Assembly (NCBI RefSeq): GCF_002214465.1
Contig: NZ_CP015101.1
Location: forward strand, 1,681,013-1,745,012
Source of the DNA: Thermococcus barossii
GTDB taxonomy: Archaea > Methanobacteriota_B > Thermococci > Thermococcales > Thermococcaceae
DNA: 64,000 nt
Direction of reading: 5' to 3'
In this document: piece after piece, positions 1 through 64,000 of the stretch
How the letters are laid out: each line of letters opens with the position of its first letter
Numbering within the stretch: position 1 is the first letter of the stretch
Made by a program: the position numbers and the translations under genes
The notes under the pieces: model-generated
The model's input: the letters and a program-made list of their open reading frames with translations, nothing else
What the model was told of the DNA's origin: nothing
Database searches by the model: none

Positions 1-43
1 GCTTTATAACTTCCGGATCTGTTATGACCTTGACCTTCGCCAT
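1..43 (-). CDS. Partial winged-helix (ArsR-like) transcriptional regulator, N-terminus only
   Basis: The reverse strand starts an ORF with ATG at 43 that runs off the window after 14 codons (MAKVKVITDPEVIK). A ribosome-binding site GGTGGTGG lies just upstream, and a possible TATA element (GGGTTATATGCC on the minus strand, about 89-100) sits at a suitable distance. From memory, these residues match the start of a conserved Thermococcales winged-helix protein (the PH1932 type). Fourteen residues cannot settle the family, so the identification is tentative; the presence of a gene start is better supported. Confidence 0.5.
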   Translation of the reverse strand, partial: MAKVKVITDPEVIK

Positions 44-245
44 TTCCACCACCCAATTTAAACGTTCTAACGCTTCTTTTAACGTTATGGCATATAACCC
101 TTTTGCTTTCTTCGGTAGGTTTATATATGTAAAGGCCATGGTTCATTGGAGCCGTTGCTGGACAAAATATCCAGTTACTGGATGTACCCATCTGTGGAGG
201 AAGGCTTAAATATGGGCTCCCGAAAAACCTTCGGAGGTGGACAAG

Positions 246-1655
246 ATGGAGGCTCCAAGGCTCGATTTCCTGTTTTACCCGAGGAGTGTCGCTGTCATCG
301 GGGCATCGAACGTTCCCGGAAAGGTTGGAAACGCCATAATGCGTTCCATAACCCTCAACTTCAGCGGAAAGGTCTACGCAGTCAACGTCAAGGGCGGCGA
401 GATAGAGGTCAACGGAAGGAAGTTCCCAGTTTACAGGAGCATCAAGGACGTTCCGGACGAGGTCGATGTTGCGGTAATAGCTGTCCCTGCCAAGTTTGTC
501 CCTGACGTCATTGATGAGTGCGGCGAGAAGGGCGTTAAGGGTGCCGTCGTCATCTCCGCCGGCTTCAAGGAGGCCGGAAGGGCCGAGCTTGAAGAGGAAC
601 TCGTGAAGCGCGCAAGGAAATGGGGTATAAGGGTTGTTGGCCCCAACTGTCTCGGCGTCACCAACCTTGAGAACGGCTTTGACTGCAACTTCAACCCGCC
701 GGAGAGACAGGCCAGGCCGCCCTTTGGAAAGGTTGCCTTCATGAGCCAGAGCGGTGCCTTCGGCGCGGCAATCCTCGACTGGGCGGCCAGCCACAAGATA
801 GGCATGAGCAAGTTCATCAGCCTCGGCAACATGGCCGACCTCGATGAGAGCGACTTCATAGCGTACCTCGGCGAGGACGAGAAGACAGGAGTTATCACCG
901 GCTACATCGAGGGCGTCAAGGACGGGAGGAAGTTCTTCAATGTTGCTAAGGAGGTCACGCTCAAGAAGCCCATCATAATCCTCAAGGCCGGCAGGACCGA
1001 GGCCGGAGCGAAGGCCGCCGCTTCCCACACTGGTTCCCTCGCGGGGTCATACAAGATATACGAGGCCGCCTTCGAGCAGACCGGTGTTCTCTCGGCCAAG
1101 AGCATGCGCCAGCTCTTCAACTACGCCAAAGCCTTGGCGATGCAGAAGCCGGCCAAAGGGAACCGCGTGGCGATAGTCACCAACGGCGGTGGAGCGGGAG
1201 TTATGATGAGCGACGGTCTGCTTGAGAGGGGAATGAAGCTTGCCGAGCTGAGCGAAGAAACCAACGAGCGCTTTAGGAAAGACATCGAGGAAGGCAAGCT
1301 CCCGCACCACATGAGCTACAGAAACCCGATAGACGTCATAGGCGACGCCCCGTCGAGCCGTTATGAGATAGCCATGCGCTATGCCCTCGAAGACCCGAAC
1401 GTCGACGTCCTCGTGGTCATAGCGCTCTTCCAGAGCCCCGCTTTGGACGAGGGGATCGTCGAGGCCATGGAGAGAATGCAAGCTTACGGCAAGCCGATAG
1501 TATTCGTGGCCCCTGGTGGAGCTTACCCGCACAAAATGGCCAGGAACATCGAGCTCAAGGGCGTTCCCGTCTACGAGACAGTCGAGGACGGCGTCGATGC
1601 GGTCTATGCCCTCGTCAAGTACGGCGAGTGGCTGAGGGAGAACGGGAAGCTTTGA
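246..1655 (+). CDS. acdA: Acyl-CoA/acetate-CoA ligase (ADP-forming), alpha subunit
   Basis: This enzyme converts acetyl-CoA (or another acyl-CoA), ADP and phosphate to the acid, ATP and CoA, the main substrate-level phosphorylation step of peptide and sugar fermentation in Thermococcales. The 469-residue protein has an N-terminal CoA-binding Rossmann domain (PRSVAVIGAS near residue 14), a ligase-CoA domain (VGPNCLG, MSQSGAFG) and the phosphohistidine motif SHTGSLAG with His about 261, close to the catalytic alpha-subunit His257 of P. furiosus. The beta subunit (ATP-grasp) is not adjacent, as usual in this order where subunits are unlinked. ATG 246 was chosen over GTG 237 because GGAGGTG at 233-239 then has normal spacing. 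A TATA-like GGCTTAAATATGG lies at 203-215. Which acid is preferred cannot be read from the sequence. Confidence 0.93.
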   Translation: MEAPRLDFLFYPRSVAVIGASNVPGKVGNAIMRSITLNFSGKVYAVNVKGGEIEVNGRKFPVYRSIKDVPDEVDVAVIAVPAKFVPDVIDECGEKGVKGAVVISAGFKEAGRAELEEELVKRARKWGIRVVGPNCLGVTNLENGFDCNFNPPERQARPPFGKVAFMSQSGAFGAAILDWAASHKIGMSKFISLGNMADLDESDFIAYLGEDEKTGVITGYIEGVKDGRKFFNVAKEVTLKKPIIILKAGRTEAGAKAAASHTGSLAGSYKIYEAAFEQTGVLSAKSMRQLFNYAKALAMQKPAKGNRVAIVTNGGGAGVMMSDGLLERGMKLAELSEETNERFRKDIEEGKLPHHMSYRNPIDVIGDAPSSRYEIAMRYALEDPNVDVLVVIALFQSPALDEGIVEAMERMQAYGKPIVFVAPGGAYPHKMARNIELKGVPVYETVEDGVDAVYALVKYGEWLRENGKL

Positions 1656-1807
1656 TTTTATGCTCTTTCTACAATTTTCAGGATCTTTATCCGTTTAATA
1701 TTCTCGTCAAACGTTCTCGTTCTTGGTGCGTGTGCTTTTGTGTCTTTTTATCTTGCCCATTGTAGTTGATAGGTCACTTATTACGTCCTTTCAGTATATT
1801 ACCCTTC

Positions 1808-1849
1808 GGGAGAAGGGAAAGATATAAATACCCGGAGGGAGAAGGGAAA
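1808..1849 (+). promoter_or_regulatory. TATA box flanked by two direct repeats
   Basis: The 13-mer GGGAGAAGGGAAA occurs at 1808-1820 and again at 1837-1849, on either side of a clear TATA element (GATATAAATACC, about 1821-1832). The second copy also supplies the purine-rich Shine-Dalgarno region of the 23-codon ORF at 1849. Repeats bracketing a TATA box could bind a regulator, or may have arisen by local duplication. The T-rich stretch at 1727-1755 upstream may terminate the preceding transcript. Confidence 0.45.
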
Positions 1850-1920
1850 TGAAAGTCCGGGAATTGTTGATTATGGTTTTTGTTGTATTGATGATACTGC
1901 CTGTGTTGTTTAGGAGGTGA
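1849..1920 (+). CDS. 23-residue single-span membrane peptide
   Basis: A short ORF (ATG 1849, TGA 1918-1920) encodes MKVRELLIMVFVVLMILPVL followed by FRR. It has a basic N-terminus, about 15 hydrophobic residues and a basic end, like a one-span membrane peptide. GGAGGGAGAAGGGAA precedes the start, and a TATA box lies about 20 nt further up, which fits translation of a short leader. Its last codons (AGG AGG TGA) form the Shine-Dalgarno sequence of the next gene, so the two are probably translationally coupled. It may be a real small protein or a leader ORF controlling the next gene. No family is recognised. Confidence 0.45.
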   Translation: MKVRELLIMVFVVLMILPVLFRR

Positions 1921-1925
1921 TGTCC

Positions 1926-2432
1926 TTGGCCGAAGAGGTTATTGGTGCGTTAATTACACTTTTGTTTTTTGGATGGTTTTTTAAGACAGAAGTCGAGAGT
2001 AAGTGTGTATATGATATGGAATGTGCCAAGAATCAAGTCAAATGGGTCAATATTCTCGTTGTGGTAGGCATCCTAGTTGGAGTATTAAACGGTATAAGGA
2101 GTTATATATACTACAGTATATGGATTGGAACGTGGCTGGGTGCATATCATGGTGTTGACTCTGTTGAGAAAAAAGCAGAAGAACGTAGGGTCAGAGAAGC
2201 TCAGAAACGGCGTGAGAGACTTAAGAATGATGAATGCTCCCAACTTCCACTTCTTGAGGCTGAATTAAAAAGGGTCAGGGAGGAGATAAACAAGCATTAT
2301 TATGCAAGTAAAGCAACGGGATTCAATCCAGTTGCTGATATTGCACATCAAGCGTCGGCTGCTAAACTTCTGGATAGGGCCGAAGAGCTGGAGAAGAAAA
2401 TCCAAGAAATTAAGAGAAAACACAGATGTTAA
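1926..2432 (+). CDS. Hypothetical protein: two hydrophobic segments plus C-terminal coiled coil
   Basis: Not recognised. The protein of about 168 residues has a hydrophobic N-terminal segment, a second long hydrophobic region (about residues 38-75, rich in Ile, Tyr and Trp), then a charged heptad-like helix (about 80-165) with many Glu, Lys and Arg and one short break. This suggests a membrane protein with a cytoplasmic coiled coil. TTG 1926 sits 6 nt after GGAGGTG (1913-1919) and is the preferred start; ATG 1920 overlapping the previous stop is the alternative. The gene is clearly more AT-rich than its neighbours and lies between two housekeeping genes, which suggests recent acquisition. Confidence 0.7.
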   Translation: MAEEVIGALITLLFFGWFFKTEVESKCVYDMECAKNQVKWVNILVVVGILVGVLNGIRSYIYYSIWIGTWLGAYHGVDSVEKKAEERRVREAQKRRERLKNDECSQLPLLEAELKRVREEINKHYYASKATGFNPVADIAHQASAAKLLDRAEELEKKIQEIKRKHRC

Positions 2433-2465
2433 TATGCGATTTACCAGTTCAAATTTATGGCAGGA

Positions 2466-2503
2466 TGGAAAACTTTAAATCCCCTTCCTTCCTTTCTCTT
2501 CCC
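2466..2503 (+). promoter_or_regulatory. Promoter of the trpS transcript
   Basis: A TATA element (AACTTTAAATCC, about 2471-2482) preceded by purines lies in the gap after the hypothetical gene. The usual archaeal spacing places transcription start at about 2502-2505. That is at the ATG of the small ORF at 2504 and roughly 95 nt upstream of the trpS start, so trpS mRNA should carry a leader that is long for this organism. Confidence 0.6.
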
Positions 2504-2533
2504 ATGCCTGGTGATTGCTTTTGGCCTTGGTGA
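2504..2533 (+). CDS. Putative Trp-containing leader peptide of trpS (MPGDCFWPW)
   Basis: A nine-codon ORF, ATG 2504 to TGA 2531-2533, reads MPGDCFWPW. Two of nine codons are Trp, and the last sense codon before the stop is Trp. It begins where transcription from the TATA box at about 2476 should start, so it could be translated as a leaderless ORF. The remaining leader to the trpS start contains a small perfect hairpin (TTTCC-ACT-GGAAA, about 2571-2583) immediately before the trpS Shine-Dalgarno sequence, and a GGC-TTA-GCC stem. The arrangement resembles attenuator or stalling leaders of amino-acid genes. Translation and regulation are inferred only. Confidence 0.4.
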   Translation: MPGDCFWPW

Positions 2534-2598
2534 AGCCTTCCTCTTCTGCCCCGGCTTAGCCCTGGGTTTCGTTTCCACTGGAAATGGAGGTGTTTTGA

Positions 2599-3750
2599 AT
2601 GGACGACTTTAAGGTCACCCCATGGGACGTTGAAGGAATGGTGGACTACGCAAAGCTTATAGAGGAGTTCGGAACGAGTCCCCTGACGGATGAACTGCTT
2701 AAGAAGACCGCGGAGCTTACGAGGAGCGAGCTGCCGATGTACTTCAGGAGGAGGTTCTTCTTCTCCCACAGGGACTACGACAAGGTTTTGGCGGATTACG
2801 AGAGTGGAAAGGGCTTCTTCCTCTACACCGGCAGGGGCCCGAGCGGGCCGATGCACATAGGTCACATCATACCATTCTTCGCGACCAAGTGGCTCCAGGA
2901 GAAGTTTGGCGTGAACCTCTACATCCAGATAACCGACGACGAGAAGTTCCTCTTCAAGGAGAAGCTCACCTTCGACGATACCAAGAGATGGGCCTACGAC
3001 AACATACTGGACATCATAGCGGTCGGCTTCGACCCGGATAAAACGTTCATCTTCCAGGACAGCGAGTTCACCAAGATATACGAGATGGCAATCCCGATAG
3101 CGAAGAAGATAAACTACTCGATGGCTAAAGCGGTCTTCGGCTTCACCGAGCAGAGCAAGATTGGAATGATTTTCTACCCGGCAATTCAAGCTGCCCCGAC
3201 CTTCTTCGAGAGGAAGCGCTGCCTGATTCCTGCTGCCATAGACCAGGACCCCTACTGGAGGCTGCAGAGGGACTTCGCCGAGAGCCTCGGCTACTACAAG
3301 ACAGCCGCAATTCACTCCAAGTTCGTTCCGGGATTGATGGGCCTTGAGGGCAAGATGAGCGCCAGCAAGCCCGAAACTGCCGTCTACCTCACCGACGACC
3401 CAGAAGAGGCTGGCAAGAAAATATGGAAGTACGCCCTCACCGGCGGGAGGGCGACGGCGAAGGAGCAGCGCGAGAAGGGCGGTCAGCCTGAGAAGTGCGT
3501 CGTCTTCAAGTGGTTCGAGATATTCTTCGAGCCGGACGACGAGAAGCTCATGGAGCGCTACCACGCCTGCAAGAGCGGTGAGCTGCTCTGCGGCCAGTGC
3601 AAGCGCGAGCTGATTGAGAGGGTTCAGGAGTTCCTGAAGGAGCACCAGAAGAAGCGCAAAGAGGCAGAAAAGAAGGTAGAGAAGTTCAAGTACACCGGTG
3701 AGCTGGCAAGGGAGCAGTGGGATAGGGCGATTCCTGAGCCTCTCAGGTGA
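2599..3750 (+). CDS. trpS: Tryptophanyl-tRNA synthetase
   Basis: Class I aminoacyl-tRNA synthetase that charges tRNA-Trp with tryptophan. The 383-residue protein shows the HIGH signature as HIGH (residues 86-89, within GPSGPMHIGHI) and the KMSKS loop as KMSAS (252-256), with the long N-terminal extension typical of archaeal and eukaryotic TrpRS. A C-terminal HACKSGELLCGQCK segment carries three cysteines. GGAGGTG lies 6 nt before ATG 2599. The gene is preceded by the Trp-rich small ORF at 2504-2533. Its last 8 bp overlap the end of the convergent gene at 3743-4702. Confidence 0.96.
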   Translation: MDDFKVTPWDVEGMVDYAKLIEEFGTSPLTDELLKKTAELTRSELPMYFRRRFFFSHRDYDKVLADYESGKGFFLYTGRGPSGPMHIGHIIPFFATKWLQEKFGVNLYIQITDDEKFLFKEKLTFDDTKRWAYDNILDIIAVGFDPDKTFIFQDSEFTKIYEMAIPIAKKINYSMAKAVFGFTEQSKIGMIFYPAIQAAPTFFERKRCLIPAAIDQDPYWRLQRDFAESLGYYKTAAIHSKFVPGLMGLEGKMSASKPETAVYLTDDPEEAGKKIWKYALTGGRATAKEQREKGGQPEKCVVFKWFEIFFEPDDEKLMERYHACKSGELLCGQCKRELIERVQEFLKEHQKKRKEAEKKVEKFKYTGELAREQWDRAIPEPLR

Positions 3751-4702
3751 ACCCCCACCCCTCCTCGAACTCCTTTTCTTCCTCGGCTTCTTCCTCCAGC
3801 TCTACTCTGAAGGTCTCCTCAGCCTTAACGTCCGGCCTCAGCCGTATGTCCAGAATTCCCCGGATTATGAACTCGCCGTGGCCGAGAACCACCGTTCCTC
3901 TCCAAATCTTCCCTGCAAGGAGTCTTGGGCTCACCGTGTTGTAGGAGCCGACCATTATGACCTTCTCCTCCGGGAGCATTCTCTCCCTGAACTCGAAGCT
4001 CTGCCCTTCTTCGATTATCTTCTCGTATTCAAAGCCATCCACGCTGAGGGCGACCTTTACGCGCCTCGCCTTGGCCAGGGTGGAATAGACCGTTCCGGCG
4101 ATGAACTTTCCGTCCCCCCTGAAGTTTATCTGGGCCGAATCGCTCTCCGTGGCAACCGCCACCGTGCCGCTTCCCCTGACCTCTCCCTCGTCGGTGAAGA
4201 AGAGCAGCAGGATGTTCTTGTAAAGCTCGTCGGTTATACGAACCGCTGGAGCCCTAACAAAGCCCGTGCCGTCCGGTGAAACGGCCACTTTGAAACCCGC
4301 CCTGGGAAACGAAACCCTTGACGCCCTGTCCCGCTTCTCTGCGATGAACTTTCTCTCCACGTGATAGCTCCGATTCCTTCCGCTCCCGACCCAGTAGCCC
4401 TTCATCTCGAGCGTTCCGGTCTCGAATTCAAGTTCCTCTGGAAAAGTTATCCCCGACTCTGAGAAACTGACCAGGCTCGCGAAGTTCTCGGCGCGCCGGT
4501 ATTCCCTCCGCGTTTTGAGCAGGACGTAGGCCCCGAGGGACATCAACAGCAGGAAGAAGATGAAGAACCCCACTAGGAACACTCTTCCCTCGGGAACGTT
4601 GATGAGCATGTATATCAGGGGCACCGTGAAGAGCACTATGAAAATCACCAGGAAAACGAGGACAAACGTGCTCCCCCTCTCCTTGAGGACGACGAGCTTC
4701 AT
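3743..4702 (-). CDS. Hypothetical two-TM membrane protein
   Basis: Not assigned to a named family. About 319 residues, with two strongly hydrophobic segments near the N-terminus (about 13-36 and 41-62), then a soluble, beta-rich region of about 240 residues, ending in a very acidic tail (about 20 residues dominated by Glu). The start at 4702 follows GGTGAAACCC; an upstream in-frame ATG at 4729 lacks a ribosome-binding site. The gene diverges from the FAH-family gene, with TATA-like sequences for both inside 4731-4771, and converges on trpS with an 8-bp overlap. Confidence 0.8.
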   Translation of the reverse strand: MKLVVLKERGSTFVLVFLVIFIVLFTVPLIYMLINVPEGRVFLVGFFIFFLLLMSLGAYVLLKTRREYRRAENFASLVSFSESGITFPEELEFETGTLEMKGYWVGSGRNRSYHVERKFIAEKRDRASRVSFPRAGFKVAVSPDGTGFVRAPAVRITDELYKNILLLFFTDEGEVRGSGTVAVATESDSAQINFRGDGKFIAGTVYSTLAKARRVKVALSVDGFEYEKIIEEGQSFEFRERMLPEEKVIMVGSYNTVSPRLLAGKIWRGTVVLGHGEFIIRGILDIRLRPDVKAEETFRVELEEEAEEEKEFEEGWGFT

Positions 4703-4797
4703 GGGTTTCACCGGTGAATGTTTGGGCAAAGTGGTTTATTACCTTTCTCGCGAGCGGTTTATAACCGAAGCCCCGAACTTTACACGGTGTTGCCAAA

Positions 4798-5475
4798 ATG
4801 ATCCGCCTCCCCTTCCGCGACGGCTTTTACGAAGTCAGGCCCAGCAAGATAATATGCCTTGGAAGGAACTACGCGGCTCATGCCGAGGAGCTCGGCCATG
4901 AGATTCCAAAGGAGCCGGTAATCTTCCTCAAGCCGCCGAGTTCCCTCATAGGGCCCGGACAGGCGATAATTCTGCCGAGGAGAAGCAAGCATGTTGACCA
5001 TGAGGTCGAGCTTGCCGTGGTAATCGGAAAGCGGGGCAGGGGGATCCCTAGGGAAAAGGCCATGGACTACGTCCTGGGCTATACAATCCTGATGGACATA
5101 ACCGCCCGTGACTTGCAGTGGGAAGCAAAGAGGAAAGGCCTTCCCTGGACCGTCTCAAAGGGCTTCGACACCTTCTCTCCCATCGGTCCGAGGGTTGTTG
5201 ATAAGCGCGAGCTTAACATCGAAGACCTGGAGATAGGCCTAAAGGTCAACGGCGAAATAAGACAGCTCGCCAAGACGAGTGAGATGATATTCAAGGTCCC
5301 CGAGATAATCGAGTACGTCTCAAACATAATGACACTCGAACCCGGCGACATAATAGCGACGGGAACTCCAGCCGGAGTCGGCCCGCTGAGGCACGGCGAT
5401 AAGGTTGAGGCCTGGATAGAGGGCATCGGCACTCTGGAGGAGGATGTTCTGGCCGAGGAATCGATACTGTGCTGA
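4798..5475 (+). CDS. Fumarylacetoacetate hydrolase (FAH) family protein
   Basis: A 225-residue enzyme of the FAH fold. The family includes acylpyruvate hydrolases, oxaloacetate tautomerases/decarboxylases and 2-hydroxyhepta-2,4-dienedioate isomerases, which act on 2-oxo acids with bound Mg2+ or Mn2+. Visible signatures are CLGRNYAAHAEE (about 20-31), metal ligands Glu69 and Glu71 in DHEVELAVVIG, Asp100 in MDITARDLQ, SKGFDTFSPIGP, and TGTPAGVGPL near the end. The length is typical of short single-domain members. The promoter is likely the symmetric GGTTTATAACC at about 4757-4767. The neighbours give no pathway hint, so the substrate is unknown. Confidence 0.9.
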   Translation: MIRLPFRDGFYEVRPSKIICLGRNYAAHAEELGHEIPKEPVIFLKPPSSLIGPGQAIILPRRSKHVDHEVELAVVIGKRGRGIPREKAMDYVLGYTILMDITARDLQWEAKRKGLPWTVSKGFDTFSPIGPRVVDKRELNIEDLEIGLKVNGEIRQLAKTSEMIFKVPEIIEYVSNIMTLEPGDIIATGTPAGVGPLRHGDKVEAWIEGIGTLEEDVLAEESILC

Positions 5476-5520
5476 GAAACTTTTTTAAGTTTTTGTTTTT
5501 TAACTGTTTGTGGTGGTGCT

Positions 5521-5868
5521 ATGAAGCCGCTCCGTTCGCTGGTGGTTCTCCTCCTGGCCCTGGTGGTTTTCAGCGCCGCCTGCCTGGACAACAACTTCGT
5601 TTATGCCCGGGGGAAGAGCGTTCCGCCTGGAGAAACCAGGGAATGGCCCTTCAAAGGCCCGGCGAACCTGACGGTTGAGATAAGCTCCAGCGTCCCCGTC
5701 GAGGTGAAGGTGGTCTCCTCCGACGGAACCGTGCTGAGGGACTTCGGGACCGTTAAGGAGGTGAACGATGTAGTTGAGCTTCCCAAGGGCGTATGGAAGG
5801 TCGCGGTGAGCAATCCGGGCAACGAGACCGCGGTCATTGACGTGAGCCTGAGGGCCGGGGGGACATGA
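5521..5868 (+). CDS. Small predicted lipoprotein
   Basis: A 115-residue protein with a signal peptide of basic residues, a Leu/Val-rich core and a lipobox-like FSAAC, with Cys21 as the likely lipidated residue. The mature part is a small beta-rich domain (FKGPANLTVEI ... WKVAVSNPGNETA) that would sit outside the cell membrane. GGTGGTGCT precedes ATG. It is followed, with overlapping ends, by a frameshifted paralogue at 5871-6223 that aligns over its whole length, so this is a tandem gene pair. Function unknown. Confidence 0.75.
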   Translation: MKPLRSLVVLLLALVVFSAACLDNNFVYARGKSVPPGETREWPFKGPANLTVEISSSVPVEVKVVSSDGTVLRDFGTVKEVNDVVELPKGVWKVAVSNPGNETAVIDVSLRAGGT

Positions 5869-5870
5869 CC

Positions 5871-6223
5871 ATGAGGCCTGTGCGTGTATTTATCTTCCTG
5901 GTAATAGCACTTGGGCTCATGGGTTCCGGCTGTGTTTTTCGAGACGTGGGGGGACACTCGATCCGCCTCAGCGAGACCATAGGTGCCGGGGGGAGATAGC
6001 CCTCTCCACGGAAGGACCGGGGACCCTGGAGGTGGAGGTCGTTTCGGAGATACCCGTTCATGTGAAGCTGGTGTCTGAGGGAGGGGATGTTCTGAAGGAC
6101 TTCGGAATGACCCGGAACGTGAGCACAAGGCTGCGGGTCTCCTCGGGCAGGTGGTATCTGATCATATCCAACCCCGGAAACGAAACCGGAACCGTCAGTA
6201 CAAGGCTCTCAATGTCCCCGTAG
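5871..6223 (+). pseudogene. Frameshifted paralogue of the upstream lipoprotein
   Basis: Two reading frames together encode a second copy of the preceding lipoprotein. From ATG 5871 the first frame gives a signal peptide with lipobox GSGC (Cys at position 21, as in the paralogue), then reaches TAG at 5997-5999. The rest of the domain continues in another frame from about 5993 (EIALSTEGPGTLEVEV) to the stop at 6223, ending with the shared motif SNPGNET. The break lies in a run of six Gs at 5988-5993; seven Gs would restore one ORF. This may be a real loss of function, a slippery or phase-variable tract, or a sequencing error in a homopolymer. Confidence 0.7.
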
Positions 6224-6572
6224 GTTCGAGTTCCGTTCGGCTTGCTGTGGATTTTTCCTAGACCTCTTTCAAAATATGGCATTCAACAGATCATCGTTCG
6301 TATCATCCCACCGGTAATCAAGGTTTTTTCGAGATGCCAGTGTCGTAATGTGCGTTAGTGCCCATTTGTTCATCTTCTTGATGAATTTTTATTCATGCCG
6401 ATACTGAAAACTTCATAAAAGTCTGTTTTGACTCGTCTTTGGTTTTAAATCCGCGTTCTTGGCATTTACAGGGCTGAAAAACTTTATATTACCAAACAGG
6501 CCAATCTCCCAGGAATGCACATTCCCAAGAAACATAGACATGAATGCTCACAACTGTACAGGGGGTTGAGAG
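6224..6572. promoter_or_regulatory. Intergenic region with the OPT transporter promoter
   Basis: No convincing protein gene is seen in these 349 bases apart from a possible leader ORF at 6515. A perfect inverted repeat ATGAAT-TTTT-ATTCAT lies at 6381-6396. GGTTTTAAATCC lies at about 6439-6450, and a better TATA element (AACTTTATATTACC) at about 6480-6493, which predicts transcription start near 6513, some 60 nt before the transporter. The inverted repeat could be an operator or a weak terminator for the lipoprotein genes. Confidence 0.5.
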
Positions 6573-6619
6573 ATGGCCGATGCCAACTGGAAGTTGGGAG
6601 AAGCAAACTGGAAGCGTAG
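6515..6619 (+). CDS. Possible leaderless upstream ORF overlapping the OPT gene start
   Basis: An ATG at 6515, about 27 nt after the centre of the best TATA box, opens a 34-codon ORF beginning MHIPKKHRHECS, which ends at TAG 6617-6619. That is 47 nt inside the transporter gene in a different frame. It has no ribosome-binding site but would lie at the very 5' end of the transcript. If translated it would compete with initiation at 6573. The peptide resembles no family I know, and it may be chance. Confidence 0.2.
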   Translation: MHIPKKHRHECSQLYRGLRDGRCQLEVGRSKLEA

Positions 6620-8324
6620 GGATTCCGACGAAACTTACCGTGAGGTGACTCCAGCGGCAATAATTCTCGGCGTCATCTGGGGCGCCTTCATGGCGGCCAG
6701 CTTCACATACGCTGGAATGATAATGGGCTTCACCTCAGGCGGTTCGGCGATAGCAGCTATAGTTGGCTGGGGAGTTCTGAGGGGAATCCTCAAGAAGGGA
6801 ACCGTCGTCGAGAACAACATCGTCCAGACCATAGCCTCTGCCGTCAACATCTCGGTCTCGGGAGTCATCTTTACCATCCCGGCGCTCTACATCATGGGTC
6901 TCCACCAGGAAATAAACACGACCTACTTCTTCCTCGCCACCGCGGCCGGAGCGATACTTGGAATCACCTTTATAATTCCGCTGAGGAAGCAGATGATCGA
7001 GATTGACAGGCTTCGCTTCCCGACGGGAACGGCCGTTGCCACCGTCCTGAAGACCCCCGGAAGCGGAATCGAGAAGGCCAGGCTGCTCTTCCTAGGCATG
7101 GCCGTCAGTGCAACCGTCTACCTTATCCAGCAGTTCCCGGTTCTCGGCCTTCCGGAGATAATCCCCGAGTACATCGACCTCGGCGCCATGCTCCACCTTC
7201 CCGAGTGGGTCAGCTTTGCCATGGCCCTCTCGCTGATGGTCTTTGGAATGGGTCTCATCACCGGAAGGAACGGTCTCATAGTCCTCGCCGGTGGAATACT
7301 CTCCTACTACATCATCACGCCCATAGTTAAGGCCCTCGGCTGGCTCCCGAGCGACGTCACCGGCGGTGCCGTCAGCGGCTTCGTCTACGCCAACATGACC
7401 AGGCCGCTCGGTATCGGAATGCTCCTCGGCGGCTCGATAGCGGGGCTGATACTCTCGATGCCCGTCATCATAGTCGCCCTTAAGAGCATAGCCAACGCCA
7501 GCAAGCTCGGAACCGGCAGGAACGAGGAGCTCCCGATAAAGTACCTCTACGCCGGAATAGCCCTTGCATTCCTGCTGCTCCTCATTACCACCTACCAGCT
7601 CGGCAACCTCGGCATCGGCAGGAGCCTGCTTACGGCTCTCGTCGGTGTCGCCTGGATATTTGTGGCGGCCCTGCTCGTTGCCATGTCAACCGGAATGACC
7701 GACTGGAGCCCGGTTTCAGGTCTCTCCCTCGTGTCGGTCATGATACTCCTCTACCTTACCGGCAAGCAGGTACCGCTGACCATACTTCTCGGCGCTACCG
7801 TCGGTGTCGCCATCTCCGGTGCGGCCGACATGATGCAGGATCTCAAGACCGGTCACCTCGTTGGAGGTATTCCCTCCAGGCAGCAGAAGGTTGAGCTCCT
7901 CACCGCCTGGATAGGGCCGATAATAGCCCTCACCGTCGTTGGCCTCATCTGGAAGGCCTACGGAATAGGAAACGAGACCGTCCCGGCGCCGCAGGCCATG
8001 GCCCTCAAGTCCATGGTCGAGGCCATCCTCGGAGGCAACGTTCCGGTTGACAAGTTCATCGCCGGAGGAATACTCGGCTTCGCCCTCTCCATGAGCGGAA
8101 TACCGGGACTCGGCGTCCTCGTCGGCCTGTCAATGTACCTGCCGATGCTCTACATCCTCCCCTACGGACTGGGCTGTATCGTCCACGAGATAGCCAAGAG
8201 GAAGAAGGGCCACGAGTTCATAACCGAGAAGGTGCTTCCAGTGGCAGCTGGACTCATGGTCGGAGAGGCCGCGATGACGCTCCTATTCGCGGTCCTCACA
8301 GTGCTAGGAGTGCTCCACCCATGA
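6573..8324 (+). CDS. OPT family oligopeptide transporter
   Basis: A 583-residue polytopic membrane protein of the oligopeptide transporter (OPT) superfamily, proton-coupled importers of small peptides or metal chelates. Features are a short charged N-terminus with two ANWK repeats, about 14 hydrophobic segments, and family-like stretches such as YAGMIMGFTSGGSAIAAIVGWGV near residue 48 and RFPTGTAVATVL near 150, where the chelate/peptide pathway usually lies. GGGGGTTGAGAG precedes the ATG. The next gene, 10 bp downstream, is probably cotranscribed. A peptide substrate would suit this peptide-fermenting organism, but the family alone does not prove it. Confidence 0.88.
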   Translation: MADANWKLGEANWKRRDSDETYREVTPAAIILGVIWGAFMAASFTYAGMIMGFTSGGSAIAAIVGWGVLRGILKKGTVVENNIVQTIASAVNISVSGVIFTIPALYIMGLHQEINTTYFFLATAAGAILGITFIIPLRKQMIEIDRLRFPTGTAVATVLKTPGSGIEKARLLFLGMAVSATVYLIQQFPVLGLPEIIPEYIDLGAMLHLPEWVSFAMALSLMVFGMGLITGRNGLIVLAGGILSYYIITPIVKALGWLPSDVTGGAVSGFVYANMTRPLGIGMLLGGSIAGLILSMPVIIVALKSIANASKLGTGRNEELPIKYLYAGIALAFLLLLITTYQLGNLGIGRSLLTALVGVAWIFVAALLVAMSTGMTDWSPVSGLSLVSVMILLYLTGKQVPLTILLGATVGVAISGAADMMQDLKTGHLVGGIPSRQQKVELLTAWIGPIIALTVVGLIWKAYGIGNETVPAPQAMALKSMVEAILGGNVPVDKFIAGGILGFALSMSGIPGLGVLVGLSMYLPMLYILPYGLGCIVHEIAKRKKGHEFITEKVLPVAAGLMVGEAAMTLLFAVLTVLGVLHP

Positions 8325-8334
8325 GGTGATGGAA

Positions 8335-8847
8335 ATGAAGAAGCTCATCGGAAACGTACTGCTCACTGCTGGTCTCGTTGCTGGAGCGATAACCGCGGCC
8401 AGGATACCGCCGATGTGGGGCGGCTTAGCTGCTTCCCTCGGAGTCATGGCCGTTGGCATAGTTCTGAGGAGACAGGGAGCCAAGGAGGAGCTCCACAGGG
8501 CGGCCCAGAGCGGAACCGGTGGAGTTAGGGAGCTCGAAAGGCTCATCAAAGAGAGCCTTGAGAAGCTTGAGAAGATAATGGACGCCCCGAGGGAAAAGGT
8601 CGTTGAGGAACTCACCGAAATCCTGGAGGAGCTCGACGAGTTCGCCGAGAAGGCCCAGCCCCTTAGGATAGAGGGTCTCATGACCTACGGAACCATCATG
8701 AGCGTCTTCAGCAGGGGCGAGAGGGCCCTCAACAGGGCCTGGAGCGCCTTCGCCGACGGCTATGAAAATGAGGGAAGGCGCTACCTCCGCTACGGCTACG
8801 ACGACCTCAGGGAGACCCTTCAGGCCCTCAAGACCCTGAAGGTCTGA
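8335..8847 (+). CDS. Hypothetical protein with two TM segments and a helical domain, OPT partner
   Basis: About 170 residues. Two hydrophobic segments at the N-terminus (about 4-22 and 27-44) are followed by a long, charged, mostly helical cytoplasmic region (Glu, Lys and Leu rich, about 52-170). ATG 8335 follows GAGGTGAT with 4-6 nt spacing; GTG 8326 and ATG 8329 are too close to that site. The stop of the transporter gene overlaps the ribosome-binding site, so the two are coupled and this may be an accessory subunit. T-runs at about 8856-8871 may end the transcript. No named family is recognised. Confidence 0.75.
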   Translation: MKKLIGNVLLTAGLVAGAITAARIPPMWGGLAASLGVMAVGIVLRRQGAKEELHRAAQSGTGGVRELERLIKESLEKLEKIMDAPREKVVEELTEILEELDEFAEKAQPLRIEGLMTYGTIMSVFSRGERALNRAWSAFADGYENEGRRYLRYGYDDLRETLQALKTLKV

Positions 8848-8888
8848 TCCCTGAATTTTTCTTTCCTTTTGATGTCCACTTGGCTTCT

Positions 8889-11065
<2,177 letters not shown>

Positions 11066-11446
11066 CCCGCACCACCGTTATCTCGAAGATTACCGTTCCC
11101 CCCTCGGTGTAGGGCGGTCCCGGGTCGAGGCACTGAACGTACGCCTTCTCCCCCTTGCCAAGGCCTAGTTCACTGGGCTTAATACCCTTTCGGAGGGCCA
11201 CGATGTACGGGAGCAGAGATGCGAAGGCATGGGTGCAGATCGCATCGGTCTCGTCGAGTTTGACATGGGGCCCCTCTATCACGATTCTGTCGCCCAGATT
11301 AAAAACGGGACATTTTCCCCGGATTTCTATTACGGCAATCTCTAACCGCTCCATACTTCTCACCGAAACCTAAATAAAGATTGAAGTTCAAAAAACTATT
11401 CGACATAAGAAGCTGGTTATGATAACGATTGATGGTGGTGCTCAAC

Positions 11447-12883
11447 GTGTCCGAGGATATTGAGGCGAAAATCCGCCGCCTTAGAGAGCTGGGTAAAGCC
11501 AGCGTAGAGCCTGAAACCCCCAAAACGGCCAAGCCCCCTGTCAAGAAACCTCCCAAAAAGCCCCGTCCCGTGGGCAGCATAAGGGAGAGGGAAAGAAGGA
11601 GACGCATTCTCATTGGTGCATCGATAGTCATCATCGTGATTTTAATAATTTCTATAGGAGCTTACATCTACATGGAAAACCGTGCCGCCGAGCAGCTTAC
11701 CCGGGCTAAAAACAAAAAACTCGCCGAGGTCAACTACTACTTCAAGCCGGGAAGCGAGCTCATGAACACAACGTTTGGAAAGAACGCTAGGGATGATTTG
11801 ATCAGAAAGATAAACGCGGCCCAGACGGTTGAGGAGGTCGAATCAATAGACGTTAAAGCCGCGTATCAGAATGCTTGGAACCAGTATCAGGCTTACCTTG
11901 AGGAACAGCACCGCCTTGAGATGGAGAGACAACTCAACCAGACCAAGAAGGAAAAGATAAGCCAGATAGAGGCCCAGTTCAGCCAGCTCCTTGCGATGCC
12001 ACTGCCGGACAGCCTTAAGAAGAAGGTTGTTGATTCAATGAACAGTATTGAGGAGCAGATTATGAGTGCAACCAGCGAGCAGCAGGTCGAGGCCGTTAAC
12101 GCGGATCCGTACCTCCTTGAGCTCTGGAGGGAGTACTATTACTACATCATCGACACAATTCCGACACAGAACGTCATCCTGGAGAAGGATAACGTTAAGA
12201 GAATAGTCAGCAAATCCGACGCAAAGGCCGTTCTGGGTGGGATACTGGACTACAGGGAACTTATGCATTACAAGGTCTACAAGGTGGAGTTCGTTGACAT
12301 CGCCCTTGTCCTCTCAAGGGACAAGATAAACGGTGCCTTCCTGGCTCCGGGTGACAAGATAATGATATTTGCCAAGAACGCGACCAACGCACCGTTCAAG
12401 GAGATAGTGAACGAGGGCTACGTAGAACTGGTTCTCCTCCCAACGGAGGCCGGAACGATTTCAGTAAACGAGGCGCAGACCCAGACCAGCTCATCGAGCA
12501 CCAGTTCGTCAACCCAGTACTCCGAGCAGCACGACACCCAGTACACGCCGGGGGATGCGTCCATAACCAACGGCCAGGCCATAAGTGACATCTACTCCAA
12601 CTCCCAGACCGCCAGCCAGAGCGCCTCCGCCAGCTACACATATAACGTCGACCTGACGGAGATACTCAAGGCAATAGCGGCCGGAAAGATACAGGCCAGT
12701 GAGGACGTCAAGGAGCAGCTCAGGGCCTATGGATGGGAAATAGTTGACCTTGAGAAGGAATCCGGTATGCTCGTACTCGACCCGAACACCCAGTTCCTGG
12801 TTATAGTGAAGGTTCCGTCAATATTCGTGCCCGACATACTCTCCAACCAGCAGTACATTTACATCGCTAAGGTCGCCACCTGA
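11447..12883 (+). CDS. DUF515-like bitopic membrane protein of a type IV pilus-like locus
   Basis: About 478 residues. A cytoplasmic N-terminus with a Pro/Lys-rich stretch (about 25-45) is followed by one membrane span (about 56-80), then an external part with coiled-coil character and a Ser/Thr/Gln-rich low-complexity linker (about 345-400). The C-terminal domain contains the sequence VKEQLRAYGWEIVDL. It resembles DUF515 proteins found beside pilus/Tad genes in Euryarchaeota. GTG 11447 lies 6 nt after GGTGGTG. It is first in a five-gene rightward operon with a secretion ATPase and two TadC-like proteins, so a structural role in that machine is likely. Its partners are unknown. Confidence 0.72.
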   Translation: MSEDIEAKIRRLRELGKASVEPETPKTAKPPVKKPPKKPRPVGSIRERERRRRILIGASIVIIVILIISIGAYIYMENRAAEQLTRAKNKKLAEVNYYFKPGSELMNTTFGKNARDDLIRKINAAQTVEEVESIDVKAAYQNAWNQYQAYLEEQHRLEMERQLNQTKKEKISQIEAQFSQLLAMPLPDSLKKKVVDSMNSIEEQIMSATSEQQVEAVNADPYLLELWREYYYYIIDTIPTQNVILEKDNVKRIVSKSDAKAVLGGILDYRELMHYKVYKVEFVDIALVLSRDKINGAFLAPGDKIMIFAKNATNAPFKEIVNEGYVELVLLPTEAGTISVNEAQTQTSSSSTSSSTQYSEQHDTQYTPGDASITNGQAISDIYSNSQTASQSASASYTYNVDLTEILKAIAAGKIQASEDVKEQLRAYGWEIVDLEKESGMLVLDPNTQFLVIVKVPSIFVPDILSNQQYIYIAKVAT

Positions 12884-12893
12884 GGTGATAGCA

Positions 12894-13874
12894 ATGAAAC
12901 GCCTCGCAGCATCTCTCTTTATTCTTTTGTTAGCCTCCTCTCTGGTTAGTGCAACGACCTACCATCTTCCCGGCGATACGTACAACAACATAGGTATTAT
13001 GGGGCAGGTTATGATAAACCTGAACGTCACCATGGTAAACACTGCCCCCTTCCCCAAGTTTATAGTGGTGAATCCACGTTACGATTTCACCGTTTACAGG
13101 CTGGACAACAGCGAGACTATGAATGCCATACTCGTTGGAAACACTGTTCTTCATAACATATCAAACGTCCAGAGGACCACCCTAAACTACTACACGGGCT
13201 TCTGGATAATGCCCTATGAAACCGTTGTTGTCAACTTCAGGATAACCTCCCACTACTCGTACATAGTTCCAACCGTGGACTACAAAACGGTCTGCGGCGA
13301 CACGGCTAAAATAACCACCGTTGAGTACAACGGGAGTAGTGTCAGCGGTGTAATCGAGGACTTGGATGATATTGGGATAATAAGCTGCGGGGTTATGTAT
13401 CCTCAGCTCGTGAACACGCCCAAGGTTCTCTACCTGAGGAGCATGTTCCCAATGGTTGATGCCCACATCAGGATCCTCCAGTACGAGGGTGACGTTACTT
13501 TCCGCCTCACAAACGTTCCCAACGAGGCGGGAACCTTCAACACCTTCTTCGCCGCCTCGATACCGGTCATATTCGATGGTGCCAGCATGACGAACTTCAC
13601 TCCAAACTACACGATGACATACAGGGACTACATGGAGGAGTTCGTGTGGAAATACAAGGGCCTTAACCCGCCTCAGAAGAGCCAGCCGCAGCCGCTTCCA
13701 ACGATGCCGGGAATGTTCCAGCTTTCGAGCAGTTTAATCAGTGGGGTTTCCGTCGGGAGTCCAGAGATCAACCCGCCCAGGCAGGCAGGCTTCGACTTCC
13801 CAGTGTGGATAATATTCATGGGTAGGGATGTTGACATAACATATCACGTCAGCTGGAAGAATGAGGGGCGGTGA
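12894..13874 (+). CDS. Exported protein of the pilus-like locus
   Basis: A 326-residue protein with a clear signal peptide (MKRLAASLFILLLASSLVSA) and a beta-rich mature part with several N-glycosylation sequons (NVT, NIS, NGS, NFT, NYT). There is no obvious C-terminal membrane span, and the end (VDITYHVSWKNE) is predicted extracellular. GAGGTGATAGCA precedes the ATG. It is placed between the DUF515-like gene and the ATPase, so it is probably a secreted or surface part of the same apparatus. It is not a class III (type IV) pilin by its signal sequence. No family is recognised. Confidence 0.72.
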   Translation: MKRLAASLFILLLASSLVSATTYHLPGDTYNNIGIMGQVMINLNVTMVNTAPFPKFIVVNPRYDFTVYRLDNSETMNAILVGNTVLHNISNVQRTTLNYYTGFWIMPYETVVVNFRITSHYSYIVPTVDYKTVCGDTAKITTVEYNGSSVSGVIEDLDDIGIISCGVMYPQLVNTPKVLYLRSMFPMVDAHIRILQYEGDVTFRLTNVPNEAGTFNTFFAASIPVIFDGASMTNFTPNYTMTYRDYMEEFVWKYKGLNPPQKSQPQPLPTMPGMFQLSSSLISGVSVGSPEINPPRQAGFDFPVWIIFMGRDVDITYHVSWKNEGR

Positions 13875-13880
13875 GCGTTG

Positions 13881-15746
13881 GTGCCGGATGAGAAGAAAAA
13901 GAAGAAAGAAACAATCTCATGGATTGATGAGATCCTGAGCGGAGAGGATGACCTCCTTGAGAACGTCCTTAAAAAGGAGGATAAAACCAAGGAAGAAGAG
14001 GAGGAACACCTTCCCTTTGTGAAGGAAGAGGGAGGGGTTGATTTAGAGGAGATCCTCAGTAGGCCATCCCCGGAGGAAGCCCTCACCAACAGACCTACCG
14101 GTGCCGATATTCTCGGCGAGATACTCACCACCAAGGAAGAGGCCCCCAAGGAGGAACCCAAACCCGCTCCCAAGCCCAAACCACCGACCACCCTTCAGGA
14201 TATCCTCGGCTCGTCGGTTCCTGCGGAGGAGACCACCTACGTGGGGAAGGCCGAGGTTCTTGATGCCTATGGAAACGTCCGCATACTTCGCATTAAGGGT
14301 GAACCCGTTCCCATATATGAAATACGCCTCCCCAAGCTGAGCCGCGAGGAGGAAGAGCTCTTCAAGAGGATTAAGGACAGAGCAATAACCGAGCTCCAGA
14401 TAGATCCGTCCGCATTTCCGGACCTGGAAGAACGTAGGCGTGTCTTCATGAACGCCGTCAGAAGGATGATAAAGGACGAGGCTCCCCACTTCTCGGAGGG
14501 CAGGATCGAGGTCCTCACCGAGATGATAGTTCAGTCCATGATAGGTTACGGTAAGCTCGATCCCCTGGTTAGGGACGACAATCTTGAGGAAATCATGGTC
14601 ATCGGGACCAACAGGCCGGTTTACGTCTGGCACAGGCGCTTCAATATGTGTAAGACCAACATAGTCTTCCCGGAGGAGAAGGAGATACTCAACATCATCG
14701 AGAGGATAGCGAGGGAAGTGGGCAGGAGAATTGATCAGCAGAGCCCGCTCCTGGATGCCCGCCTTCCTGACGGAAGCCGTGTCAACGCGACCATTCCACC
14801 CATCAGCCTAGATGGCCCCACCATAACCATCCGCAAGTTCAAGAAGGATCCGCTCACGATAATCGACCTCATCAAGTACGGAACCATGAACACAGAGATA
14901 GCGGCCCTGCTATGGATATTCGTGGACGGCCTTGGAGTTAAGCCGGCCAACGTTCTCGTTGCAGGGGGCACTGGTTCCGGTAAGACCACCACTCTGAACT
15001 CCCTCGCCATGTTCATTCCGCCAAGCGAGCGTGTGATAACGATAGAGGACACGGCCGAGCTCCAGCTTCCGGTTGAGCACTGGATAAGGCTTGAGACGAG
15101 GCCACCCAACGTCGAGGGTAAGGGCGAGATTACCATGGACGACCTCGTTAAAAACACCCTCCGTATGCGTCCCGACAGGATTATCGTCGGTGAGGTTCGT
15201 GGGCCAGAGGCGAGGACCATGTTCACCGCGATGAACACGGGACACGACGGTTGTATGGGAACAATCCACTCCAACAGCGCGAGGGAGACGATAGTGAGGC
15301 TTGAAAGTCCGCCCATGAACGTTCCCAGGATAATGATACCCGCACTGGACATCATTATAATGCAGGTCAGGTTCCACAGCAGAAAGAAGGGAACCATAAG
15401 GCGCATAACCGAGATAGCTGAGGTATCTGGAATCGAGGCTGAGAGCGTCCAGCTCAACAAGCTCTACAAATATGATCCAGCCAAGGATGAGCTGATACCG
15501 ACAGGAGTCCCGAGCAGAACCCTGAACACGCTGGCCCACCATACGGGTATGAGCATATCCGAACTCGAGTTTGAAAAGGAGAAACGCAAGATAATCCTTG
15601 ACTGGATGATAGAGCAGGGCATCAGAAGCATTGATAAGGTTGGCCACTACATAAGGCAGTTCTACATAGATGAAGAGGCGCTGCTGAAGAGGATTCAGGC
15701 CGAAAGCAGCATTGAAACCAGCAAGCAGGTTAAGAATCTGATCTAA
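13881..15746 (+). CDS. Type II/IV secretion (TadA/GspE-like) ATPase
   Basis: A cytoplasmic hexameric ATPase of about 621 residues that powers pilus assembly or secretion. A charged disordered N-terminus (about 1-110) precedes the N-domain and the ATPase core: Walker A GGTGSGKTT at about 362-370, Asp box ITIEDTAEL at about 387, Walker B-like RIIVGEVRG, and the His box TGHDGCMGTIHSNS. Compared with the archaellar ATPase FlaI it has a long N-terminal extension and a long C-terminal extension. GTG 13881 is favoured by spacing from GGTGAG; TTG 13878 is possible. Two TadC-like membrane genes follow closely. Confidence 0.92.
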   Translation: MPDEKKKKKETISWIDEILSGEDDLLENVLKKEDKTKEEEEEHLPFVKEEGGVDLEEILSRPSPEEALTNRPTGADILGEILTTKEEAPKEEPKPAPKPKPPTTLQDILGSSVPAEETTYVGKAEVLDAYGNVRILRIKGEPVPIYEIRLPKLSREEEELFKRIKDRAITELQIDPSAFPDLEERRRVFMNAVRRMIKDEAPHFSEGRIEVLTEMIVQSMIGYGKLDPLVRDDNLEEIMVIGTNRPVYVWHRRFNMCKTNIVFPEEKEILNIIERIAREVGRRIDQQSPLLDARLPDGSRVNATIPPISLDGPTITIRKFKKDPLTIIDLIKYGTMNTEIAALLWIFVDGLGVKPANVLVAGGTGSGKTTTLNSLAMFIPPSERVITIEDTAELQLPVEHWIRLETRPPNVEGKGEITMDDLVKNTLRMRPDRIIVGEVRGPEARTMFTAMNTGHDGCMGTIHSNSARETIVRLESPPMNVPRIMIPALDIIIMQVRFHSRKKGTIRRITEIAEVSGIEAESVQLNKLYKYDPAKDELIPTGVPSRTLNTLAHHTGMSISELEFEKEKRKIILDWMIEQGIRSIDKVGHYIRQFYIDEEALLKRIQAESSIETSKQVKNLI

Positions 15747-15757
15747 GGGTGATAATC

Positions 15758-16822
15758 GTGGGCGTCGTTAAAGCCATCACCGACTTTTTGGAGCGCCTAG
15801 GGGGGAAGACTGTAGAGGTTGCCGAGAAGCCTCTGCGTAGAATCCCCCAGGGCAAAAGTGTGCAGGAGAGGCTCCGAGCGCTCAAAGAACTACAGAAGGA
15901 AATCGAAAAGGAGAGAACCGAAGAGGAAAGGGAGAAGGAAATAGAGGAAATCTTGGAGTGGAGGAGAAAGGAAATCCAGAAGCCTTTCTCCGAGAGACTG
16001 GCCGAGACCGTGCTCCGCTACTTCAAAGGACCTGTCCAAGCTCTCACGGGCTCCCTCAAGGGTCTCGACCAAGAGCTTTACCGGGCAAGCATATTGATGC
16101 CCCAGGAGAAGTACGTTGCACTGATGCTGGCTGTTGCGGTGTTCTCTGGCATCTTTGGTTTCCTGTTTGCATATCTCCTGTACATTCCCCTCGATATGTC
16201 GGTCCTCGTTGGATTCCTTGGCTTCGTTGGCGGCTTCATGTACATGAGGTACTACCCACGCATGGTGTGGAAGCGCAGGGTGGCCGAGGTTGAGAGGGCG
16301 ATGCCCTACGCCCTGAGGCACATGGCCTCTCTCCTCAGTGCGGGCGTCGGTATATCGGAGGCCCTGCTATCAGTAGCCCGTGCCGATTACGGTGTCATAT
16401 CAGAGGAGTTCGAGCTAATCCTTAGAGACATGAGGACGGGTTCCTCCTTTGAGGATGCCCTCACCAAGTTTGACGAGAAGATGGGCTCTGAAAACGTCAG
16501 CCGTGTCGTCAAGCAGATACTCAGGGCGATAAAGTTCGGTGGAAACCTCTCTGAGATACTCTACAAGCTGGCCGAGGACTTTGCCTTCGAGTACAGGATG
16601 AAGCTCATAGAGTACGTCCAGAGGGTCAACGGTATAGCGTTCATCTATATGTTCATGACCATAGTCATGCCCACCATGTTCGTCGTTGGAATTCTCGCCG
16701 GTTCGGTGATGGCACAGCAGCTCATACTGCCTCCGGAGACCCTTGCGATTATACTGCTGTTTGCCTTCCCGGCGCTGTCGTTCATAGTGGTCAACATGAT
16801 TAAGAAGGGAGAGCCGAGGTGA
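15758..16822 (+). CDS. TadC-like pilus/secretion inner-membrane platform protein (first copy)
   Basis: A 354-residue T2SF-domain protein. A long charged cytoplasmic N-terminus (about 1-105, coiled-coil-like, Glu/Lys/Arg) is followed by two spans (about 123-170), the cytoplasmic T2SF domain (MPYALRHMASLLSAGVGISEAL, then FEDALTKFDEKM) and two C-terminal spans. It probably forms the membrane platform on which the ATPase acts. GTG 15758 follows GGGTGAT; GTG 15749 lies too close to the stop of the ATPase gene. It pairs with the second TadC gene that overlaps its end. Confidence 0.88.
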   Translation: MGVVKAITDFLERLGGKTVEVAEKPLRRIPQGKSVQERLRALKELQKEIEKERTEEEREKEIEEILEWRRKEIQKPFSERLAETVLRYFKGPVQALTGSLKGLDQELYRASILMPQEKYVALMLAVAVFSGIFGFLFAYLLYIPLDMSVLVGFLGFVGGFMYMRYYPRMVWKRRVAEVERAMPYALRHMASLLSAGVGISEALLSVARADYGVISEEFELILRDMRTGSSFEDALTKFDEKMGSENVSRVVKQILRAIKFGGNLSEILYKLAEDFAFEYRMKLIEYVQRVNGIAFIYMFMTIVMPTMFVVGILAGSVMAQQLILPPETLAIILLFAFPALSFIVVNMIKKGEPR

Positions 16823-16827
16823 CGGTG

Positions 16828-17730
16828 ATGGCGGGAGGATTGTCAGGGGCTCTTGTCACTCTCATTGAAAGGATTGTTCCAAAGCGATGGATGCGGCGCT
16901 ATGAAGTGTTCATATACTCCTCCGGAATAAACTTTCTGGCGGCGGAGTACCTCATCGTCTCCATTCTGGTCGGGATAATAGGTGCCGTGATCGTTGACAT
17001 GTTCTCCACCGCCCTCTATGCAGTTCTAACCTTTGTAGCTCTCTTTGGGGCAATGGCCTTCGGTTATCCCTACTGGAGGATCAGCAAGCGCATTGATGAG
17101 ATGGAAAAGATGCTCCCGGATGCCTTCTTCTACCTGGCCAGTTCACTCAGGGCGGGCATATCCTTCTCTGAGGCCCTTGAAGAGCTGACCACAGCCAAAT
17201 TCGGCTCGCTGACTGAGGAGTTCAAGAAGACCGTCGCCGAGATAAAGAAGGGCCGTCCAACCGTCGATGCCCTCAGAGCGTTTGCGATAAGGAACAGAAA
17301 GTCCCCAGTAATCTACCGTTCAATGATGATCATCATAGAAGCCCTCGAAAGGGGTGCCCCAATGAGCGATGTCCTTGTCTTCGTTGGAAACGATGTCAGG
17401 GAGATACTCAGAATAAAGCAGGAGAGAAAGGCCTCAACGGGCATGCAGGTGATGTTTTTCATAATAACCAGCGGATTCATAGGGCCGCTCATACTCGGCA
17501 TAGTCGCCCAGGTAATGGTGGCAATGAGCACTGGTAACGTGGAGTTCCCTGTGGAGACCGTGAGGGCAATATTGCTTGGATTCGTCGCCCTCCAGGCGAT
17601 TGTTTCGGGCCTTGGAATAGGCGTTATAAGAGAAGGGAAATATTCAGCAGGCATAAAGTACAGCCTGCTGCTCGTGGTAATGGGCGTGGCGGTCTTCCAG
17701 GGGGCCTCAGCTCTCAATCTCGCCGTCTGA
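16828..17730 (+). CDS. TadC-like platform protein (second copy)
   Basis: A 300-residue T2SF-domain membrane protein, shorter at the N-terminus than its neighbour. Hydrophobic segments (about 27-75) lead to the T2SF domain (MLPDAFFYLASSLRAGISFSEALEELT), then three spans toward the C-terminus. A pair of TadC-like proteins, perhaps a heterodimer, is common in archaeal pilus loci. ATG 16828 lies 5 nt after GAGGTGA. This gene ends the five-gene operon, and its last 24 bp overlap the convergent FKBP gene. No prepilin or prepilin peptidase is seen in the locus. Confidence 0.88.
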   Translation: MAGGLSGALVTLIERIVPKRWMRRYEVFIYSSGINFLAAEYLIVSILVGIIGAVIVDMFSTALYAVLTFVALFGAMAFGYPYWRISKRIDEMEKMLPDAFFYLASSLRAGISFSEALEELTTAKFGSLTEEFKKTVAEIKKGRPTVDALRAFAIRNRKSPVIYRSMMIIIEALERGAPMSDVLVFVGNDVREILRIKQERKASTGMQVMFFIITSGFIGPLILGIVAQVMVAMSTGNVEFPVETVRAILLGFVALQAIVSGLGIGVIREGKYSAGIKYSLLLVVMGVAVFQGASALNLAV

Positions 17731-18201
17731 GGCCTCTTCTTTAGCTTTCTGTATGTCGACTATCTCCACCTCGAAGACGAGGGTCTTTCCGGCCAGCGGG
17801 TGGTTGAAGTCGAGGGTGACGTTCTCCTCGCCGACCTTGAGTATCTTGGCGATTCCAGAGTCCGTCATGACGTACATTCCTTCTATGGGTTCTATGCCTA
17901 CGTTTGAGAACTCGGTCTTTGCCACTTCAATTACAAGCTCCGGGTTGGGCATTCCGTAGGCCTTCTCCGGGGGTATCGTGACGGTTTTCTTCTCCCCGAG
18001 TTCCATGCCGATGAGAGCCTCGTCAAGGCCGGGGATTATCTCGCCAACACCGACGTTGACGCCAAGGGGACCGTATTCCCTTTCCTCCACGTATATCTCG
18101 TTCTCCCTGGCAATGTCCTCGTAACTGGTATCAAAAACTTCGCCGTTCTCGAATTTCCCGACGTAGTGAAACACCACAAAATCTCCAGCTTCAATCTTCA
18201 T
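17707..18201 (-). CDS. FKBP-type peptidyl-prolyl cis-trans isomerase (SlyD-like)
   Basis: A 164-residue folding helper that isomerises Xaa-Pro bonds. The FKBP core (GDFVVFHYVGKFENGEVFDTS, VGEIIPGLDEALIGMELGEK, IPPEKAYG) is interrupted by an insert-in-flap domain (about 85-130, containing GMYVMTDSG and NHPLAGKTL), as in the archaeal 17-18 kDa FKBPs with chaperone activity. The C-terminus is acidic. ATG 18201 was chosen with upstream GGAG; a TTG at 18216 is possible. It converges on the TadC gene with a 24-bp overlap and has no operon partner. Confidence 0.93.
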   Translation of the reverse strand: MKIEAGDFVVFHYVGKFENGEVFDTSYEDIARENEIYVEEREYGPLGVNVGVGEIIPGLDEALIGMELGEKKTVTIPPEKAYGMPNPELVIEVAKTEFSNVGIEPIEGMYVMTDSGIAKILKVGEENVTLDFNHPLAGKTLVFEVEIVDIQKAKEEASDGEIES

Positions 18202-18280
18202 TTCCTTCAACTCCAAAATTGCTTCAGGGAGAGTTGGCCCGGCGGTTTATAAAGGTTTGTACAAAAGTGGGAAAGAATGC

Positions 18281-18775
18281 TCACTCCTCGGGGAGTATGT
18301 AGTAAACGTAGTGCGGCCTGTTGGTCACCTCGTCTATGAAGACAACGGTCCCTGTTCTGGGCGGTTTGAGGTAGTGAACCTCGCCTTTTCTGGTGGTTAT
18401 CGCCGCGAAGGCATCTCCGGTCCGCACTCTGTTGCCAACGTTCGCTATCAGTGTTTTCGTGTATCCCTCAACGGGAAGGACGAGCAGTTCATCATCCTTC
18501 TTCAGGTGTATCCTGGTTCTCCCGTCGGGAAGGACGAGGATGGCGTCGGCAAGCATCCTTCCCTCCATCCTGTCAACGTACAGGTAGAACCTGTCGTAAA
18601 CCTCCTTCGCGAGGAATTTGGCACCTTCGATGTCAATGAAGTCTGGAACGCTCTCACCCTCCCGGAGCCAGACCTCAACGTTCCCGCTGATGACCACGCA
18701 GTCCCTCTTGACCTTTCTTCCCTCAAGGCACTCCTCTGGAGGAGTCTCAACGTAAAGCCTCGGAATCCTTTCCAT
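18281..18775 (-). CDS. DUF2118 family protein
   Basis: A 164-residue protein found across Thermococcales and methanogens, annotated as DUF2118. The C-terminal half (IANVGNRVRTGDAFAAITTRKGEVHYLKPP) resembles the beta-hammerhead (biotinyl/lipoyl-like) fold: it has the turn after VRTGD and a region like the lysine hairpin, but no canonical modified-lysine MKM motif. ATG 18775 follows GGTGG at 5 nt. The promoter TTTAAAAAC on the minus strand (about 18806-18818) lies in the region shared with the divergent operon at 18845. Function unknown. Confidence 0.75.
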   Translation of the reverse strand: MERIPRLYVETPPEECLEGRKVKRDCVVISGNVEVWLREGESVPDFIDIEGAKFLAKEVYDRFYLYVDRMEGRMLADAILVLPDGRTRIHLKKDDELLVLPVEGYTKTLIANVGNRVRTGDAFAAITTRKGEVHYLKPPRTGTVVFIDEVTNRPHYVYYILPEE

Positions 18776-18844
18776 ATCCACCACCTGACCTTTACCTGGG
18801 GGTAAAAGTTTTTAAACCTGCCCTCTCTAAAGAACCCGATAAAA

Positions 18845-19696
18845 ATGTCCACCAGGGTAAAATTGCTGGCCCTCTCTGGACTCCTGTTTTCGCTGATGAC
18901 CCTCATGGTCAACTACAGCGCATCTACTTCCGAGACTTCTCAGAAAAGCCCTGCCCACTGGGCCGGAGTCCTCATGATGGTTCTCGCTGTGGTCGGCCTG
19001 CTGGTTCTCATTGGCATATTCCTCGGGTGGAGGGATCCCTTTCAGCGGTTCGAATCCCGTGGGACGGGTATTCTCGTCAAGTACCTTATGGCGATTGCCC
19101 TCATTCTTGGGGTTGTATCAGTGGGGCGTTTACTTGGGAAAAACTCCGCCGTGAAACATGTCTCCAACAACAGCACCTCTCTGAATGCTTCCGGAGTTAT
19201 CAACGGCTCGGTTATCGTTCATGATTCCAGCTACTACAACGGCACCCCGATATCGCCAACGAGGCACTCCCTGCCCTCACAGTATCTTCTCTACATCGTA
19301 CTGCTCTTCGCGATAGCGGTGTTTGCCCACCTCGCCGTGACCCAGTACAGGACGTACATGAGGAGGAAGGAGCGGGAGGAGATGAAGCTCAGGGCCGAAC
19401 TCTTTGACAGGAAACTCGACGAACTCGGCCTTGAGATGTTTGACAATCCAAGGGAGGCCATCGTGGGCATATACAAGAACGCCGTGCTCTGGCTGGACTA
19501 CCTTGGGATACCCTACAGGGAGAGCTGGACGCACTGGGAGCACGCCGAGCGCGTGAAGTACATGCACGATGCATTCGTCGAGCTCACGCGACTCTTCGAA
19601 AAGGCCAAATACGCCCCCGAGAAAATAACTTGGAATGATGCCAAGAAGGCCCTCGAAGTTTACCGCGGAATGAGGAGGGGCGTCGATGAAGTTTAA
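18845..19696 (+). CDS. DUF4129-domain membrane protein, MoxR operon
   Basis: A 283-residue protein with four hydrophobic segments (about 7-26, 40-63, 76-95 and 140-160) and a cytoplasmic C-terminal domain. The C-terminal domain carries the DUF4129-like pattern REAIVGIYKNAVLWLDYLGIPYRESWTHWE, known from genes next to MoxR ATPases, DUF58 proteins and transglutaminases. The loop between spans 3 and 4 is Asn/Ser-rich with possible glycosylation sites. It is first of five rightward genes (to 22784) that overlap or nearly touch. A shared TATA-like AGTTTTTAAACC lies upstream. The operon may control or assemble surface proteins; the exact role is unknown. Confidence 0.78.
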   Translation: MSTRVKLLALSGLLFSLMTLMVNYSASTSETSQKSPAHWAGVLMMVLAVVGLLVLIGIFLGWRDPFQRFESRGTGILVKYLMAIALILGVVSVGRLLGKNSAVKHVSNNSTSLNASGVINGSVIVHDSSYYNGTPISPTRHSLPSQYLLYIVLLFAIAVFAHLAVTQYRTYMRRKEREEMKLRAELFDRKLDELGLEMFDNPREAIVGIYKNAVLWLDYLGIPYRESWTHWEHAERVKYMHDAFVELTRLFEKAKYAPEKITWNDAKKALEVYRGMRRGVDEV

Positions 19697-20138
19697 CCGG
19701 CATGCGCTTGTGATAGCCATGATTCCTCTGGTCGTGGCCATAATCGCCGGCTCGTACTTGGTTAGGTGGCTTGCCGTTCTGGCACTGGGAGGTGTCTTGG
19801 CCTTTCTCCTCTTTGGATTTGAGATACGTGTCCCTCTCCCCACGAGGGAGAGGCTGATGAGGGCTGAGAGGAAAACCGACGTCGAAAGGGTTACGACCCT
19901 CATAGAACGTGCAAAGAAGGGAAAGGTGGCCCGTTCACTCATTGAGGAAAAGATAGTGGGAATCTACGCCACCATTTCGGAGGACTACAACAGGACGTTT
20001 CACTCCCTCATCTCCGAGCCGAACGATGCTCTCAAAGTCCTCCGCTCGGAGGGGGATTTTCTCGATAACCTTGAAAAGGCCCTAAAAATTGTGGAGGAGG
20101 ATCTGTATGAAAATAGAAGAGGTAAGCGCCAAGGGTAA
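19686..20138 (+). CDS. Small membrane protein of the MoxR operon
   Basis: A 150-residue protein: two short hydrophobic segments at the N-terminus (about 8-50), then a charged helical cytoplasmic region. Its ATG overlaps the end of the preceding gene by 11 nt, and its last 32 nt overlap the MoxR start, so the three are translated as a unit. Sequence alone does not name a family; position between a DUF4129 protein and MoxR is typical of these operons. Confidence 0.72.
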   Translation: MKFNRHALVIAMIPLVVAIIAGSYLVRWLAVLALGGVLAFLLFGFEIRVPLPTRERLMRAERKTDVERVTTLIERAKKGKVARSLIEEKIVGIYATISEDYNRTFHSLISEPNDALKVLRSEGDFLDNLEKALKIVEEDLYENRRGKRQG

Positions 20139-21060
20139 CGCCGTCCTTGAGGAGGTCAAGAAGGCGATAGTCGGAAAGGACGAGGTCCTGAGACTCATAC
20201 TGACGACGATTTTGGCGGACGGGCACATACTTCTGGAGGACCTTCCGGGACTTGCAAAGACGCTCATGGCCAAGAGCTTCGCAACGGCTCTGGGGGTCAG
20301 GTTCAGGCGCGTCCAGTTCACGCCCGACCTTCTCCCCAGCGACATCCTCGGTGTCAGCGTCTTCAACCAGAAAACCCTTGAGTTCGAGTTCAAAAAGGGG
20401 CCGGTTTTCACGAACATACTCCTGGCGGACGAGATAAACCGTGCCCCGCCCAAGACCCAGAGCGCCCTGCTGGAGGCCATGCAGGAGAGACAGGTTACCG
20501 TTGAGGGGAACACCTACGAGCTGAAGAGACCCTTCATAGTAGTCGCCACCCAGAACCCGATAGAGCAGGAGGGAACCTATCCGCTTCCCGAGGCCCAGCT
20601 GGACAGGTTCCTCATCAGGCTCCGCGTCGGTTATCCGAGCAGGGACGAGGAGATTGAGATACTCCGCCGGAGAATGGCGAGGAAAAAGGAAGAGGTTGAC
20701 ATAAAACCTGTCCTGACTCCCGAAGAAGTTGTTGAGATGCAGAGGGCAGTGGAAGACGTCTACGTCAGCGATGCAATCCTTGAGTACATAACCGACATAG
20801 TTCTGGCGACGAGGGAGGACAGGAAGGAGATAGAGGTCGGGGCATCGCCCAGGGGAAGCCTCGCCCTGCTCAAGCTCTCCAGGGCATATGCCGCTCTTGA
20901 GGGAAGGGATTACGTCATCCCTGACGACGTTAAGGCCGTGGCAGTTCCGGCGCTGAGCCACAGGCTCATTCTCAAGCGCGAGCTGTGGTACACAAAGGTG
21001 AGCCAGGAGACCATAATGGAGAAGCTCCTTGAGCGCGTTCCGGTTCCCAAGTTTGAGTGA
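20107..21060 (+). CDS. MoxR-family AAA+ ATPase
   Basis: A 317-residue AAA+ chaperone-like ATPase. The MoxR Walker A variant LLEDLPGLAKT (about 42-52), Walker B with ILLADEINRAPPKTQ, the sensor region VVATQNPIEQEGTYPLPEAQLDRF and an arginine-bearing ASPRGSLALLKLSRAYA helix are all visible. MoxR ATPases typically work with a von Willebrand-like partner in inserting metals or folding complexes; the partner here is probably the DUF58 protein that follows. ATG 20107 follows GGAGGAGGATCT and overlaps the previous gene. Confidence 0.94.
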   Translation: MKIEEVSAKGNAVLEEVKKAIVGKDEVLRLILTTILADGHILLEDLPGLAKTLMAKSFATALGVRFRRVQFTPDLLPSDILGVSVFNQKTLEFEFKKGPVFTNILLADEINRAPPKTQSALLEAMQERQVTVEGNTYELKRPFIVVATQNPIEQEGTYPLPEAQLDRFLIRLRVGYPSRDEEIEILRRRMARKKEEVDIKPVLTPEEVVEMQRAVEDVYVSDAILEYITDIVLATREDRKEIEVGASPRGSLALLKLSRAYAALEGRDYVIPDDVKAVAVPALSHRLILKRELWYTKVSQETIMEKLLERVPVPKFE

Positions 21061-21069
21061 GGTGAAAAG

Positions 21070-22365
21070 GTGCAGGCCCAGCCCCCACTCTACAGCCACT
21101 CCGTTCCGGTTGAGGAGAAGGAGGAACCAACCGACAGGATGTATCCGACTGAGAAGGCAGAGGAGATTCTCCTCGTTCTCTGGCTAATAGTCATGCTGGC
21201 CTTTCTCCTCCTGCGGTGGGAGCTCGTGTACCTGACGCTTCCGGTGATATGGCTTCTCTTCGTGGCGGCCTTCTTCTTCAAACCGACCCTCAACGTTGAG
21301 ATAGAGCGGGTGATACCTCATAACCGCTTCCTTGAGGGGACCGAGCTGGATATAGTCCTCAGAATCAAATCGCACGAGCGGATTCCCACCCTGAAGGTCA
21401 TCGAGGATATTCCACCGGGTCTGGAGCTGGTGGAGGGTCGAAAGGAGCACGTTCTCTCGCTCCGGCCGGGGGAGGAGAGGGAGATAAAGTACAGGGTTCG
21501 GGTTAAGAGGGGAATCCACGAGTTCAACTGGGTAAGGCTGAGCTACCGCGACCCCTTCGGTTTCTTTAGAGTTGACAGGAATGTGGAGGTTTACAGCGAG
21601 ATAGTTGGCGTTCCTGTAATCACGGACGTCCCGACGCCATACTCCACTAAGGGGACAAAGATAACAGTCGGTCCTCTTCCCTCGCCGAGGGTCGGGGAGG
21701 GGGTTGAGTTCCACGCCGTCAGGGAGTACCAGCCGGGGGATCCCCTCAAGATAATCAACTGGAAGGCCACAGCGAGAACCGGCAGAATCATGGCCAACGA
21801 GTACGAGAGCGAGCGGAAGGTTGACGTTGTCTTCATAGTCGACGCTTCCTACACCGGCAGTCTCGTCTTCGACCACCTCATTCGCGCCGCCGCCTCCCTC
21901 ATGCTCAACGCCCTCAACAACGGAACAAGCTTTGGCCTCCTTCTGGCGGAGGACGTCCCCCTCTGGATTCGCGTTGACTACGGCAAGAGGCACTTCTTCA
22001 AGTGCATAGACTTCCTGAGCACGGCCAGACCGGACAAAAACAACATGATAGCCTATCAGGTCGAGCACCTCATAAAGGCGCGCTTCCCGGCCAAGGCCCA
22101 GCTGCTGTACTTCTCCCTCCTGCTGACCGAGGAGAGCAGGGAGGCCCTCAGAATAATGGCTCAGTACGGCTACAACGTCGTCGTCATAAGCCCGGACCCC
22201 TACACGGCGGTTGAACCCAAGAGCCGGGAGGAGGAGCTGGCTTTGAGACTGTTGGCCCTCCAGCGAAAGGCCATGCTGATGAAGATGTCCTCCCACGGCA
22301 TCGTCATCGACTGGGACGTCAGAAAACCCCTTGAGGCAGCGATAGCGGAGGTGGTCGGCTTATGA
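21070..22365 (+). CDS. DUF58 protein with two membrane spans
   Basis: A 431-residue protein. The N-terminus has two adjacent hydrophobic segments (about 35-70), followed by a beta-sandwich region (about 75-190), then the DUF58 signature GDPLKIINWKATARTGRIMANEYESE (about 222-248) and a vWA-like region beginning VDVVFIVDAS. Such proteins are MoxR partners. GTG 21070 follows GAGGTGAAAAG. An ATGA overlap (22362) couples the next gene. The complex probably acts at the membrane, but its client is not shown. Confidence 0.9.
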   Translation: MQAQPPLYSHSVPVEEKEEPTDRMYPTEKAEEILLVLWLIVMLAFLLLRWELVYLTLPVIWLLFVAAFFFKPTLNVEIERVIPHNRFLEGTELDIVLRIKSHERIPTLKVIEDIPPGLELVEGRKEHVLSLRPGEEREIKYRVRVKRGIHEFNWVRLSYRDPFGFFRVDRNVEVYSEIVGVPVITDVPTPYSTKGTKITVGPLPSPRVGEGVEFHAVREYQPGDPLKIINWKATARTGRIMANEYESERKVDVVFIVDASYTGSLVFDHLIRAAASLMLNALNNGTSFGLLLAEDVPLWIRVDYGKRHFFKCIDFLSTARPDKNNMIAYQVEHLIKARFPAKAQLLYFSLLLTEESREALRIMAQYGYNVVVISPDPYTAVEPKSREEELALRLLALQRKAMLMKMSSHGIVIDWDVRKPLEAAIAEVVGL

Positions 22366-22784
22366 AGTTCGGAAGAAGGCTCTACTCCCTGATACCGCTG
22401 GTTCCCCTTTTCGTGCTCCTCGGAACCATGGATTCCAGAACCCTCCTGCTAATCCCGCTGGCCATCATGGCAATCCAGTGGTACTTCATCGGCGCCCTAT
22501 TTCTCCTGACGACGGCGGCGTTCCTCATCTACACGAAAACGGGAGGTCTCTACGGTCTCACCGTGATGGCACTGGCGCTTCTTGCGGTGGAGATGGGCTA
22601 CCTTGACAGGGAGCGCGCCCCGGGGGAGCACTACCTAATCCTCATCGCGGCGGTTGCGATGGCGTTCCCGACTTACCTGCTGATGTCCGCCCTATCCCCT
22701 GTGCTTCCGAGGCTTGAGGTAACGGCCCTGGCGGCCCTGCTACTGGTGGTGCTCTACCTCTTTGCCCGGCTCGTGAGCTCTTAA
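22362..22784 (+). CDS. Small polytopic membrane protein ending the MoxR operon
   Basis: A 140-residue, almost entirely hydrophobic protein with about five membrane spans separated by short loops. It begins inside the stop of the DUF58 gene (ATGA) and its last 4 bp overlap the convergent PfkB gene. No family is recognised; it is probably a membrane subunit of the MoxR/DUF58 assembly. Confidence 0.72.
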   Translation: MKFGRRLYSLIPLVPLFVLLGTMDSRTLLLIPLAIMAIQWYFIGALFLLTTAAFLIYTKTGGLYGLTVMALALLAVEMGYLDRERAPGEHYLILIAAVAMAFPTYLLMSALSPVLPRLEVTALAALLLVVLYLFARLVSS

Positions 22785-23614
22785 ACGCTCCAACTTCCCG
22801 TCTTTTTCAGAACCTCCCTCGCCCTCTCCAGGCCCTTTTCCACGCACTCTTCGAGCGCCGCACCCCTGGAGTACATTGCGAGGAATCCACCCGCGAAGGC
22901 ATCTCCCGCACCGGTGGGGTCAACTATTTCCTCGGGGCTTATCGGGAGTGCCGAAAACTCCCTGAACTCGCCATCGTAGACGAGAACTCCCCTCTCGCCA
23001 CGCGTTATCACCACCAGCTTTGCTCCCCATCCGTGCAGTGTTTCCGCGGCTTCCTTCACGTTCTTGGCTTTTGTTATCGTCAGGGCCTCCCTCTCGTTGG
23101 GGAAGAGAACCTCAACCCGCGATACTATCTCCCTCATGAGCCCTGTTCTCTTGGTGTAGTCCTCCATGTAGGTCGGGTTGAAGTCCAGGCTTATCCTTTT
23201 GCCCTCCAGTCTCTCCAGGGCCTTGAGCTGTTCCTCGGGCGGGATAGGGGCTATGTGGAAGATTTCTGCCTCTAGGTATTCCTCCGGAATCGGGGTTTCC
23301 CCCATATTCTGGGCCACACCCATCTCAACAGGGGCATCCACGGTCCCATCCTCGTGGTATATCATGTAGATGTGAATCGTTCTTCCAGGCAGGATTTGAA
23401 CGCCCCTGACGTCGAGTAGGGAGGCGAGCTTTTCGAGCCATTCCCGGGGGAAGTCTTCCCCGACTTTGGTTACCAGGCCAACCCTCGCGCCTGCCAAAGC
23501 CGCCGAGGTGGCAACGGCGGCCGCCGCTCCGCCGGGATACAGTATTTCCTCCCTCCCGGGGAACCTTATATGGTCTATTGAGACGTGACCGAGCACCGCC
23601 AAGTCGAGTTCCAT
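22781..23614 (-). CDS. PfkB-family sugar/nucleoside kinase
   Basis: A 277-residue ribokinase-fold kinase. The N-terminal GlyGly motif is GGAAAAVATSAALAGA, and the C-terminal signature DPTGAGDAFAGGF carries the catalytic Asp and the anion-hole glycines. The middle region FPNEREALTITKAKN matches the usual NE-x2-E metal-binding motif of the family. Start 23614 follows GGTGATGACC. No neighbour hints at the substrate; ribose, nucleosides and other sugars are all possible. Convergent overlap with the MoxR operon is 4 bp. Confidence 0.88.
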   Translation of the reverse strand: MELDLAVLGHVSIDHIRFPGREEILYPGGAAAAVATSAALAGARVGLVTKVGEDFPREWLEKLASLLDVRGVQILPGRTIHIYMIYHEDGTVDAPVEMGVAQNMGETPIPEEYLEAEIFHIAPIPPEEQLKALERLEGKRISLDFNPTYMEDYTKRTGLMREIVSRVEVLFPNEREALTITKAKNVKEAAETLHGWGAKLVVITRGERGVLVYDGEFREFSALPISPEEIVDPTGAGDAFAGGFLAMYSRGAALEECVEKGLERAREVLKKTGSWSV

Positions 23615-23770
23615 GGTCATCACCAGCCCTCGTTCTTTCACGGACTTAAGCTTCTCCCTTTAAGCCGTTTCCGGTGGGAGTAACAGACTTCTACCCTCCC
23701 GTTTAGATGGACATCGAAAAGATTAAAAACGCGGTGTCCGAAAGTTCTACAAAAAGGAGGGGTGGTTTCG

Positions 23771-25267
23771 ATGGAAAGCGTCTTCCAGAACGAGACCGTC
23801 AGGGAGATACTCACGAGGTACAGGCGCATCTGGGCAATAGGCCACGCTCAGAGCGTCCTCGGCTGGGACATGGAGGTGAACATGCCCAAGGAGGGAATCC
23901 TCGAGCGCTCCGTCGCTCAGGGTGAGCTGAGTGTTCTCAGTCAGGAGTTTCTGCTCAAGCCTGACTTCATCGAGCTGGTTGAGAAGGCAAAGGGAATAGA
24001 GAGCCTCAACGAGTACGAGCGCGGCGTCGTTCGCGTCCTCGACCGCTCGATAAGGATAAACAAATCCTTCCCGCCCGAGTTCCTCAGGGAGATGAGTGAG
24101 GTAACGAGTCAGGCCACCAAGGCCTGGGAAGAAGCAAAGAAGAGCGACGACTACTCCAAGTTCGAGCCCTGGCTGGACAGGATTATAGACCTCGCCAAGA
24201 GGGCCGCCGAGTACCTCGGCTACGAGGACGAGCCCTACGATGCCCTGCTCGACCTCTTCGAGGAGGGCACAACCACCAGGGACGTCGAGAGGATGTTCGA
24301 CAAGCTGGAGAGGGAGCTCAAGCCGCTCCTTGAGAAGATCATGGAAGAGGGTAAAGTTCCTCAGAGCCACCCGCTCGAAAAGGAAAGCTATGACAGAGCC
24401 CAGATGGAGCGCGTGAACCGCTGGATACTTGAGAAGTTCGGCTTCCCGCTCGGAGTCCGCTCTCGCCTGGACGTTTCGGCTCATCCATTCACAACCGAGT
24501 TCGGCATAAGGGACGTGAGGATAACCACCAGGTATGAGGGCTACGACTTCAGAATGACCGTCCTCAGCACCGTCCACGAGTTCGGTCATGCCCTCTACGA
24601 GCTCCAGCAGGACGAGAGGTTCATGTTCAGCCCGATAGTCGGTGGCGTTTCCCTTGGAATCCACGAGAGCCAGAGCCGCTTCTGGGAGAACATCATCGGC
24701 CGCTCCAGGGAGTTCGCCGAGCTAATCTACCCAACCCTCAGGGAGAACCTGCCCTTCATGGCCAACTACACGCCGGAGGACGTTTACCTGTACTTCAACA
24801 TTGTGCGCCCGGACTTCATAAGGACCGAGGCTGATGTGGTCACCTACAACTTCCACATACTCCTCCGCTTCAAGCTCGAGAGGATGATGCTCAACGAGGG
24901 CGTCAAGGCGAAGGATTTACCGGAGCTCTGGAACGACGAGATGGAGAACCTCCTCGGTATAAGGCCGAAGACCTACCGCGAGGGCATCCTGCAGGACATA
25001 CACTGGGCCCACGGGACGGTCGGCTACTTCCCGACCTACAGCATAGGAACCCTCCTCTCGGCGCAGATATACTACCACATGAAGCGCGACCTCGACGTCG
25101 AGGGACTTGTGGGCGAGGGCAACTTCGGCCCGATAAAGGAGTGGCTCAGGGAAAGGATACACCGCTGGGGCAGCATCTACCCGCCGAAGGAGCTCCTCAG
25201 GAAGGCCATCGGCGAGGAGCTGGACCCGGAGTATTTCATCAGGTGGGTGCGGGAGAGATATCTGTAG
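23771..25267 (+). CDS. Thermostable carboxypeptidase (M32 family)
   Basis: A 498-residue metallocarboxypeptidase that removes C-terminal residues from peptides in the cytoplasm. The HEXXH zinc motif is HEFGH with His269, Glu270 and His273, the same numbering as the P. furiosus enzyme as I recall it, which supports ATG 23771 over GTG 23762; the third ligand is in the ESQSRFWEN segment (HESQSR). GGAGGGGTGG is the ribosome-binding site, and TATA-like AAGATTAAAAACG lies at about 23720. It supports the peptide-fermenting lifestyle together with Pcp at 28869. Confidence 0.95.
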   Translation: MESVFQNETVREILTRYRRIWAIGHAQSVLGWDMEVNMPKEGILERSVAQGELSVLSQEFLLKPDFIELVEKAKGIESLNEYERGVVRVLDRSIRINKSFPPEFLREMSEVTSQATKAWEEAKKSDDYSKFEPWLDRIIDLAKRAAEYLGYEDEPYDALLDLFEEGTTTRDVERMFDKLERELKPLLEKIMEEGKVPQSHPLEKESYDRAQMERVNRWILEKFGFPLGVRSRLDVSAHPFTTEFGIRDVRITTRYEGYDFRMTVLSTVHEFGHALYELQQDERFMFSPIVGGVSLGIHESQSRFWENIIGRSREFAELIYPTLRENLPFMANYTPEDVYLYFNIVRPDFIRTEADVVTYNFHILLRFKLERMMLNEGVKAKDLPELWNDEMENLLGIRPKTYREGILQDIHWAHGTVGYFPTYSIGTLLSAQIYYHMKRDLDVEGLVGEGNFGPIKEWLRERIHRWGSIYPPKELLRKAIGEELDPEYFIRWVRERYL

Positions 25268-25274
25268 AGGTTCA

Positions 25275-27233
25275 TTACCCTAATCCAATTTCTTTTAACT
25301 TGCTTGTCTCTATTTTTTTGTATAGCCATTCCTTTAATTCACGGTATCCCCCAAAGATACTAAGAAGGAGACTAACCACTAAACTAAAAATGACGCTTAT
25401 AAGTGTGAAATACGTGCTTAGATAATAGTACACAATCAGAGGTAATATAATGAGTATAACAATTATCATAGCTACAATAACACGTGAGTATTTTTCCGCT
25501 TTTTCTTTTGCGTTTTCTTTGATTTTGGCTTTAATTCTATTGATTTCTTTGTCTCTTGCATTTTTAGCGGCTTCTCTTTCACGTTGTTTTATTTTTTCTT
25601 CATACTTTGCTTTTATTTCTCTTTCTTTTGTTGCTTCAACATCTTTTTCCAGCTTTTTTGTTGCTTCTTCTATAGATTTGATGACGAATTCTTCGTTTAT
25701 TTCATTGATATTATTATCTGAGAATTCTAAAAGTACTGTCCCAATATAATCATGGTAAAATAACGTTGCAATATCCTCTTCGGAAATTTTTCCCTCTTTT
25801 TCTAACCGAAGTAGTATCTGATAAAACCTCCTCCAGACTCCTCTTGATATTAAGAGAGTGTTGGAATATGAAGCAATTATAATATACACCGGTAGATTTG
25901 GATTTAACGTTGGATTTTTAAGCCATAATATGGTAGCTAACAACCGATCTGGTATAACTTCCGGTATTGTTCCGAAGTTCTTGTGTCTGAATATTTCTAA
26001 GTTGAACTTGCTCAATTTCAAGTCAGAGGTCAAGAATATGTATTCTGCATTTTCGATTTTCCTTGGGGGCTTCCCTCTCTTCTTTCTTATTAAACATATA
26101 GCCGCTAAATCATGATTTTGAGATTCGAAAAATGCTATGTCTGAATTGTACATACTTTGTGGTTTATACTTTGTTAATTCTGTCCTTATTCCATCTGGGT
26201 CATCTACACAATCGGGATTATATTTGCTTAGGTCTACATCTGTGTACTCAATCTCAATGCCGAATTCTTTAACTTTGTCCTCAAGTGTTGCAATGAATTC
26301 ATTTACTTGAGGTTTTTTCCATCCTTTTCTCCGTAATATATCATATAGAGAATCAACACGAATTTCGCTAGGATAAAGTGATATTGCAGTTAGATACCCG
26401 CTAATAACTCTAACCATCTCAGCTAATGTGAAATCAAAGACTTTTAGTTTAAATTGGTGATATCTTTTCATCATGTCAAAAAGCTCTTTTGTGGCTTTGT
26501 TTCTCTCTTTTGTGTGAAGCCCAAATAAACTAAATAGAAAATTAGAATCTAGATAAATAGATAAGGGTGTAAATTCTTCTTTAATGTCCTGATCTGTGTG
26601 ATCATAGAATAATGCTATCGATAGTATTGAACCAAGGATTATCTCTTGGAATATCTCAAACATATCATCATTATTTTTGTATATATGTTCAATGTACCTG
26701 TAAATTTCAATATCAAGTTTTCTTTCTTCTTTGCTCTCCTTTTGTTCTTCAAGGAAGTGGGGACCTTGAGATGACAAAAATCCAATTAAAAAATTGATGT
26801 TAGATTCGACAAATCTGAAGAATCCCTCTTCTATTTGATTCTTAGGAATATCGTTGGGGGATCTTTTATTAATGAACTCCACCATGTCAAGCAAGAATTT
26901 GTTAAGCCTTCTTTTTTGCCTCTCCTCTATCTTGTCTACTGATTGTATAAATTCTAATCCTTCTCTTGTAAGGGCATATTCATGTCTTTTTTTGTTATAT
27001 TCAATATACCCATCTCCAACTGCTCTTCTCATTATTGTCTCGAGAGCATACCGTGGAATATCGAATCCAAACCTGAGCTTGATTATGTCCCTAATCTCCT
27101 TAAGCTTTGAGTACGAGAAATCTTGAGGAAGAGCCCTAAGAACAAATGGGTAGAATACTTCAATATAATCGTGACCCTCCTTGTGGAGAGCATGAATTAG
27201 GGCATAGTAGTATAATTTGGTTAAAGGTTGCAT
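25275..27233 (-). CDS. Winged-helix / PIN-like nuclease / coiled-coil / two-TM protein, possibly defence
   Basis: A 652-residue protein of unknown family. Residues 1-100 look like a winged helix (RYALETIMRRAVGDGYIEYN, ALTREGLEFIQ). Residues about 223-435 carry the acidic spacing of a PIN-like RNase: Asp229 in SIYLDSNFLF, Glu272 in FTLAEMVRV, Asp375 in NHDLAAICL and Asp404 in FLTSDLKLSKFN. A Lys/Glu-rich coiled coil (about 515-585) follows, then two membrane spans (about 585-607 and 610-628). GGGGAGGACA precedes ATG 27233. The gene is strikingly AT-rich (AAA, AAT and ATA codons) beside GC-rich neighbours, has no operon partner, and is probably acquired. A membrane-anchored, nucleic-acid-sensing RNase is plausible; the function is unproven. 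Confidence 0.8.
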   Translation of the reverse strand: MQPLTKLYYYALIHALHKEGHDYIEVFYPFVLRALPQDFSYSKLKEIRDIIKLRFGFDIPRYALETIMRRAVGDGYIEYNKKRHEYALTREGLEFIQSVDKIEERQKRRLNKFLLDMVEFINKRSPNDIPKNQIEEGFFRFVESNINFLIGFLSSQGPHFLEEQKESKEERKLDIEIYRYIEHIYKNNDDMFEIFQEIILGSILSIALFYDHTDQDIKEEFTPLSIYLDSNFLFSLFGLHTKERNKATKELFDMMKRYHQFKLKVFDFTLAEMVRVISGYLTAISLYPSEIRVDSLYDILRRKGWKKPQVNEFIATLEDKVKEFGIEIEYTDVDLSKYNPDCVDDPDGIRTELTKYKPQSMYNSDIAFFESQNHDLAAICLIRKKRGKPPRKIENAEYIFLTSDLKLSKFNLEIFRHKNFGTIPEVIPDRLLATILWLKNPTLNPNLPVYIIIASYSNTLLISRGVWRRFYQILLRLEKEGKISEEDIATLFYHDYIGTVLLEFSDNNINEINEEFVIKSIEEATKKLEKDVEATKEREIKAKYEEKIKQREREAAKNARDKEINRIKAKIKENAKEKAEKYSRVIVAMIIVILIILPLIVYYYLSTYFTLISVIFSLVVSLLLSIFGGYRELKEWLYKKIETSKLKEIGLG

Positions 27234-27335
27234 TGTCCTCCCCTATAGGGATTGTACTATGTACCAGTCTAGAATAGATAAAACTCTTTAGATACATAAA
27301 GTTTACGCAATTGGGGGGGACCGATACCTTTGTCT
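27234..27335. promoter_or_regulatory. AT-rich upstream region of the PIN-like gene
   Basis: About 100 bases between the PIN-like gene (leftward) and the ASCH gene end. On the minus strand AGTTTTATCTA (about 27274-27284) is TATA-like at a usable distance from ATG 27233. The base composition changes sharply near 27300-27340, which marks the border of the AT-rich insert. No gene is supported here. Confidence 0.35.
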
Positions 27336-27686
27336 TTATAATAAGGACTCCCCTATCCACGCCACCGGCTCAACCTCTATGGCAACGACGCCGTACTTCC
27401 TCTCCTTCTCCTCGGAGTAGAAGCGGCGGTAGACCCTGACGCCCTCCTCGATGCTCTCAACTCCGGGGAGGACGTTCTCGATACCCTCCCTCTCCAGCAT
27501 CTCCCTGAAGGAGGGGTAAACCCTCAAATCCTTCACGACGCATACCAGTTTGTTCTCGAAGACTATCTCGTCTCCTGGCCTGATGGCCTGCCTCTTCTCG
27601 TCGTAGAGCCTGCCCTCGATCCTCTTCCGTCCCTCGGCTATTGCCCTGAGGTACTCCTCCTGAAGGCCCATTCTCCATCTCGCCAT
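27336..27686 (-). CDS. ASCH-domain (PUA-like) RNA-binding protein
   Basis: A 116-residue protein with the ASCH fold: the N-terminal EYLRAIAEGRKRIEGRLYDEKR and RPGDEIVFENKLVCVVKDLRVYPSFREML are typical of the domain, a PUA relative that may bind RNA or nucleotides. GGTGGTTCC precedes ATG 27686. It lies 9 nt downstream of the reductase gene on the same strand and is likely cotranscribed with it. No catalytic role can be read from the sequence. Confidence 0.8.
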   Translation of the reverse strand: MARWRMGLQEEYLRAIAEGRKRIEGRLYDEKRQAIRPGDEIVFENKLVCVVKDLRVYPSFREMLEREGIENVLPGVESIEEGVRVYRRFYSEEKERKYGVVAIEVEPVAWIGESLL

Positions 27687-27695
27687 GGAACCACC

Positions 27696-28808
27696 TCACA
27701 GGAGGGTTCTGACTATGGCCGGGCTTATCTTTATCAGCCTCGCGAGGAGCTTGGGCCTCTTAAGGATTGCCTTCGCCGTTCTGAGGTGGTCATCAAAATC
27801 GGCCTGTTCCTCTATGACCTCCCTTGCCTCGGGGCTTCCGAGAACCTCAAAGACCCTCTCGATGTCGTCCTGGCTCAGGCCCAGGAATACCCTCCTGAAG
27901 CGGAGGCCAAAGTTCACCTGTTTTTTGACGAAAGAGCACCCCTTCTCGTAGTCCTGGAGTTTCCCGTCCAGGAGGGCTTTTCTAAGCGCGTGGGCGCAGT
28001 ACATCCCGTAGACTATTCCCCCCGCGGTGGTTGGCTTTATCTGAAGCGCGGCATCCCCGAGCAGAGCCACGTTTCCACTGACCCAGGGTTTCCTCACGCC
28101 AAAGCCCACCGAGCCAGCCTTGAACTCAACTATTGAGGTCGGCTTCAGCATCCTTATCTTCAGGAACCTGTGGAATGAATCTAGGCTTCCGAAGGTTCCA
28201 ACACGTGCAACCCCTTCGCTCACGGGTGCCACCCAGAAGAAGAACTCGGGGTTTATCTCCCGGTTCACCCAGACCTCGACGAAGTCTGGGTTGAATTCCC
28301 CCACCACCTCAGCTTCATAACCGCTCAGGAATTCGGCCTTTGTCTGAACCCCCATCGCCTTGGCGACGGTGCTGTCCACCCCGTCGGCGCCGACGTAGAA
28401 GTCCGCCTCAATCTCAATCCTCTCACCGAGCCTCTGGAGGAGGGCCCTTCCGTCCCTGAAGGCGAGGAACGTGGTCGACATGTAGTAGTCCACGCCCTTT
28501 TTCACGGCCCTCTCGGCCAGCCACCTTTCCAGGGCTTTTCTGTCCACGAGATAGGCCTGAGGCGACTTTCTCTCTATCTCAAAGCTCTGTATCCGGGAAT
28601 AGAAAACCGCCCCCCGGAGCTTGTTCAAAACTGCACTCTCAGGAAGGCCTAGCCTCTCATAGTTCTCGGCCCCTATTATGCCGGTGCAGGCCTTTCCACC
28701 GAAGGAGCCCTTTCTCTCCACAACCGCCACCTTGAAGTCCCTCGCGAGCAGGTTGGCGAGGTAGTTGCCAACCGGTCCGCCACCGATGATAAGAACGTCG
28801 TACCTCAT
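27696..28808 (-). CDS. FAD-dependent geranylgeranyl reductase-family oxidoreductase
   Basis: A 370-residue flavoprotein. The dinucleotide-binding motif IIGGGPVGNYLANLLA lies at the N-terminus, FAD-binding GADGVDSTVAKAMG in the middle, and GDAALQIKPTTAGGIVYGM near residue 265, the pattern of geranylgeranyl reductase and related hydroxylases. In archaea this family saturates the isoprenoid chains of membrane lipids, but other paralogues exist. ATG 28808 follows GGTGGGAGAGA; upstream in-frame codons lack support. It shares the divergent promoter region with pcp. Confidence 0.82.
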   Translation of the reverse strand: MRYDVLIIGGGPVGNYLANLLARDFKVAVVERKGSFGGKACTGIIGAENYERLGLPESAVLNKLRGAVFYSRIQSFEIERKSPQAYLVDRKALERWLAERAVKKGVDYYMSTTFLAFRDGRALLQRLGERIEIEADFYVGADGVDSTVAKAMGVQTKAEFLSGYEAEVVGEFNPDFVEVWVNREINPEFFFWVAPVSEGVARVGTFGSLDSFHRFLKIRMLKPTSIVEFKAGSVGFGVRKPWVSGNVALLGDAALQIKPTTAGGIVYGMYCAHALRKALLDGKLQDYEKGCSFVKKQVNFGLRFRRVFLGLSQDDIERVFEVLGSPEAREVIEEQADFDDHLRTAKAILKRPKLLARLIKISPAIVRTLL

Positions 28809-28828
28809 TCTCTCCCACCGGAGGGAGT

Positions 28829-28842
28829 GCGTTTTAAAACCT
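28829..28842. promoter_or_regulatory. Symmetric TATA element between the reductase and pcp genes
   Basis: GTTTTAAAAC at 28831-28840 is its own reverse complement and sits about 26 nt from both divergent gene starts. One TATA box could serve both directions. The layout predicts very short leaders on both transcripts. Confidence 0.4.
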
Positions 28843-28868
28843 AAAAACCTAACCTTTCCGGTGGTACC

Positions 28869-29471
28869 ATGAAGGTGCTCGTGACGGGATTTGAGCCCTT
28901 TGGGGGTGAGGGGATAAACCCCTCCTGGGAGGCAGTTTCGGGGCTTCCGCACGAAATCGAGGGCGCCTCGATAGTCAAGCGCCAGCTCCCTGTGACCTTC
29001 AACGGTGTTAGGGAGCTCCTTCCAAGGCTTATAATCAAGGAGAAGCCCGACGTTGTTATCCTGGCCGGCCAGGCTGGAGGAAGGCCAAACATCACCGTCG
29101 AGAGGGTTGCAATAAATGTGATGGACTCGAAAATGCCCGACAACGAGGGCTTTGCCCCCGAGGATGAGCCGGTTTTTGAAGACGCACCGGCCGCCTACTT
29201 CGCAACGCTCCCCATAAAGGCCATCGTGAGCGCCCTGCGGGAGGCGAAGATACCGGCGGGGGTTTCAAACACAGCCGGAACCTACGTCTGCAACTCCGCG
29301 ATGTTCACGACGCTTCATACGATAGCCGTGGCTGGTATGGAAACCCGGGCCGGCTTCATCCACGTGCCCTTCAGTCACGAGCAGGCCCTTGACAAGTCGA
29401 GGCCATCAATGGCCATTGAAACGATAAAGAGGGCCCTTGAGGTCGCGGTTAGAACCTCCCTGCGGGGCTGA
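28869..29471 (+). CDS. pcp: Pyrrolidone-carboxylate peptidase
   Basis: A 200-residue cysteine peptidase (family C15) that removes N-terminal pyroglutamate from peptides. The fold signature TGFEPFGGEGINPSW opens the protein; the catalytic triad is Glu79 (in ITVERVAIN), Cys141 (GTYVCNSAMF) and His165 (GFIHVPFSH). The length fits archaeal Pcp. CCGGTGGTACC precedes the ATG. It is monocistronic and diverges from the reductase gene. Confidence 0.96.
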   Translation: MKVLVTGFEPFGGEGINPSWEAVSGLPHEIEGASIVKRQLPVTFNGVRELLPRLIIKEKPDVVILAGQAGGRPNITVERVAINVMDSKMPDNEGFAPEDEPVFEDAPAAYFATLPIKAIVSALREAKIPAGVSNTAGTYVCNSAMFTTLHTIAVAGMETRAGFIHVPFSHEQALDKSRPSMAIETIKRALEVAVRTSLRG

Positions 29472-29519
29472 TAAGCTTTTTAAATGCCCCCTCCAACCTT
29501 CCTACAGAACCCGCAGAGG

Positions 29520-31526
29520 GTGAGGCCTATTCTAATCCTCGGAGTGGACGTAATAAGCGAGCATCCGAAAAGGTTTGCCGTCGTGAGCTGGTTCAACGGC
29601 AGACTTGAGAGAAAGGGTGAGTTTACCCTCTACCGCCTCATCCGCTTCATCCAGAGCAAGAGACCGGATATAGTGGCCATGGACAGCATCACCGAGCTCG
29701 GCGACGACCTGAGGAAGTTCCTCCGCGCCCTTCCGAGCGGGACAAAGCTCGTTCAGGTCACGGGGAGGCCCGGAGAGCAGAGGAGCCTCCAGAGCCTCGC
29801 GAGGGAGCACGGGATAAGGACCTTTGACAGGTTCGACCCCTACGAGGAGGCGAAGCTCTCAGCCCTCCTGGCCAGCAAGGGTGTTGGCTACGAGGTTCTG
29901 GCCTTCGAGGACGAGGTGATAATCAGGGTAACCCGGGGAAGAAGCCACGGCAAGGGCGGTTGGAGCCAGGACCGCTATAGGAAAAGGGTTCACAACCTCG
30001 TCCGCGACAAGGTCAGGGAGATAGAGGAGAGCCTGAGAAGGGCGGACATACCCTTCGACCTTGAGACGGAGGAGAAGGACTACGGCTTAGCTAAGGGCGA
30101 GTTCAAGGTCTATGCGAGCAGAGAGGAGCTCGCAGGCCTGATACGACCCATGAGGGGCGGGGACGTTGAGGTGAGAATCCAGCCTGTGGAGAGGGCCGAG
30201 CTGGGCTTCGCTCCGCTGAAGGGTGAGGAGGCTGTAATGGGGAGGAAGAGCATCATAGTCGGCATAGACCCGGGCATAACCGTCGGCATAGCCGCCATAG
30301 ACCTGAGCGGAAACATAGTGGCCCTTCACAGCCAGAGGAACATGCCCGTGGGTGAGGTCTTCAGGTTCATAAGCGAGATTGGCCATCCGGTTATCGTTGC
30401 AACGGACGTGAAACCCGCGCCAGGCTTCGTTGAGAAGATAGCCCGCTCCTTCAAGGCCAGCCTCTTCGTCCCGAGGGAGAGCCTCCGGGTTGAGGAGAAG
30501 AACGAGCTCCTGAGAAACCTTGGGATAAGTGTTGACGACGACCATCAGCGAGACGCTTTGGCTGCAGCGTACAAGGCCTATCTCAGGCTCAAGCCCAAGC
30601 TTGAACACGTCGAGGCAAGGCTCCGCGAGGCCGGATTGAGCAGAAAGGCCGACGAGGTTAAGGCGCTGGTCATTCAGGGCTACAACCTCGGTGAGGCCAT
30701 GCAGAGGGTCACTCTCAGGGAAAGGCCGAGGGAGGAGGAAGAGCACGAAGAGGGGCCGAGCTTTGACGTGAGGCCCTACATAAGGCGCATCCGCGAGCTG
30801 GAGAGAAGGATAGAGTTCCTTGAGAGGGAAAACGCCGAGCTGAGGGAGGTCATAAAGGAGCAGAAGCGGGTAATCGGGAGGCTTGAGAGGCGCATAGCTG
30901 ACTACGACGAGGAGATTCGGAGAAAGGTTCTCCGCGAGAGGGAGCTTGAGGCGAAGGTGAAGCGCATAGAGGTTCTGGAAAAGCAGCTGAGAGAGGCCAA
31001 GGCGGTCATAGAGAGGCTGGGCAGGGATTTGGTTCAGGTCAAGCGCATGAACGTGGTTGAAATCCGCGGCAGCGCGGTTCCCCTCAAGGTCATGAACGTT
31101 CTCAGCTGGCGCGAACTTGAGAGGCTGGAACGCGAAATCGGAATCAAGAGGGGGGACGTCCTGTTCGTGGTGAACCCGGCCGGTGCCGGCAGGGCCATAG
31201 CCGAGGAGCTGGTCGAGAAGGGAATAAAGGCTTTAATAACGGAGAAGCCCCTCCCCGGGCCTGTCAGGAATGTCCTCAGGGAGGCCCACGTGCCCTTCTT
31301 TACTGGTGATGAGCTGGACGTCAAGAGGGTTGATGAATTCGCCGTCGTCGAGAGGGAAACCCTTGAGAGGGCCATCGAGGAACTGCTGGCGAGGTGGGAG
31401 GAAGAAGACCGCGAGAGGGAAGCGGAGAGGCTCCTCCGCCTCGTGGAGGAGTACAGGATAGAGCGCGTGAAAGAGCTCAGGAGAAAGGCCGAGGAGGAGG
31501 CCAGGGCGGAGCATCGAAAGGCTTAA
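29520..31526 (+). CDS. COG2433/DUF460 predicted RNase H-fold nuclease with coiled coil
   Basis: A protein of about 668 residues. A first domain (1-115) may also be RNase H-like, and a second contains IVGIDPGITVGIAAID with Asp250, the catalytic core of a RuvC/YqgF-type nuclease fold, followed by DDDHQRDALAAAYKAY, the acidic motif of this fold. A long coiled coil (about 420-530) and a C-terminal domain follow (DVLFVVNPAGAGRAIAEELVEKG). GTG 29520 is preferred: the TATA-like GCTTTTTAAAT at about 29475 predicts transcription start near 29505. Substrate unknown; a DNA repair or RNA role is proposed for the family. Confidence 0.8.
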   Translation: MRPILILGVDVISEHPKRFAVVSWFNGRLERKGEFTLYRLIRFIQSKRPDIVAMDSITELGDDLRKFLRALPSGTKLVQVTGRPGEQRSLQSLAREHGIRTFDRFDPYEEAKLSALLASKGVGYEVLAFEDEVIIRVTRGRSHGKGGWSQDRYRKRVHNLVRDKVREIEESLRRADIPFDLETEEKDYGLAKGEFKVYASREELAGLIRPMRGGDVEVRIQPVERAELGFAPLKGEEAVMGRKSIIVGIDPGITVGIAAIDLSGNIVALHSQRNMPVGEVFRFISEIGHPVIVATDVKPAPGFVEKIARSFKASLFVPRESLRVEEKNELLRNLGISVDDDHQRDALAAAYKAYLRLKPKLEHVEARLREAGLSRKADEVKALVIQGYNLGEAMQRVTLRERPREEEEHEEGPSFDVRPYIRRIRELERRIEFLERENAELREVIKEQKRVIGRLERRIADYDEEIRRKVLRERELEAKVKRIEVLEKQLREAKAVIERLGRDLVQVKRMNVVEIRGSAVPLKVMNVLSWRELERLEREIGIKRGDVLFVVNPAGAGRAIAEELVEKGIKALITEKPLPGPVRNVLREAHVPFFTGDELDVKRVDEFAVVERETLERAIEELLARWEEEDREREAERLLRLVEEYRIERVKELRRKAEEEARAEHRKA

Positions 31527-31547
31527 GTAGTCCGAAAATCGCCCTAA

Positions 31548-31697
31548 ACAGGTGGTTGGTATAGACCGAAAAGAACGGGTCGTCCTGGCCTCAGTGTTCG
31601 TGCTGTTCATCGGGTTTCTCACACAGGTGGTTGGTATAGACCGAAAAGAACGGGTCGTCCTGGCCTCAGTGTTCGTGCTGTTCATCGGGTTTCTCAC
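31548..31697 (+). repeat. Exact 75-bp tandem duplication
   Basis: Bases 31548-31622 and 31623-31697 are identical over all 75 positions; the copies diverge immediately before 31548 and after 31697. Seventy-five bp is 25 codons, so the reading frame is kept and the start region plus first membrane segment of the following gene is doubled. The absence of any difference suggests a very recent event or a collapse/expansion artefact. Confidence 0.95.
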
Positions 31698-32241
31698 GGG
31701 GGTCCACTACCGGAGATTCGACCATATCCTTCGAACCTCGTGGATGATGTCCTACCTCCTTGCCCTCCTGTGGCTTCAAAGGAAGTCTCGGAAACCCGGT
31801 GGGACCCTCGGAGCCCTCCTCAGCCCCTTCTACAACGATGGAATCGCAGAGGTAACGTCGGTGTTCCTTGCAGTCCATGCCTCCCTCGTGAACGTCCCCT
31901 TCACGGATGTTGACCTTTTCAACGTGGCCTTCAGGGACGTTGACATGATAAGCCACTTCCTCGGGGGACTGGTGCTCTGGCTGTTTCTCGTGAGCATCCT
32001 TCGGGAACTTTTCGGTGAGACGTCGTGGGGAAGGGTGGTAGTATACTCCTTTGCGCTCCTGCTGGTAATCGGGGTGGGCTGGGAGCTCGCGGAGTGGTAC
32101 GGGAGCAGGTTCACCGAAGGCATTCTGAAGGAGACGATAACAAACAAGACAAGGGACGTCCTGATGGAACAGCTGGGGGCCATCCTCGGACTCTGGATGG
32201 TCAAGAAGAGGGGCTATCCCTTCAGTCTCCCCCGGAAATGA
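31552..32241 (+). CDS. DUF2238/YjdF-like membrane protein with duplicated first TM segment
   Basis: A 229-residue polytopic membrane protein. Residues 1-25 (VVLASVFVLFIGFL within them) are repeated exactly as 26-50 because of the 75-bp duplication. The rest carries DMISHFLGG, VGWELAEW and TRDVLMEQLGAILGLW, reminiscent of the DUF2238/VanZ-like pattern (His, Glu-Trp, Asp). Function unknown. The start is uncertain: GTG 31552 or GTG 31627 (without the duplicated copy). GGTGGT is followed at normal spacing by ATA 31561, as if an ATG had mutated. The end overlaps the convergent regulator by 20 bp. Confidence 0.7.
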   Translation: MVGIDRKERVVLASVFVLFIGFLTQVVGIDRKERVVLASVFVLFIGFLTGVHYRRFDHILRTSWMMSYLLALLWLQRKSRKPGGTLGALLSPFYNDGIAEVTSVFLAVHASLVNVPFTDVDLFNVAFRDVDMISHFLGGLVLWLFLVSILRELFGETSWGRVVVYSFALLLVIGVGWELAEWYGSRFTEGILKETITNKTRDVLMEQLGAILGLWMVKKRGYPFSLPRK

Positions 32242-32530
32242 GCGAGAGAGCCTCCTTTAGGGCCCTCAGGTACTCCCCGGTTTCCTTCGCCCCCTTCTCG
32301 GTTATCCTCACCGCGGTTCTCGGCCTGTCTGCAAAGACCTTGTAGAGCTCGATGTAGCCCGCTTTTTCTAGGGCCTTGAGGTGTGAATCGAGGTTTCCTG
32401 GGGTTACATCGAGAACGTTCAGAAGCTCCCTGAACAGAACCTTTCCCCTTGGGATAAGGTAGAGCATAATCCCTAACCTTATGGGATTTCCCAGGGTGTG
32501 ATTTCTGCTCAGCTCCCTCAGGGCCTCCAT
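32222..32530 (-). CDS. Winged-helix transcriptional regulator (ArsR/HTH_34-like)
   Basis: A 102-residue DNA-binding protein: NPIRLGIMLYLIPRGKVLFRELLNVLDVTPGNLDSHLKALEKAGYIELYKVF is a complete winged-helix unit, with the wing in PRTAVRITEKG. It is coupled to the membrane gene upstream on the same strand (4 nt gap) with GGTGATAGA before the ATG. Such regulator/membrane pairs are widespread in Thermococcales and often autoregulated; a palindrome in the promoter at 33171-33181 may be its site. Confidence 0.85.
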   Translation of the reverse strand: MEALRELSRNHTLGNPIRLGIMLYLIPRGKVLFRELLNVLDVTPGNLDSHLKALEKAGYIELYKVFADRPRTAVRITEKGAKETGEYLRALKEALSLISGGD

Positions 32531-32534
32531 TCTA

Positions 32535-33149
32535 TCACCGCTCTATCGCCTTGAAGGCGGAGTAAATGTATAGCATTACAGAGAGCGAGAATCCCAGCGC
32601 CACGAGAAAGCCCGCCCAGACCATGGCACCGCTTTCCATCTTGGCCGCAAGGGCTATTCCCAGGGCGGGAATCAGAAACGATGGTATAATCTCGCGCTCC
32701 ACTCCGCTGTACTTTGCGAAGACCAGCCACATGCCGAAGATCGAGAAGGTTATAAAGCTCAAAAAGCCCACCGCCAGGCTGGCCTCTGGGTTCACACCGG
32801 GGTTCAGCCTCGGAATAACCCCCCACCCGAGGGCGATTCCCGTTATCCATGAAACGGCTATGAGGATTCCGCCGGTGGTCGATGATTCCACTTCCTTCCC
32901 GGTGACCATTCCCAGCTTCTGAAGCCTCCTCCATATCCTTCCCGTGAAGCCCATCGCCAGCATGAACGCCACGGGCCAGTAAACGATGTTGAACTGCCGG
33001 GGAAGGTCAAAAACGCCGATGATCACGTAGTATAACAGCATCACCGAGAGCCATGCTCCAAAGCTCATCGCGCCGTACATCTTTCCCGCCGCGATGAGCC
33101 TGCCCTCAACCCGTTCGAGAACCTCCTTGAGTTCCTTAACGTCTTCCAT
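32535..33149 (-). CDS. Polytopic membrane protein paired with the winged-helix regulator
   Basis: A 204-residue protein: a short charged helix at the N-terminus (EDVKELKEVLERVEGRL), then six or so hydrophobic segments. Loops are short and show no catalytic motif. ATG 33149 is preferred, after GGGTGATGGGT. A strong TATA box (GGTATAAATAG on the minus strand, about 33181-33192) drives the operon. The pairing with a regulator suggests a sensor or transporter role; no substrate can be named. Confidence 0.72.
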   Translation of the reverse strand: MEDVKELKEVLERVEGRLIAAGKMYGAMSFGAWLSVMLLYYVIIGVFDLPRQFNIVYWPVAFMLAMGFTGRIWRRLQKLGMVTGKEVESSTTGGILIAVSWITGIALGWGVIPRLNPGVNPEASLAVGFLSFITFSIFGMWLVFAKYSGVEREIIPSFLIPALGIALAAKMESGAMVWAGFLVALGFSLSVMLYIYSAFKAIER

Positions 33150-33170
33150 ACCCATCACCCATGATACCTT

Positions 33171-33192
33171 GGTGGCCCACCTATTTATACCC
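33171..33192 (-). promoter_or_regulatory. Promoter with palindrome GGTGG-C-CCACC
   Basis: The minus-strand TATA box GTATAAATAG (about 33182-33191) is followed directly by an 11-bp near-perfect palindrome, GGTGG-C-CCACC, at 33171-33181, between TATA box and expected start site (about 33160). A repressor bound there would block initiation. The operon encodes a winged-helix protein that is a natural candidate. Confidence 0.45.
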
Positions 33193-33798
33193 CCGACTTT
33201 CTCTGAACTTCAGAACGGCCAATCCGGCAAGGTTGGCCGAGGAGTGCAAAACAAAGGCCGGCACTATACCGCCCAGGGCGAAGATGTAACCCGCGAGGAG
33301 GCCGAGGATGAATGCTCCACTTAGGACGATGGCCTTTTCCCTGAGCCCATTGAAGGCCATCCAGTGGGGGAGGGCAAAGAGGGTTGCGGAGAACATTATC
33401 GCGCCCCAGAAGTGGCCGTGGTTCAGGAGGTAGCCCTCAAGGAGGCCTCTGTTGAGGGTCTCCTCGCTCAGCGGTGCCAGGAGCAGGAGGAGGAAAAACT
33501 TCCACGCACCCTCGGGCAGAAACCCGGTCATGGGTTCGGAGGGTGCAAAAAGGTTGAGGATGAGCGATACGGCGAAACCGAGGACGAAGGCCTGGCCTAT
33601 GTAAGCATCACTCCAGACGAAGCCGAACCTTTCGAACCCACCGAGAAGTTTCATGGCCGTCAGGGAAAGGAGGAGCATCGTCAGCTGCATCATGAAGCCC
33701 GCTCTTTTCGGACTCTTTCTGGCGGAGATGGACGCTATAACGGAAGAGGGCACGAAGACCGCGAGCCAGAGGAGGAGCGCAAGGAGGAACTCAATCAT
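33181..33798 (-). CDS. CPBP-family intramembrane metalloprotease
   Basis: A 205-residue membrane protein of the CPBP/Abi (CAAX-type) protease family. The conserved motifs are visible: SEETLNRGLLEG (EExxxR), FALPHWM (the FxxxH-like second motif) and HSSANLAG (HxxxN/B third motif). About six to eight membrane spans. ATG 33798 was chosen; GTG 33825 has a ribosome-binding site (AAGGAA) and is possible. Its 3' end abuts the promoter of the next leftward operon. Substrates are unknown; relatives process prenylated or bacteriocin-related peptides. Confidence 0.85.
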   Translation of the reverse strand: MIEFLLALLLWLAVFVPSSVIASISARKSPKRAGFMMQLTMLLLSLTAMKLLGGFERFGFVWSDAYIGQAFVLGFAVSLILNLFAPSEPMTGFLPEGAWKFFLLLLLAPLSEETLNRGLLEGYLLNHGHFWGAIMFSATLFALPHWMAFNGLREKAIVLSGAFILGLLAGYIFALGGIVPAFVLHSSANLAGLAVLKFRESRGYK

Positions 33799-33834
33799 GG
33801 CAGAGGCCTCCGGAATTTCCCTCACTTCCTTTAT

Positions 33835-34035
33835 TCAACCCCCAGCCCTCGCGAGCCTGAGCTTCTCCATGAAGCGCTCGATTTCTTCCTCTGGGCCTTC
33901 AATGAGAATCCTGTTGAGGACGATGCCGTTTCTCTCGCTCTTTCCGAGGAGGGTGAGCTTAACGTCTGCTCTGGCCCTCTTGGCGAGTTCCTCAAGCTCG
34001 GTGAGTGGAATGGGAGTTAGCAGTTCCCGTCTCAT
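33835..34035 (-). CDS. Small conserved-looking protein, 66 residues
   Basis: A 66-residue soluble protein with a short alpha/beta pattern: ADVKLTLLGKSERNGIVLNRILIEGPEEEIERFMEKL. The alternation of strand-like and helix-like stretches suggests a ferredoxin-like small fold. It lies between the CPBP protease and TtuA on the same strand. It is not recognised as a named family; codon use matches the neighbours, so it is likely real. Confidence 0.68.
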   Translation of the reverse strand: MRRELLTPIPLTELEELAKRARADVKLTLLGKSERNGIVLNRILIEGPEEEIERFMEKLRLARAGG

Positions 34036-34076
34036 CGTTCAACACGCTGAAGGACCTTTTATAAACACCCGTTCGC

Positions 34077-35048
34077 TTAATCCACCCTGAACCTCAGTCC
34101 CCTCTCCCTCGCCTTCCTCTCGACCTGTAACCTAAACTGGCAGGCCTTGCATATCTCCCCCGTCGTCGGCTGGCCGCATATCCTGCAGTGGTTCAGCTCG
34201 CTCGTCTTTTTCGTGTAAGTCTTTGCTATGAGCGGGAAGAGCTTGTCGTAGCTCCTGAGTATCTGGTACTTGGTGCCAGGGTGCCTCTCCTCCATCTCGT
34301 TGAGCCAGTCTCTAATCTCGGCCCGGAAGGCCTCGACCGCGTAGGGGCACTCGCTCAGGTCAACCTCTATGTTGTTCAGAACCGCGTAGAGGACTATCTC
34401 CTTCTCGGGAATCTCGCGGAGCGGCTTTATTCTCGGGACGAGCTCTGGGTGTATCTCCTCGTAGTAGGGCCCTGTTCTGCCCAACCTCGCTATGTCTCCC
34501 CTGAGAACGTTCATGATGAACATCTGCACCTCGTCGTCGAGGTTGTGGCCCACAGCTAATTTATCGGCCTCGACGTCTTTGGCCGCGTAGTTCAGAAGCC
34601 AGCGCCTCCAGACGCCGCAGTAGGAGCAGGCACCAACGCGCTCGCCCCTCTCGAAGCTCCCCATTATCTCAACCGTCTCGTCGAGGGTGAAGCCGATGTA
34701 TTCCTTGAAGGAATAAATCCTGTGCTCTACCCCAAGCTTCTCTGCGTTCCTCCTGGCTACCGCGACGCTTGGCGGCCTGTAACCTGCTATGCCCTCGTCT
34801 ATCGTTATCGCAACTAACTCGAAGGGGAACTTCTCGCGGAGCTTCGCGAGGAGGTGAAGCAGGACGACACTGTCCTTGCCCCCGCTAACGCCGACCGCTA
34901 TTCTCTCGCCCTTCTCAATGAGGCGGTACTTCTTCACCGTCTCCTTGAACTTCTTCTCAACCATCTCGTTGAAGTGCTTGTGGCAGTAGTACCGCCCGGT
35001 GTAGCGCGCGTGATAGACCGCTGGCCGGTTGCACTTGGAGCACTTCAT
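34077..35048 (-). CDS. TtuA/TtcA-family tRNA 2-thiolation enzyme (PP-loop)
   Basis: A 323-residue adenylating enzyme of the TIGR00269/TtuA group, which thiolates tRNA uridine (U54) in thermophiles. A zinc-binding N-terminus (CSKCNRPAVYHARYTGRYYCHKHF) precedes the PP-loop GVSGGKDSVVLL, a CSYCG motif about residue 155 that is expected to hold the iron-sulfur cluster, and a C-terminal zinc finger (CRICGQPTTGEICKACQF). ATG 35048 is used, after GGTGAGG. 2-Thiolation raises tRNA melting temperature, fitting a hyperthermophile. Confidence 0.9.
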   Translation of the reverse strand: MKCSKCNRPAVYHARYTGRYYCHKHFNEMVEKKFKETVKKYRLIEKGERIAVGVSGGKDSVVLLHLLAKLREKFPFELVAITIDEGIAGYRPPSVAVARRNAEKLGVEHRIYSFKEYIGFTLDETVEIMGSFERGERVGACSYCGVWRRWLLNYAAKDVEADKLAVGHNLDDEVQMFIMNVLRGDIARLGRTGPYYEEIHPELVPRIKPLREIPEKEIVLYAVLNNIEVDLSECPYAVEAFRAEIRDWLNEMEERHPGTKYQILRSYDKLFPLIAKTYTKKTSELNHCRICGQPTTGEICKACQFRLQVERKARERGLRFRVD

Positions 35049-35117
35049 GACCTCACCGATGAAAGGTCGGGACATCGTTTAAAAAGGTTGGTTGCTTACA
35101 TTAAACGAGTGGGGCGT

Positions 35118-35876
35118 ATGAATGGAGACGTTATCAAGACTGGGATAGATGAGCTGGATTCCATGCTCGGGGGTGGCATTCTCGACGACAGTCTGGTGCT
35201 GGTAATCTACGACACGAACTCCTTTGGATGGGTGCTGGGTGTAGAGGTCTTCAGGAGTCTGGTCGGCAGGAACGGCTTCGGTGTCGTCACCAACTACTCG
35301 TTTCCCCTGAGCCTGTTACAGAAGTACGGTAGAATGCTCGGTTTCGATGTGAAGAAGCTTGGGGAGTCAAGGGACATGGCCATAATCGATGTCTTCAGTG
35401 CAGTTAACGGCATAATTTCCGATCTTCCCTTCGTATACTCTCCGGGGGAGATAGACGCCAGCACGTACCTTCCGAAGATGGTCTCCGTTTACTACGAGAT
35501 ACTCGGTGAAATTGGGGAACGAAAGCCCATCGGCCTCACAATAACTCTGGACGGCTTCGCGTACCTTTTCGGAGAGGAATCCACGATGAAGCTCCTGCAG
35601 AAGAACCTTGTGATGAAGGAATCAGCCAGGATTTCTGAACATAGAAAGAGGCCCGTCAACATATTCCTCCTCAACAGGGACAGGGTTTCGGAACGCTTCA
35701 TTTCCTGGATATCACAGTACTCCGAGCACATTATAGAGTTCAGCCACGGAGAGGCTCCGGGCGTTGAAAAGATGGTCGTGAGAAAGTCCCTGCTGCCTGA
35801 CTTTGAGCCGTGCACCGCAGAGTTCCGCTTCTCCAGGGGAAAGATAAGAATAGTCCCAGAGCGGCTGGAGGTTTAG
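35118..35876 (+). CDS. Degenerate RecA/KaiC-like ATPase-fold protein
   Basis: A 252-residue protein whose start, VIKTGIDELDSMLGGGILDDSLVLVI, matches the KaiC/RadA-type entry to the P-loop, but the Walker A position reads YDTNSFGWVLG (about 31-41) without the GKT/GKS. Later ITLDGFAYL resembles Walker B. It may be a non-catalytic partner of another RecA-like protein, or a structural relative. ATG 35118 follows GTGGGGCGT. It diverges from TtuA with about 70 bp between them and ends next to the convergent M50 gene. Confidence 0.75.
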   Translation: MNGDVIKTGIDELDSMLGGGILDDSLVLVIYDTNSFGWVLGVEVFRSLVGRNGFGVVTNYSFPLSLLQKYGRMLGFDVKKLGESRDMAIIDVFSAVNGIISDLPFVYSPGEIDASTYLPKMVSVYYEILGEIGERKPIGLTITLDGFAYLFGEESTMKLLQKNLVMKESARISEHRKRPVNIFLLNRDRVSERFISWISQYSEHIIEFSHGEAPGVEKMVVRKSLLPDFEPCTAEFRFSRGKIRIVPERLEV

Positions 35877-37010
35877 TCAGCCGACGAGATTCGCCAGCGC
35901 GGGCCACAGGTTCAGCGCCAGCAGGAAGAGGCCAACGCCTATTGTGAAGTACCGCACTGGCTTGGCCACGTTCTCCGGCAGGTAGGCCTTGACAACGTCG
36001 TCAAGCATCCTCCCGCCGTCAAGGGGAACGAGTGGGAAGAGGTTCATAAGGCCGATGCCTATGTTGAGAACGTATATCCAGTAGAACGTGAAGAACAGGG
36101 GCAGTACGATGTTCTCGTAGCCTATCTTTGATACGACGTGCTGGGCAGGGTAAATGCCAATATAGCCCTTCTCTGGGTTCTCAGGATGAGCTCCGAGCTT
36201 CAGCTGGAGGTTCAGCTCCTCCCCGTTGCGCAGGACCGTGAGGGTCACAACCTGACCCGGCTTGGTGGTGTTCATAAAGTTGATGAACTCTTCCATGTCC
36301 TTTATCTGATGCCCGTCCATTGCGATTATGATGTCTCCCTCCTGGAGAACGCCAAAGGCGGGTCCGTCCTCCAGAACCCCCGAAACGAGTATGCCCGCTG
36401 GCTGAAGAACGGGAGTTATGGCGAAGTTTATTATGAGAAGGGCTATGAAGGCAGTTACTATGTTTGCCAAGGAACCCGCGCCGTAGACCCTTAGCCTTGA
36501 GCGAAGCGGGGCTCTCTCCAGTTCCTCCTCATCCGGCTCAACGAAGGCACCAGGTATCACCGCGAGGAGAACCAAGCCCACTGATTTCAGGGGCAGGTTT
36601 TCCGCCCTTGCCACTATTCCATGGCTCAGCTCGTGAACCACCATGACGACGGCGAGGGCAATGAGGCCGTACCAGAGGGGTATGGTCACGCCGGGTATAA
36701 CGAGCTGGACTCCCGACTGCTCGCCGCCGGTTTGTATGGTTCTCATCGCCGTCCTGAGGAGGGCGTAGAAGACGTAGGCCATTCCCGCAAAGCCCAGCAC
36801 TATTCCCACATCAGCATAAACCTTCCAGAAGCGCTTGGATTTTTGGGCGAGGCTGTCTATGAAGCCAAGCAACCTTTTTGTCCGCCACATGGCGATGAAG
36901 AGGTCAACCGTAAGGCCCTCTTCCTTCTCCTCCCTTCTTCCGAAGAGGGCGTAGAGGATTATCCAGAATGCAGCGATGCCGATGATGGCTGCGATGAGGG
37001 TGCTGTTCAT
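35877..37010 (-). CDS. Site-2-type M50 membrane metalloprotease with PDZ domain
   Basis: A 377-residue intramembrane zinc protease. The HEXXH motif is HELSH (VVHELSHGIVARAENL), the third ligand is in LVPLDGGRMLDD near residue 340, and a PDZ domain lies between (VLEDGPAFGVLQEGDIIIAMDGH). About six spans; the second half of the motif set faces the membrane. ATG 37010 follows GGTGGCCCAA. Members of this family release membrane-bound regulators or clear signal peptides; the substrate here is unknown. Confidence 0.93.
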   Translation of the reverse strand: MNSTLIAAIIGIAAFWIILYALFGRREEKEEGLTVDLFIAMWRTKRLLGFIDSLAQKSKRFWKVYADVGIVLGFAGMAYVFYALLRTAMRTIQTGGEQSGVQLVIPGVTIPLWYGLIALAVVMVVHELSHGIVARAENLPLKSVGLVLLAVIPGAFVEPDEEELERAPLRSRLRVYGAGSLANIVTAFIALLIINFAITPVLQPAGILVSGVLEDGPAFGVLQEGDIIIAMDGHQIKDMEEFINFMNTTKPGQVVTLTVLRNGEELNLQLKLGAHPENPEKGYIGIYPAQHVVSKIGYENIVLPLFFTFYWIYVLNIGIGLMNLFPLVPLDGGRMLDDVVKAYLPENVAKPVRYFTIGVGLFLLALNLWPALANLVG

Positions 37011-37059
37011 TTGGGCCACCTAATAAAGGCTTTCCGGTGGGGTTTAAAAATGTAGTGCG

Positions 37060-37962
37060 CTATCTGTTAAAGTGCAGTATTTTTTTGATGTATTCCAGGG
37101 AGCGTGAGTCAAAGGCCAGTTCCATCAACTTTCTGTAATTTTCAAGGTTGAATGGGGCCATTGCTATTGAATGGATAAGGTACTTTAATCCCTTTTCTGG
37201 ATGGCCGCTAAGTAGGAGGAGTAGTCCCATCTGGCTCAGATGAATGCTGAGAACTTCCGGGTTCCTCCAGATGTCGGGGTGCTTTCTAATGAACCTTTCC
37301 CTTCCGGGGATGTATTTCCCCATGTTGAAGGATATCTGCCTACCATGAACATAATATTTAGCAACGATTTCGCTGACGTACTCAAACTTGTAGTGCTTTG
37401 CTATCCTGAGCCACATGTCCCAGTCTTGGGAGCTGGTCAGCTTTGGGTCGAAGAGTCCCGCCCTCTTAAAGCATTCTCGTCTTATGAGCAACGTGGGACT
37501 TCCTATGAAGTTCTCCCGGAGGAGCGGTTCATACACCTCGCCCCGATACCTTGGCAGTCTCTTACCTAATATTCTGCCATCCCGCTGTGAGACGTAATAG
37601 AATCCTCCGTAGACCACCCCGAATTCCCTTCCGAGGTCTTCGAGCTTCCTTACCTGAGTTTCCAGTCGGTTAGGGAGCCACTCATCGTCGTCATCTAAGA
37701 GGGCTATGAACTTTCCCCTGGCCTTCTTTATTCCGATGTTCCTCGCGACTGGCCCACCGGAGTTCCTCTTGAGGCGTACGTACCTTATTCTCCCGTCCTT
37801 TATACTCTCCACAACCTCGGGAGTGTTGTCAGAGGATGCATCATCAACGACTATCAGCTCGAAGTCCTCAAACTCCTGGCTAAGTACGCTCTCTATTGCC
37901 CTTTTCAACAGATTCGAGCGGTTGTACGTGGGTATTACGACGGATACTGTTGGTTTAACCAT
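37060..37962 (-). CDS. Glycosyltransferase family 2
   Basis: A 300-residue GT2 enzyme: SVVIPTYNRSNLLKRAIESVL, ELIVVDDASSDNT, RNIGIKKARGKFIALLDDDDEW (the DxD donor-binding acidic run) and WLRIAKHYKFEYV are all visible. No membrane anchor is seen. GGAGGT precedes ATG 37962, and the start overlaps the end of galU by 8 bp, so it belongs to the galU/ugd operon. It probably transfers a UDP-sugar residue in surface glycan synthesis. Confidence 0.9.
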   Translation of the reverse strand: MVKPTVSVVIPTYNRSNLLKRAIESVLSQEFEDFELIVVDDASSDNTPEVVESIKDGRIRYVRLKRNSGGPVARNIGIKKARGKFIALLDDDDEWLPNRLETQVRKLEDLGREFGVVYGGFYYVSQRDGRILGKRLPRYRGEVYEPLLRENFIGSPTLLIRRECFKRAGLFDPKLTSSQDWDMWLRIAKHYKFEYVSEIVAKYYVHGRQISFNMGKYIPGRERFIRKHPDIWRNPEVLSIHLSQMGLLLLLSGHPEKGLKYLIHSIAMAPFNLENYRKLMELAFDSRSLEYIKKILHFNR

Positions 37963-38833
37963 CAAGAACCTCCTGGAGTACTTTCTGCAGGTGTTTGGTT
38001 ACATCGTTTCTTAACTCCTCCCTCGCAAGACTCAGCTCTAGGTTGGCCAGTATAAATCCGAGCTTACTTCCCACATCGTACCGTTTACCCCCAATCTTCC
38101 TCGCAAACATCTTTCTTTTCTTTAAAAGGATTCCAAGGGCATCCGTGAGCTGTATCTCGCCTCCCTTCCCGGGAGGTGTCTCCTTAAGAGCATCAAACAC
38201 CTCCGGTGGTAGGACGTATCTTCCTATTATTGCCATATTACTTGGTGCCTCCTCAGGTGAGGGCTTCTCCACGAGGCCATTAACCCTGTAAAGGCCGTCC
38301 TCAACTTTTTCTCCATCAATGATTCCATACCTACTCACGAGTTCAGGGGGAACCTCTTCCACACCAATGACAGCCGCGTTCCTCCTTTCGGCGATTCTCA
38401 TAAGCTGACCTATCGCTGGCCGCTGGCTTATTATTATGTCGTCTCCGAGAAGAACTGCGAAGGGTTCCCCGTTCACGTGCTTTTCCGCGTGGAGTATTGC
38501 ATCACCAAGGCCGAGGGGCTTCTTCTGGCGGACGTAGTAGATGTCCACCATTTCCCCAATCTCCTCAATCTGCCTTAACTCGTTAACCTTGCCCTTCTCC
38601 CTCAAATAATACTCCAGCTCGAAGCTCCTATCAAAATAGTCCTCAATTGCACGCTTGCCCTTCCCTGTGATGATGAGAATATCGTCGATTCCTGCTCTAA
38701 TGGCCTCTTCAACTACGTAGTGAATAACCGGACGGTCAACTATGGGGAGCATCTCCTTGGGCATTGACTTCGTTATCGGAAGCATTCTCGTCCCAAGCCC
38801 GGCCGCTGGGATGACAGCCTTCCTAACCCTCAC
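37955..38833 (-). CDS. galU: UTP-glucose-1-phosphate uridylyltransferase
   Basis: A 292-residue nucleotidyltransferase that makes UDP-glucose. Motifs: IPAAGLGTRMLPITKSMPKEMLPI (UTP/Mg-binding GxGTR and catalytic KE), PVIHYVVEEAI, VLLGDDII and GLVEKPSPEEAPSNMAIIGRYVLP, the whole GalU pattern. GTG 38833 fits GGGGGTGTGCTG spacing and overlaps the end of ugd (GTGA). Its product feeds the next enzyme, Ugd, and the GT2 gene downstream. Confidence 0.93.
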   Translation of the reverse strand: MRVRKAVIPAAGLGTRMLPITKSMPKEMLPIVDRPVIHYVVEEAIRAGIDDILIITGKGKRAIEDYFDRSFELEYYLREKGKVNELRQIEEIGEMVDIYYVRQKKPLGLGDAILHAEKHVNGEPFAVLLGDDIIISQRPAIGQLMRIAERRNAAVIGVEEVPPELVSRYGIIDGEKVEDGLYRVNGLVEKPSPEEAPSNMAIIGRYVLPPEVFDALKETPPGKGGEIQLTDALGILLKKRKMFARKIGGKRYDVGSKLGFILANLELSLAREELRNDVTKHLQKVLQEVLDG

Positions 38834-40113
38834 CAGCACACCCCCTCGTAAACTCTCGCCGTCTCCTCCGCCTTCCTCACGCGCCTGCCGTCGATGACAA
38901 TCTTACCTGAGTAATCCAGTTCCTCGAATTCACTCCACTCCGTGACGATCAGGACAATGTCGGTGGCTTTAAGAACATCAGTGGCTGAGTCAGCGTACTC
39001 AATCCTTTCCCCAACGTCGGGATATGCCCTCTTGAAGTTCTCCATCGCCTGCGGGTCGTAGGCAATAACCCTGGCACCTTCCGCTAAGAGTTTTTTAACC
39101 ACAACGTAAGCCCTTGTTTCTCTAACGTCGTCAGTGTTGGGCTTGAAAGCTAACCCCAAAACTCCAACCGTTCTTCCCCTCAGCTCGGGAATGTGCTTCT
39201 TGAGGAGTTCAATGAGTTTAAGAGGTTGCCTCTCGTTCACTTCAACGACAGCTTTGAGGATTATCGGGTCTTCCCCGAGGTCTTCAGCCTTCCTGATCAA
39301 CGCCCTCGTGTCCTTGGGGAAGCAGGAACCGCCCCAGCCGATTCCAGTCCGGAAGAAGTGCGGGCTAATCCGGTGGTCGAGGCCAACACCCTCGAAGACC
39401 TTCCACGAGTCGATACCGAGCTTCTTGCAAACGTTTCCAATCTCGTTGGCGAAGCTGATTTTTGTAGCCAGAAAAGCGTTCGAGGCGTACTTAATCATCT
39501 CAGCCGTTTTGATGTCAGTGAAGAGCTTGGGAGCACTTATTAGCGCGTAAAGCTCCTCAAGAACTTTCCTCGTCTGCTTGTCTATGACTCCGATAACAAT
39601 CCTGTCCGGGTTGAGGAAGTCCTCCAAGGCAACGCCCTCACGCAGGAATTCTGGATTCATTGCCAAACCAAAGTCTTGAAAGGCTTTTTTGCCGGATTCC
39701 TCCTCAAGAATTGGCTTGACGACTCCCTCTGTGGTTCCTGGCAAAACCGTGCTCTTGACGACGACAACGTGGTAAGAATCCTTCTCCTTCAGGATTTTCC
39801 CGATTTCTCTGGAGGCTTGTTTAACGTAGGTTAAGTCGATTGAACCGTCTTCTCTTGAGGGGGTTCCGACGGCTATAAACGTCACGTCGGAGTTAAGGAT
39901 TGCCTCGCGGTAATCTCTGGTCGCGTAGTACTTTCCTTTGAACTCCTCCATGAGTTCCGCGAGGCCTTCCTCGTAGATGGGCGGTTGTGAGTTGCTTATC
40001 ATGTTGATTTTTTTCTCGTCAACGTCCACGAAGATTACTTCATTGCCAAGCTTGACAAACCCCATTCCAGTGACAAGGCCCACGTAGCCGGAGCCGATGA
40101 CCGAAACCTTCAT
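38830..40113 (-). CDS. UDP-glucose 6-dehydrogenase
   Basis: A 427-residue NAD-dependent enzyme oxidising UDP-glucose to UDP-glucuronate. The N-terminal GSGYVGLVTGMGF is the NAD site. FLREGVALEDFLNPDRIVIG, TAEMIKYASNAFLATKISFANEIGN and GWGGSCFPKD (catalytic Cys within GGSCFPKD) are family signatures. GGTGATAGAATA precedes ATG 40113. It heads the leftward ugd-galU-GT2 operon. A second, different nucleotide-sugar dehydrogenase is at 41315. Confidence 0.93.
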   Translation of the reverse strand: MKVSVIGSGYVGLVTGMGFVKLGNEVIFVDVDEKKINMISNSQPPIYEEGLAELMEEFKGKYYATRDYREAILNSDVTFIAVGTPSREDGSIDLTYVKQASREIGKILKEKDSYHVVVVKSTVLPGTTEGVVKPILEEESGKKAFQDFGLAMNPEFLREGVALEDFLNPDRIVIGVIDKQTRKVLEELYALISAPKLFTDIKTAEMIKYASNAFLATKISFANEIGNVCKKLGIDSWKVFEGVGLDHRISPHFFRTGIGWGGSCFPKDTRALIRKAEDLGEDPIILKAVVEVNERQPLKLIELLKKHIPELRGRTVGVLGLAFKPNTDDVRETRAYVVVKKLLAEGARVIAYDPQAMENFKRAYPDVGERIEYADSATDVLKATDIVLIVTEWSEFEELDYSGKIVIDGRRVRKAEETARVYEGVCW

Positions 40114-40166
40114 TATTCTATCACCTGATATCCATAGGGTGTGAACTTAATAAAAAGGTGATGTTA

Positions 40167-41297
40167 ATGGAAAGAAAAAAGGTCTTTATGCTGCTCACTA
40201 ACCCCTTCAAGCCGGATCCTCGTGTGTATAAGGAAGCTAAAACTCTTATTGAACTTGGTTTTGATGTGACTGTGATAGCCTGGGATAGGGAAGGGGGGTA
40301 TCCTTCTCACGAAGTCATCGAAGGAATTGAAGTTTATCGGGTACCACTTAAATCAAAATACGCCTCTTTTGCTGATTTCTTTTTAAAGCTCCCATTGTTT
40401 TATCTTAAAGCCTTTTTATACGTCGTTAACAATCGAACCGGATTTTATGCAATTCATGCGAATGATTTTGACACAGCACCTTTGGCTTTCTTTTTATCTC
40501 GGCTTCTTGGGGCGAAATTTATCTATGATGTTCATGATCTGTATTATACTCGCATTTCTTTGCTTGAAGAACGGGAAAAGGATACTATTCTGAGAAAACT
40601 CTTTCGGACTGCTGAAATTCTGTTTGCTAAATTGTCTGACTCGGTGATAACCGTAAGTAGGTCTGTGGGGGGAGAGCATGAAGGATTCAAAGAATTCTTT
40701 GTAAGGAATGGCGTCATGCCGGACAAGATATATGTGGTATGGAACACTCCAGATTTGGACCTTTTCCCCCTGCTAAAACGACAGAAGCATAAAGGACTCA
40801 TTGTTGGGTATATTGGAACAATACGCAGTGTTTCTAATTTCATTCCTCTGTTTGAGGTTGCTCGAAGAAATAGGATATTAAAGATCCTCTTCGTAGGAGC
40901 CGGGGCTTCTAGGGATAAACTTCAAGCGTTAATATCCAGAGAGTACCCAGATATCAATGTAGAATTCGTGAAACACGTTCCTTATCAACAGGTTGCCAAG
41001 TATTATGCAGACTGTGATGCTATATACTCGGTCTTTCCTCTTACCGAGAACATAAGAAGGACTTTTGCCGTGAAGATGTTTGAGGGCGTTGTGATGGGAA
41101 TCCCAGTGATAGTCAATAAAGACACATTGATGGAGGATTTCATTCACATTCATAGGTGTGGGGTGGCGGTAGATATTTCATCCAATGACGTGGAAATGGC
41201 AATTGAAAAATCTCTAAAAATCAAACCTCCGGCGCAACTTAGAGACAAATGGAACTGGGAAAAGAACAAAGAGACGATAAAAAAGGCATATGAGTGA
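40167..41297 (+). CDS. GT4-type glycosyltransferase
   Basis: A 376-residue retaining glycosyltransferase of the GT-B fold. PFKPDPRVYKEAKTLIELGFDVTVI is the usual start; IVGYIGTIRSVSNFIPLFEVARRN and the acidic-helix region AVKMFEGVVMGIPVIVNKD (E-x7-E-like) are typical. ATG 40167 follows AGGTGAT. The AT-rich codon usage contrasts with ugd, next door. It opens the imported-looking glycan block 40167-45508. Confidence 0.85.
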   Translation: MERKKVFMLLTNPFKPDPRVYKEAKTLIELGFDVTVIAWDREGGYPSHEVIEGIEVYRVPLKSKYASFADFFLKLPLFYLKAFLYVVNNRTGFYAIHANDFDTAPLAFFLSRLLGAKFIYDVHDLYYTRISLLEEREKDTILRKLFRTAEILFAKLSDSVITVSRSVGGEHEGFKEFFVRNGVMPDKIYVVWNTPDLDLFPLLKRQKHKGLIVGYIGTIRSVSNFIPLFEVARRNRILKILFVGAGASRDKLQALISREYPDINVEFVKHVPYQQVAKYYADCDAIYSVFPLTENIRRTFAVKMFEGVVMGIPVIVNKDTLMEDFIHIHRCGVAVDISSNDVEMAIEKSLKIKPPAQLRDKWNWEKNKETIKKAYE

Positions 41298-41314
41298 GTC
41301 TTTATGGCAAGTAG

Positions 41315-42631
41315 TTATATTTTCATGCAAATCCTAACTTTTTTCTTAATTTTTTCACATACAACGTTTCTTGTATCGATGATGACCTTTCTGGGATTCT
41401 CCGTCAGGAGTTTGGGAAGGGTTTCCTTGAACATGTCATGGTCAGTGACTATAACTACAGCATCTGCCCATTTAATGACCTCATTAATGTCCTCCGAACT
41501 GAATAGTCCAGCTTTTGTTTTAATGGTCTTTGAGTAGGGGTCATGAACTCTAACCTTGGCTCCTCTTTCAACGAGTTCTTCGATAATTCTAATTGCTGGA
41601 GATTCGCGGGTGTCACTTATGTTTTTCTTATATGCAAGTCCAAGCACTGCTATTTTTGATCCCCATAGCTTCATGTTGATTTTTCTTAGTCCCTCTTCAA
41701 GCAGGTTTACCGTATGGATAGGCATATAGTCATTTATCTGCCCTGCAGTTTCTATAAATCTGGGTATGAATCCATATTGCTTTGCCTTGTATGAGAGATA
41801 AAATGGATCCAGTGGGATACAGTGCCCTCCAACTCCAGGCCCCGGATAAAACGCCATGAACCCATAAGGTTTAGTCTTTGCAGCGTCAATGACTTCCCAG
41901 ACGTCAATCCCCATTTTTTCAAATATCAGTGCAAGTTCATTCACTAGTGCAATGTTGACGTGCCTAAATATGTTTTCGAGCATTTTCACAGCCTCGGCTG
42001 TCTTGCAGTCCCGGACCTTGATGACCTGGGTAATGATGGAGCTGTAAAGGAGGGCCGCGATTTCAGTGAACTCTGGTGTTAATCCGCCAACGACTTTGGG
42101 TGTGTTGCTAATTGTGTATTTTTTGTTTCCAGGATCCACGCGCTCGGGAGAGTATGCAACACCAAAATCCTTTATTGCGGTTAACCCACTATATTCCTCA
42201 AGTATTGGAACCAAGATTTCTTCTGTGGTTCCTGGGTAAGTCGTGCTTTCGAGAATTATAAATTGTCCCTTGTTGAGGATTTTTCCAATGGACATTGCAG
42301 AGGACTTTATGAAGCTTAAATCCGGTGTTTTATCTTCTCTCAATGGGGTGGGGACGGCGATTATTATAAAGTCGCATGCTTTGAGGTCGTTAATATTATT
42401 TGTTGGCTTAAGATTGCTAAGATTTATGTCTTCATTTTTTATGTCATCTATGTATGAAACACCTTTTTTCAACATCTCTATTTTGCTTTCTGCTATATCA
42501 TACCCGATGACTTTGAACTTTTTTGAAAATTCTATAGCCAGTGGGAGCCCTACATAGCCTAAGCCGACAATACCTACAATTGTGGTGTTATCTAATATCT
42601 TCCTCTCGAGTTTTTTCAGCCAGTTCTCCAT
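41315..42631 (-). CDS. Nucleotide-sugar dehydrogenase (UDP-ManNAc/GlcNAc dehydrogenase type)
   Basis: A 438-residue enzyme of the WecC/WbpA-type dehydrogenase family. NAD site VGIVGLGYVGLPLAIEFS; ESTTYPGTTEEILVPILEE; AEAVKMLENIFRHVNIALVNELAL; catalytic Cys in GVGGHCIPLDPFYLSYKAK. The HCIPLDP form is characteristic of UDP-N-acetylated sugar dehydrogenases and differs from the SCFPKD of Ugd, so two different uronic acids are probably made in this region. The gene faces the two GT genes and is AT-rich. Confidence 0.88.
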   Translation of the reverse strand: MENWLKKLERKILDNTTIVGIVGLGYVGLPLAIEFSKKFKVIGYDIAESKIEMLKKGVSYIDDIKNEDINLSNLKPTNNINDLKACDFIIIAVPTPLREDKTPDLSFIKSSAMSIGKILNKGQFIILESTTYPGTTEEILVPILEEYSGLTAIKDFGVAYSPERVDPGNKKYTISNTPKVVGGLTPEFTEIAALLYSSIITQVIKVRDCKTAEAVKMLENIFRHVNIALVNELALIFEKMGIDVWEVIDAAKTKPYGFMAFYPGPGVGGHCIPLDPFYLSYKAKQYGFIPRFIETAGQINDYMPIHTVNLLEEGLRKINMKLWGSKIAVLGLAYKKNISDTRESPAIRIIEELVERGAKVRVHDPYSKTIKTKAGLFSSEDINEVIKWADAVVIVTDHDMFKETLPKLLTENPRKVIIDTRNVVCEKIKKKVRICMKI

Positions 42632-42757
42632 TTTGTGATCCCTCCAGGTATCTAGTATAGTGACTCTTCAAAATCTTTTTCTTTAATCTCTTCTTTAATT
42701 TCAAAAACAGGGCTAAATCTTTTAAGAGGAAAGTTGGGTACTTATCAAGGGGTATCT

Positions 42758-43906
42758 ATGAATGAGTTTAATGATAAAAATCTGCTAATAATTGCCAACG
42801 GGTTCCCTGCCGGGACGCTTTCAATCCATACTTTTGTGAAAGGGAACGTTGATGCCCTAAAAGAACATTTTAACGAAATATATGTAATCTCCCCATACCC
42901 CCGCTGGTACAGAAGAGAGCTCCGGGATTATTCTTATGATAATGTTAGAGTGTATTATCCCAGATTTTTTCATGTCCCCATAGAGCTTTTTAGAAGGAGA
43001 CTTGGAGACAACTTCTTTAAAGCTGCTGTGAAAGTCATCAAACGTGAGAAGATTGAATTTGATCTAATCCATGCTCATTTCACATGGCCGGCAGGGTATG
43101 CTGGAGCCAAATTGAAGGGGAGACATGGAGTTCCTCTTTTGATCACAACACATGGTCTTCACGTGACTCGGTTGGAGAATCTAAAAAAAAGACATGCTCT
43201 GAACACATGGAATTCCGCTGATGCCATAGTTAATGTATCGCGCAAGTGTGTGGAACTTTTAATGACTTTAGGTGTACCATCTTCTAAGTTGTACTATATT
43301 CCAAATGGGGTTGATCTTAAGAAATTTTATCCAGTTGACCCATTCATCGCAAGGGAGAATCTTGGAATATCCACTCGCAAGAGAGTCATTGTAAGCGTCG
43401 GAAATCTTGTGGAAAAAAAAGGATATACTTACCTGATACAAGCTGCTAAAATAATCCAGAAAATAAGAAATGATTTTGTAATTTATATTGTTGGAGGGGG
43501 ACCTCTATATAGTCGTCTCCAGAAGGAGGTACAAAATCTTAAGCTCCAAGAACATGTGGTTCTTGTGGGTCCCAAACCCCATGAAGAGGTGCCCCTTTGG
43601 ATGAATGCTGCAGATGTATTTGTTCTTCCAAGTCTGGTAGAAAATTTTGGCGTTGTTAATATTGAAGCTATGGCCTGTGGAAAACCGGTAATCTCAACAT
43701 ACAACGGTGGAAGTGAGGAGATAATAATTTCCGAAGACTATGGATTCCTTTGTCCTCCGAGGGATCCAGAATGTCTGGCGGGGAAGATTTTAATGGCACT
43801 TGAAAAGGAGTGGGATAGGGAGAAAATACGTAGATATGCGGAGCAGTTCACATGGGATTCTGTTGTGAAGCAGATTTTGAATGTGTATGATGAAATCCTT
43901 AGGTGA
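42758..43906 (+). CDS. GT4-type glycosyltransferase
   Basis: A 382-residue GT-B glycosyltransferase. HTFVKGNVDALKEHF, FDLIHAHFTWPAGYAGAKL, VSVGNLVEKKGYTYLIQAA and the donor-binding segment LPSLVENFGVVNIEAMACGKPVIS (E-x7-E) are all clear. AAGGGGTATCT precedes ATG 42758. The following AlkP-like gene begins 7 bp after its stop, so they are cotranscribed. AT-rich. Confidence 0.9.
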   Translation: MNEFNDKNLLIIANGFPAGTLSIHTFVKGNVDALKEHFNEIYVISPYPRWYRRELRDYSYDNVRVYYPRFFHVPIELFRRRLGDNFFKAAVKVIKREKIEFDLIHAHFTWPAGYAGAKLKGRHGVPLLITTHGLHVTRLENLKKRHALNTWNSADAIVNVSRKCVELLMTLGVPSSKLYYIPNGVDLKKFYPVDPFIARENLGISTRKRVIVSVGNLVEKKGYTYLIQAAKIIQKIRNDFVIYIVGGGPLYSRLQKEVQNLKLQEHVVLVGPKPHEEVPLWMNAADVFVLPSLVENFGVVNIEAMACGKPVISTYNGGSEEIIISEDYGFLCPPRDPECLAGKILMALEKEWDREKIRRYAEQFTWDSVVKQILNVYDEILR

Positions 43907-43912
43907 CACATT

Positions 43913-45508
43913 ATGTCTGATGTCAAGGTTGTAATAATTGGTTTGGATGGAGCAACGTGGGATGTAATCCTTCCATTTGTCGATGAAGGTAAACTCCCAA
44001 CCTTCAAAAAGCTCCTCAAAGAGGGTTCCTGGGGAATTTTGAGGAGTACTCTTCCTCCAGTTACTGTGCCCGCATGGCCATCCTTTGCTACCGGAAAGAA
44101 TCCAGCAAAACTGGGTGTATATAATTTCTTAATTGTTGACAATAAGACCGGGAAAGTTCGGGTTGTGAGATCTACCGACGTGAAATCTAAGAAGATATGG
44201 GATTATCTAGGTTTCTATGGGAAAACTTCAATAGTTCTGAATCACCCTGTTACGTATCCTCCCGAGAAGATTAAAGGTATAATTGTTTCTGGCATGCTAA
44301 CTCCACCAGATGCTAGAGATTATACTTATCCTTCCGAAGTTGCAGAAGAGCTAGGAACACTTGGATACATCATAGAACCGAATCCTGAAGTTGTTAGGAC
44401 TAAATGGGACACGGAGGAATTCATGAGCGAGCTGATAAGGACCATAAAAAAAAGGACGAACACTGTGATCTACTTAATGCAAAATTATTCTTGGGACTTT
44501 TTCTTTGTATTGTTCAGGGCTACTGATGTGGTTCAACATAAGCAGTTCCAGAATAAAGAGAAATTGCTTAGGGTATATTCTGAGATAGACAAAAGCTTGG
44601 ACGCAATACTTCAGACTATCCCAGAGAATACTGTCCTTGTTTTGATGTCTGATCATGGGTTCTGCGAACTTAGAAGATACTTTAATATAACTAAGTGGCT
44701 CTACGAAATGGGATACATTAAAATTAGAAAGAAGGAGGCCCATGGAGAAGGCTCAAAAATCTTCATGAAAACGAGAATTACCCAAACTTCTATTTTAGGT
44801 ATTCTGAGAAAGCTTCATCTGGATTGGATACGAAAGTACATCCCCGTAGTCATTAAGTCGAAGTTACCAGCATCTTCCGTGGAGATAGATCTCAAAGAAA
44901 GCTTTGTTTATCCTGGAATTCTGCTCACAGGGGCATCCCAATATCTCTCAATCAACCGTGAAAAAGTTCGAGATGAAACGGAATACGAAAAGCTTAGGGA
45001 TGAATTGATTCTTAAGCTGTCTTCCCTTAAGGATCCAAAAACAGGGGAGAGTGTCATTGAAGCAATTTACAAAAAGGAGGACGTGTATTCTGGCCCATAC
45101 TTACATGAGGCCCCCGATATTATTTTCTTATTGAAGAGAGGATATGGCCTGACTACATTCCTCGATCTAACGGCCCCTATGTTTGAGGATGTTAACTCTC
45201 CTTTTGGGACACATCATTTGAATGGAATAGTTCTTTTCTGGGGAAAGGGGATTAAGAAGGGGTATGGTCTTCGGCAGGGTGCAGAAATAACTGACATAGC
45301 CCCCACTGTACTTCATATTTTTGGATTCCCTATTCCTAGGGATATGGATGGAAGGGTTCTTCTACAAGTTTTTGACGACAGTGCAGAGACCTTGAACAGA
45401 ACTCCCAAATACGTCGATCCTGAGTATTATGCAAACCTTGAAAAGAAAACAGAGGAAAAACAGCTAAAAAAAACAATCAAGAAGCTGAGGCTTAAAGGCA
45501 AACTCTAA
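43913..45508 (+). CDS. AlkP-superfamily phosphohydrolase/phosphodiesterase
   Basis: A 531-residue protein of the alkaline-phosphatase superfamily (COG3379-like). Metal-binding Asp in IIGLDGATWDVI, the nucleophile region LPPVTVPAWPSFATGKNPAKLGVYNF, and metal ligands in LMSDHGFCELRRYFN are visible, and GTHHLNGIVLFWGKG resembles the last motif. C-terminal residues (about 490-531) are Lys/Glu-rich. A second, distinct member lies at 48386. Such enzymes may trim phosphate, phosphodiester or sulfate groups on glycans or lipids. AGGTGACACATT precedes the ATG. AT-rich. Confidence 0.85.
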   Translation: MSDVKVVIIGLDGATWDVILPFVDEGKLPTFKKLLKEGSWGILRSTLPPVTVPAWPSFATGKNPAKLGVYNFLIVDNKTGKVRVVRSTDVKSKKIWDYLGFYGKTSIVLNHPVTYPPEKIKGIIVSGMLTPPDARDYTYPSEVAEELGTLGYIIEPNPEVVRTKWDTEEFMSELIRTIKKRTNTVIYLMQNYSWDFFFVLFRATDVVQHKQFQNKEKLLRVYSEIDKSLDAILQTIPENTVLVLMSDHGFCELRRYFNITKWLYEMGYIKIRKKEAHGEGSKIFMKTRITQTSILGILRKLHLDWIRKYIPVVIKSKLPASSVEIDLKESFVYPGILLTGASQYLSINREKVRDETEYEKLRDELILKLSSLKDPKTGESVIEAIYKKEDVYSGPYLHEAPDIIFLLKRGYGLTTFLDLTAPMFEDVNSPFGTHHLNGIVLFWGKGIKKGYGLRQGAEITDIAPTVLHIFGFPIPRDMDGRVLLQVFDDSAETLNRTPKYVDPEYYANLEKKTEEKQLKKTIKKLRLKGKL

Positions 45509-47034
45509 CGGAACCTCTCTAATATGCATTTTACCTTGTTCAAATTCACCCCAAACTTCATCTCGACCGCGGAGAGGAGATCAATATCTTCAGGCTCGAT
45601 ACTTTTCATCATGAGCACCAACACCAAGTAGGTTACACAGAACACCACAAGAATTCCCAATACTCCCCAGACGCTAGATGCCGATACATTGGCGATTCTG
45701 AGTATTACAATCATGCCAATCCCAGTGGAAAGTTGCTTAACATAACTCCTGCTGAACGGGTGTATCCCCGTTTTCCTATAGAGCCATCCTGAGCGGAAGA
45801 TGTTGGCAACGATAAACGAAGCCGCAGTGGCAAGGGCAGCTCCTTCTATTCCATAGACCGGGATAAGGAGGATGTTGAGAGCTACATTGGCAAGCGCAGC
45901 AAAGAAGTTGCCGATAAGGTTGGCATGGGTTTCTCCAATCACAGTTAGGCTCATTCCATTGAGGCCAAGGAGGGTGTGGAACATAAAACCTGCAGCTAGA
46001 ATCTGAAGTGCCGTTGCGGCCCCCGCGTACTTGGCACCGAAGAACGTTGTTATCGTGACTTCAGGAAACACAAACATGAAGAGAAAGAGGGGAAAGGTAA
46101 GTAGAAATATCCATCTGGTCATTATTTGATATATTCGCTTCATCTCCTTGAGCTGAGCGCGAGCAAAAAACGCCGTGGCTATTGGAATATAAAGAAAACC
46201 AGCAGAATTGAGAAATATTGGAAGCAGCCTGGCTATCGGTGCAGCTGCATTGTAAAGGCCGACGATATCTGAATTGAGGTAGTAGCCCAGCATTAGGGTG
46301 TCCGTCCAGTTCATGATGTAGCCCAAAATCCCTGTTAGCATGAGGGGAAACGAAAACAGAAAAAGCTCCTTCGCAAGTTCAGGTCTGAACACAAGTCTCC
46401 CCGGGAGGAACCTGAGCCTGAACGTTTCAAACATGAGGATCAGAAAACCCGCAATCTGGGAGAAAACGTAGGCAAAAAAGATCCCCGACAGCCCCAGTTC
46501 CATAAAGACGGCTAGCACGGTAAGGATCAGGAAGATTAGGGGGATAACAATGTTCTGGTAATAGAACTTCTCCCTCACGCGTCCAAATCCCCTGGATACC
46601 GAGACAAGCACCATGGAGAGCGCCCAGAATGGCAGCGAAAACGCAGCTATTCTGAGCGTTGGTGGGAGGAGTGTTTCGTTAAAAATCGGCGACAGACTTG
46701 GAGCGGCGAGCACTATGACGGCCGCTGTTAGTGATGAACCTGCAGCAACCAATATAAAAGCCGTCGACACGAGCTCAGGGACTTTTTCAGGCTCTTCTTT
46801 CTTGTACCGTGAGAGCTCCCGGGGGAGGCCATTAGCAAGGCCGAGAAGGGCGAGAGTGAGGCCAATGTTCAGTATCGTCAGCGTCAGGGAGAAAACTCCG
46901 TACTGAGTCCTGTCAAGTGACCTGGCTATTAATGCCCTTGTGAAAAAACCGAGTGCCATTGAAACTACCGTACCGAGGAAGACTATTCCAGTTCCTCTCG
47001 CTATCTTCTGCAGTGCTCGGTTTACCTCGTCCAA
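45505..47034 (-). CDS. Wzx-like polysaccharide flippase
   Basis: A 509-residue membrane protein of the MATE/MOP flippase class with about 14 spans; GTGIVFLGTVVSMALGFFTRALIARSLD is the typical start (a span following an amphipathic segment). It would translocate a lipid-linked oligosaccharide across the membrane. TTG 47034 follows AGGTGAGAACC; GTG 47043 overlaps the preceding stop. It is the last gene of the sulfate-activation run, and its stop overlaps the AlkP-like gene by 4 bp. Confidence 0.9.
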   Translation of the reverse strand: MDEVNRALQKIARGTGIVFLGTVVSMALGFFTRALIARSLDRTQYGVFSLTLTILNIGLTLALLGLANGLPRELSRYKKEEPEKVPELVSTAFILVAAGSSLTAAVIVLAAPSLSPIFNETLLPPTLRIAAFSLPFWALSMVLVSVSRGFGRVREKFYYQNIVIPLIFLILTVLAVFMELGLSGIFFAYVFSQIAGFLILMFETFRLRFLPGRLVFRPELAKELFLFSFPLMLTGILGYIMNWTDTLMLGYYLNSDIVGLYNAAAPIARLLPIFLNSAGFLYIPIATAFFARAQLKEMKRIYQIMTRWIFLLTFPLFLFMFVFPEVTITTFFGAKYAGAATALQILAAGFMFHTLLGLNGMSLTVIGETHANLIGNFFAALANVALNILLIPVYGIEGAALATAASFIVANIFRSGWLYRKTGIHPFSRSYVKQLSTGIGMIVILRIANVSASSVWGVLGILVVFCVTYLVLVLMMKSIEPEDIDLLSAVEMKFGVNLNKVKCILERFR

Positions 47035-47039
47035 GGTTC

Positions 47040-47783
47040 TCACCTGTTGAGGAGGGTGAAGACGCCTATCAGCAGGATTATGATGTTTATCGCCCTTTTA
47101 AGCTTCTCCCTCTCTGCCATCGTGTTCACGTGAGTTCCAAAATAAACGCCGGGCAGAGTACCGAGGATCAGCGCAGCCGTGAGGTGGTAATCCACGGTTC
47201 TCAGGAAGGCATAGTTGAGGAAGCTGAAGGTCGAGAGGGCTAACCCGTAGACTATCGTGACGCCGACAACTTCTTTCGGGTCGAGCCTCGCCACATTCAT
47301 CAGCGTGAAGCTCACTATGACGCCAGCTCCGACGGAGGTAAACTGCACGGTAAGTCCAACGATGAAGCCGAGGAGATAAACGTAAGCCCACCTCGGCTTT
47401 ATCGGAACGTGGAGCTCACCCTTGAGAAGGCTCAGAACCGCACTGATGACCAGAATAAGGCCGAGGAGGAGTGTGAGATAGTCGTTGAGAACCTCCTTGT
47501 TTATCTCCCTGAGTATTAGTCCACCAAGGGCTATCGCTGGCAGACTTCCCGCGAAAAGCCTCAGTGATACGTCATACCTTATCTTGCCCCTCCTGTGGTG
47601 GAAGAAGACACCAAAAATCCGCGTTACGGTGGCGTAGAGCAGGTCGGTTCCGACTGCTATCAGTGGCTCGACGCCAAAGAAGATAAGAGAGGGGGTCATG
47701 AGGGCTCCCCCACCTACGCCGGTTAACCCGACGAGGAAGCCCACGAGGAGGCCCAGACCGACGAAGATTATCAGCTCCTCCAT
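47040..47783 (-). CDS. TauE/SafE-family sulfite/sulfonate-type transporter
   Basis: A 247-residue protein with about eight spans in two internal repeats; GLLVGFLVGLTGVGGGALMTPSLIFFGV is the family's first conserved repeat and LLGFIVGLTVQFTSVGAGVIVSFTLM its second. GGGGGAGGGGC precedes ATG 47783. Family members move sulfite, sulfonates or other organosulfur anions. Placed between APS kinase and a flippase, it may bring in or balance sulfur anions for sulfate activation. Confidence 0.85.
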   Translation of the reverse strand: MEELIIFVGLGLLVGFLVGLTGVGGGALMTPSLIFFGVEPLIAVGTDLLYATVTRIFGVFFHHRRGKIRYDVSLRLFAGSLPAIALGGLILREINKEVLNDYLTLLLGLILVISAVLSLLKGELHVPIKPRWAYVYLLGFIVGLTVQFTSVGAGVIVSFTLMNVARLDPKEVVGVTIVYGLALSTFSFLNYAFLRTVDYHLTAALILGTLPGVYFGTHVNTMAEREKLKRAINIIILLIGVFTLLNR

Positions 47784-47801
47784 GCCCCTCCCCCGTGGGC
47801 G

Positions 47802-48347
47802 TCACGGCAGGTACCCGAGTTCTCTGGCCTTCTGAATAACGAGTTCAACTTCTTCCTCAGGCGTCATCTTCGAGCTGTCCACCTTTACCTCCGGGTTCTC
47901 GGGTTCTTCGTAAACGCCATCATAACCGGTGAGACCCTTTATCTCGCCGCGCAGGGCCTTTGCGTAGAGACCCTTTGGGTCGCGCTTGATCCTGACCTCC
48001 AGCGGGGCGTAGACGTAGACCTCTATGAAGTTTCCTATTTCCTTCCTTGCATGCTCTCTAACCGCTCTATACGGAGAGATCAGCGAGACTATTGCTATAA
48101 CGCCGTTTCTTGAGAGGAGCTTGGCCATATGGATGACGATTCTGTTGTGCATCTCCCTCGCTTCCTTAGAAAAGCCGAGCTCAGGATAGAGCGTCTTTCT
48201 TATCGTGTCGCCGTCGAGTATCTCCACACGGTAGCCCATTTCTCTGAGTTTCTTGGCAAGTTTGACAGCTAGAGTAGTCTTTCCGGCACCGCTCGGCCCC
48301 GTGAGCCAGATTGTAAACCCCTTCTCTAGGTTTCTTAACTCGGACAT
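47802..48347 (-). CDS. cysC: Adenylylsulfate (APS) kinase
   Basis: A 181-residue P-loop kinase that phosphorylates APS to PAPS. Walker A is GPSGAGKTTLA; LDGDTIRKTLYPELGFSKEAREMHNRIVIHMAKLL is the APS-binding stretch and SLISPYRAVREHARKEI the family motif. GGGGGAGTTGAA precedes ATG 48347. With Sat at 50787 it gives a complete sulfate-to-PAPS route. No PAPS reductase is visible nearby. Confidence 0.93.
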   Translation of the reverse strand: MSELRNLEKGFTIWLTGPSGAGKTTLAVKLAKKLREMGYRVEILDGDTIRKTLYPELGFSKEAREMHNRIVIHMAKLLSRNGVIAIVSLISPYRAVREHARKEIGNFIEVYVYAPLEVRIKRDPKGLYAKALRGEIKGLTGYDGVYEEPENPEVKVDSSKMTPEEEVELVIQKARELGYLP

Positions 48348-48385
48348 TTCAACTCCCCCGATTTCAGTGGTCAAAATTTGGGAAT

Positions 48386-49816
48386 TCAGAGGATGCTCCT
48401 CCCATGCATTCCCGCCAGCGGCTCCTCTATTCCAAAGAGCCTGAGCACCGTCGGCGCGAAGTCGTAGATGGTCAGCTGGGTGTGCTTTGACTCGTCCATG
48501 CCCGGCAGGTACATGGAAAACACTCCAAGCTCCGAGTGGTTCGCATCATCTGGACCAGTGTCGTTCTCAGGTAAATAGTTGCTCGGGTGGCCGAGGGTTC
48601 CTGCTGCTCTCCAGTTGAGGTTGTCGAAGTAGACCATAATGTCAGGCTTGCTTCCCTTTGCGATGGGGTAGATGTCCTCTGGATAGAAGACCTTCGTGTC
48701 CCACTTCTCGCCGTTCGGGCCGCGTATGGACTTTATCATTTCCGCAACCTCATCGCGGACGCTTTCGAACTTTGATAGGGGTATTCTGCCCTCCTTCTCC
48801 CTTCCGAGGACGTTGAGGAAGACACGCGAGTAGTAGCCGCCCCATCCCCAGGCCGTGCTCTCCTTCCAGTCAATTTCAAGGCTCTCGAAGCGGATTACCT
48901 TACCGCTGTGGATGACCTCCGGGTTCCTGACCTTCAGCAGGCCCTCTTCGATGAGCCACTGGTTGACGGCGAAGTTGCCGTCCATGCCTTTTATGCCGTG
49001 ATCGGAAACTATGAAGACGGCCGTCTCGTCGAGGTCTATGAGCTTGAGCGTCTCGCCTATCTCCTTGTCCAGTAGCTTGTAGTAGTCTGGAATGACGTTC
49101 TCGTATTTGTTTCCCTTCCCAGGGTAGAGGTGATGGTTCTCGTCGAAGTAACGCCAGAAGGCGTGGTGAAGCCTGTCGAGGCCTATCTCAACGAAGTGGA
49201 AGTAGTCCCACTCCTTCTCCTGAAGGAGGTAGCGGATAACCTCGAAGCGCTTCTCCGTCATCTCCCAGATGCCTTCCTTGACCTCGTCCTTGGCCTCTTT
49301 CCTGAAGGGGACGTCGAAGATGTACTCACCCACGAGCCTCTCTATCTCGCCCTTCAGCTCCTTCGGGTATGTGTAATCAACGCTCGCATCTGGTGTTATG
49401 AAGCAGCTAACTAGATGGCCCTTTATCGGCTTTGGCGGGTATGTTGGGGGTACACCAACGATTATCGACCTCCTCCCGCGCTCGCCGAGATAGTCCCACA
49501 CGGTCGGCTCCTTAACTTTCTTGCTGTGAGCTATCCAGTAGTCGGTGTAGCTGTAGCCCGTCCTGTGTCTGAAGCCGTAGAGACCGAGCTCGCCGGCAGT
49601 TTTGCCCGTGACCATGACCATCCACATGGGGATCGTGATCGCCGGGATGCCCGTCTTCATGGGGCCGTAAATTGAGCGCTCAAGGAGCCTCCTGACGTTG
49701 GGCATGTCGTCAAGAAAGCGCCCGAAGAGGAGCTCCGGCGGGGCCGAGTCAAGGCCTATCACAAAGACCTTCTTGGTCTCCGCCATACCCTCCCTAACCT
49801 TCTTCTCAAACTCCAT
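48386..49816 (-). CDS. AlkP-superfamily hydrolase in the sulfate-activation run
   Basis: A 476-residue protein. VFVIGLDSAPPELLFGRF carries the metal Asp; IPAITIPMWMVMVTGKTAGELGLYGF is the nucleophile region; FIVSDHGIKGMDGNFAVNQWL and DDANHSELGVFSMYLPG are metal motifs. It resembles the member at 43913 in plan but is only distantly similar. In this context a sulfohydrolase/phosphodiesterase editing sulfated or phosphorylated sugars is plausible. ATG 49816 follows GGTGAGAAGT. The stop of the preceding DHH gene overlaps the ribosome-binding site, so the two are coupled. Confidence 0.85.
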   Translation of the reverse strand: MEFEKKVREGMAETKKVFVIGLDSAPPELLFGRFLDDMPNVRRLLERSIYGPMKTGIPAITIPMWMVMVTGKTAGELGLYGFRHRTGYSYTDYWIAHSKKVKEPTVWDYLGERGRRSIIVGVPPTYPPKPIKGHLVSCFITPDASVDYTYPKELKGEIERLVGEYIFDVPFRKEAKDEVKEGIWEMTEKRFEVIRYLLQEKEWDYFHFVEIGLDRLHHAFWRYFDENHHLYPGKGNKYENVIPDYYKLLDKEIGETLKLIDLDETAVFIVSDHGIKGMDGNFAVNQWLIEEGLLKVRNPEVIHSGKVIRFESLEIDWKESTAWGWGGYYSRVFLNVLGREKEGRIPLSKFESVRDEVAEMIKSIRGPNGEKWDTKVFYPEDIYPIAKGSKPDIMVYFDNLNWRAAGTLGHPSNYLPENDTGPDDANHSELGVFSMYLPGMDESKHTQLTIYDFAPTVLRLFGIEEPLAGMHGRSIL

Positions 49817-49821
49817 ACTTC

Positions 49822-50757
49822 TCACCTCAGGTATTCCTCAACGATTTTGAGCACGTCCTCGATTTTATCCCTCTCACATACGCAACCGATGACTTCCCTC
49901 TTGCCCCCGGCGTTCGTTCCGAGGGCGCGGAGCCTCTTGATGACCTCTGCCATGTTTATCCTTTCGGCTTCCTCCTTCGAGACCCTGAAGTAGAGCTGAG
50001 CCTTCCCATGGAAGTTCTTATTGACAACGACGGCACCTCTAAAGCCCATTTCCCAGACGAGCCTCCTTGCGACCTTAGAGATTATGTTGAAAGGACTCTC
50101 GAACTCCACTATCGCGAAGCCGTTCCTCTCAGCCACGCTTGAGAGGGCTTCCTCTATTGTGCGTCTTATCTCATCCGCTCTCTTAACCCACGGCTCGTAT
50201 TCAAGGAGCTCTTTAGTTTCTTGGCTGAGCAGAACTGCAACGGCTTCTTCAACGGCTTTTCTGTCCACGGCTATGTAGTTCGAGTCTATCAGCTCGACGA
50301 GCCTTAAAGCCTCCTCCCGTGATAGGCCTTCCCTGTCGAGAAGCTCATTAACGCGAGGAATCTCAAAGGCCCTCTCTCCGATGTCGCCGATTACTCCAAG
50401 GGCGCTCCAGGCGTTCCAGAGGCCGAAATACTCGGAAACCACCAGCGAAGCCGATGGATAGTATTTACCGTCGAGCAAGGGATTAATCTGTCTGACCTTC
50501 GGATTCCTTATCCTCGGCTGCGTGTGATGGTCTATGAAGAGTGTTTCGACGTTTACCCTCTCCACCTCACCCGGAACGTTGAAGTCGAGGACGTAGAGCT
50601 TTTCAGCCCCTTCTATTGCCTTCCAGATCCTCTCATCGAAGCGGAACTCGCCTATTGGTGCTGTCATGTTTGTGAAGTCTCCTAAACGGAGTGCTCTGAC
50701 GAGCAAAGCCGCTGAGGTTACTCCGTCCGTGTCCCAGTGGTGGACTATTAGATGCAC
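49822..50757 (-). CDS. DHH-family phosphoesterase, possibly a PAP phosphatase
   Basis: A 311-residue protein with the DHH fold: IVHHWDTDGVTSAALLVRALR (first motif), FIDHHTQPRI (the DHH motif) and a C-terminal DHHA1-like glycine-rich loop GTNAGGKREVIGC. The family includes pAp phosphatases and nanoRNases (NrnA). Because PAPS-dependent sulfotransfer releases PAP, a PAP phosphatase is an attractive role beside Sat and CysC, but it is inferred. GTG 50757 follows GGGTGAGTTAG. Confidence 0.85.
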   Translation of the reverse strand: MHLIVHHWDTDGVTSAALLVRALRLGDFTNMTAPIGEFRFDERIWKAIEGAEKLYVLDFNVPGEVERVNVETLFIDHHTQPRIRNPKVRQINPLLDGKYYPSASLVVSEYFGLWNAWSALGVIGDIGERAFEIPRVNELLDREGLSREEALRLVELIDSNYIAVDRKAVEEAVAVLLSQETKELLEYEPWVKRADEIRRTIEEALSSVAERNGFAIVEFESPFNIISKVARRLVWEMGFRGAVVVNKNFHGKAQLYFRVSKEEAERINMAEVIKRLRALGTNAGGKREVIGCVCERDKIEDVLKIVEEYLR

Positions 50758-50786
50758 CTAACTCACCCCACAAAAAATAATGGGAA

Positions 50787-51926
50787 TCACTCCACGAAGG
50801 GGTTCTCGAAGCTCCTAACGACCTCAAAGACTTCTGGCCTCATCATATACTCCGGCGGCTGTTCCCCTGCCATTATCATCTTCCTGAGCTTCGTCCCGCT
50901 TATGTGGACGTGGAACTCCTTGTCGTGGGGGCATATCTTCGCGTTGACCATTCCGCCGCACTTCTTGCAGTAGAATGCCTCCCGGATGAACATCGGAGTT
51001 ATGCCGAGGTCGGGGAAGTTGTCGAAGGTCTCCCAGGCCTCATAGGGTCCGTAGTAGTCGCCGACACCTGCGTGATCGCGTCCGACGATGAAGTGCGTCG
51101 CACCGAAGTTCTTCCTCATTATCGCGTGGTGGATTGCCTCCCTTGGGCCGGCGTAGCGCATCTCGTAGCGGACAGTCGCAAGCGTCGCTGCGTTCTTCGG
51201 GTAGTAGTGCTCGAAGAGCGTCTCATAGGCCTTGATTATGACTTCGTCCTTATAGTCACCCTTCTTCTTCCTTCCGAGGACGGGGTTGATGAAGAGGCCG
51301 TCGACGAAGGTGAGGGCAGCCTTCTGGACATACTCGTGGCCGAGATGGGGCACGTTCCTGGTCTGGAAGGCAACTATCGTCTTCCACCCGCGCTCTTTGA
51401 AGAGAACCCTCGTCTCGACTGGCCTGAGCGTGTACTTGGCGAACGGATTCGGGAGCTCGTTGAGTAGCTCTATCTCACCACCGACGAGATAGTCCCCCAT
51501 GTTCATGAGCCTGGCGACGCCCGGGTGGTGGAGATCATCCGTCTTGAAGACCTTGACTGCGAATTCTCTCTTGTCGTAGGTGTATATCTCCTCGACGTGC
51601 ATCCTCGCTATGGGAAGGTCGTCGTAGTAGAGGAGTATTGCGTCACCCTCGTCGAAGCTCTTCTCCCTGATGTCAAGGACTATCGGGATCGTCCAGGGCG
51701 TGTCGTCGCTCAGGCGCATGTGGTCGAGGACGCTCTCGAAGTCGTCGCCCGTTAGGAAGCCCTTCAGAGGTGAATAAACACCGTGAGCAATATTTTCGAG
51801 GTCTATTGCACGCCCGTGCTCTATCTGGACGCGCGGGTATTCTTTCTGCTCGCTCAGAATTCTCTCGCGGGTTCTCTCGGCAACGAGTCTCCTGACAAGC
51901 TTGCCTCCGTGGGGCTTTGAGACCAT
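50787..51926 (-). CDS. sat: Sulfate adenylyltransferase (ATP sulfurylase)
   Basis: A 379-residue enzyme making APS from sulfate and ATP. The N-terminal PUA-like domain (IAHGVYSPLKGFLTGDDFESVL) and catalytic motifs QTRNVPHLGHEYVQK (the QxRNxxHxxH form) and GRDHAGVGDYYGPYE are clear. A zinc-binding CKKCGGMVNAKICPHD (about 315-335), typical of archaeal and thermophilic Sat, and HISGTKLRKMI follow. GAGGTGATACC precedes ATG 51926. It follows the RHH regulator by 25 bp. Confidence 0.95.
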   Translation of the reverse strand: MVSKPHGGKLVRRLVAERTRERILSEQKEYPRVQIEHGRAIDLENIAHGVYSPLKGFLTGDDFESVLDHMRLSDDTPWTIPIVLDIREKSFDEGDAILLYYDDLPIARMHVEEIYTYDKREFAVKVFKTDDLHHPGVARLMNMGDYLVGGEIELLNELPNPFAKYTLRPVETRVLFKERGWKTIVAFQTRNVPHLGHEYVQKAALTFVDGLFINPVLGRKKKGDYKDEVIIKAYETLFEHYYPKNAATLATVRYEMRYAGPREAIHHAIMRKNFGATHFIVGRDHAGVGDYYGPYEAWETFDNFPDLGITPMFIREAFYCKKCGGMVNAKICPHDKEFHVHISGTKLRKMIMAGEQPPEYMMRPEVFEVVRSFENPFVE

Positions 51927-51951
51927 GGTATCACCTCAAAAAAGAAAGGCC

Positions 51952-52179
51952 TCAGTCGAGGTAACCGAGGGCGCGAAGCCTCTCCTTGACCTTCTCTTCC
52001 TCCTCCTCTGTGAAGACCTCCTCCTTCTCCTCCTCTTCGAGGCTGGCAAGAACTTCGCGAAGGACGTAGGTCACGTAGTCTGAAACTGAAGTGAATCCAG
52101 TGCCCTCTATTCTGGCCTTAATCTTGTCATAGAGGGGCTTAGGGATGGAAACGGTGGTGTACTTCTTCTCCTCAGCCAT
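51952..52179 (-). CDS. Ribbon-helix-helix DNA-binding protein
   Basis: A 75-residue CopG/Arc-type regulator: KKYTTVSIPKPLYDKIKARIEGTGFTSVSDYVTYVLREVLASLE is a complete ribbon-helix-helix unit; the C-terminus is a Glu-rich helix. ATG 52179 follows GGAGGTGTTTGTG. It lies first in the leftward run ahead of sat, and tandem 10-bp repeats lie in its promoter. It may be an autoregulator of the sulfate run rather than an antitoxin, because no toxin gene adjoins it. Confidence 0.87.
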   Translation of the reverse strand: MAEEKKYTTVSIPKPLYDKIKARIEGTGFTSVSDYVTYVLREVLASLEEEEKEEVFTEEEEEKVKERLRALGYLD

Positions 52180-52196
52180 CACAAACACCTCCGGTC

Positions 52197-52224
52197 TTAA
52201 TGATATTTAATGACATTTAATTAA
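52197..52224. promoter_or_regulatory. Three tandem 10-bp repeats in the RHH gene promoter
   Basis: TTAATGATAT (52197-52206), TTAATGACAT (52207-52216) and TTAATTAA (52217-52224) are spaced by exactly 10 bp, one helical turn. The stretch covers the minus-strand TATA-like element upstream of the ribbon-helix-helix gene (start 52179). RHH dimers characteristically bind such tandem sites cooperatively, so it is a candidate operator. Confidence 0.5.
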
Positions 52225-52266
52225 GCTCTGTGTGAGTATTTAAGGATTTCTCTTCTGAGTGGAACC

Positions 52267-52301
52267 GGAGGTTTTATATATCTGGCGTCATCTATAACTT
52301 C
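52267..52301 (+). promoter_or_regulatory. Promoter of dac
   Basis: GTTTTATATATC at 52271-52282 is a strong TATA box with a purine-rich BRE (GGAACCGGAG) before it. Transcription should start near 52301, giving a leader of about 29 nt that includes the GGGGTGG ribosome-binding site of dac. Confidence 0.6.
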
Positions 52302-52329
52302 AGTCCTATTTATAACCGGGGTGGTGGAC

Positions 52330-53130
52330 ATGTTTAGGGACATGGACGATTTCAAAATATCCTTCGAAAGGCTCCTCAAAGAGCTTGAATTCGACCTTTC
52401 AAACCCATTTGAGGATGTTGAAAAGGTTCTCTGCATCGAACCCCACCCGGACGACTGCGCCATAGGCCTGGGTGGCACGATAAAAAAGCTGACTGAGGGC
52501 GGAATCGAGGTCGTTTACGTCTGCATGACCGACGGCTCAATGGGAACCCTCGATGATAACCTGAGCCCCCACGAGCTGGCGATGATCCGGAGAAAGGAGG
52601 AAGAAGAGAGCGCCTCCCTTCTGGGGGTCAAAAAGGTCATCTGGATGGGATACCGTGACACGGAACTTCCCTACACCGGGGAGGTCAGGAGGGAGCTGGT
52701 GAAAATCATCCGCGCGGAGAAACCGGACGCTGTTCTCGCCCCTGACCCCTGGCTGCCATACGAGGGGCATCCTGACCACAGGGTTACCGGATTCCTCTCG
52801 ATAGACGCCGTTGCGTTCTCCCCCCTTCCCAACTTCGCGAGCACGGACGGTGTCGCGGGTTTGAAGCCACATCAGGTTGATGTCTTCGGCTTTTACTACA
52901 CCGCCAGGCCCAACTACTTCGTTGACATAACCGACCTCATGGAGCTAAAGCTGAAGGCGGTAAGGGCCCACAGGAGCCAGTTCACCGATGACGTCTGGGA
53001 GAAGTGGGAGCCGTTCCTGAGGACGGTGGCGCTTTACTACGGTAAAAAGGCAGGGGTAAAGTACGCGGAGGGGCTTCGCTTCATGCCCGGGCTATTCCTT
53101 CATATAACCCCCTTCGCGGAGCTGATTTAG
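52330..53130 (+). CDS. dac: N,N'-diacetylchitobiose deacetylase (PIG-L/LmbE type)
   Basis: A 266-residue zinc deacetylase that removes acetyl groups from the non-reducing end of chitobiose/GlcNAc. The PIG-L motif is EPHPDD (His39, Asp42), the third zinc ligand is in [10 protein letters not shown], and the sequence start ([18 protein letters not shown]) agrees, from memory, with the characterised T. kodakarensis Dac (267 residues). ATG 52330 follows GGGGTGGTGGAC. It lies at the head of the chitin cluster, pointing toward the importer and GlmA. Confidence 0.93.
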
Positions 53131-53576
53131 CCCAGCTCCATCTTCACCATTACCTCAAGCTCCTTCAGGAACTTCTCGAGGGGCATGGTGTCGAGGCCGA
53201 ACTGTCTGAGGACCTCGTACCTCTTTGGGTCGTCCGTAACGAGCAAACTGCCGGTGCAGATGGCGGTTGCGGCCGTCAGAACGTCCTCAAGGTCGAGCAT
53301 TCTTCCCTTCTGGAGAAGGTGGGCCTCTATCTGTGCCGCTTTCACCAGTATCTCATCGCCAAGCGGCACGACGGTGTATATGTCCTTCAGAACCTCAAGC
53401 TCCCTCTCAACGTTTTTCTTCAGGTACGCCCTGACCGAAAGGTAGCGGTAGAGGGTGATTACTGAGAGTGAGACGTTGAACTTGGCGAGGGTTATTTCAA
53501 GCTGTCTCTTTCTGCTGGCGGTGTGCATCTTGAGGAGTGTCCTGCTGTCGAAGGTTATTTCCGCTGGTAGCGGCAT
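53127..53576 (-). CDS. VapC-like PIN-domain toxin
   Basis: A 149-residue PIN-like RNase. Acidic residues are in ITFDSRTLL (Asp10), [13 protein letters not shown] and [11 protein letters not shown], giving the PIN quartet in the usual order. GGGGAGTTGAATC precedes the ATG. It follows the antitoxin-like gene by 3 nt, and its end overlaps dac by 4 bp in convergent orientation. RNase activity and targets are inferred. Confidence 0.85.
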
Positions 53577-53579
53577 GAT

Positions 53580-53789
53580 TCAACTCCCCTTCTTCTTTTC
53601 TAGCAGATTGATGAGCATATCTGCCTCTTCGTCGTCCATTATGACGTTGTCAACCTTCTTGTCGAGCTCGACGAGGTGCCAGGTCTCTATGAGCTTCTGG
53701 AGCACCTCGTCGTAGGAGCGGGCGTCAAGTTTGTCCTTGAGGAGTTTTATCTTCTTCCACGTGCTCTCATCAACCGCTATCGTTTTCAT
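53580..53789 (-). CDS. VapB-like antitoxin
   Basis: A 69-residue protein: KTIAVDESTWKKIKLLKDKLDARSYDEVLQKLIETW is a short ribbon-helix-helix-like N-terminus and the rest (VDNVIMDDEEADMLINLLEKK) an acidic helix, as in antitoxins that wrap the PIN toxin. It precedes vapC by 3 nt. Its start overlaps the end of the GH1 gene by 20 bp on the same strand, so transcription from the GH1 promoter could also express the pair. Confidence 0.78.
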   Translation of the reverse strand: MKTIAVDESTWKKIKLLKDKLDARSYDEVLQKLIETWHLVELDKKVDNVIMDDEEADMLINLLEKKKGS

Positions 53790-55242
53790 ACCCCAATCCC
53801 TCCGTAACGATCTTCCTGTAGGTCTCCACGCTCTTTCTCCTCGGGATCCTCTCCTTGGTTATGAGGTCGACCTCGTAGAGGCCGAAGCGTATCTTGAATC
53901 CCATGGCCCACTCGTAGTTGTCCGTCAGCGCCCAGTGGAAGTAGCCCCGGACGTCGGCGCCGTTCTCAATCGCCCTGAAGAGCTCCCTCACGTGGCTGAC
54001 TATGTACCTGGGCCGCAGTATGTCCTTCGAGTCCGCTATACCGTTCTCGGTGATGTAGACGGGCTTTCCATACTCTGCAGCTATCATCGTGGAGTCGTAT
54101 ATACCTTTCGGATACACCTCCCAGCCGAAGTCGCTGGTCGGGTTGTTGTCGGGCGAGACGCCCATCGGATTTCCGGAATAGCCGTATCCCTCCGCGCCGA
54201 CGAAGCTGACCATCGGTAGCTCCTTGAACTTCGGTTCGACCCACTTAACAACCTCCCTGGTATAGTAGTTGTTCCCTATCCAGTCGTTCCTGGCCAGGTG
54301 GTTGATCTTAACCTCCTCCCAGTTCAGTTCTAGGTCAACCCGACCGTCATTGAGGGCGTTGAGGAACAGCCTGTTGTGGAAGTAGTCGTAATTTTCCGCG
54401 GCTTTGACGTCCCACTCATCCCTCGGGTTCAGGGGATATGCGGGGATTATGTTGAGGATTATCCCAACCGGCGCCTTGGAGAACTCCTTTATCGCATCGT
54501 AGGCCCTCGCGTGGGCGACCATCTGGTTGATTATTACCCTCTTGGCCGCGCTGGGACTCAGTATTCCCGGCGGCCAGCCAACGTAGGGCGCGAGGTAGCC
54601 GAGTTCAACGGTGACCATAGGCTCGTCAAAGGTGGCCCAGAAATCGACCAAGTCTGAGAACTTCCAGGCGATGTAGGCTGAAAACTTGACGAACTCGACT
54701 ATGCTTTTCTCGTCAATCCATCCCCTTGCCCTCGCCCCGTCGGGGTTGCTTCTCACCTCTATCGGGTCGTGGAGCCACAGGGGAAGGGTCTGATGGTTGA
54801 GGGTCACGAAGGTCGAGAAACCGAGCTTTTTGAGGTTCTTAAGCACTGCCCGGTAGTGGGCCACTTCGGAACGGCTGGCCAGCCCGTCAAGCTCCTCCAG
54901 GGTTTCCTTCTTGATTTTAATCCGTTTTATCAGGCCGTAAGAGTCCCTATCCACCTCGGCTTCGACGCCGAAGGTTGGGCACGGGAAGATTCTGCTCCAT
55001 TCTATCGTGAGCTGATAAGCGTTCAGGCCCAAATCCTTGGCCAGTCTGTGGTCGATTTCGTACAGCTCGTAATTGTTTATGCCATCCTCGGGCAGATCTC
55101 CGCTGACGAGGTCGTTCTTGATGTTGAACGGGTCACGAACCCACCGCCACCAGTCAGTTCTCGCGTCTATGTTCCTCCTGTAGGGGTCACCCATTTCGAA
55201 CTGAAAAGCCGACTGAACGACGCCCCAGTAAAAGTCCCCCAT
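53770..55242 (-). CDS. GH1 beta-glycosidase of the chitin cluster
   Basis: A 490-residue family 1 glycosidase. The acid/base Glu is in TFDEPM (Glu207, where TFNEP is usual), the nucleophile in ITENG (Glu399), and NHQTLPLWL and NYYTREVV are other conserved pieces. No signal peptide, so it is cytoplasmic. ATG 55242 follows AGGTGAAACTA. The gene corresponds in position to the beta-glycosidase gene of the T. kodakarensis chitin cluster. Its substrate (beta-glucoside, beta-galactoside or deacetylated chitobiose) is not settled. Confidence 0.9.
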   Translation of the reverse strand: MGDFYWGVVQSAFQFEMGDPYRRNIDARTDWWRWVRDPFNIKNDLVSGDLPEDGINNYELYEIDHRLAKDLGLNAYQLTIEWSRIFPCPTFGVEAEVDRDSYGLIKRIKIKKETLEELDGLASRSEVAHYRAVLKNLKKLGFSTFVTLNHQTLPLWLHDPIEVRSNPDGARARGWIDEKSIVEFVKFSAYIAWKFSDLVDFWATFDEPMVTVELGYLAPYVGWPPGILSPSAAKRVIINQMVAHARAYDAIKEFSKAPVGIILNIIPAYPLNPRDEWDVKAAENYDYFHNRLFLNALNDGRVDLELNWEEVKINHLARNDWIGNNYYTREVVKWVEPKFKELPMVSFVGAEGYGYSGNPMGVSPDNNPTSDFGWEVYPKGIYDSTMIAAEYGKPVYITENGIADSKDILRPRYIVSHVRELFRAIENGADVRGYFHWALTDNYEWAMGFKIRFGLYEVDLITKERIPRRKSVETYRKIVTEGLGYENDSG

Positions 55243-55342
55243 TAGTTTCACCTACGGCAGTTATAGATTTTGGTGTTTTTATAATTTTCCTATCACTGGC
55301 ATATGAGCCCGCGTGCCCGTGAGAATTGAGACAATCACCGTT

Positions 55343-55354
55343 CATGTGCACATG
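55343..55354. promoter_or_regulatory. Perfect palindrome CATGTGCACATG upstream of the importer genes
   Basis: A 12-bp perfect palindrome with a further TGTGCA at 55357-55362 lies about 30-45 bp upstream of the TATA element (AGCTTATATAGATTT, about 55389-55403) of the solute-binding protein gene. It is a plausible activator or repressor site for the chitin-importer operon. No characterised Thermococcales motif is matched with confidence. Confidence 0.4.
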
Positions 55355-55449
55355 AGTGTGCATTGCATACCCATCCTGTTCACCAAAAAGCTTATATAGA
55401 TTTGGCCTGTGTTATAAAATTGACATTGTTTATAATGAGGTGGGAAACT

Positions 55450-57267
55450 ATGAAAAGGCACCTTGCCGTAGCTCTGGTGGCTCTTCTGCTGGTAAGCCTC
55501 TGGAGCTTTGCCTCCGTGCGCGCTGAGGACTTCCCCCGAAATGAGACGATATACACCGCCAACAGCGCTCCACCGACCAGCGCCAATCCATTCCAGGGTG
55601 GCAACATAATAGGTATAGACGGTCTCGTTTTTGAGCCTCTCTTCATGCTGAACTTCATGACGACAGAACTCAAACCCTGGCTCGCGGAGTATGGAAAATG
55701 GGTAGACAGCACCACCTACGAGGTGAAGCTCCGCGAGGGAACCAAGTGGCAGGACGGAAAGCCGTTGACCGCTGAAGACGTCAAGTTCTCCTTTGAGTAC
55801 TACGAAAAGCTCGGCCTGAAGAAGTTCGAGGGGCTGAGCGAAATCAAAGTCGTTGACGACAGAACGGTTCGCTTCATCTTCTCCGGCCAGCCCAACGTCT
55901 GGGTCTGGGACCAGAACCTCTACTCCGTTCTCATAATACCCAAGCACATCTTCGAGAACCTCGATCCGGAGAAGGTCAAGACCATGACCTTCACGGGAGA
56001 CGACAAGAAGTACCTCGTTGGTTCCGGTGCCTACAGGCTCAAGGAGGTCGTCGAGCAACAGAAGTCAATCCTCGAAAGGAACGAGGACTGGTGGGGTGCG
56101 AAGTACTTCAACAAGCCGGCTGCGAAGTACATAATCCAGCTCTACGTTTCGAGCAACGATCAGGCCGCCAACATGTTCCTCAAGGGCGACCTCGACGTCG
56201 CCACCTATTACCTCGACATAGCGGAGCTGAAGAAGCAGAACCCCAATATCGTCAGCTGGCTCGACAAAGAGCCCTACTTCCCGCCGGTGGTTCCAGTGGT
56301 TCTCTACTTCAACACCCAGCACGAGCCCATGAACATGCCCGCCTTCAGAAAGGCCATTGCGATGGCGATCAACCCGGAGCAGATAGTCCAGCAGGGACCG
56401 ATAAGCGCGGTTCCCGATCAAACCCCACTCGGACCCATCATGCAGGGCTGGAAGGACAAGATAGGCGCCAAGGACCTCATCAACGAGTACGGCTGGAAGT
56501 ACGGTGACCTTCAGGACGCCATGAAGATTCTCGACCAGCTGGGTATCAAGGACACCGATGGAGATGGCATCAGGGAGTACAACGGAAAGCCACTTGAGCT
56601 GCATTTTGTCACATGTTCGGGCTGTTCCGACTGGATACAGGCGGGCGAGATAATCGCCAACCAGCTCAAGCCCCTGGGAATAAAGGTCGTTATAGACAAG
56701 GGCGACTGGACCAACTTCTTCATGCAGAAGCTCAACAGCGGCGACTTCGACCTCGCGCTCCACTGGGCAGGAACATTCAAGCCCGACCCGTACAGCGTCT
56801 ATTACAACCTCATGTACTACAAGAACGAGACCGACAAGGGCGCTGCAAACTTCGGCAACTACCACAACGAGAGGGCAAACGAACTCCTTCAGAAGCTGGC
56901 GGCTACTCCAAACGCCGATGAGCAGGTGGAATACCTCAAGGAGCTCACACAGATATGGCTCCAGGAAGTCCCGGCGGTTCCTGTGTACACGGGAACCGTA
57001 TTCTACGAGGCCAACACGCAGTACTGGAAGAACTGGCCCAATGAGAAGAACCCCTACGGCGTTCCGATATTCTGGCCCGGCTTTGGAACCTGGGGGACGG
57101 CACTCGCCATGCTGGGAGTAGAGCCTGCCCAGACCCCGACGCCGAGCGAAACCACGGGCAGTCCGGGCGGAACAACGACGACCACCGGCGGAGGTGGAGG
57201 AATCTGCGGTCCGGCCGCTCTGCTGCTTTTGGCGGCTGTGCCTCTCCTCCTAAGGAGGAGGCGCTGA
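55450..57267 (+). CDS. ABC-transporter solute-binding protein with CGP-CTERM anchor
   Basis: A 605-residue SBP_bac_5 (Dpp/Opp-type) binding protein. A signal peptide (KRHLAVALVALLLVSLWSFASVRA) precedes the family body (WQDGKPLTAEDVKFSFEYY, AFRKAIAMAINPEQIVQ). A Thr/Ser/Gly-rich linker (about 565-585) leads to a CGP-CTERM tail, CGPAALLLLAAVPLLLRRRR, the Thermococcus-type sorting signal. ATG 55450 follows GAGGTGGGAAACT. By position it is the oligosaccharide-binding subunit of the chitin cluster importer, though the family often binds peptides. Confidence 0.93.
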   Translation: MKRHLAVALVALLLVSLWSFASVRAEDFPRNETIYTANSAPPTSANPFQGGNIIGIDGLVFEPLFMLNFMTTELKPWLAEYGKWVDSTTYEVKLREGTKWQDGKPLTAEDVKFSFEYYEKLGLKKFEGLSEIKVVDDRTVRFIFSGQPNVWVWDQNLYSVLIIPKHIFENLDPEKVKTMTFTGDDKKYLVGSGAYRLKEVVEQQKSILERNEDWWGAKYFNKPAAKYIIQLYVSSNDQAANMFLKGDLDVATYYLDIAELKKQNPNIVSWLDKEPYFPPVVPVVLYFNTQHEPMNMPAFRKAIAMAINPEQIVQQGPISAVPDQTPLGPIMQGWKDKIGAKDLINEYGWKYGDLQDAMKILDQLGIKDTDGDGIREYNGKPLELHFVTCSGCSDWIQAGEIIANQLKPLGIKVVIDKGDWTNFFMQKLNSGDFDLALHWAGTFKPDPYSVYYNLMYYKNETDKGAANFGNYHNERANELLQKLAATPNADEQVEYLKELTQIWLQEVPAVPVYTGTVFYEANTQYWKNWPNEKNPYGVPIFWPGFGTWGTALAMLGVEPAQTPTPSETTGSPGGTTTTTGGGGGICGPAALLLLAAVPLLLRRRR

Positions 57268-57283
57268 TACCTTTTTCTTCCTT
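57244..57283 (+). terminator. Hairpin plus T-run at the end of the binding-protein gene
   Basis: CTCCTCC-TAA-GGAGGAG forms a 7-bp perfect stem at 57244-57260, inside the last codons, followed by TTTTTCTTCCTTTT at 57271-57284. This is the shape of an intrinsic terminator and could end most transcripts after the binding-protein gene, so that permease and ATPase genes are made at lower level by readthrough. Confidence 0.4.
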
Positions 57284-57311
57284 TTGACGGTTTATAATCG
57301 GGGGGAAAAGG

Positions 57312-58304
57312 ATGGGGTTCAGGAAGTATCTCGCCAGGAAGACCTTCGTTTACGCGATAACCTTTCTGTTCGCGGTCACACTCAACTGGCTCCTGCCCAG
57401 GCTCATGCCGGGCAACCCGATAGAGGCCATGATAGACTCGACGCTCAACCTCTCCCCCGGCGAGAGGGAGATTCTGATTAAATTTTACGAGGACCTTTAC
57501 GGCCTCAACGAGCCCCTCTGGAGGCAGTTCCTCAACTTCTGGGTGAGGCTCTTCCACGGTGACCTCGGTTACAGCCTTCTCTACAAGGCCCCCGTGTGGG
57601 ATTTAATCAGGCACGCCCTTCCCTATGACATTGCCCTCCTACTGCCTGCTATAGCGCTCAGCTGGCTGGTGGGTAACTGGCTGGGCGCGATAGCGGGTAA
57701 GAATAAGAGGTACGACCGCTACATGATGCCGGTTTTCTACTTCCTCGCGAGCATGCCCTACTTCTGGTTCGCCATGCTCCTCGTTTATTTCGTCGGCGTC
57801 AGGGCCGGGTGGCTTCCCTACCAGGGCGCCTACGATCCTTCCCTGCTTCCCGGCCTCTCGTGGGAGTTCATAAAGAGCTTCCTCTCCCACTGGATACTCC
57901 CATTCCTGAGCCTGTTCACGGTCATGATTGGCAGCTGGGCGATTGGAATGCGCAACATGATAATCTACGAGCTTGAGGCCGACTACGTCCGCTATCTCGA
58001 AGCCCTCGGTGCGAGTGAGAAGCTCATGACGAAGCACGCCTACAGGAACGCCATCCTCCCCCAGGTCACGGGGCTGGCTTTACAGCTCGGCCTGATGGTA
58101 GCTGGAGCTATAGCGACGGAGATAGTCTTCAACTACCCTGGGATAGGCATACTCCTCATGAACGCGGCGCTGAGCCAGGACTACTTCCTGCTCCAGGGAG
58201 CGTTCCTGATGGTGGTTATCTCCGTCCTGGCCGCGAACTTCGTCATAGACATAGTCTACGCCTTCATTGACCCGAGGGTCAGGACCAGCTACACGGAGGG
58301 TTGA
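57312..58304 (+). CDS. ABC-transporter permease (DppB type)
   Basis: A 330-residue membrane permease with six spans. The start RKYLARKTFVYAITFLFAVTLNWLLPRLMPGNP is the long DppB N-terminal segment, and EALGASEKLMTKHAYRNAILPQVTGLALQLG is the EAA loop that contacts the ATPases. GGGGGAAAAGG precedes the ATG. Second gene of the importer unit 55450-61174. Confidence 0.93.
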   Translation: MGFRKYLARKTFVYAITFLFAVTLNWLLPRLMPGNPIEAMIDSTLNLSPGEREILIKFYEDLYGLNEPLWRQFLNFWVRLFHGDLGYSLLYKAPVWDLIRHALPYDIALLLPAIALSWLVGNWLGAIAGKNKRYDRYMMPVFYFLASMPYFWFAMLLVYFVGVRAGWLPYQGAYDPSLLPGLSWEFIKSFLSHWILPFLSLFTVMIGSWAIGMRNMIIYELEADYVRYLEALGASEKLMTKHAYRNAILPQVTGLALQLGLMVAGAIATEIVFNYPGIGILLMNAALSQDYFLLQGAFLMVVISVLAANFVIDIVYAFIDPRVRTSYTEG

Positions 58305-58306
58305 AG

Positions 58307-59245
58307 ATGGTCAGGGAAAGCAGACTCTACAAGTTCAAACTCGCAATGAAGAACAACAAGTTCCGCTTCGGCTTTGGAGTGCTCCTTTTCTTCGTTGTGT
58401 TCGCCATAGTCGGGCCTCTGTTCACCTCCTTCGCGAGCGATGGACTCTACTACGAGACCATACCAGGAACGAACATCACCGTGGCGACGTACTCCACCAA
58501 GACCCTCCCGCCCATGACGAGGGAGGTGCTCACAACCTACACCGGCAGGCAGGTGGAGGTTCTCCACATCCTGGGAACCGACAAGCTCGGGAAGGACCTC
58601 TACGCCCTTCTCGTCTACGGCCTGAGGACGAGCCTCTGGATAGCCCTGCTCGCAGCCGTGATAGGGACCGTTCTGGGAATCACGATAGGCTTCATCGCGG
58701 GCTACAAGGGCGGGCTGACCGACGAACTCCTCATGATGTTCGTCAACATAATGCTGGTCATCCCCTCGATAGTTCTCCTCATCCTCGTCGCGGCGTACCT
58801 TGAAGCTAGAAGCCCCGAGGTTCAGGCGGTCATCATAGGTCTGACCGGCTGGCCCTGGGTTGCCAGAGCCGTTCGCTCCCAGACGCTCTCGCTGAAGAAC
58901 CGCGAGTTCGTTAACCTTGCCCGGATAGTGGGCCTGAGCGACCTCAGGATAATCTTCGAGGAGATAATGCCCAACATGATTTCCTACATCTTCATGGTCG
59001 GAATCCTGCAGTTCAGCGGCGCGATACTCGCCTCGGCGACCCTCGACTTCATAGGCCTCGGCCCGACAACCGCCGTATCGCTGGGAACTATACTCCAGAA
59101 GGCGATAGCCCACAACGCCCTCCAGTTCGGCTGGTGGTGGTGGTTCATACCGCCCGGACTGATAATCACCCTCATAATCACCGCGTTGTTCTTCATCAAC
59201 CTGGGAATGGAAGAGGTGTTCAATCCTAGGCTGAGGAGGGAATGA
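58307..59245 (+). CDS. ABC-transporter permease (DppC type)
   Basis: A 312-residue permease of the DppC family: hydrophobic segments from about 20 and 110 onward, with an external loop (about 45-100) between, and an EAA motif LARIVGLSDLRIIFEEIMPNMISYI. ATG 58307 follows GGAGGGTTGAAG, 2 nt after the previous stop. Partner of the DppB permease. Confidence 0.92.
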   Translation: MVRESRLYKFKLAMKNNKFRFGFGVLLFFVVFAIVGPLFTSFASDGLYYETIPGTNITVATYSTKTLPPMTREVLTTYTGRQVEVLHILGTDKLGKDLYALLVYGLRTSLWIALLAAVIGTVLGITIGFIAGYKGGLTDELLMMFVNIMLVIPSIVLLILVAAYLEARSPEVQAVIIGLTGWPWVARAVRSQTLSLKNREFVNLARIVGLSDLRIIFEEIMPNMISYIFMVGILQFSGAILASATLDFIGLGPTTAVSLGTILQKAIAHNALQFGWWWWFIPPGLIITLIITALFFINLGMEEVFNPRLRRE

Positions 59246-59246
59246 C

Positions 59247-60212
59247 ATGCTCACTGTTGAGAACCTCAGGATTTACTATGCGACTCCCGTCGGCCACGTA
59301 AAGGCCGTTGACGGCGTCAGCTTTGACGTTAGGGAGGGTGAGGTCTTCGGCATAGCCGGCGAGAGCGGATGCGGGAAATCAACCCTCGTGCATTCCCTCA
59401 TCCTCCGCAAGCGGCCGATGGTCCACATGGGCGGGAGGGCGCTCTTCAAAGGCAGGGACCTGATGGGACTGAGCGAGGGGGAGGCGAGAAGGATACGCTA
59501 CACCGAGCTTTCGATAATCCCCCAGTACGCGATGAACGCCCTGAACCCCACGAAGAAAATCCGGGATATAGTCTGGGATCTCGCGAGGGAGCACGGCTAC
59601 AGCGACAGGGAGGAGGTGGAAAGGCTCCTCCGCGAGAGGCTGGCGATGGTGAAGCTCAGTCCCAGCGTGGCGGGCATGTACCCCGTTGAGCTGAGCGGCG
59701 GAATGAGACAGCGCGCGACTATGGTGGTCTCAACCCTGCTCAACCCCGACCTGCTCATAGCGGACGAGATAACCTCCGCCCTCGACGTAACGACTCAGCG
59801 CGTGGTCATTGAGCTGCTCCACCACTTCATGGAGGAGGGCATAGTCAAGTCGATAATCTTCGTCACCCACGACCTTGCGATACTCGACAAGATAGCCGAC
59901 AGGATAATGGTGATGTACGCTGGCAAAGTTGTCGAAATCGGCCCCACGGAGGAGATAATCAACAACCCGGTTCATCCATACACCCGGCTCCTCCTCAACT
60001 CCCTCCCGAGGATGGGCGTGCAGTACAGGAAGCAGAAGCTCAAAGGGATTCCGGGCTATCCAATAAGCCTCCTGAACCCCCCTAAGGGCTGTCGCTTCCA
60101 CACCCGCTGTCCCCGTGCCATCGAGAAATGCCCAGACGAGGAGCCGCCGCTCGTCCGCGTGGGAAAGGACCACTACGCCGCCTGCCACCTCCTCGGGGGT
60201 GAGGGCCAATGA
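59247..60212 (+). CDS. ABC-transporter ATP-binding protein (DppD type)
   Basis: A 321-residue ATPase. Walker A GESGCGKST, signature ELSGGMRQRATM, Walker B LLIADEITSALD, and the DppD/OppD C-terminal cysteine cluster GCRFHTRCPRAIEKCPDEEPPL that holds an iron-sulfur cluster in relatives. Starts 1 nt after the permease stop. Overlaps the next ATPase gene by 4 bp. Confidence 0.95.
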   Translation: MLTVENLRIYYATPVGHVKAVDGVSFDVREGEVFGIAGESGCGKSTLVHSLILRKRPMVHMGGRALFKGRDLMGLSEGEARRIRYTELSIIPQYAMNALNPTKKIRDIVWDLAREHGYSDREEVERLLRERLAMVKLSPSVAGMYPVELSGGMRQRATMVVSTLLNPDLLIADEITSALDVTTQRVVIELLHHFMEEGIVKSIIFVTHDLAILDKIADRIMVMYAGKVVEIGPTEEIINNPVHPYTRLLLNSLPRMGVQYRKQKLKGIPGYPISLLNPPKGCRFHTRCPRAIEKCPDEEPPLVRVGKDHYAACHLLGGEGQ

Positions 60213-61174
60213 GCGAACTCCTCAGGGTCGAGCATCTCACCAAAATCTTCCGCTCCGGCCTCGTCGGGGGCTTTGAAATCCGGGCCGTCGATGACGTCAG
60301 CTTCACCGTTGGAAAGGGCGAGATAGTTTCCCTCGTCGGCGAGAGCGGCAGCGGGAAGACGACGGTGGGCAAGCTCATACTCAGGCTGATAAAGCCCACA
60401 TCGGGGAGGATACTCTTCGAGGGCAGGGACCTTCTGGAGATGAGCAAAAGGGAGCTTAGGCAAAACTACTACCGTCAGGTTCAGGCGGTGTTCCAGGATC
60501 CATTCGCGAGCTTCAACCCCCTCCACGAGATTGACAGGGCCTTTGACCTCGTCTTCCGTTCCTTCTTCCCCGATGTCAGCCGGGACGAGCGCGAGGAAAT
60601 GATAGACGACGCACTGAGGCAGGTCGGCCTGAACCCCGCGGAGGTCAGGGGGAAGTACCCCCACCAGCTCAGCGGCGGTCAGCTCCAGAGAATCCTCATC
60701 GCGAGGGCCCTCCTCGTGAGGCCGAAGCTCCTCATAGCCGATGAGGCCGTCTCGATGCTCGATGCCTCGACCAGAATCGACGTTCTCAACCTCCTCGGCG
60801 ACTTCAGGGACAGGTACGGCACCTCCGTCCTCTTCGTCACCCACGACCTCGCGCTCGGCTACTACATCAGCGACTCGACGATAATCATGTACCGCGGAAC
60901 CATCGTTGAGATGGGCGACACCGAGAAGGTCTTCCACAACCCGCTGCATCCCTACACCAAGATGCTCCTTGAGAGCGTTCCCGACCTGAACGTGAAGTGG
61001 GAGTTCAGGGGCATCGAGCCCGAGAAGGAGGAGCGCGGCATCTACGAGATAGCCGGCTGCCGCTATGCCCCGAGGTGCCCGAGGGCCATGGAGGCCTGCT
61101 GGAAATCCCGCCCCGGGCTTCACGAGGTCGAGAAGAACCACTGGGTTGCCTGTCATCTTCACGGGGGTGGTTGA
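60209..61174 (+). CDS. ABC-transporter ATP-binding protein (DppF type)
   Basis: A 321-residue ATPase paired with DppD. Walker A GESGSGKTT, signature QLSGGQLQRILI, Walker B LLIADEAVSMLD and C-terminal CRYAPRCPRAMEACWKSRP. The start overlaps the stop of the DppD gene (ATGA). It ends directly before glmD, so importer and glucosamine-using enzymes form one operon. Confidence 0.95.
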   Translation: MSELLRVEHLTKIFRSGLVGGFEIRAVDDVSFTVGKGEIVSLVGESGSGKTTVGKLILRLIKPTSGRILFEGRDLLEMSKRELRQNYYRQVQAVFQDPFASFNPLHEIDRAFDLVFRSFFPDVSRDEREEMIDDALRQVGLNPAEVRGKYPHQLSGGQLQRILIARALLVRPKLLIADEAVSMLDASTRIDVLNLLGDFRDRYGTSVLFVTHDLALGYYISDSTIIMYRGTIVEMGDTEKVFHNPLHPYTKMLLESVPDLNVKWEFRGIEPEKEERGIYEIAGCRYAPRCPRAMEACWKSRPGLHEVEKNHWVACHLHGGG

Positions 61175-62155
61175 ATGCACGCGACTCTGAGGGAGATAAG
61201 GAGAAACCCCGAGGGAATACTCATTGCCCAGAGGGCCTTCGAGGAGTTCGTAACCAGTCACGACTTCCGGTTACCGAGAGAGGTACTCTACACGGGCTGT
61301 GGCAGCTCACACTTCCTGTCGCAGCCGCTGGCCATGGCAACCACCCGCCTCGCGGGCAGGGGGTTCAGCGCCCCCTGCTCCGAACTTCTGTATTCGCGCG
61401 AGTGGTATCCGATAGGAAGGCCTGAGCTCCTCGTCGCCATCTCCCGCTCCGGCGAGACCACCGAAGCCATAAAGGCCCTCGACGCCCTGAATGTTCCCCG
61501 ATTTGCGCTCACCGCCTACGAGAGCACACTCTCGAAGAAAGCCGACTACGCGCTGATAGTTCCAGCCACGGAGGAGAGCGTCGTCATGACCCACTCCTTT
61601 ACTGCCTTTTACTTCGCGTTCATTCAGCTCCTCCTGCACTCCCGCGGTCTTGAAACCTACGACGCTGGCCTTGTCAAGTCGCTGACTGAGGAAGTCCTGG
61701 GGCGCGAGGAACACATCAGGGAAATCGTCAACGGCTTTGACTTCAGAAACGTCATCTTCCTCGGCTCGGGCATACTCTATCCGGTGGCCCTAGAGGCCAT
61801 GCTCAAGATGAAGGAGATGGCCCTCTTCTGGAGCGAGGCTTACCAGACCTTCGAGGTGAGGCACGGTTTCAAGTCCATAGCGGACGGGGGTACACTGGTC
61901 GTTCTCCTCGTCGATGAGCCCTTCAAGTGGCACGAGAAGCTTACAAAAGAGTTCCAGGGGCAAAAAGCAAGGGTTCTCACCGTTGGGAGGCACGATGCTG
62001 GAGCCGATTACTTTATCGAGGTTCCGGGGCTGAGTCCACCGGCTAACGTGGTTCTCTACCTCCCCGTAATCCAGTTTCTCGCCTACTACAAGGCCGTTGA
62101 GCGTGGACTCAATCCGGACCGGCCGAGGTTTCTGAGCAAGGTGGTGACGTGGTGA
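61175..62155 (+). CDS. glmD: Glucosamine-6-phosphate deaminase (SIS-domain GlmD)
   Basis: A 326-residue SIS-domain enzyme with two SIS repeats: [22 protein letters not shown] and [17 protein letters not shown] in the first, [22 protein letters not shown] in the second. It resembles the isomerase domain of GlmS without the glutaminase, as in the characterised T. kodakarensis GlmD. It deaminates glucosamine-6-phosphate to fructose-6-phosphate and ammonia. Starts right after the importer, GGGGGTGGTTGA before ATG. The kinase supplying its substrate is not in view. Confidence 0.88.
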
Positions 62156-62160
62156 TGATA

Positions 62161-64000
62161 ATGAGGGTCGAGCACGACGGCAGGGTTTACATCATCAACG
62201 GCGAGAGGGTTGTGATCTACGGTGGAACGCTCCAGTTCTTCCGCGTTTCGAAAAGGCACTGGCGGGACAGACTGGAGAGGATGAAGAGGCACGGCCTCAA
62301 CACTGTGGATACCTACGTCGCCTGGAACTGGCACGAGCCCGGGCCCGGAAACTTCGACTTCACGGGCGAAACGGTCCCGGAGAGGGACTTGGTCGGCTTC
62401 CTTGAGCTGGTTCAGGAGCTGGAGATGCACGCAATCGTCAGGCCCGGCCCCTACATCTGCGGCGAGTGGAGGAACGGCGGAATTCCCGACTGGCTCATCA
62501 AGGAGCACCCCGAGATACTCGCCAGGGGGCCGGACGGGCCCCTGCCCGGGGACATCTACTACCCGCCGATAACATACCTTCACCCGACTTACCTTGGGGC
62601 CGTCTCAAGGTGGTACGATGCCGTTCTGCCCGTGATCAGGGACTACCTGTACACCAGAGGGGGGCCGATAATAAGCGTCTCCATAGACGACGAGCCCTCC
62701 TACTGGGAGACCATCTTTCAGCCCTTCCTGACCGACTACAACGAGGTCATCACCCGCCCGGGCGGCCTCTGGGAGGAGTGGCTCAGGTCCAACTACTCCC
62801 TCGATGAGCTGAGCGAGCGCTACGGAAGGCCAATCGGGGACTACTCCGAGGTCTACGCGCCGGCGAGCGAGAGCGAACCGTTGCCGAAGATACTCGACTG
62901 GCACCGCTTCAAGATATGGATGATAAACCGCTACGTCGAGGTTCTCTACGCCCACCTCAAGCGCTATATCGACGTTCCGATTAGCATACTCGACCCCTAC
63001 CTTCTCCTGGCGGCGTGGAAACACTTCTACCGCTACGTGAGGGAGAGGAACCTCGACATACACCTCTGGACCGAGTTCTGGTACTCCTTCTACCGCTCCT
63101 TCGACTTCAAGGAGGACAGGCTCGGGCACCTCTACTACAAGACCGGAATCTACCGCTTCTACCAGAAGAGACTCGAAACGCCGCCCCTCAGCATAGAGAC
63201 CCAGGCCTCGCTGGCCCACACGATAGAGCCCGACGAGGCGGAGTTACTCTACGCCCTCCTGCCCGCCCTGGGCATTCACAACGTCAACTACTACCTCTAC
63301 GTCGGCGGTGAAAATCCGAGGGGCTACGAGTCCCACAACGGAATCACCTGGGACGTCTACTCGCCGATAGGCCTCGATGGAAGCGAAAGGCCCCACGTCG
63401 AGCCGATTAAATGGCTCGGCGAGTTCCTGCTCAACAACCCAGAATTCATCACCTCCGAGCTAAAGCCGGGGGTTGCCTTCGGGGCCTACGAGCCCTACGA
63501 GGCGGTTTCGCTGTTCGGCCTCAGGAAAAACCTTGAGGAGAGCGTCAACCTCAACGAGTACCTGCTTGGAGAGCGCGGGCTTTTGACGCTTTTGGCCATG
63601 AGCAACGTCCCCTTTGACGTCCTCGACCTTGAAGAGGCGAGCGTTGAGGAGATGCTCTCCTACGACCAGCTCTGGATCTACAGCCTCGACTTCATGGCCC
63701 GGGACGTTCAGGACAAGCTCGTGGAGTTCGTTGCCAGAGGCGGGAACCTCGTAATCCTCCCGATGCTCCCCCACCTCGACGAGAGCCTGAGTCCTTACTC
63801 GGCTCTGGCGGATTTCCTGGGGGTGGAGGTTGAGAGGGTCGAGGCGAGGGACAACTTTAGGCTCATACCTTTCGTCAGCGTTTCCTCGGACGGGATAGAC
63901 CGGATGATAACCCGAAACGTCGTCAGGGAAGTTAGGGGAGGAACTCCCATAGCCTTCGCCAACGGTAAGCCCGTCGGGGCGCTCGTTCGGAAGGGGAAGG
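62161..64000 (+). CDS. glmA: Exo-beta-D-glucosaminidase, partial (3' end beyond the window)
   Basis: The first 613 codons of an enzyme with about 786 residues in T. kodakarensis. GH35-type TIM-barrel: acid/base Glu178 in SVSIDDEPS and nucleophile Glu346 in LSIETQAS, each one residue off the reported Glu179/Glu347. It removes glucosamine from the non-reducing end of chitosan oligosaccharides. No signal peptide, so it is cytoplasmic and acts after import and Dac. ATG 62161 follows GGTGAT; ATG 62155, which overlaps glmD, is an alternative. Runs off at 64000 without a stop. Confidence 0.92.
   Translation, partial: MRVEHDGRVYIINGERVVIYGGTLQFFRVSKRHWRDRLERMKRHGLNTVDTYVAWNWHEPGPGNFDFTGETVPERDLVGFLELVQELEMHAIVRPGPYICGEWRNGGIPDWLIKEHPEILARGPDGPLPGDIYYPPITYLHPTYLGAVSRWYDAVLPVIRDYLYTRGGPIISVSIDDEPSYWETIFQPFLTDYNEVITRPGGLWEEWLRSNYSLDELSERYGRPIGDYSEVYAPASESEPLPKILDWHRFKIWMINRYVEVLYAHLKRYIDVPISILDPYLLLAAWKHFYRYVRERNLDIHLWTEFWYSFYRSFDFKEDRLGHLYYKTGIYRFYQKRLETPPLSIETQASLAHTIEPDEAELLYALLPALGIHNVNYYLYVGGENPRGYESHNGITWDVYSPIGLDGSERPHVEPIKWLGEFLLNNPEFITSELKPGVAFGAYEPYEAVSLFGLRKNLEESVNLNEYLLGERGLLTLLAMSNVPFDVLDLEEASVEEMLSYDQLWIYSLDFMARDVQDKLVEFVARGGNLVILPMLPHLDESLSPYSALADFLGVEVERVEARDNFRLIPFVSVSSDGIDRMITRNVVREVRGGTPIAFANGKPVGALVRKGK

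Follow-up and report, generated by a model that had tools for sequence, protein, structure and literature searches.

Why a Thermococcus genome of 1.92 Mb should hold, between housekeeping genes, an AT-rich gene for a protein with a putative nuclease core and a membrane anchor at its end is the question raised by this locus, which lies in the 64-kb stretch of DNA analysed here as a whole (hereafter, the window). The preliminary description had proposed a single-gene effector that senses infection or stress and cleaves RNA near the membrane. The open reading frame on which this proposal was built does exist; it runs on the minus strand, which had not been given, and encodes 652 amino acids from an ATG codon at 27233 to a stop codon at 25275. 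The locus comprises the following features:

25275–27233, minus strand: the whole gene, an open reading frame for a membrane-anchored PIN-like protein of 652 residues
27234–27335, minus strand: the upstream intergenic region (GC 0.40), with GGGGAGG and AT-rich candidate TATA stretches found by reading the sequence
25268–27335, no strand: the cargo interval from the carboxypeptidase Taq gene to the ASCH-domain gene, a Thermococcus insertion hotspot

An AT-rich gene in a Thermococcus insertion hotspot

With 33.3% GC against 53.0% for the 64-kb window, the gene coincides with the lowest-GC segment of about 2 kb in the window. Its GC3 of 0.309 departs from that of three neighbouring genes (0.829, 0.711, and 0.732, i.e., 0.71–0.83), and the contrast in codon usage noticed at first sight is therefore real and marks a foreign composition. 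GGGGAGG, which reads as a purine-rich ribosome-binding sequence, stands directly 5' of the ATG. The convergent neighbour ending at 25267 is presumably a carboxypeptidase-Taq-like gene, and upstream we assume a short ASCH-type gene (27336–27686) followed by a geranylgeranyl-reductase-like gene, all three names coming from reading of the sequences. No tRNA gene that could have served for tRNA-targeted integration occurs within the 64-kb window, and a transposon with terminal repeats was considered and rejected, only chance-like repeats being found around the gene. The window has a second AT-rich stretch (39700–45500, about 40% GC) whose genes read as one nucleotide-sugar dehydrogenase-like, two glycosyltransferase-like and one phosphodiesterase-like; it is probably a surface-glycan or glycosylation island.

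Searches with the protein and with a family profile found the gene in 2 of the 115 genomes of the phylum, namely the window genome and G061, whose full-length orthologue is 72% identical and sits at the same locus. In both carriers it occupies the same gap, flanked by housekeeping genes, an arrangement that Thermococcales at large do not share. Elsewhere in Thermococcus the interval measures from 11 bp to more than 7 kb, and its cargo includes VapB/VapC pairs (PF02697, PF01850), DUF433 with DUF5615 (a PIN-like relative), TnpB-type OrfB, a 404-residue AT-rich gene without Pfam match, and long secreted-type proteins (matching interval examined in L053–L061, L068, L070, L021, L023, and L042). The interval is thus a small hotspot for cargo, with conflict genes being gained and lost. 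Several observations concern the cargo itself. In the 404-residue reading frame (L053:249–1460) the stretch AVLIDAKVE resembles the motif of PD-(D/E)XK nucleases; the very long secreted-type proteins (L056:8792–13531, L057:10222–13554, L061:447–3887) have repeated KTYGGS..DE blocks and adjoin SQHop-cyclase-like proteins in several Thermococcus genomes; and in a 190-bp empty site (L033:3004–3193) one can read what looks like the end of a VapB-like antitoxin, which suggests a remnant of lost toxin–antitoxin cargo. No antitoxin gene adjoins the 652-residue gene in either Thermococcus locus, and it was rightly described as a single gene.

Domain organization and structure models

Structure prediction, alignment, and hydropathy divide the protein as follows:

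26934–27233, minus strand: N-terminal winged helix, residues 1–100 (model and Foldseek)
26373–26567, minus strand: first half of the PIN fold, residues 223–287, with the codons of D229 (26547–26549) and E272 (26418–26420)
26136–26372, minus strand: helical insertion inside the PIN fold, residues 288–366, of low model confidence and variable length in the alignment
25914–26135, minus strand: second half of the PIN fold, residues 367–440, with the codons of D375 (26109–26111) and D404 (26022–26024)
25719–25913, minus strand: conserved helical region, residues 441–505, starting after W437-L438-K439 (alignment column counts)
25479–25718, minus strand: coiled coil, residues 506–585, within a single model helix (514–604)
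25278–25478, minus strand: membrane hairpin of two helices with a basic tail at the C-terminus, residues 586–652 (hydropathy), fast-evolving

AlphaFold2 models computed from a six-sequence alignment reached a pLDDT of 72.9 for the window protein and 77.0 for a relative from Kluyvera, and in both a winged helix and a helical linker are followed by a beta-alpha core with interruptions, a further helical region, a single long coil, and a pair of helices at the C-terminus. In the window protein the winged helix is formed by helices 25–34, 44–55, and 61–73 and strands 77–80 and 85–88; the first half of the PIN fold by beta 225–228, alpha 242–258, beta 262–266, and alpha 267–286; and the second half by alpha 370–384, beta 398–402, alpha 405–416, and beta 425–428, pLDDT falling below 50 at 288–294, 340–346, and 348–372. 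The winged helix suspected from the sequence is borne out by this secondary structure and by Foldseek matches in the PDB to F93 of STIV and to LmrR (probability up to 1.00, TMt about 0.66–0.76); HTH_45 appears in the G061 orthologue at E=0.0016, below cut-off. Equally, the coiled coil and the two C-terminal spans of the preliminary description find their counterparts in helix 514–604 and in hydropathy peaks at 585–603 (3.12) and 613–631 (1.72), and every member with a full C-terminus has one or two strong hydrophobic segments in the same place. C-terminal Pfam matches to VIT1, RIFIN, and EMC3 were rejected as similarity of coils and hydrophobic helices.

As to the core, AF1683 (1w8i) is matched by both models (probability 0.98 and 0.96) and PAE0151 (2fe1, 0.99) and a Mycobacterium tuberculosis VapC (7vwo, 0.85) by the second, these VapC-type PIN matches having TMt values of 0.51–0.56 in two models from different starting sequences; Exo1 and PRORP rank lower among the matches of the first model. 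Since all E-values against the PDB are 0.001 or higher, the matches are leads, backed by the agreement of the two models. The top structural match in the viral library is A0A8S5M7Q9, annotated "PIN like domain" (probability 0.99, 235 columns). Sequence-profile searches gave the window protein no PIN profile match at E<=10, PIN_3 of Pfam being reached below cut-off (E=6e-4) over the first PIN half of the Enterococcus relative only, and hhalign found no match to the VapCs of the same Thermococcus hotspot. Profiles plausibly miss the PIN because an insertion of about 80 residues separates E272 from D375. Sequence searches of solved structures returned coil or membrane noise only, whether the query was the protein or the family profile. 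A PIN-like fold is therefore supported by both models, at the modest confidence that they allow (pLDDT 73 and 77), and the predicted PIN domain stands as to its fold but not as to profile–profile likeness to the local VapCs.

Conservation of the acidic residues

The four acidic residues on which the nuclease had been proposed are placed as described, at D229, E272, D375, and D404, and counts over 22 family members bear out three of them in the core family. The first position is Asp in 21 of 22 (Glu in one), the second Glu in 21 of 22 (Gln in one), and the third Asp in 18 of 22, the four exceptions forming one clade. Position 404 departs from the proposal, being Asp in 3 of 22 members (both archaea and the Bacteroidota protein G304) and mostly Asn elsewhere, with Thr or Ser in a few. 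The preceding T402 is Thr or Ser in 22/22, so that the 402–404 motif reads TSD in the archaea and mostly T-x-N in the bacteria. In view of these counts, D229, E272, and D375 are family signatures, and D404 is lineage-specific. The members of the subclade without D375 (G137, G287, G495, and G450, at L097, L101, L102, and L103) keep the architecture, and they may be nucleases that are inactive or altered; a restriction-modification (R-M) operon holds one of them, beside YhcG, and another adjoins TraQ of a conjugative element. One may ask whether the whole family is a catalytically dead PIN scaffold, acting as regulator or sensor without cutting, an idea which the prevalence of Asn at position 404 and the loss of D375 in this subclade might encourage. 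Against it, the window protein keeps all of D229, E272, D375, and D404, and the PIN halves are its most conserved parts between the Thermococcus orthologues (85% and 89% identity); we hold it to be very improbable.

Distribution and selection

Outside the Thermococcus pair, relatives are 16–27% identical (those of one search 20–24%), mostly full length, and span Bacteroidota, Enterobacterales, Pseudomonas, Bacillota, and Actinomycetota. Seven are plasmid-borne; relatives occur on plasmids of Sporosarcina, Enterococcus faecium, Pantoea, Klebsiella, Hymenobacter, and Arthrobacter, along with a fragment in Listeria, others come from Pseudomonas, Kluyvera, and Hymenobacter telluris, and a DNA search found carriers in 2 of 5,426 E. 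coli genomes. Sampling of the Kluyvera family, of the phylum to which Hymenobacter belongs, and of the class that includes Pseudomonas yielded further relatives; 8 of 345 genomes in the Bacteroidota-side sample carry the family at E<=1e-10. The divergent Enterobacterales relatives G165 and G137 had no E. coli match in the DNA search, none of the phage records held a relative, and the window protein alone found none among the viral or genome contigs of the collection. A mixed alignment was too diverse as a query, and relatives were found by later bacterial alignments.

A midpoint-rooted tree of residues 1–520, whose deep nodes are weak, places both archaeal proteins beside Bacteroidota G304 (support 99/98), which implies transfer between domains, be it from bacteria to archaea or the reverse. 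We take the gene to be horizontally acquired. Over residues 1–500 the Thermococcus pair has a dN of 0.103 and a dS of 1.455, i.e., a ratio of about 0.07, approximate as dS is near saturation, and this ratio indicates that the gene is maintained by purifying selection. This is a rare family under purifying selection, with the order winged helix, PIN-like nuclease, coil, and membrane hairpin, found in archaea and several bacterial phyla.

Could it be an ordinary cellular RNase bound to the membrane, with a housekeeping or stress role comparable to that of PIN-TRAM proteins like YacL, or of RNase Y? Bacteria do anchor RNases at their membrane, and a few relatives lie among ordinary chromosomal genes. 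A gene carried by 2/115 genomes of its phylum, 2/5,426 of E. coli, and 8/345 on the Bacteroidota side, and of foreign composition besides, is too patchy for a housekeeping RNase, which we rejected; the chance that any such cellular role is right seems to us extremely small.

Divergence of the membrane end

Conservation collapses towards the C-terminus. The coil (506–585) is 47% identical to the orthologue against 76–89% upstream, and residues 586–652 are 25% identical; amino-acid identity falls from 0.78 at 481–540 to 0.26 after 541, and nucleotide identity from 0.78 to 0.41–0.44 at the membrane end, which is near that of unrelated sequence. Like drops at the C-terminal end occur in the Klebsiella/E. 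coli (0.53 to 0.30), Pseudomonas/Kluyvera (0.42 to 0.23), and G495/G287 (0.42 to 0.25) pairs. The hydrophobicity of the hairpin is kept despite this divergence, and either hydrophobicity alone may matter at the membrane end, or the module may be exchanged or diversified as a sensor.

The independent variation of the membrane module in these pairs would also suit a nuclease of the SNIPE kind, anchored at the injection site and cutting incoming viral or plasmid DNA, not RNA. The layout of membrane anchor, coil, and cytosolic nuclease, with a conserved nuclease and a variable membrane part, recalls SNIPE (PMC13190303), and DNA-cutting PIN-like members such as Exo1 do appear, weakly, in the structure search. 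The top structural matches, however, are VapC-type RNases, not FEN/Exo enzymes, and the N-terminal single span, DUF4041, and GIY-YIG of SNIPE are all absent here. We consider DNA cleavage at the point of entry unlikely, though it is the alternative to which we give most weight.

Genomic contexts of bacterial relatives

If the gene serves defence, as first proposed, its homologues might be expected among defence genes, and many are. The gene sits between hsdM and hsdS with hsdR downstream in G413, after hsdR...hsdM and hsdS in G516, and downstream of type I R-M genes in Hymenobacter telluris; in G450 it belongs to a type III-like operon of DNA methylase, YhcG nuclease, the gene itself, and a res subunit. 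At another locus (L015) it adjoins GajA of Gabija (E=4.7e-161), together with a UvrD-like helicase, and in Sporosarcina it lies beside CBASS-like NTase, ThiF, JAB, and SAVED genes; methyltransferase, helicase, and AAA genes are nearby on the Hymenobacter plasmid. The two E. coli copies belong to P2-like prophages, and one of them has the tail sheath gene on one side and tail-fibre assembly genes on the other, which is the position where P2 carries fun. The fun locus has been reported as defence-enriched and as the second defence hotspot of P2 (PMC9519451). No recognised defence neighbour was seen in Kluyvera, Pseudomonas (arsenic-type genes), G304, or G836. By tally of individual loci, the family is mobile and recurs in defence islands, prophage hotspots, and mobile elements.

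Such company raises the thought of a selfish toxin by which mobile elements stabilise themselves or exclude one another, with no general anti-virus role. The seven plasmid relatives, three prophage or P2-like viral loci, and the one relative beside TraQ agree with it, as do the toxin–antitoxin pairs that the Thermococcus site holds elsewhere. Neither the two Thermococcus loci nor the bacterial loci, however, have a conserved antitoxin-like partner, and stabilisation would hardly explain chromosomal embedding inside R-M operons; we judge a purely selfish role to be decidedly unlikely.

A putative membrane-tethered defence effector

The best explanation, which we regard as reasonably likely, is a horizontally acquired single-gene defence effector engaged in conflict with viruses or mobile elements. 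Of the outcomes named beforehand as speaking against the preliminary description, none was observed: the models do show a PIN-like fold, three of the four acidic residues are kept in the core family, and synteny varies among Thermococcales. A role in defence is well supported by genomic context, and since the family is rare, shared with bacteria, and often found among anti-virus defence genes, the gene is probably a single-gene immune system. As to its mode of action, the C-terminal hairpin would tether the protein with both ends in the cytoplasm, as the even number of spans and the basic tail suggest. The nuclease would be held inactive near the membrane until infection, by a built-in control (autoinhibition) that we propose because no antitoxin gene lies alongside. 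The fast-evolving coil and hairpin, or a docked partner, might detect infection at the membrane; upon activation, the PIN site (D229, E272, D375, and D or N at position 404) would cut nucleic acid, most likely RNA by analogy with VapC, and cleavage would result in growth arrest or virus block. The winged helix may autoregulate the gene at the level of transcription, or serve to bind either nucleic acid or a partner.

More tentatively, and with considerable doubt, these proteins may form an undescribed family of immune nucleases, each a single protein, that crosses domains and serves hyperthermophilic archaea, bacteria, and bacterial prophages alike; a conserved PIN engine with its winged helix would be combined with a rapidly exchanged membrane hairpin at the C-terminus, and the hairpin would set which virus or membrane event is sensed. 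If the proposed role is true, the window protein would give the archaea an example of an immune nuclease tethered to the membrane, and the E. coli relative in a P2-like prophage a genetically easy test case. Since the nuclease is conserved and the membrane module diverges freely, it would become testable how effectors of one protein sense infection at the membrane without attack on the host, and the Thermococcus insertion site offers a small, comparable hotspot for finding other archaeal defence genes.

Comparison with known systems

No named family with this domain order was found in Pfam, NCBIfam, PADLOC, or PHROGs, in line with what the preliminary description had recognised. On the window protein, Pfam, NCBIfam, and PADLOC gave coil or membrane noise, or nothing; PADLOC 2.0.0 matched 0 of the 22 members at E<=0.001; and PHROGs offered no family model for the 22, its single match (E=0.00099, in one member) being of coil level. 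The family is thus unnamed in these libraries. Published leads with which it could overlap are DS-3, DS-5, PDC-S70, and the embedded systems described by Payne et al. 2024.

The window protein has in common with VapC a PIN-like fold and the acidic order D...E...D...D/N. VapC, however, is a soluble toxin of 120–150 residues with an adjacent antitoxin gene, whereas the window protein has 652 residues, no antitoxin, and in addition some 80 inserted helical residues within the fold, a winged helix, a coil, and a hairpin, with no match at the sequence level; the small PIN toxin with its antitoxin alongside that defines VapBC type II systems is not found here. A0A8S5M7Q9 (PIN_8, "PIN like domain"), the best viral structural match, differs in its 366 residues and a TMt of 0.28, and the window protein has no hidden-Markov match to PIN models. 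PDC-S70, a PADLOC candidate, is alike in being a candidate single-gene PIN nuclease found mainly in archaea (PMC12988326); the PADLOC 2.0.0 models, which may or may not include it, match none of the 22 members.

SNIPE (PMC13190303) resembles the window protein in being a single protein with a membrane-tethered cytosolic nuclease, a region of coil, and a membrane part of low conservation, and in occurring in mobile-element settings of E. coli. It differs by its GIY-YIG fold, its middle domain (DUF4041), neither of which is matched here in Pfam or PADLOC, and its N-terminal single-pass anchor in place of a C-terminal hairpin. DS-3 of DefensePredictor is a one-protein PIN system, anti-phage in E. 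coli, for which autoinhibition has been proposed (PMC13092281). Its PIN is split between the N and C terminus (PMC13092281), whereas that of the window protein is central; like the window protein, it has no antitoxin, and the two could be one and the same system.
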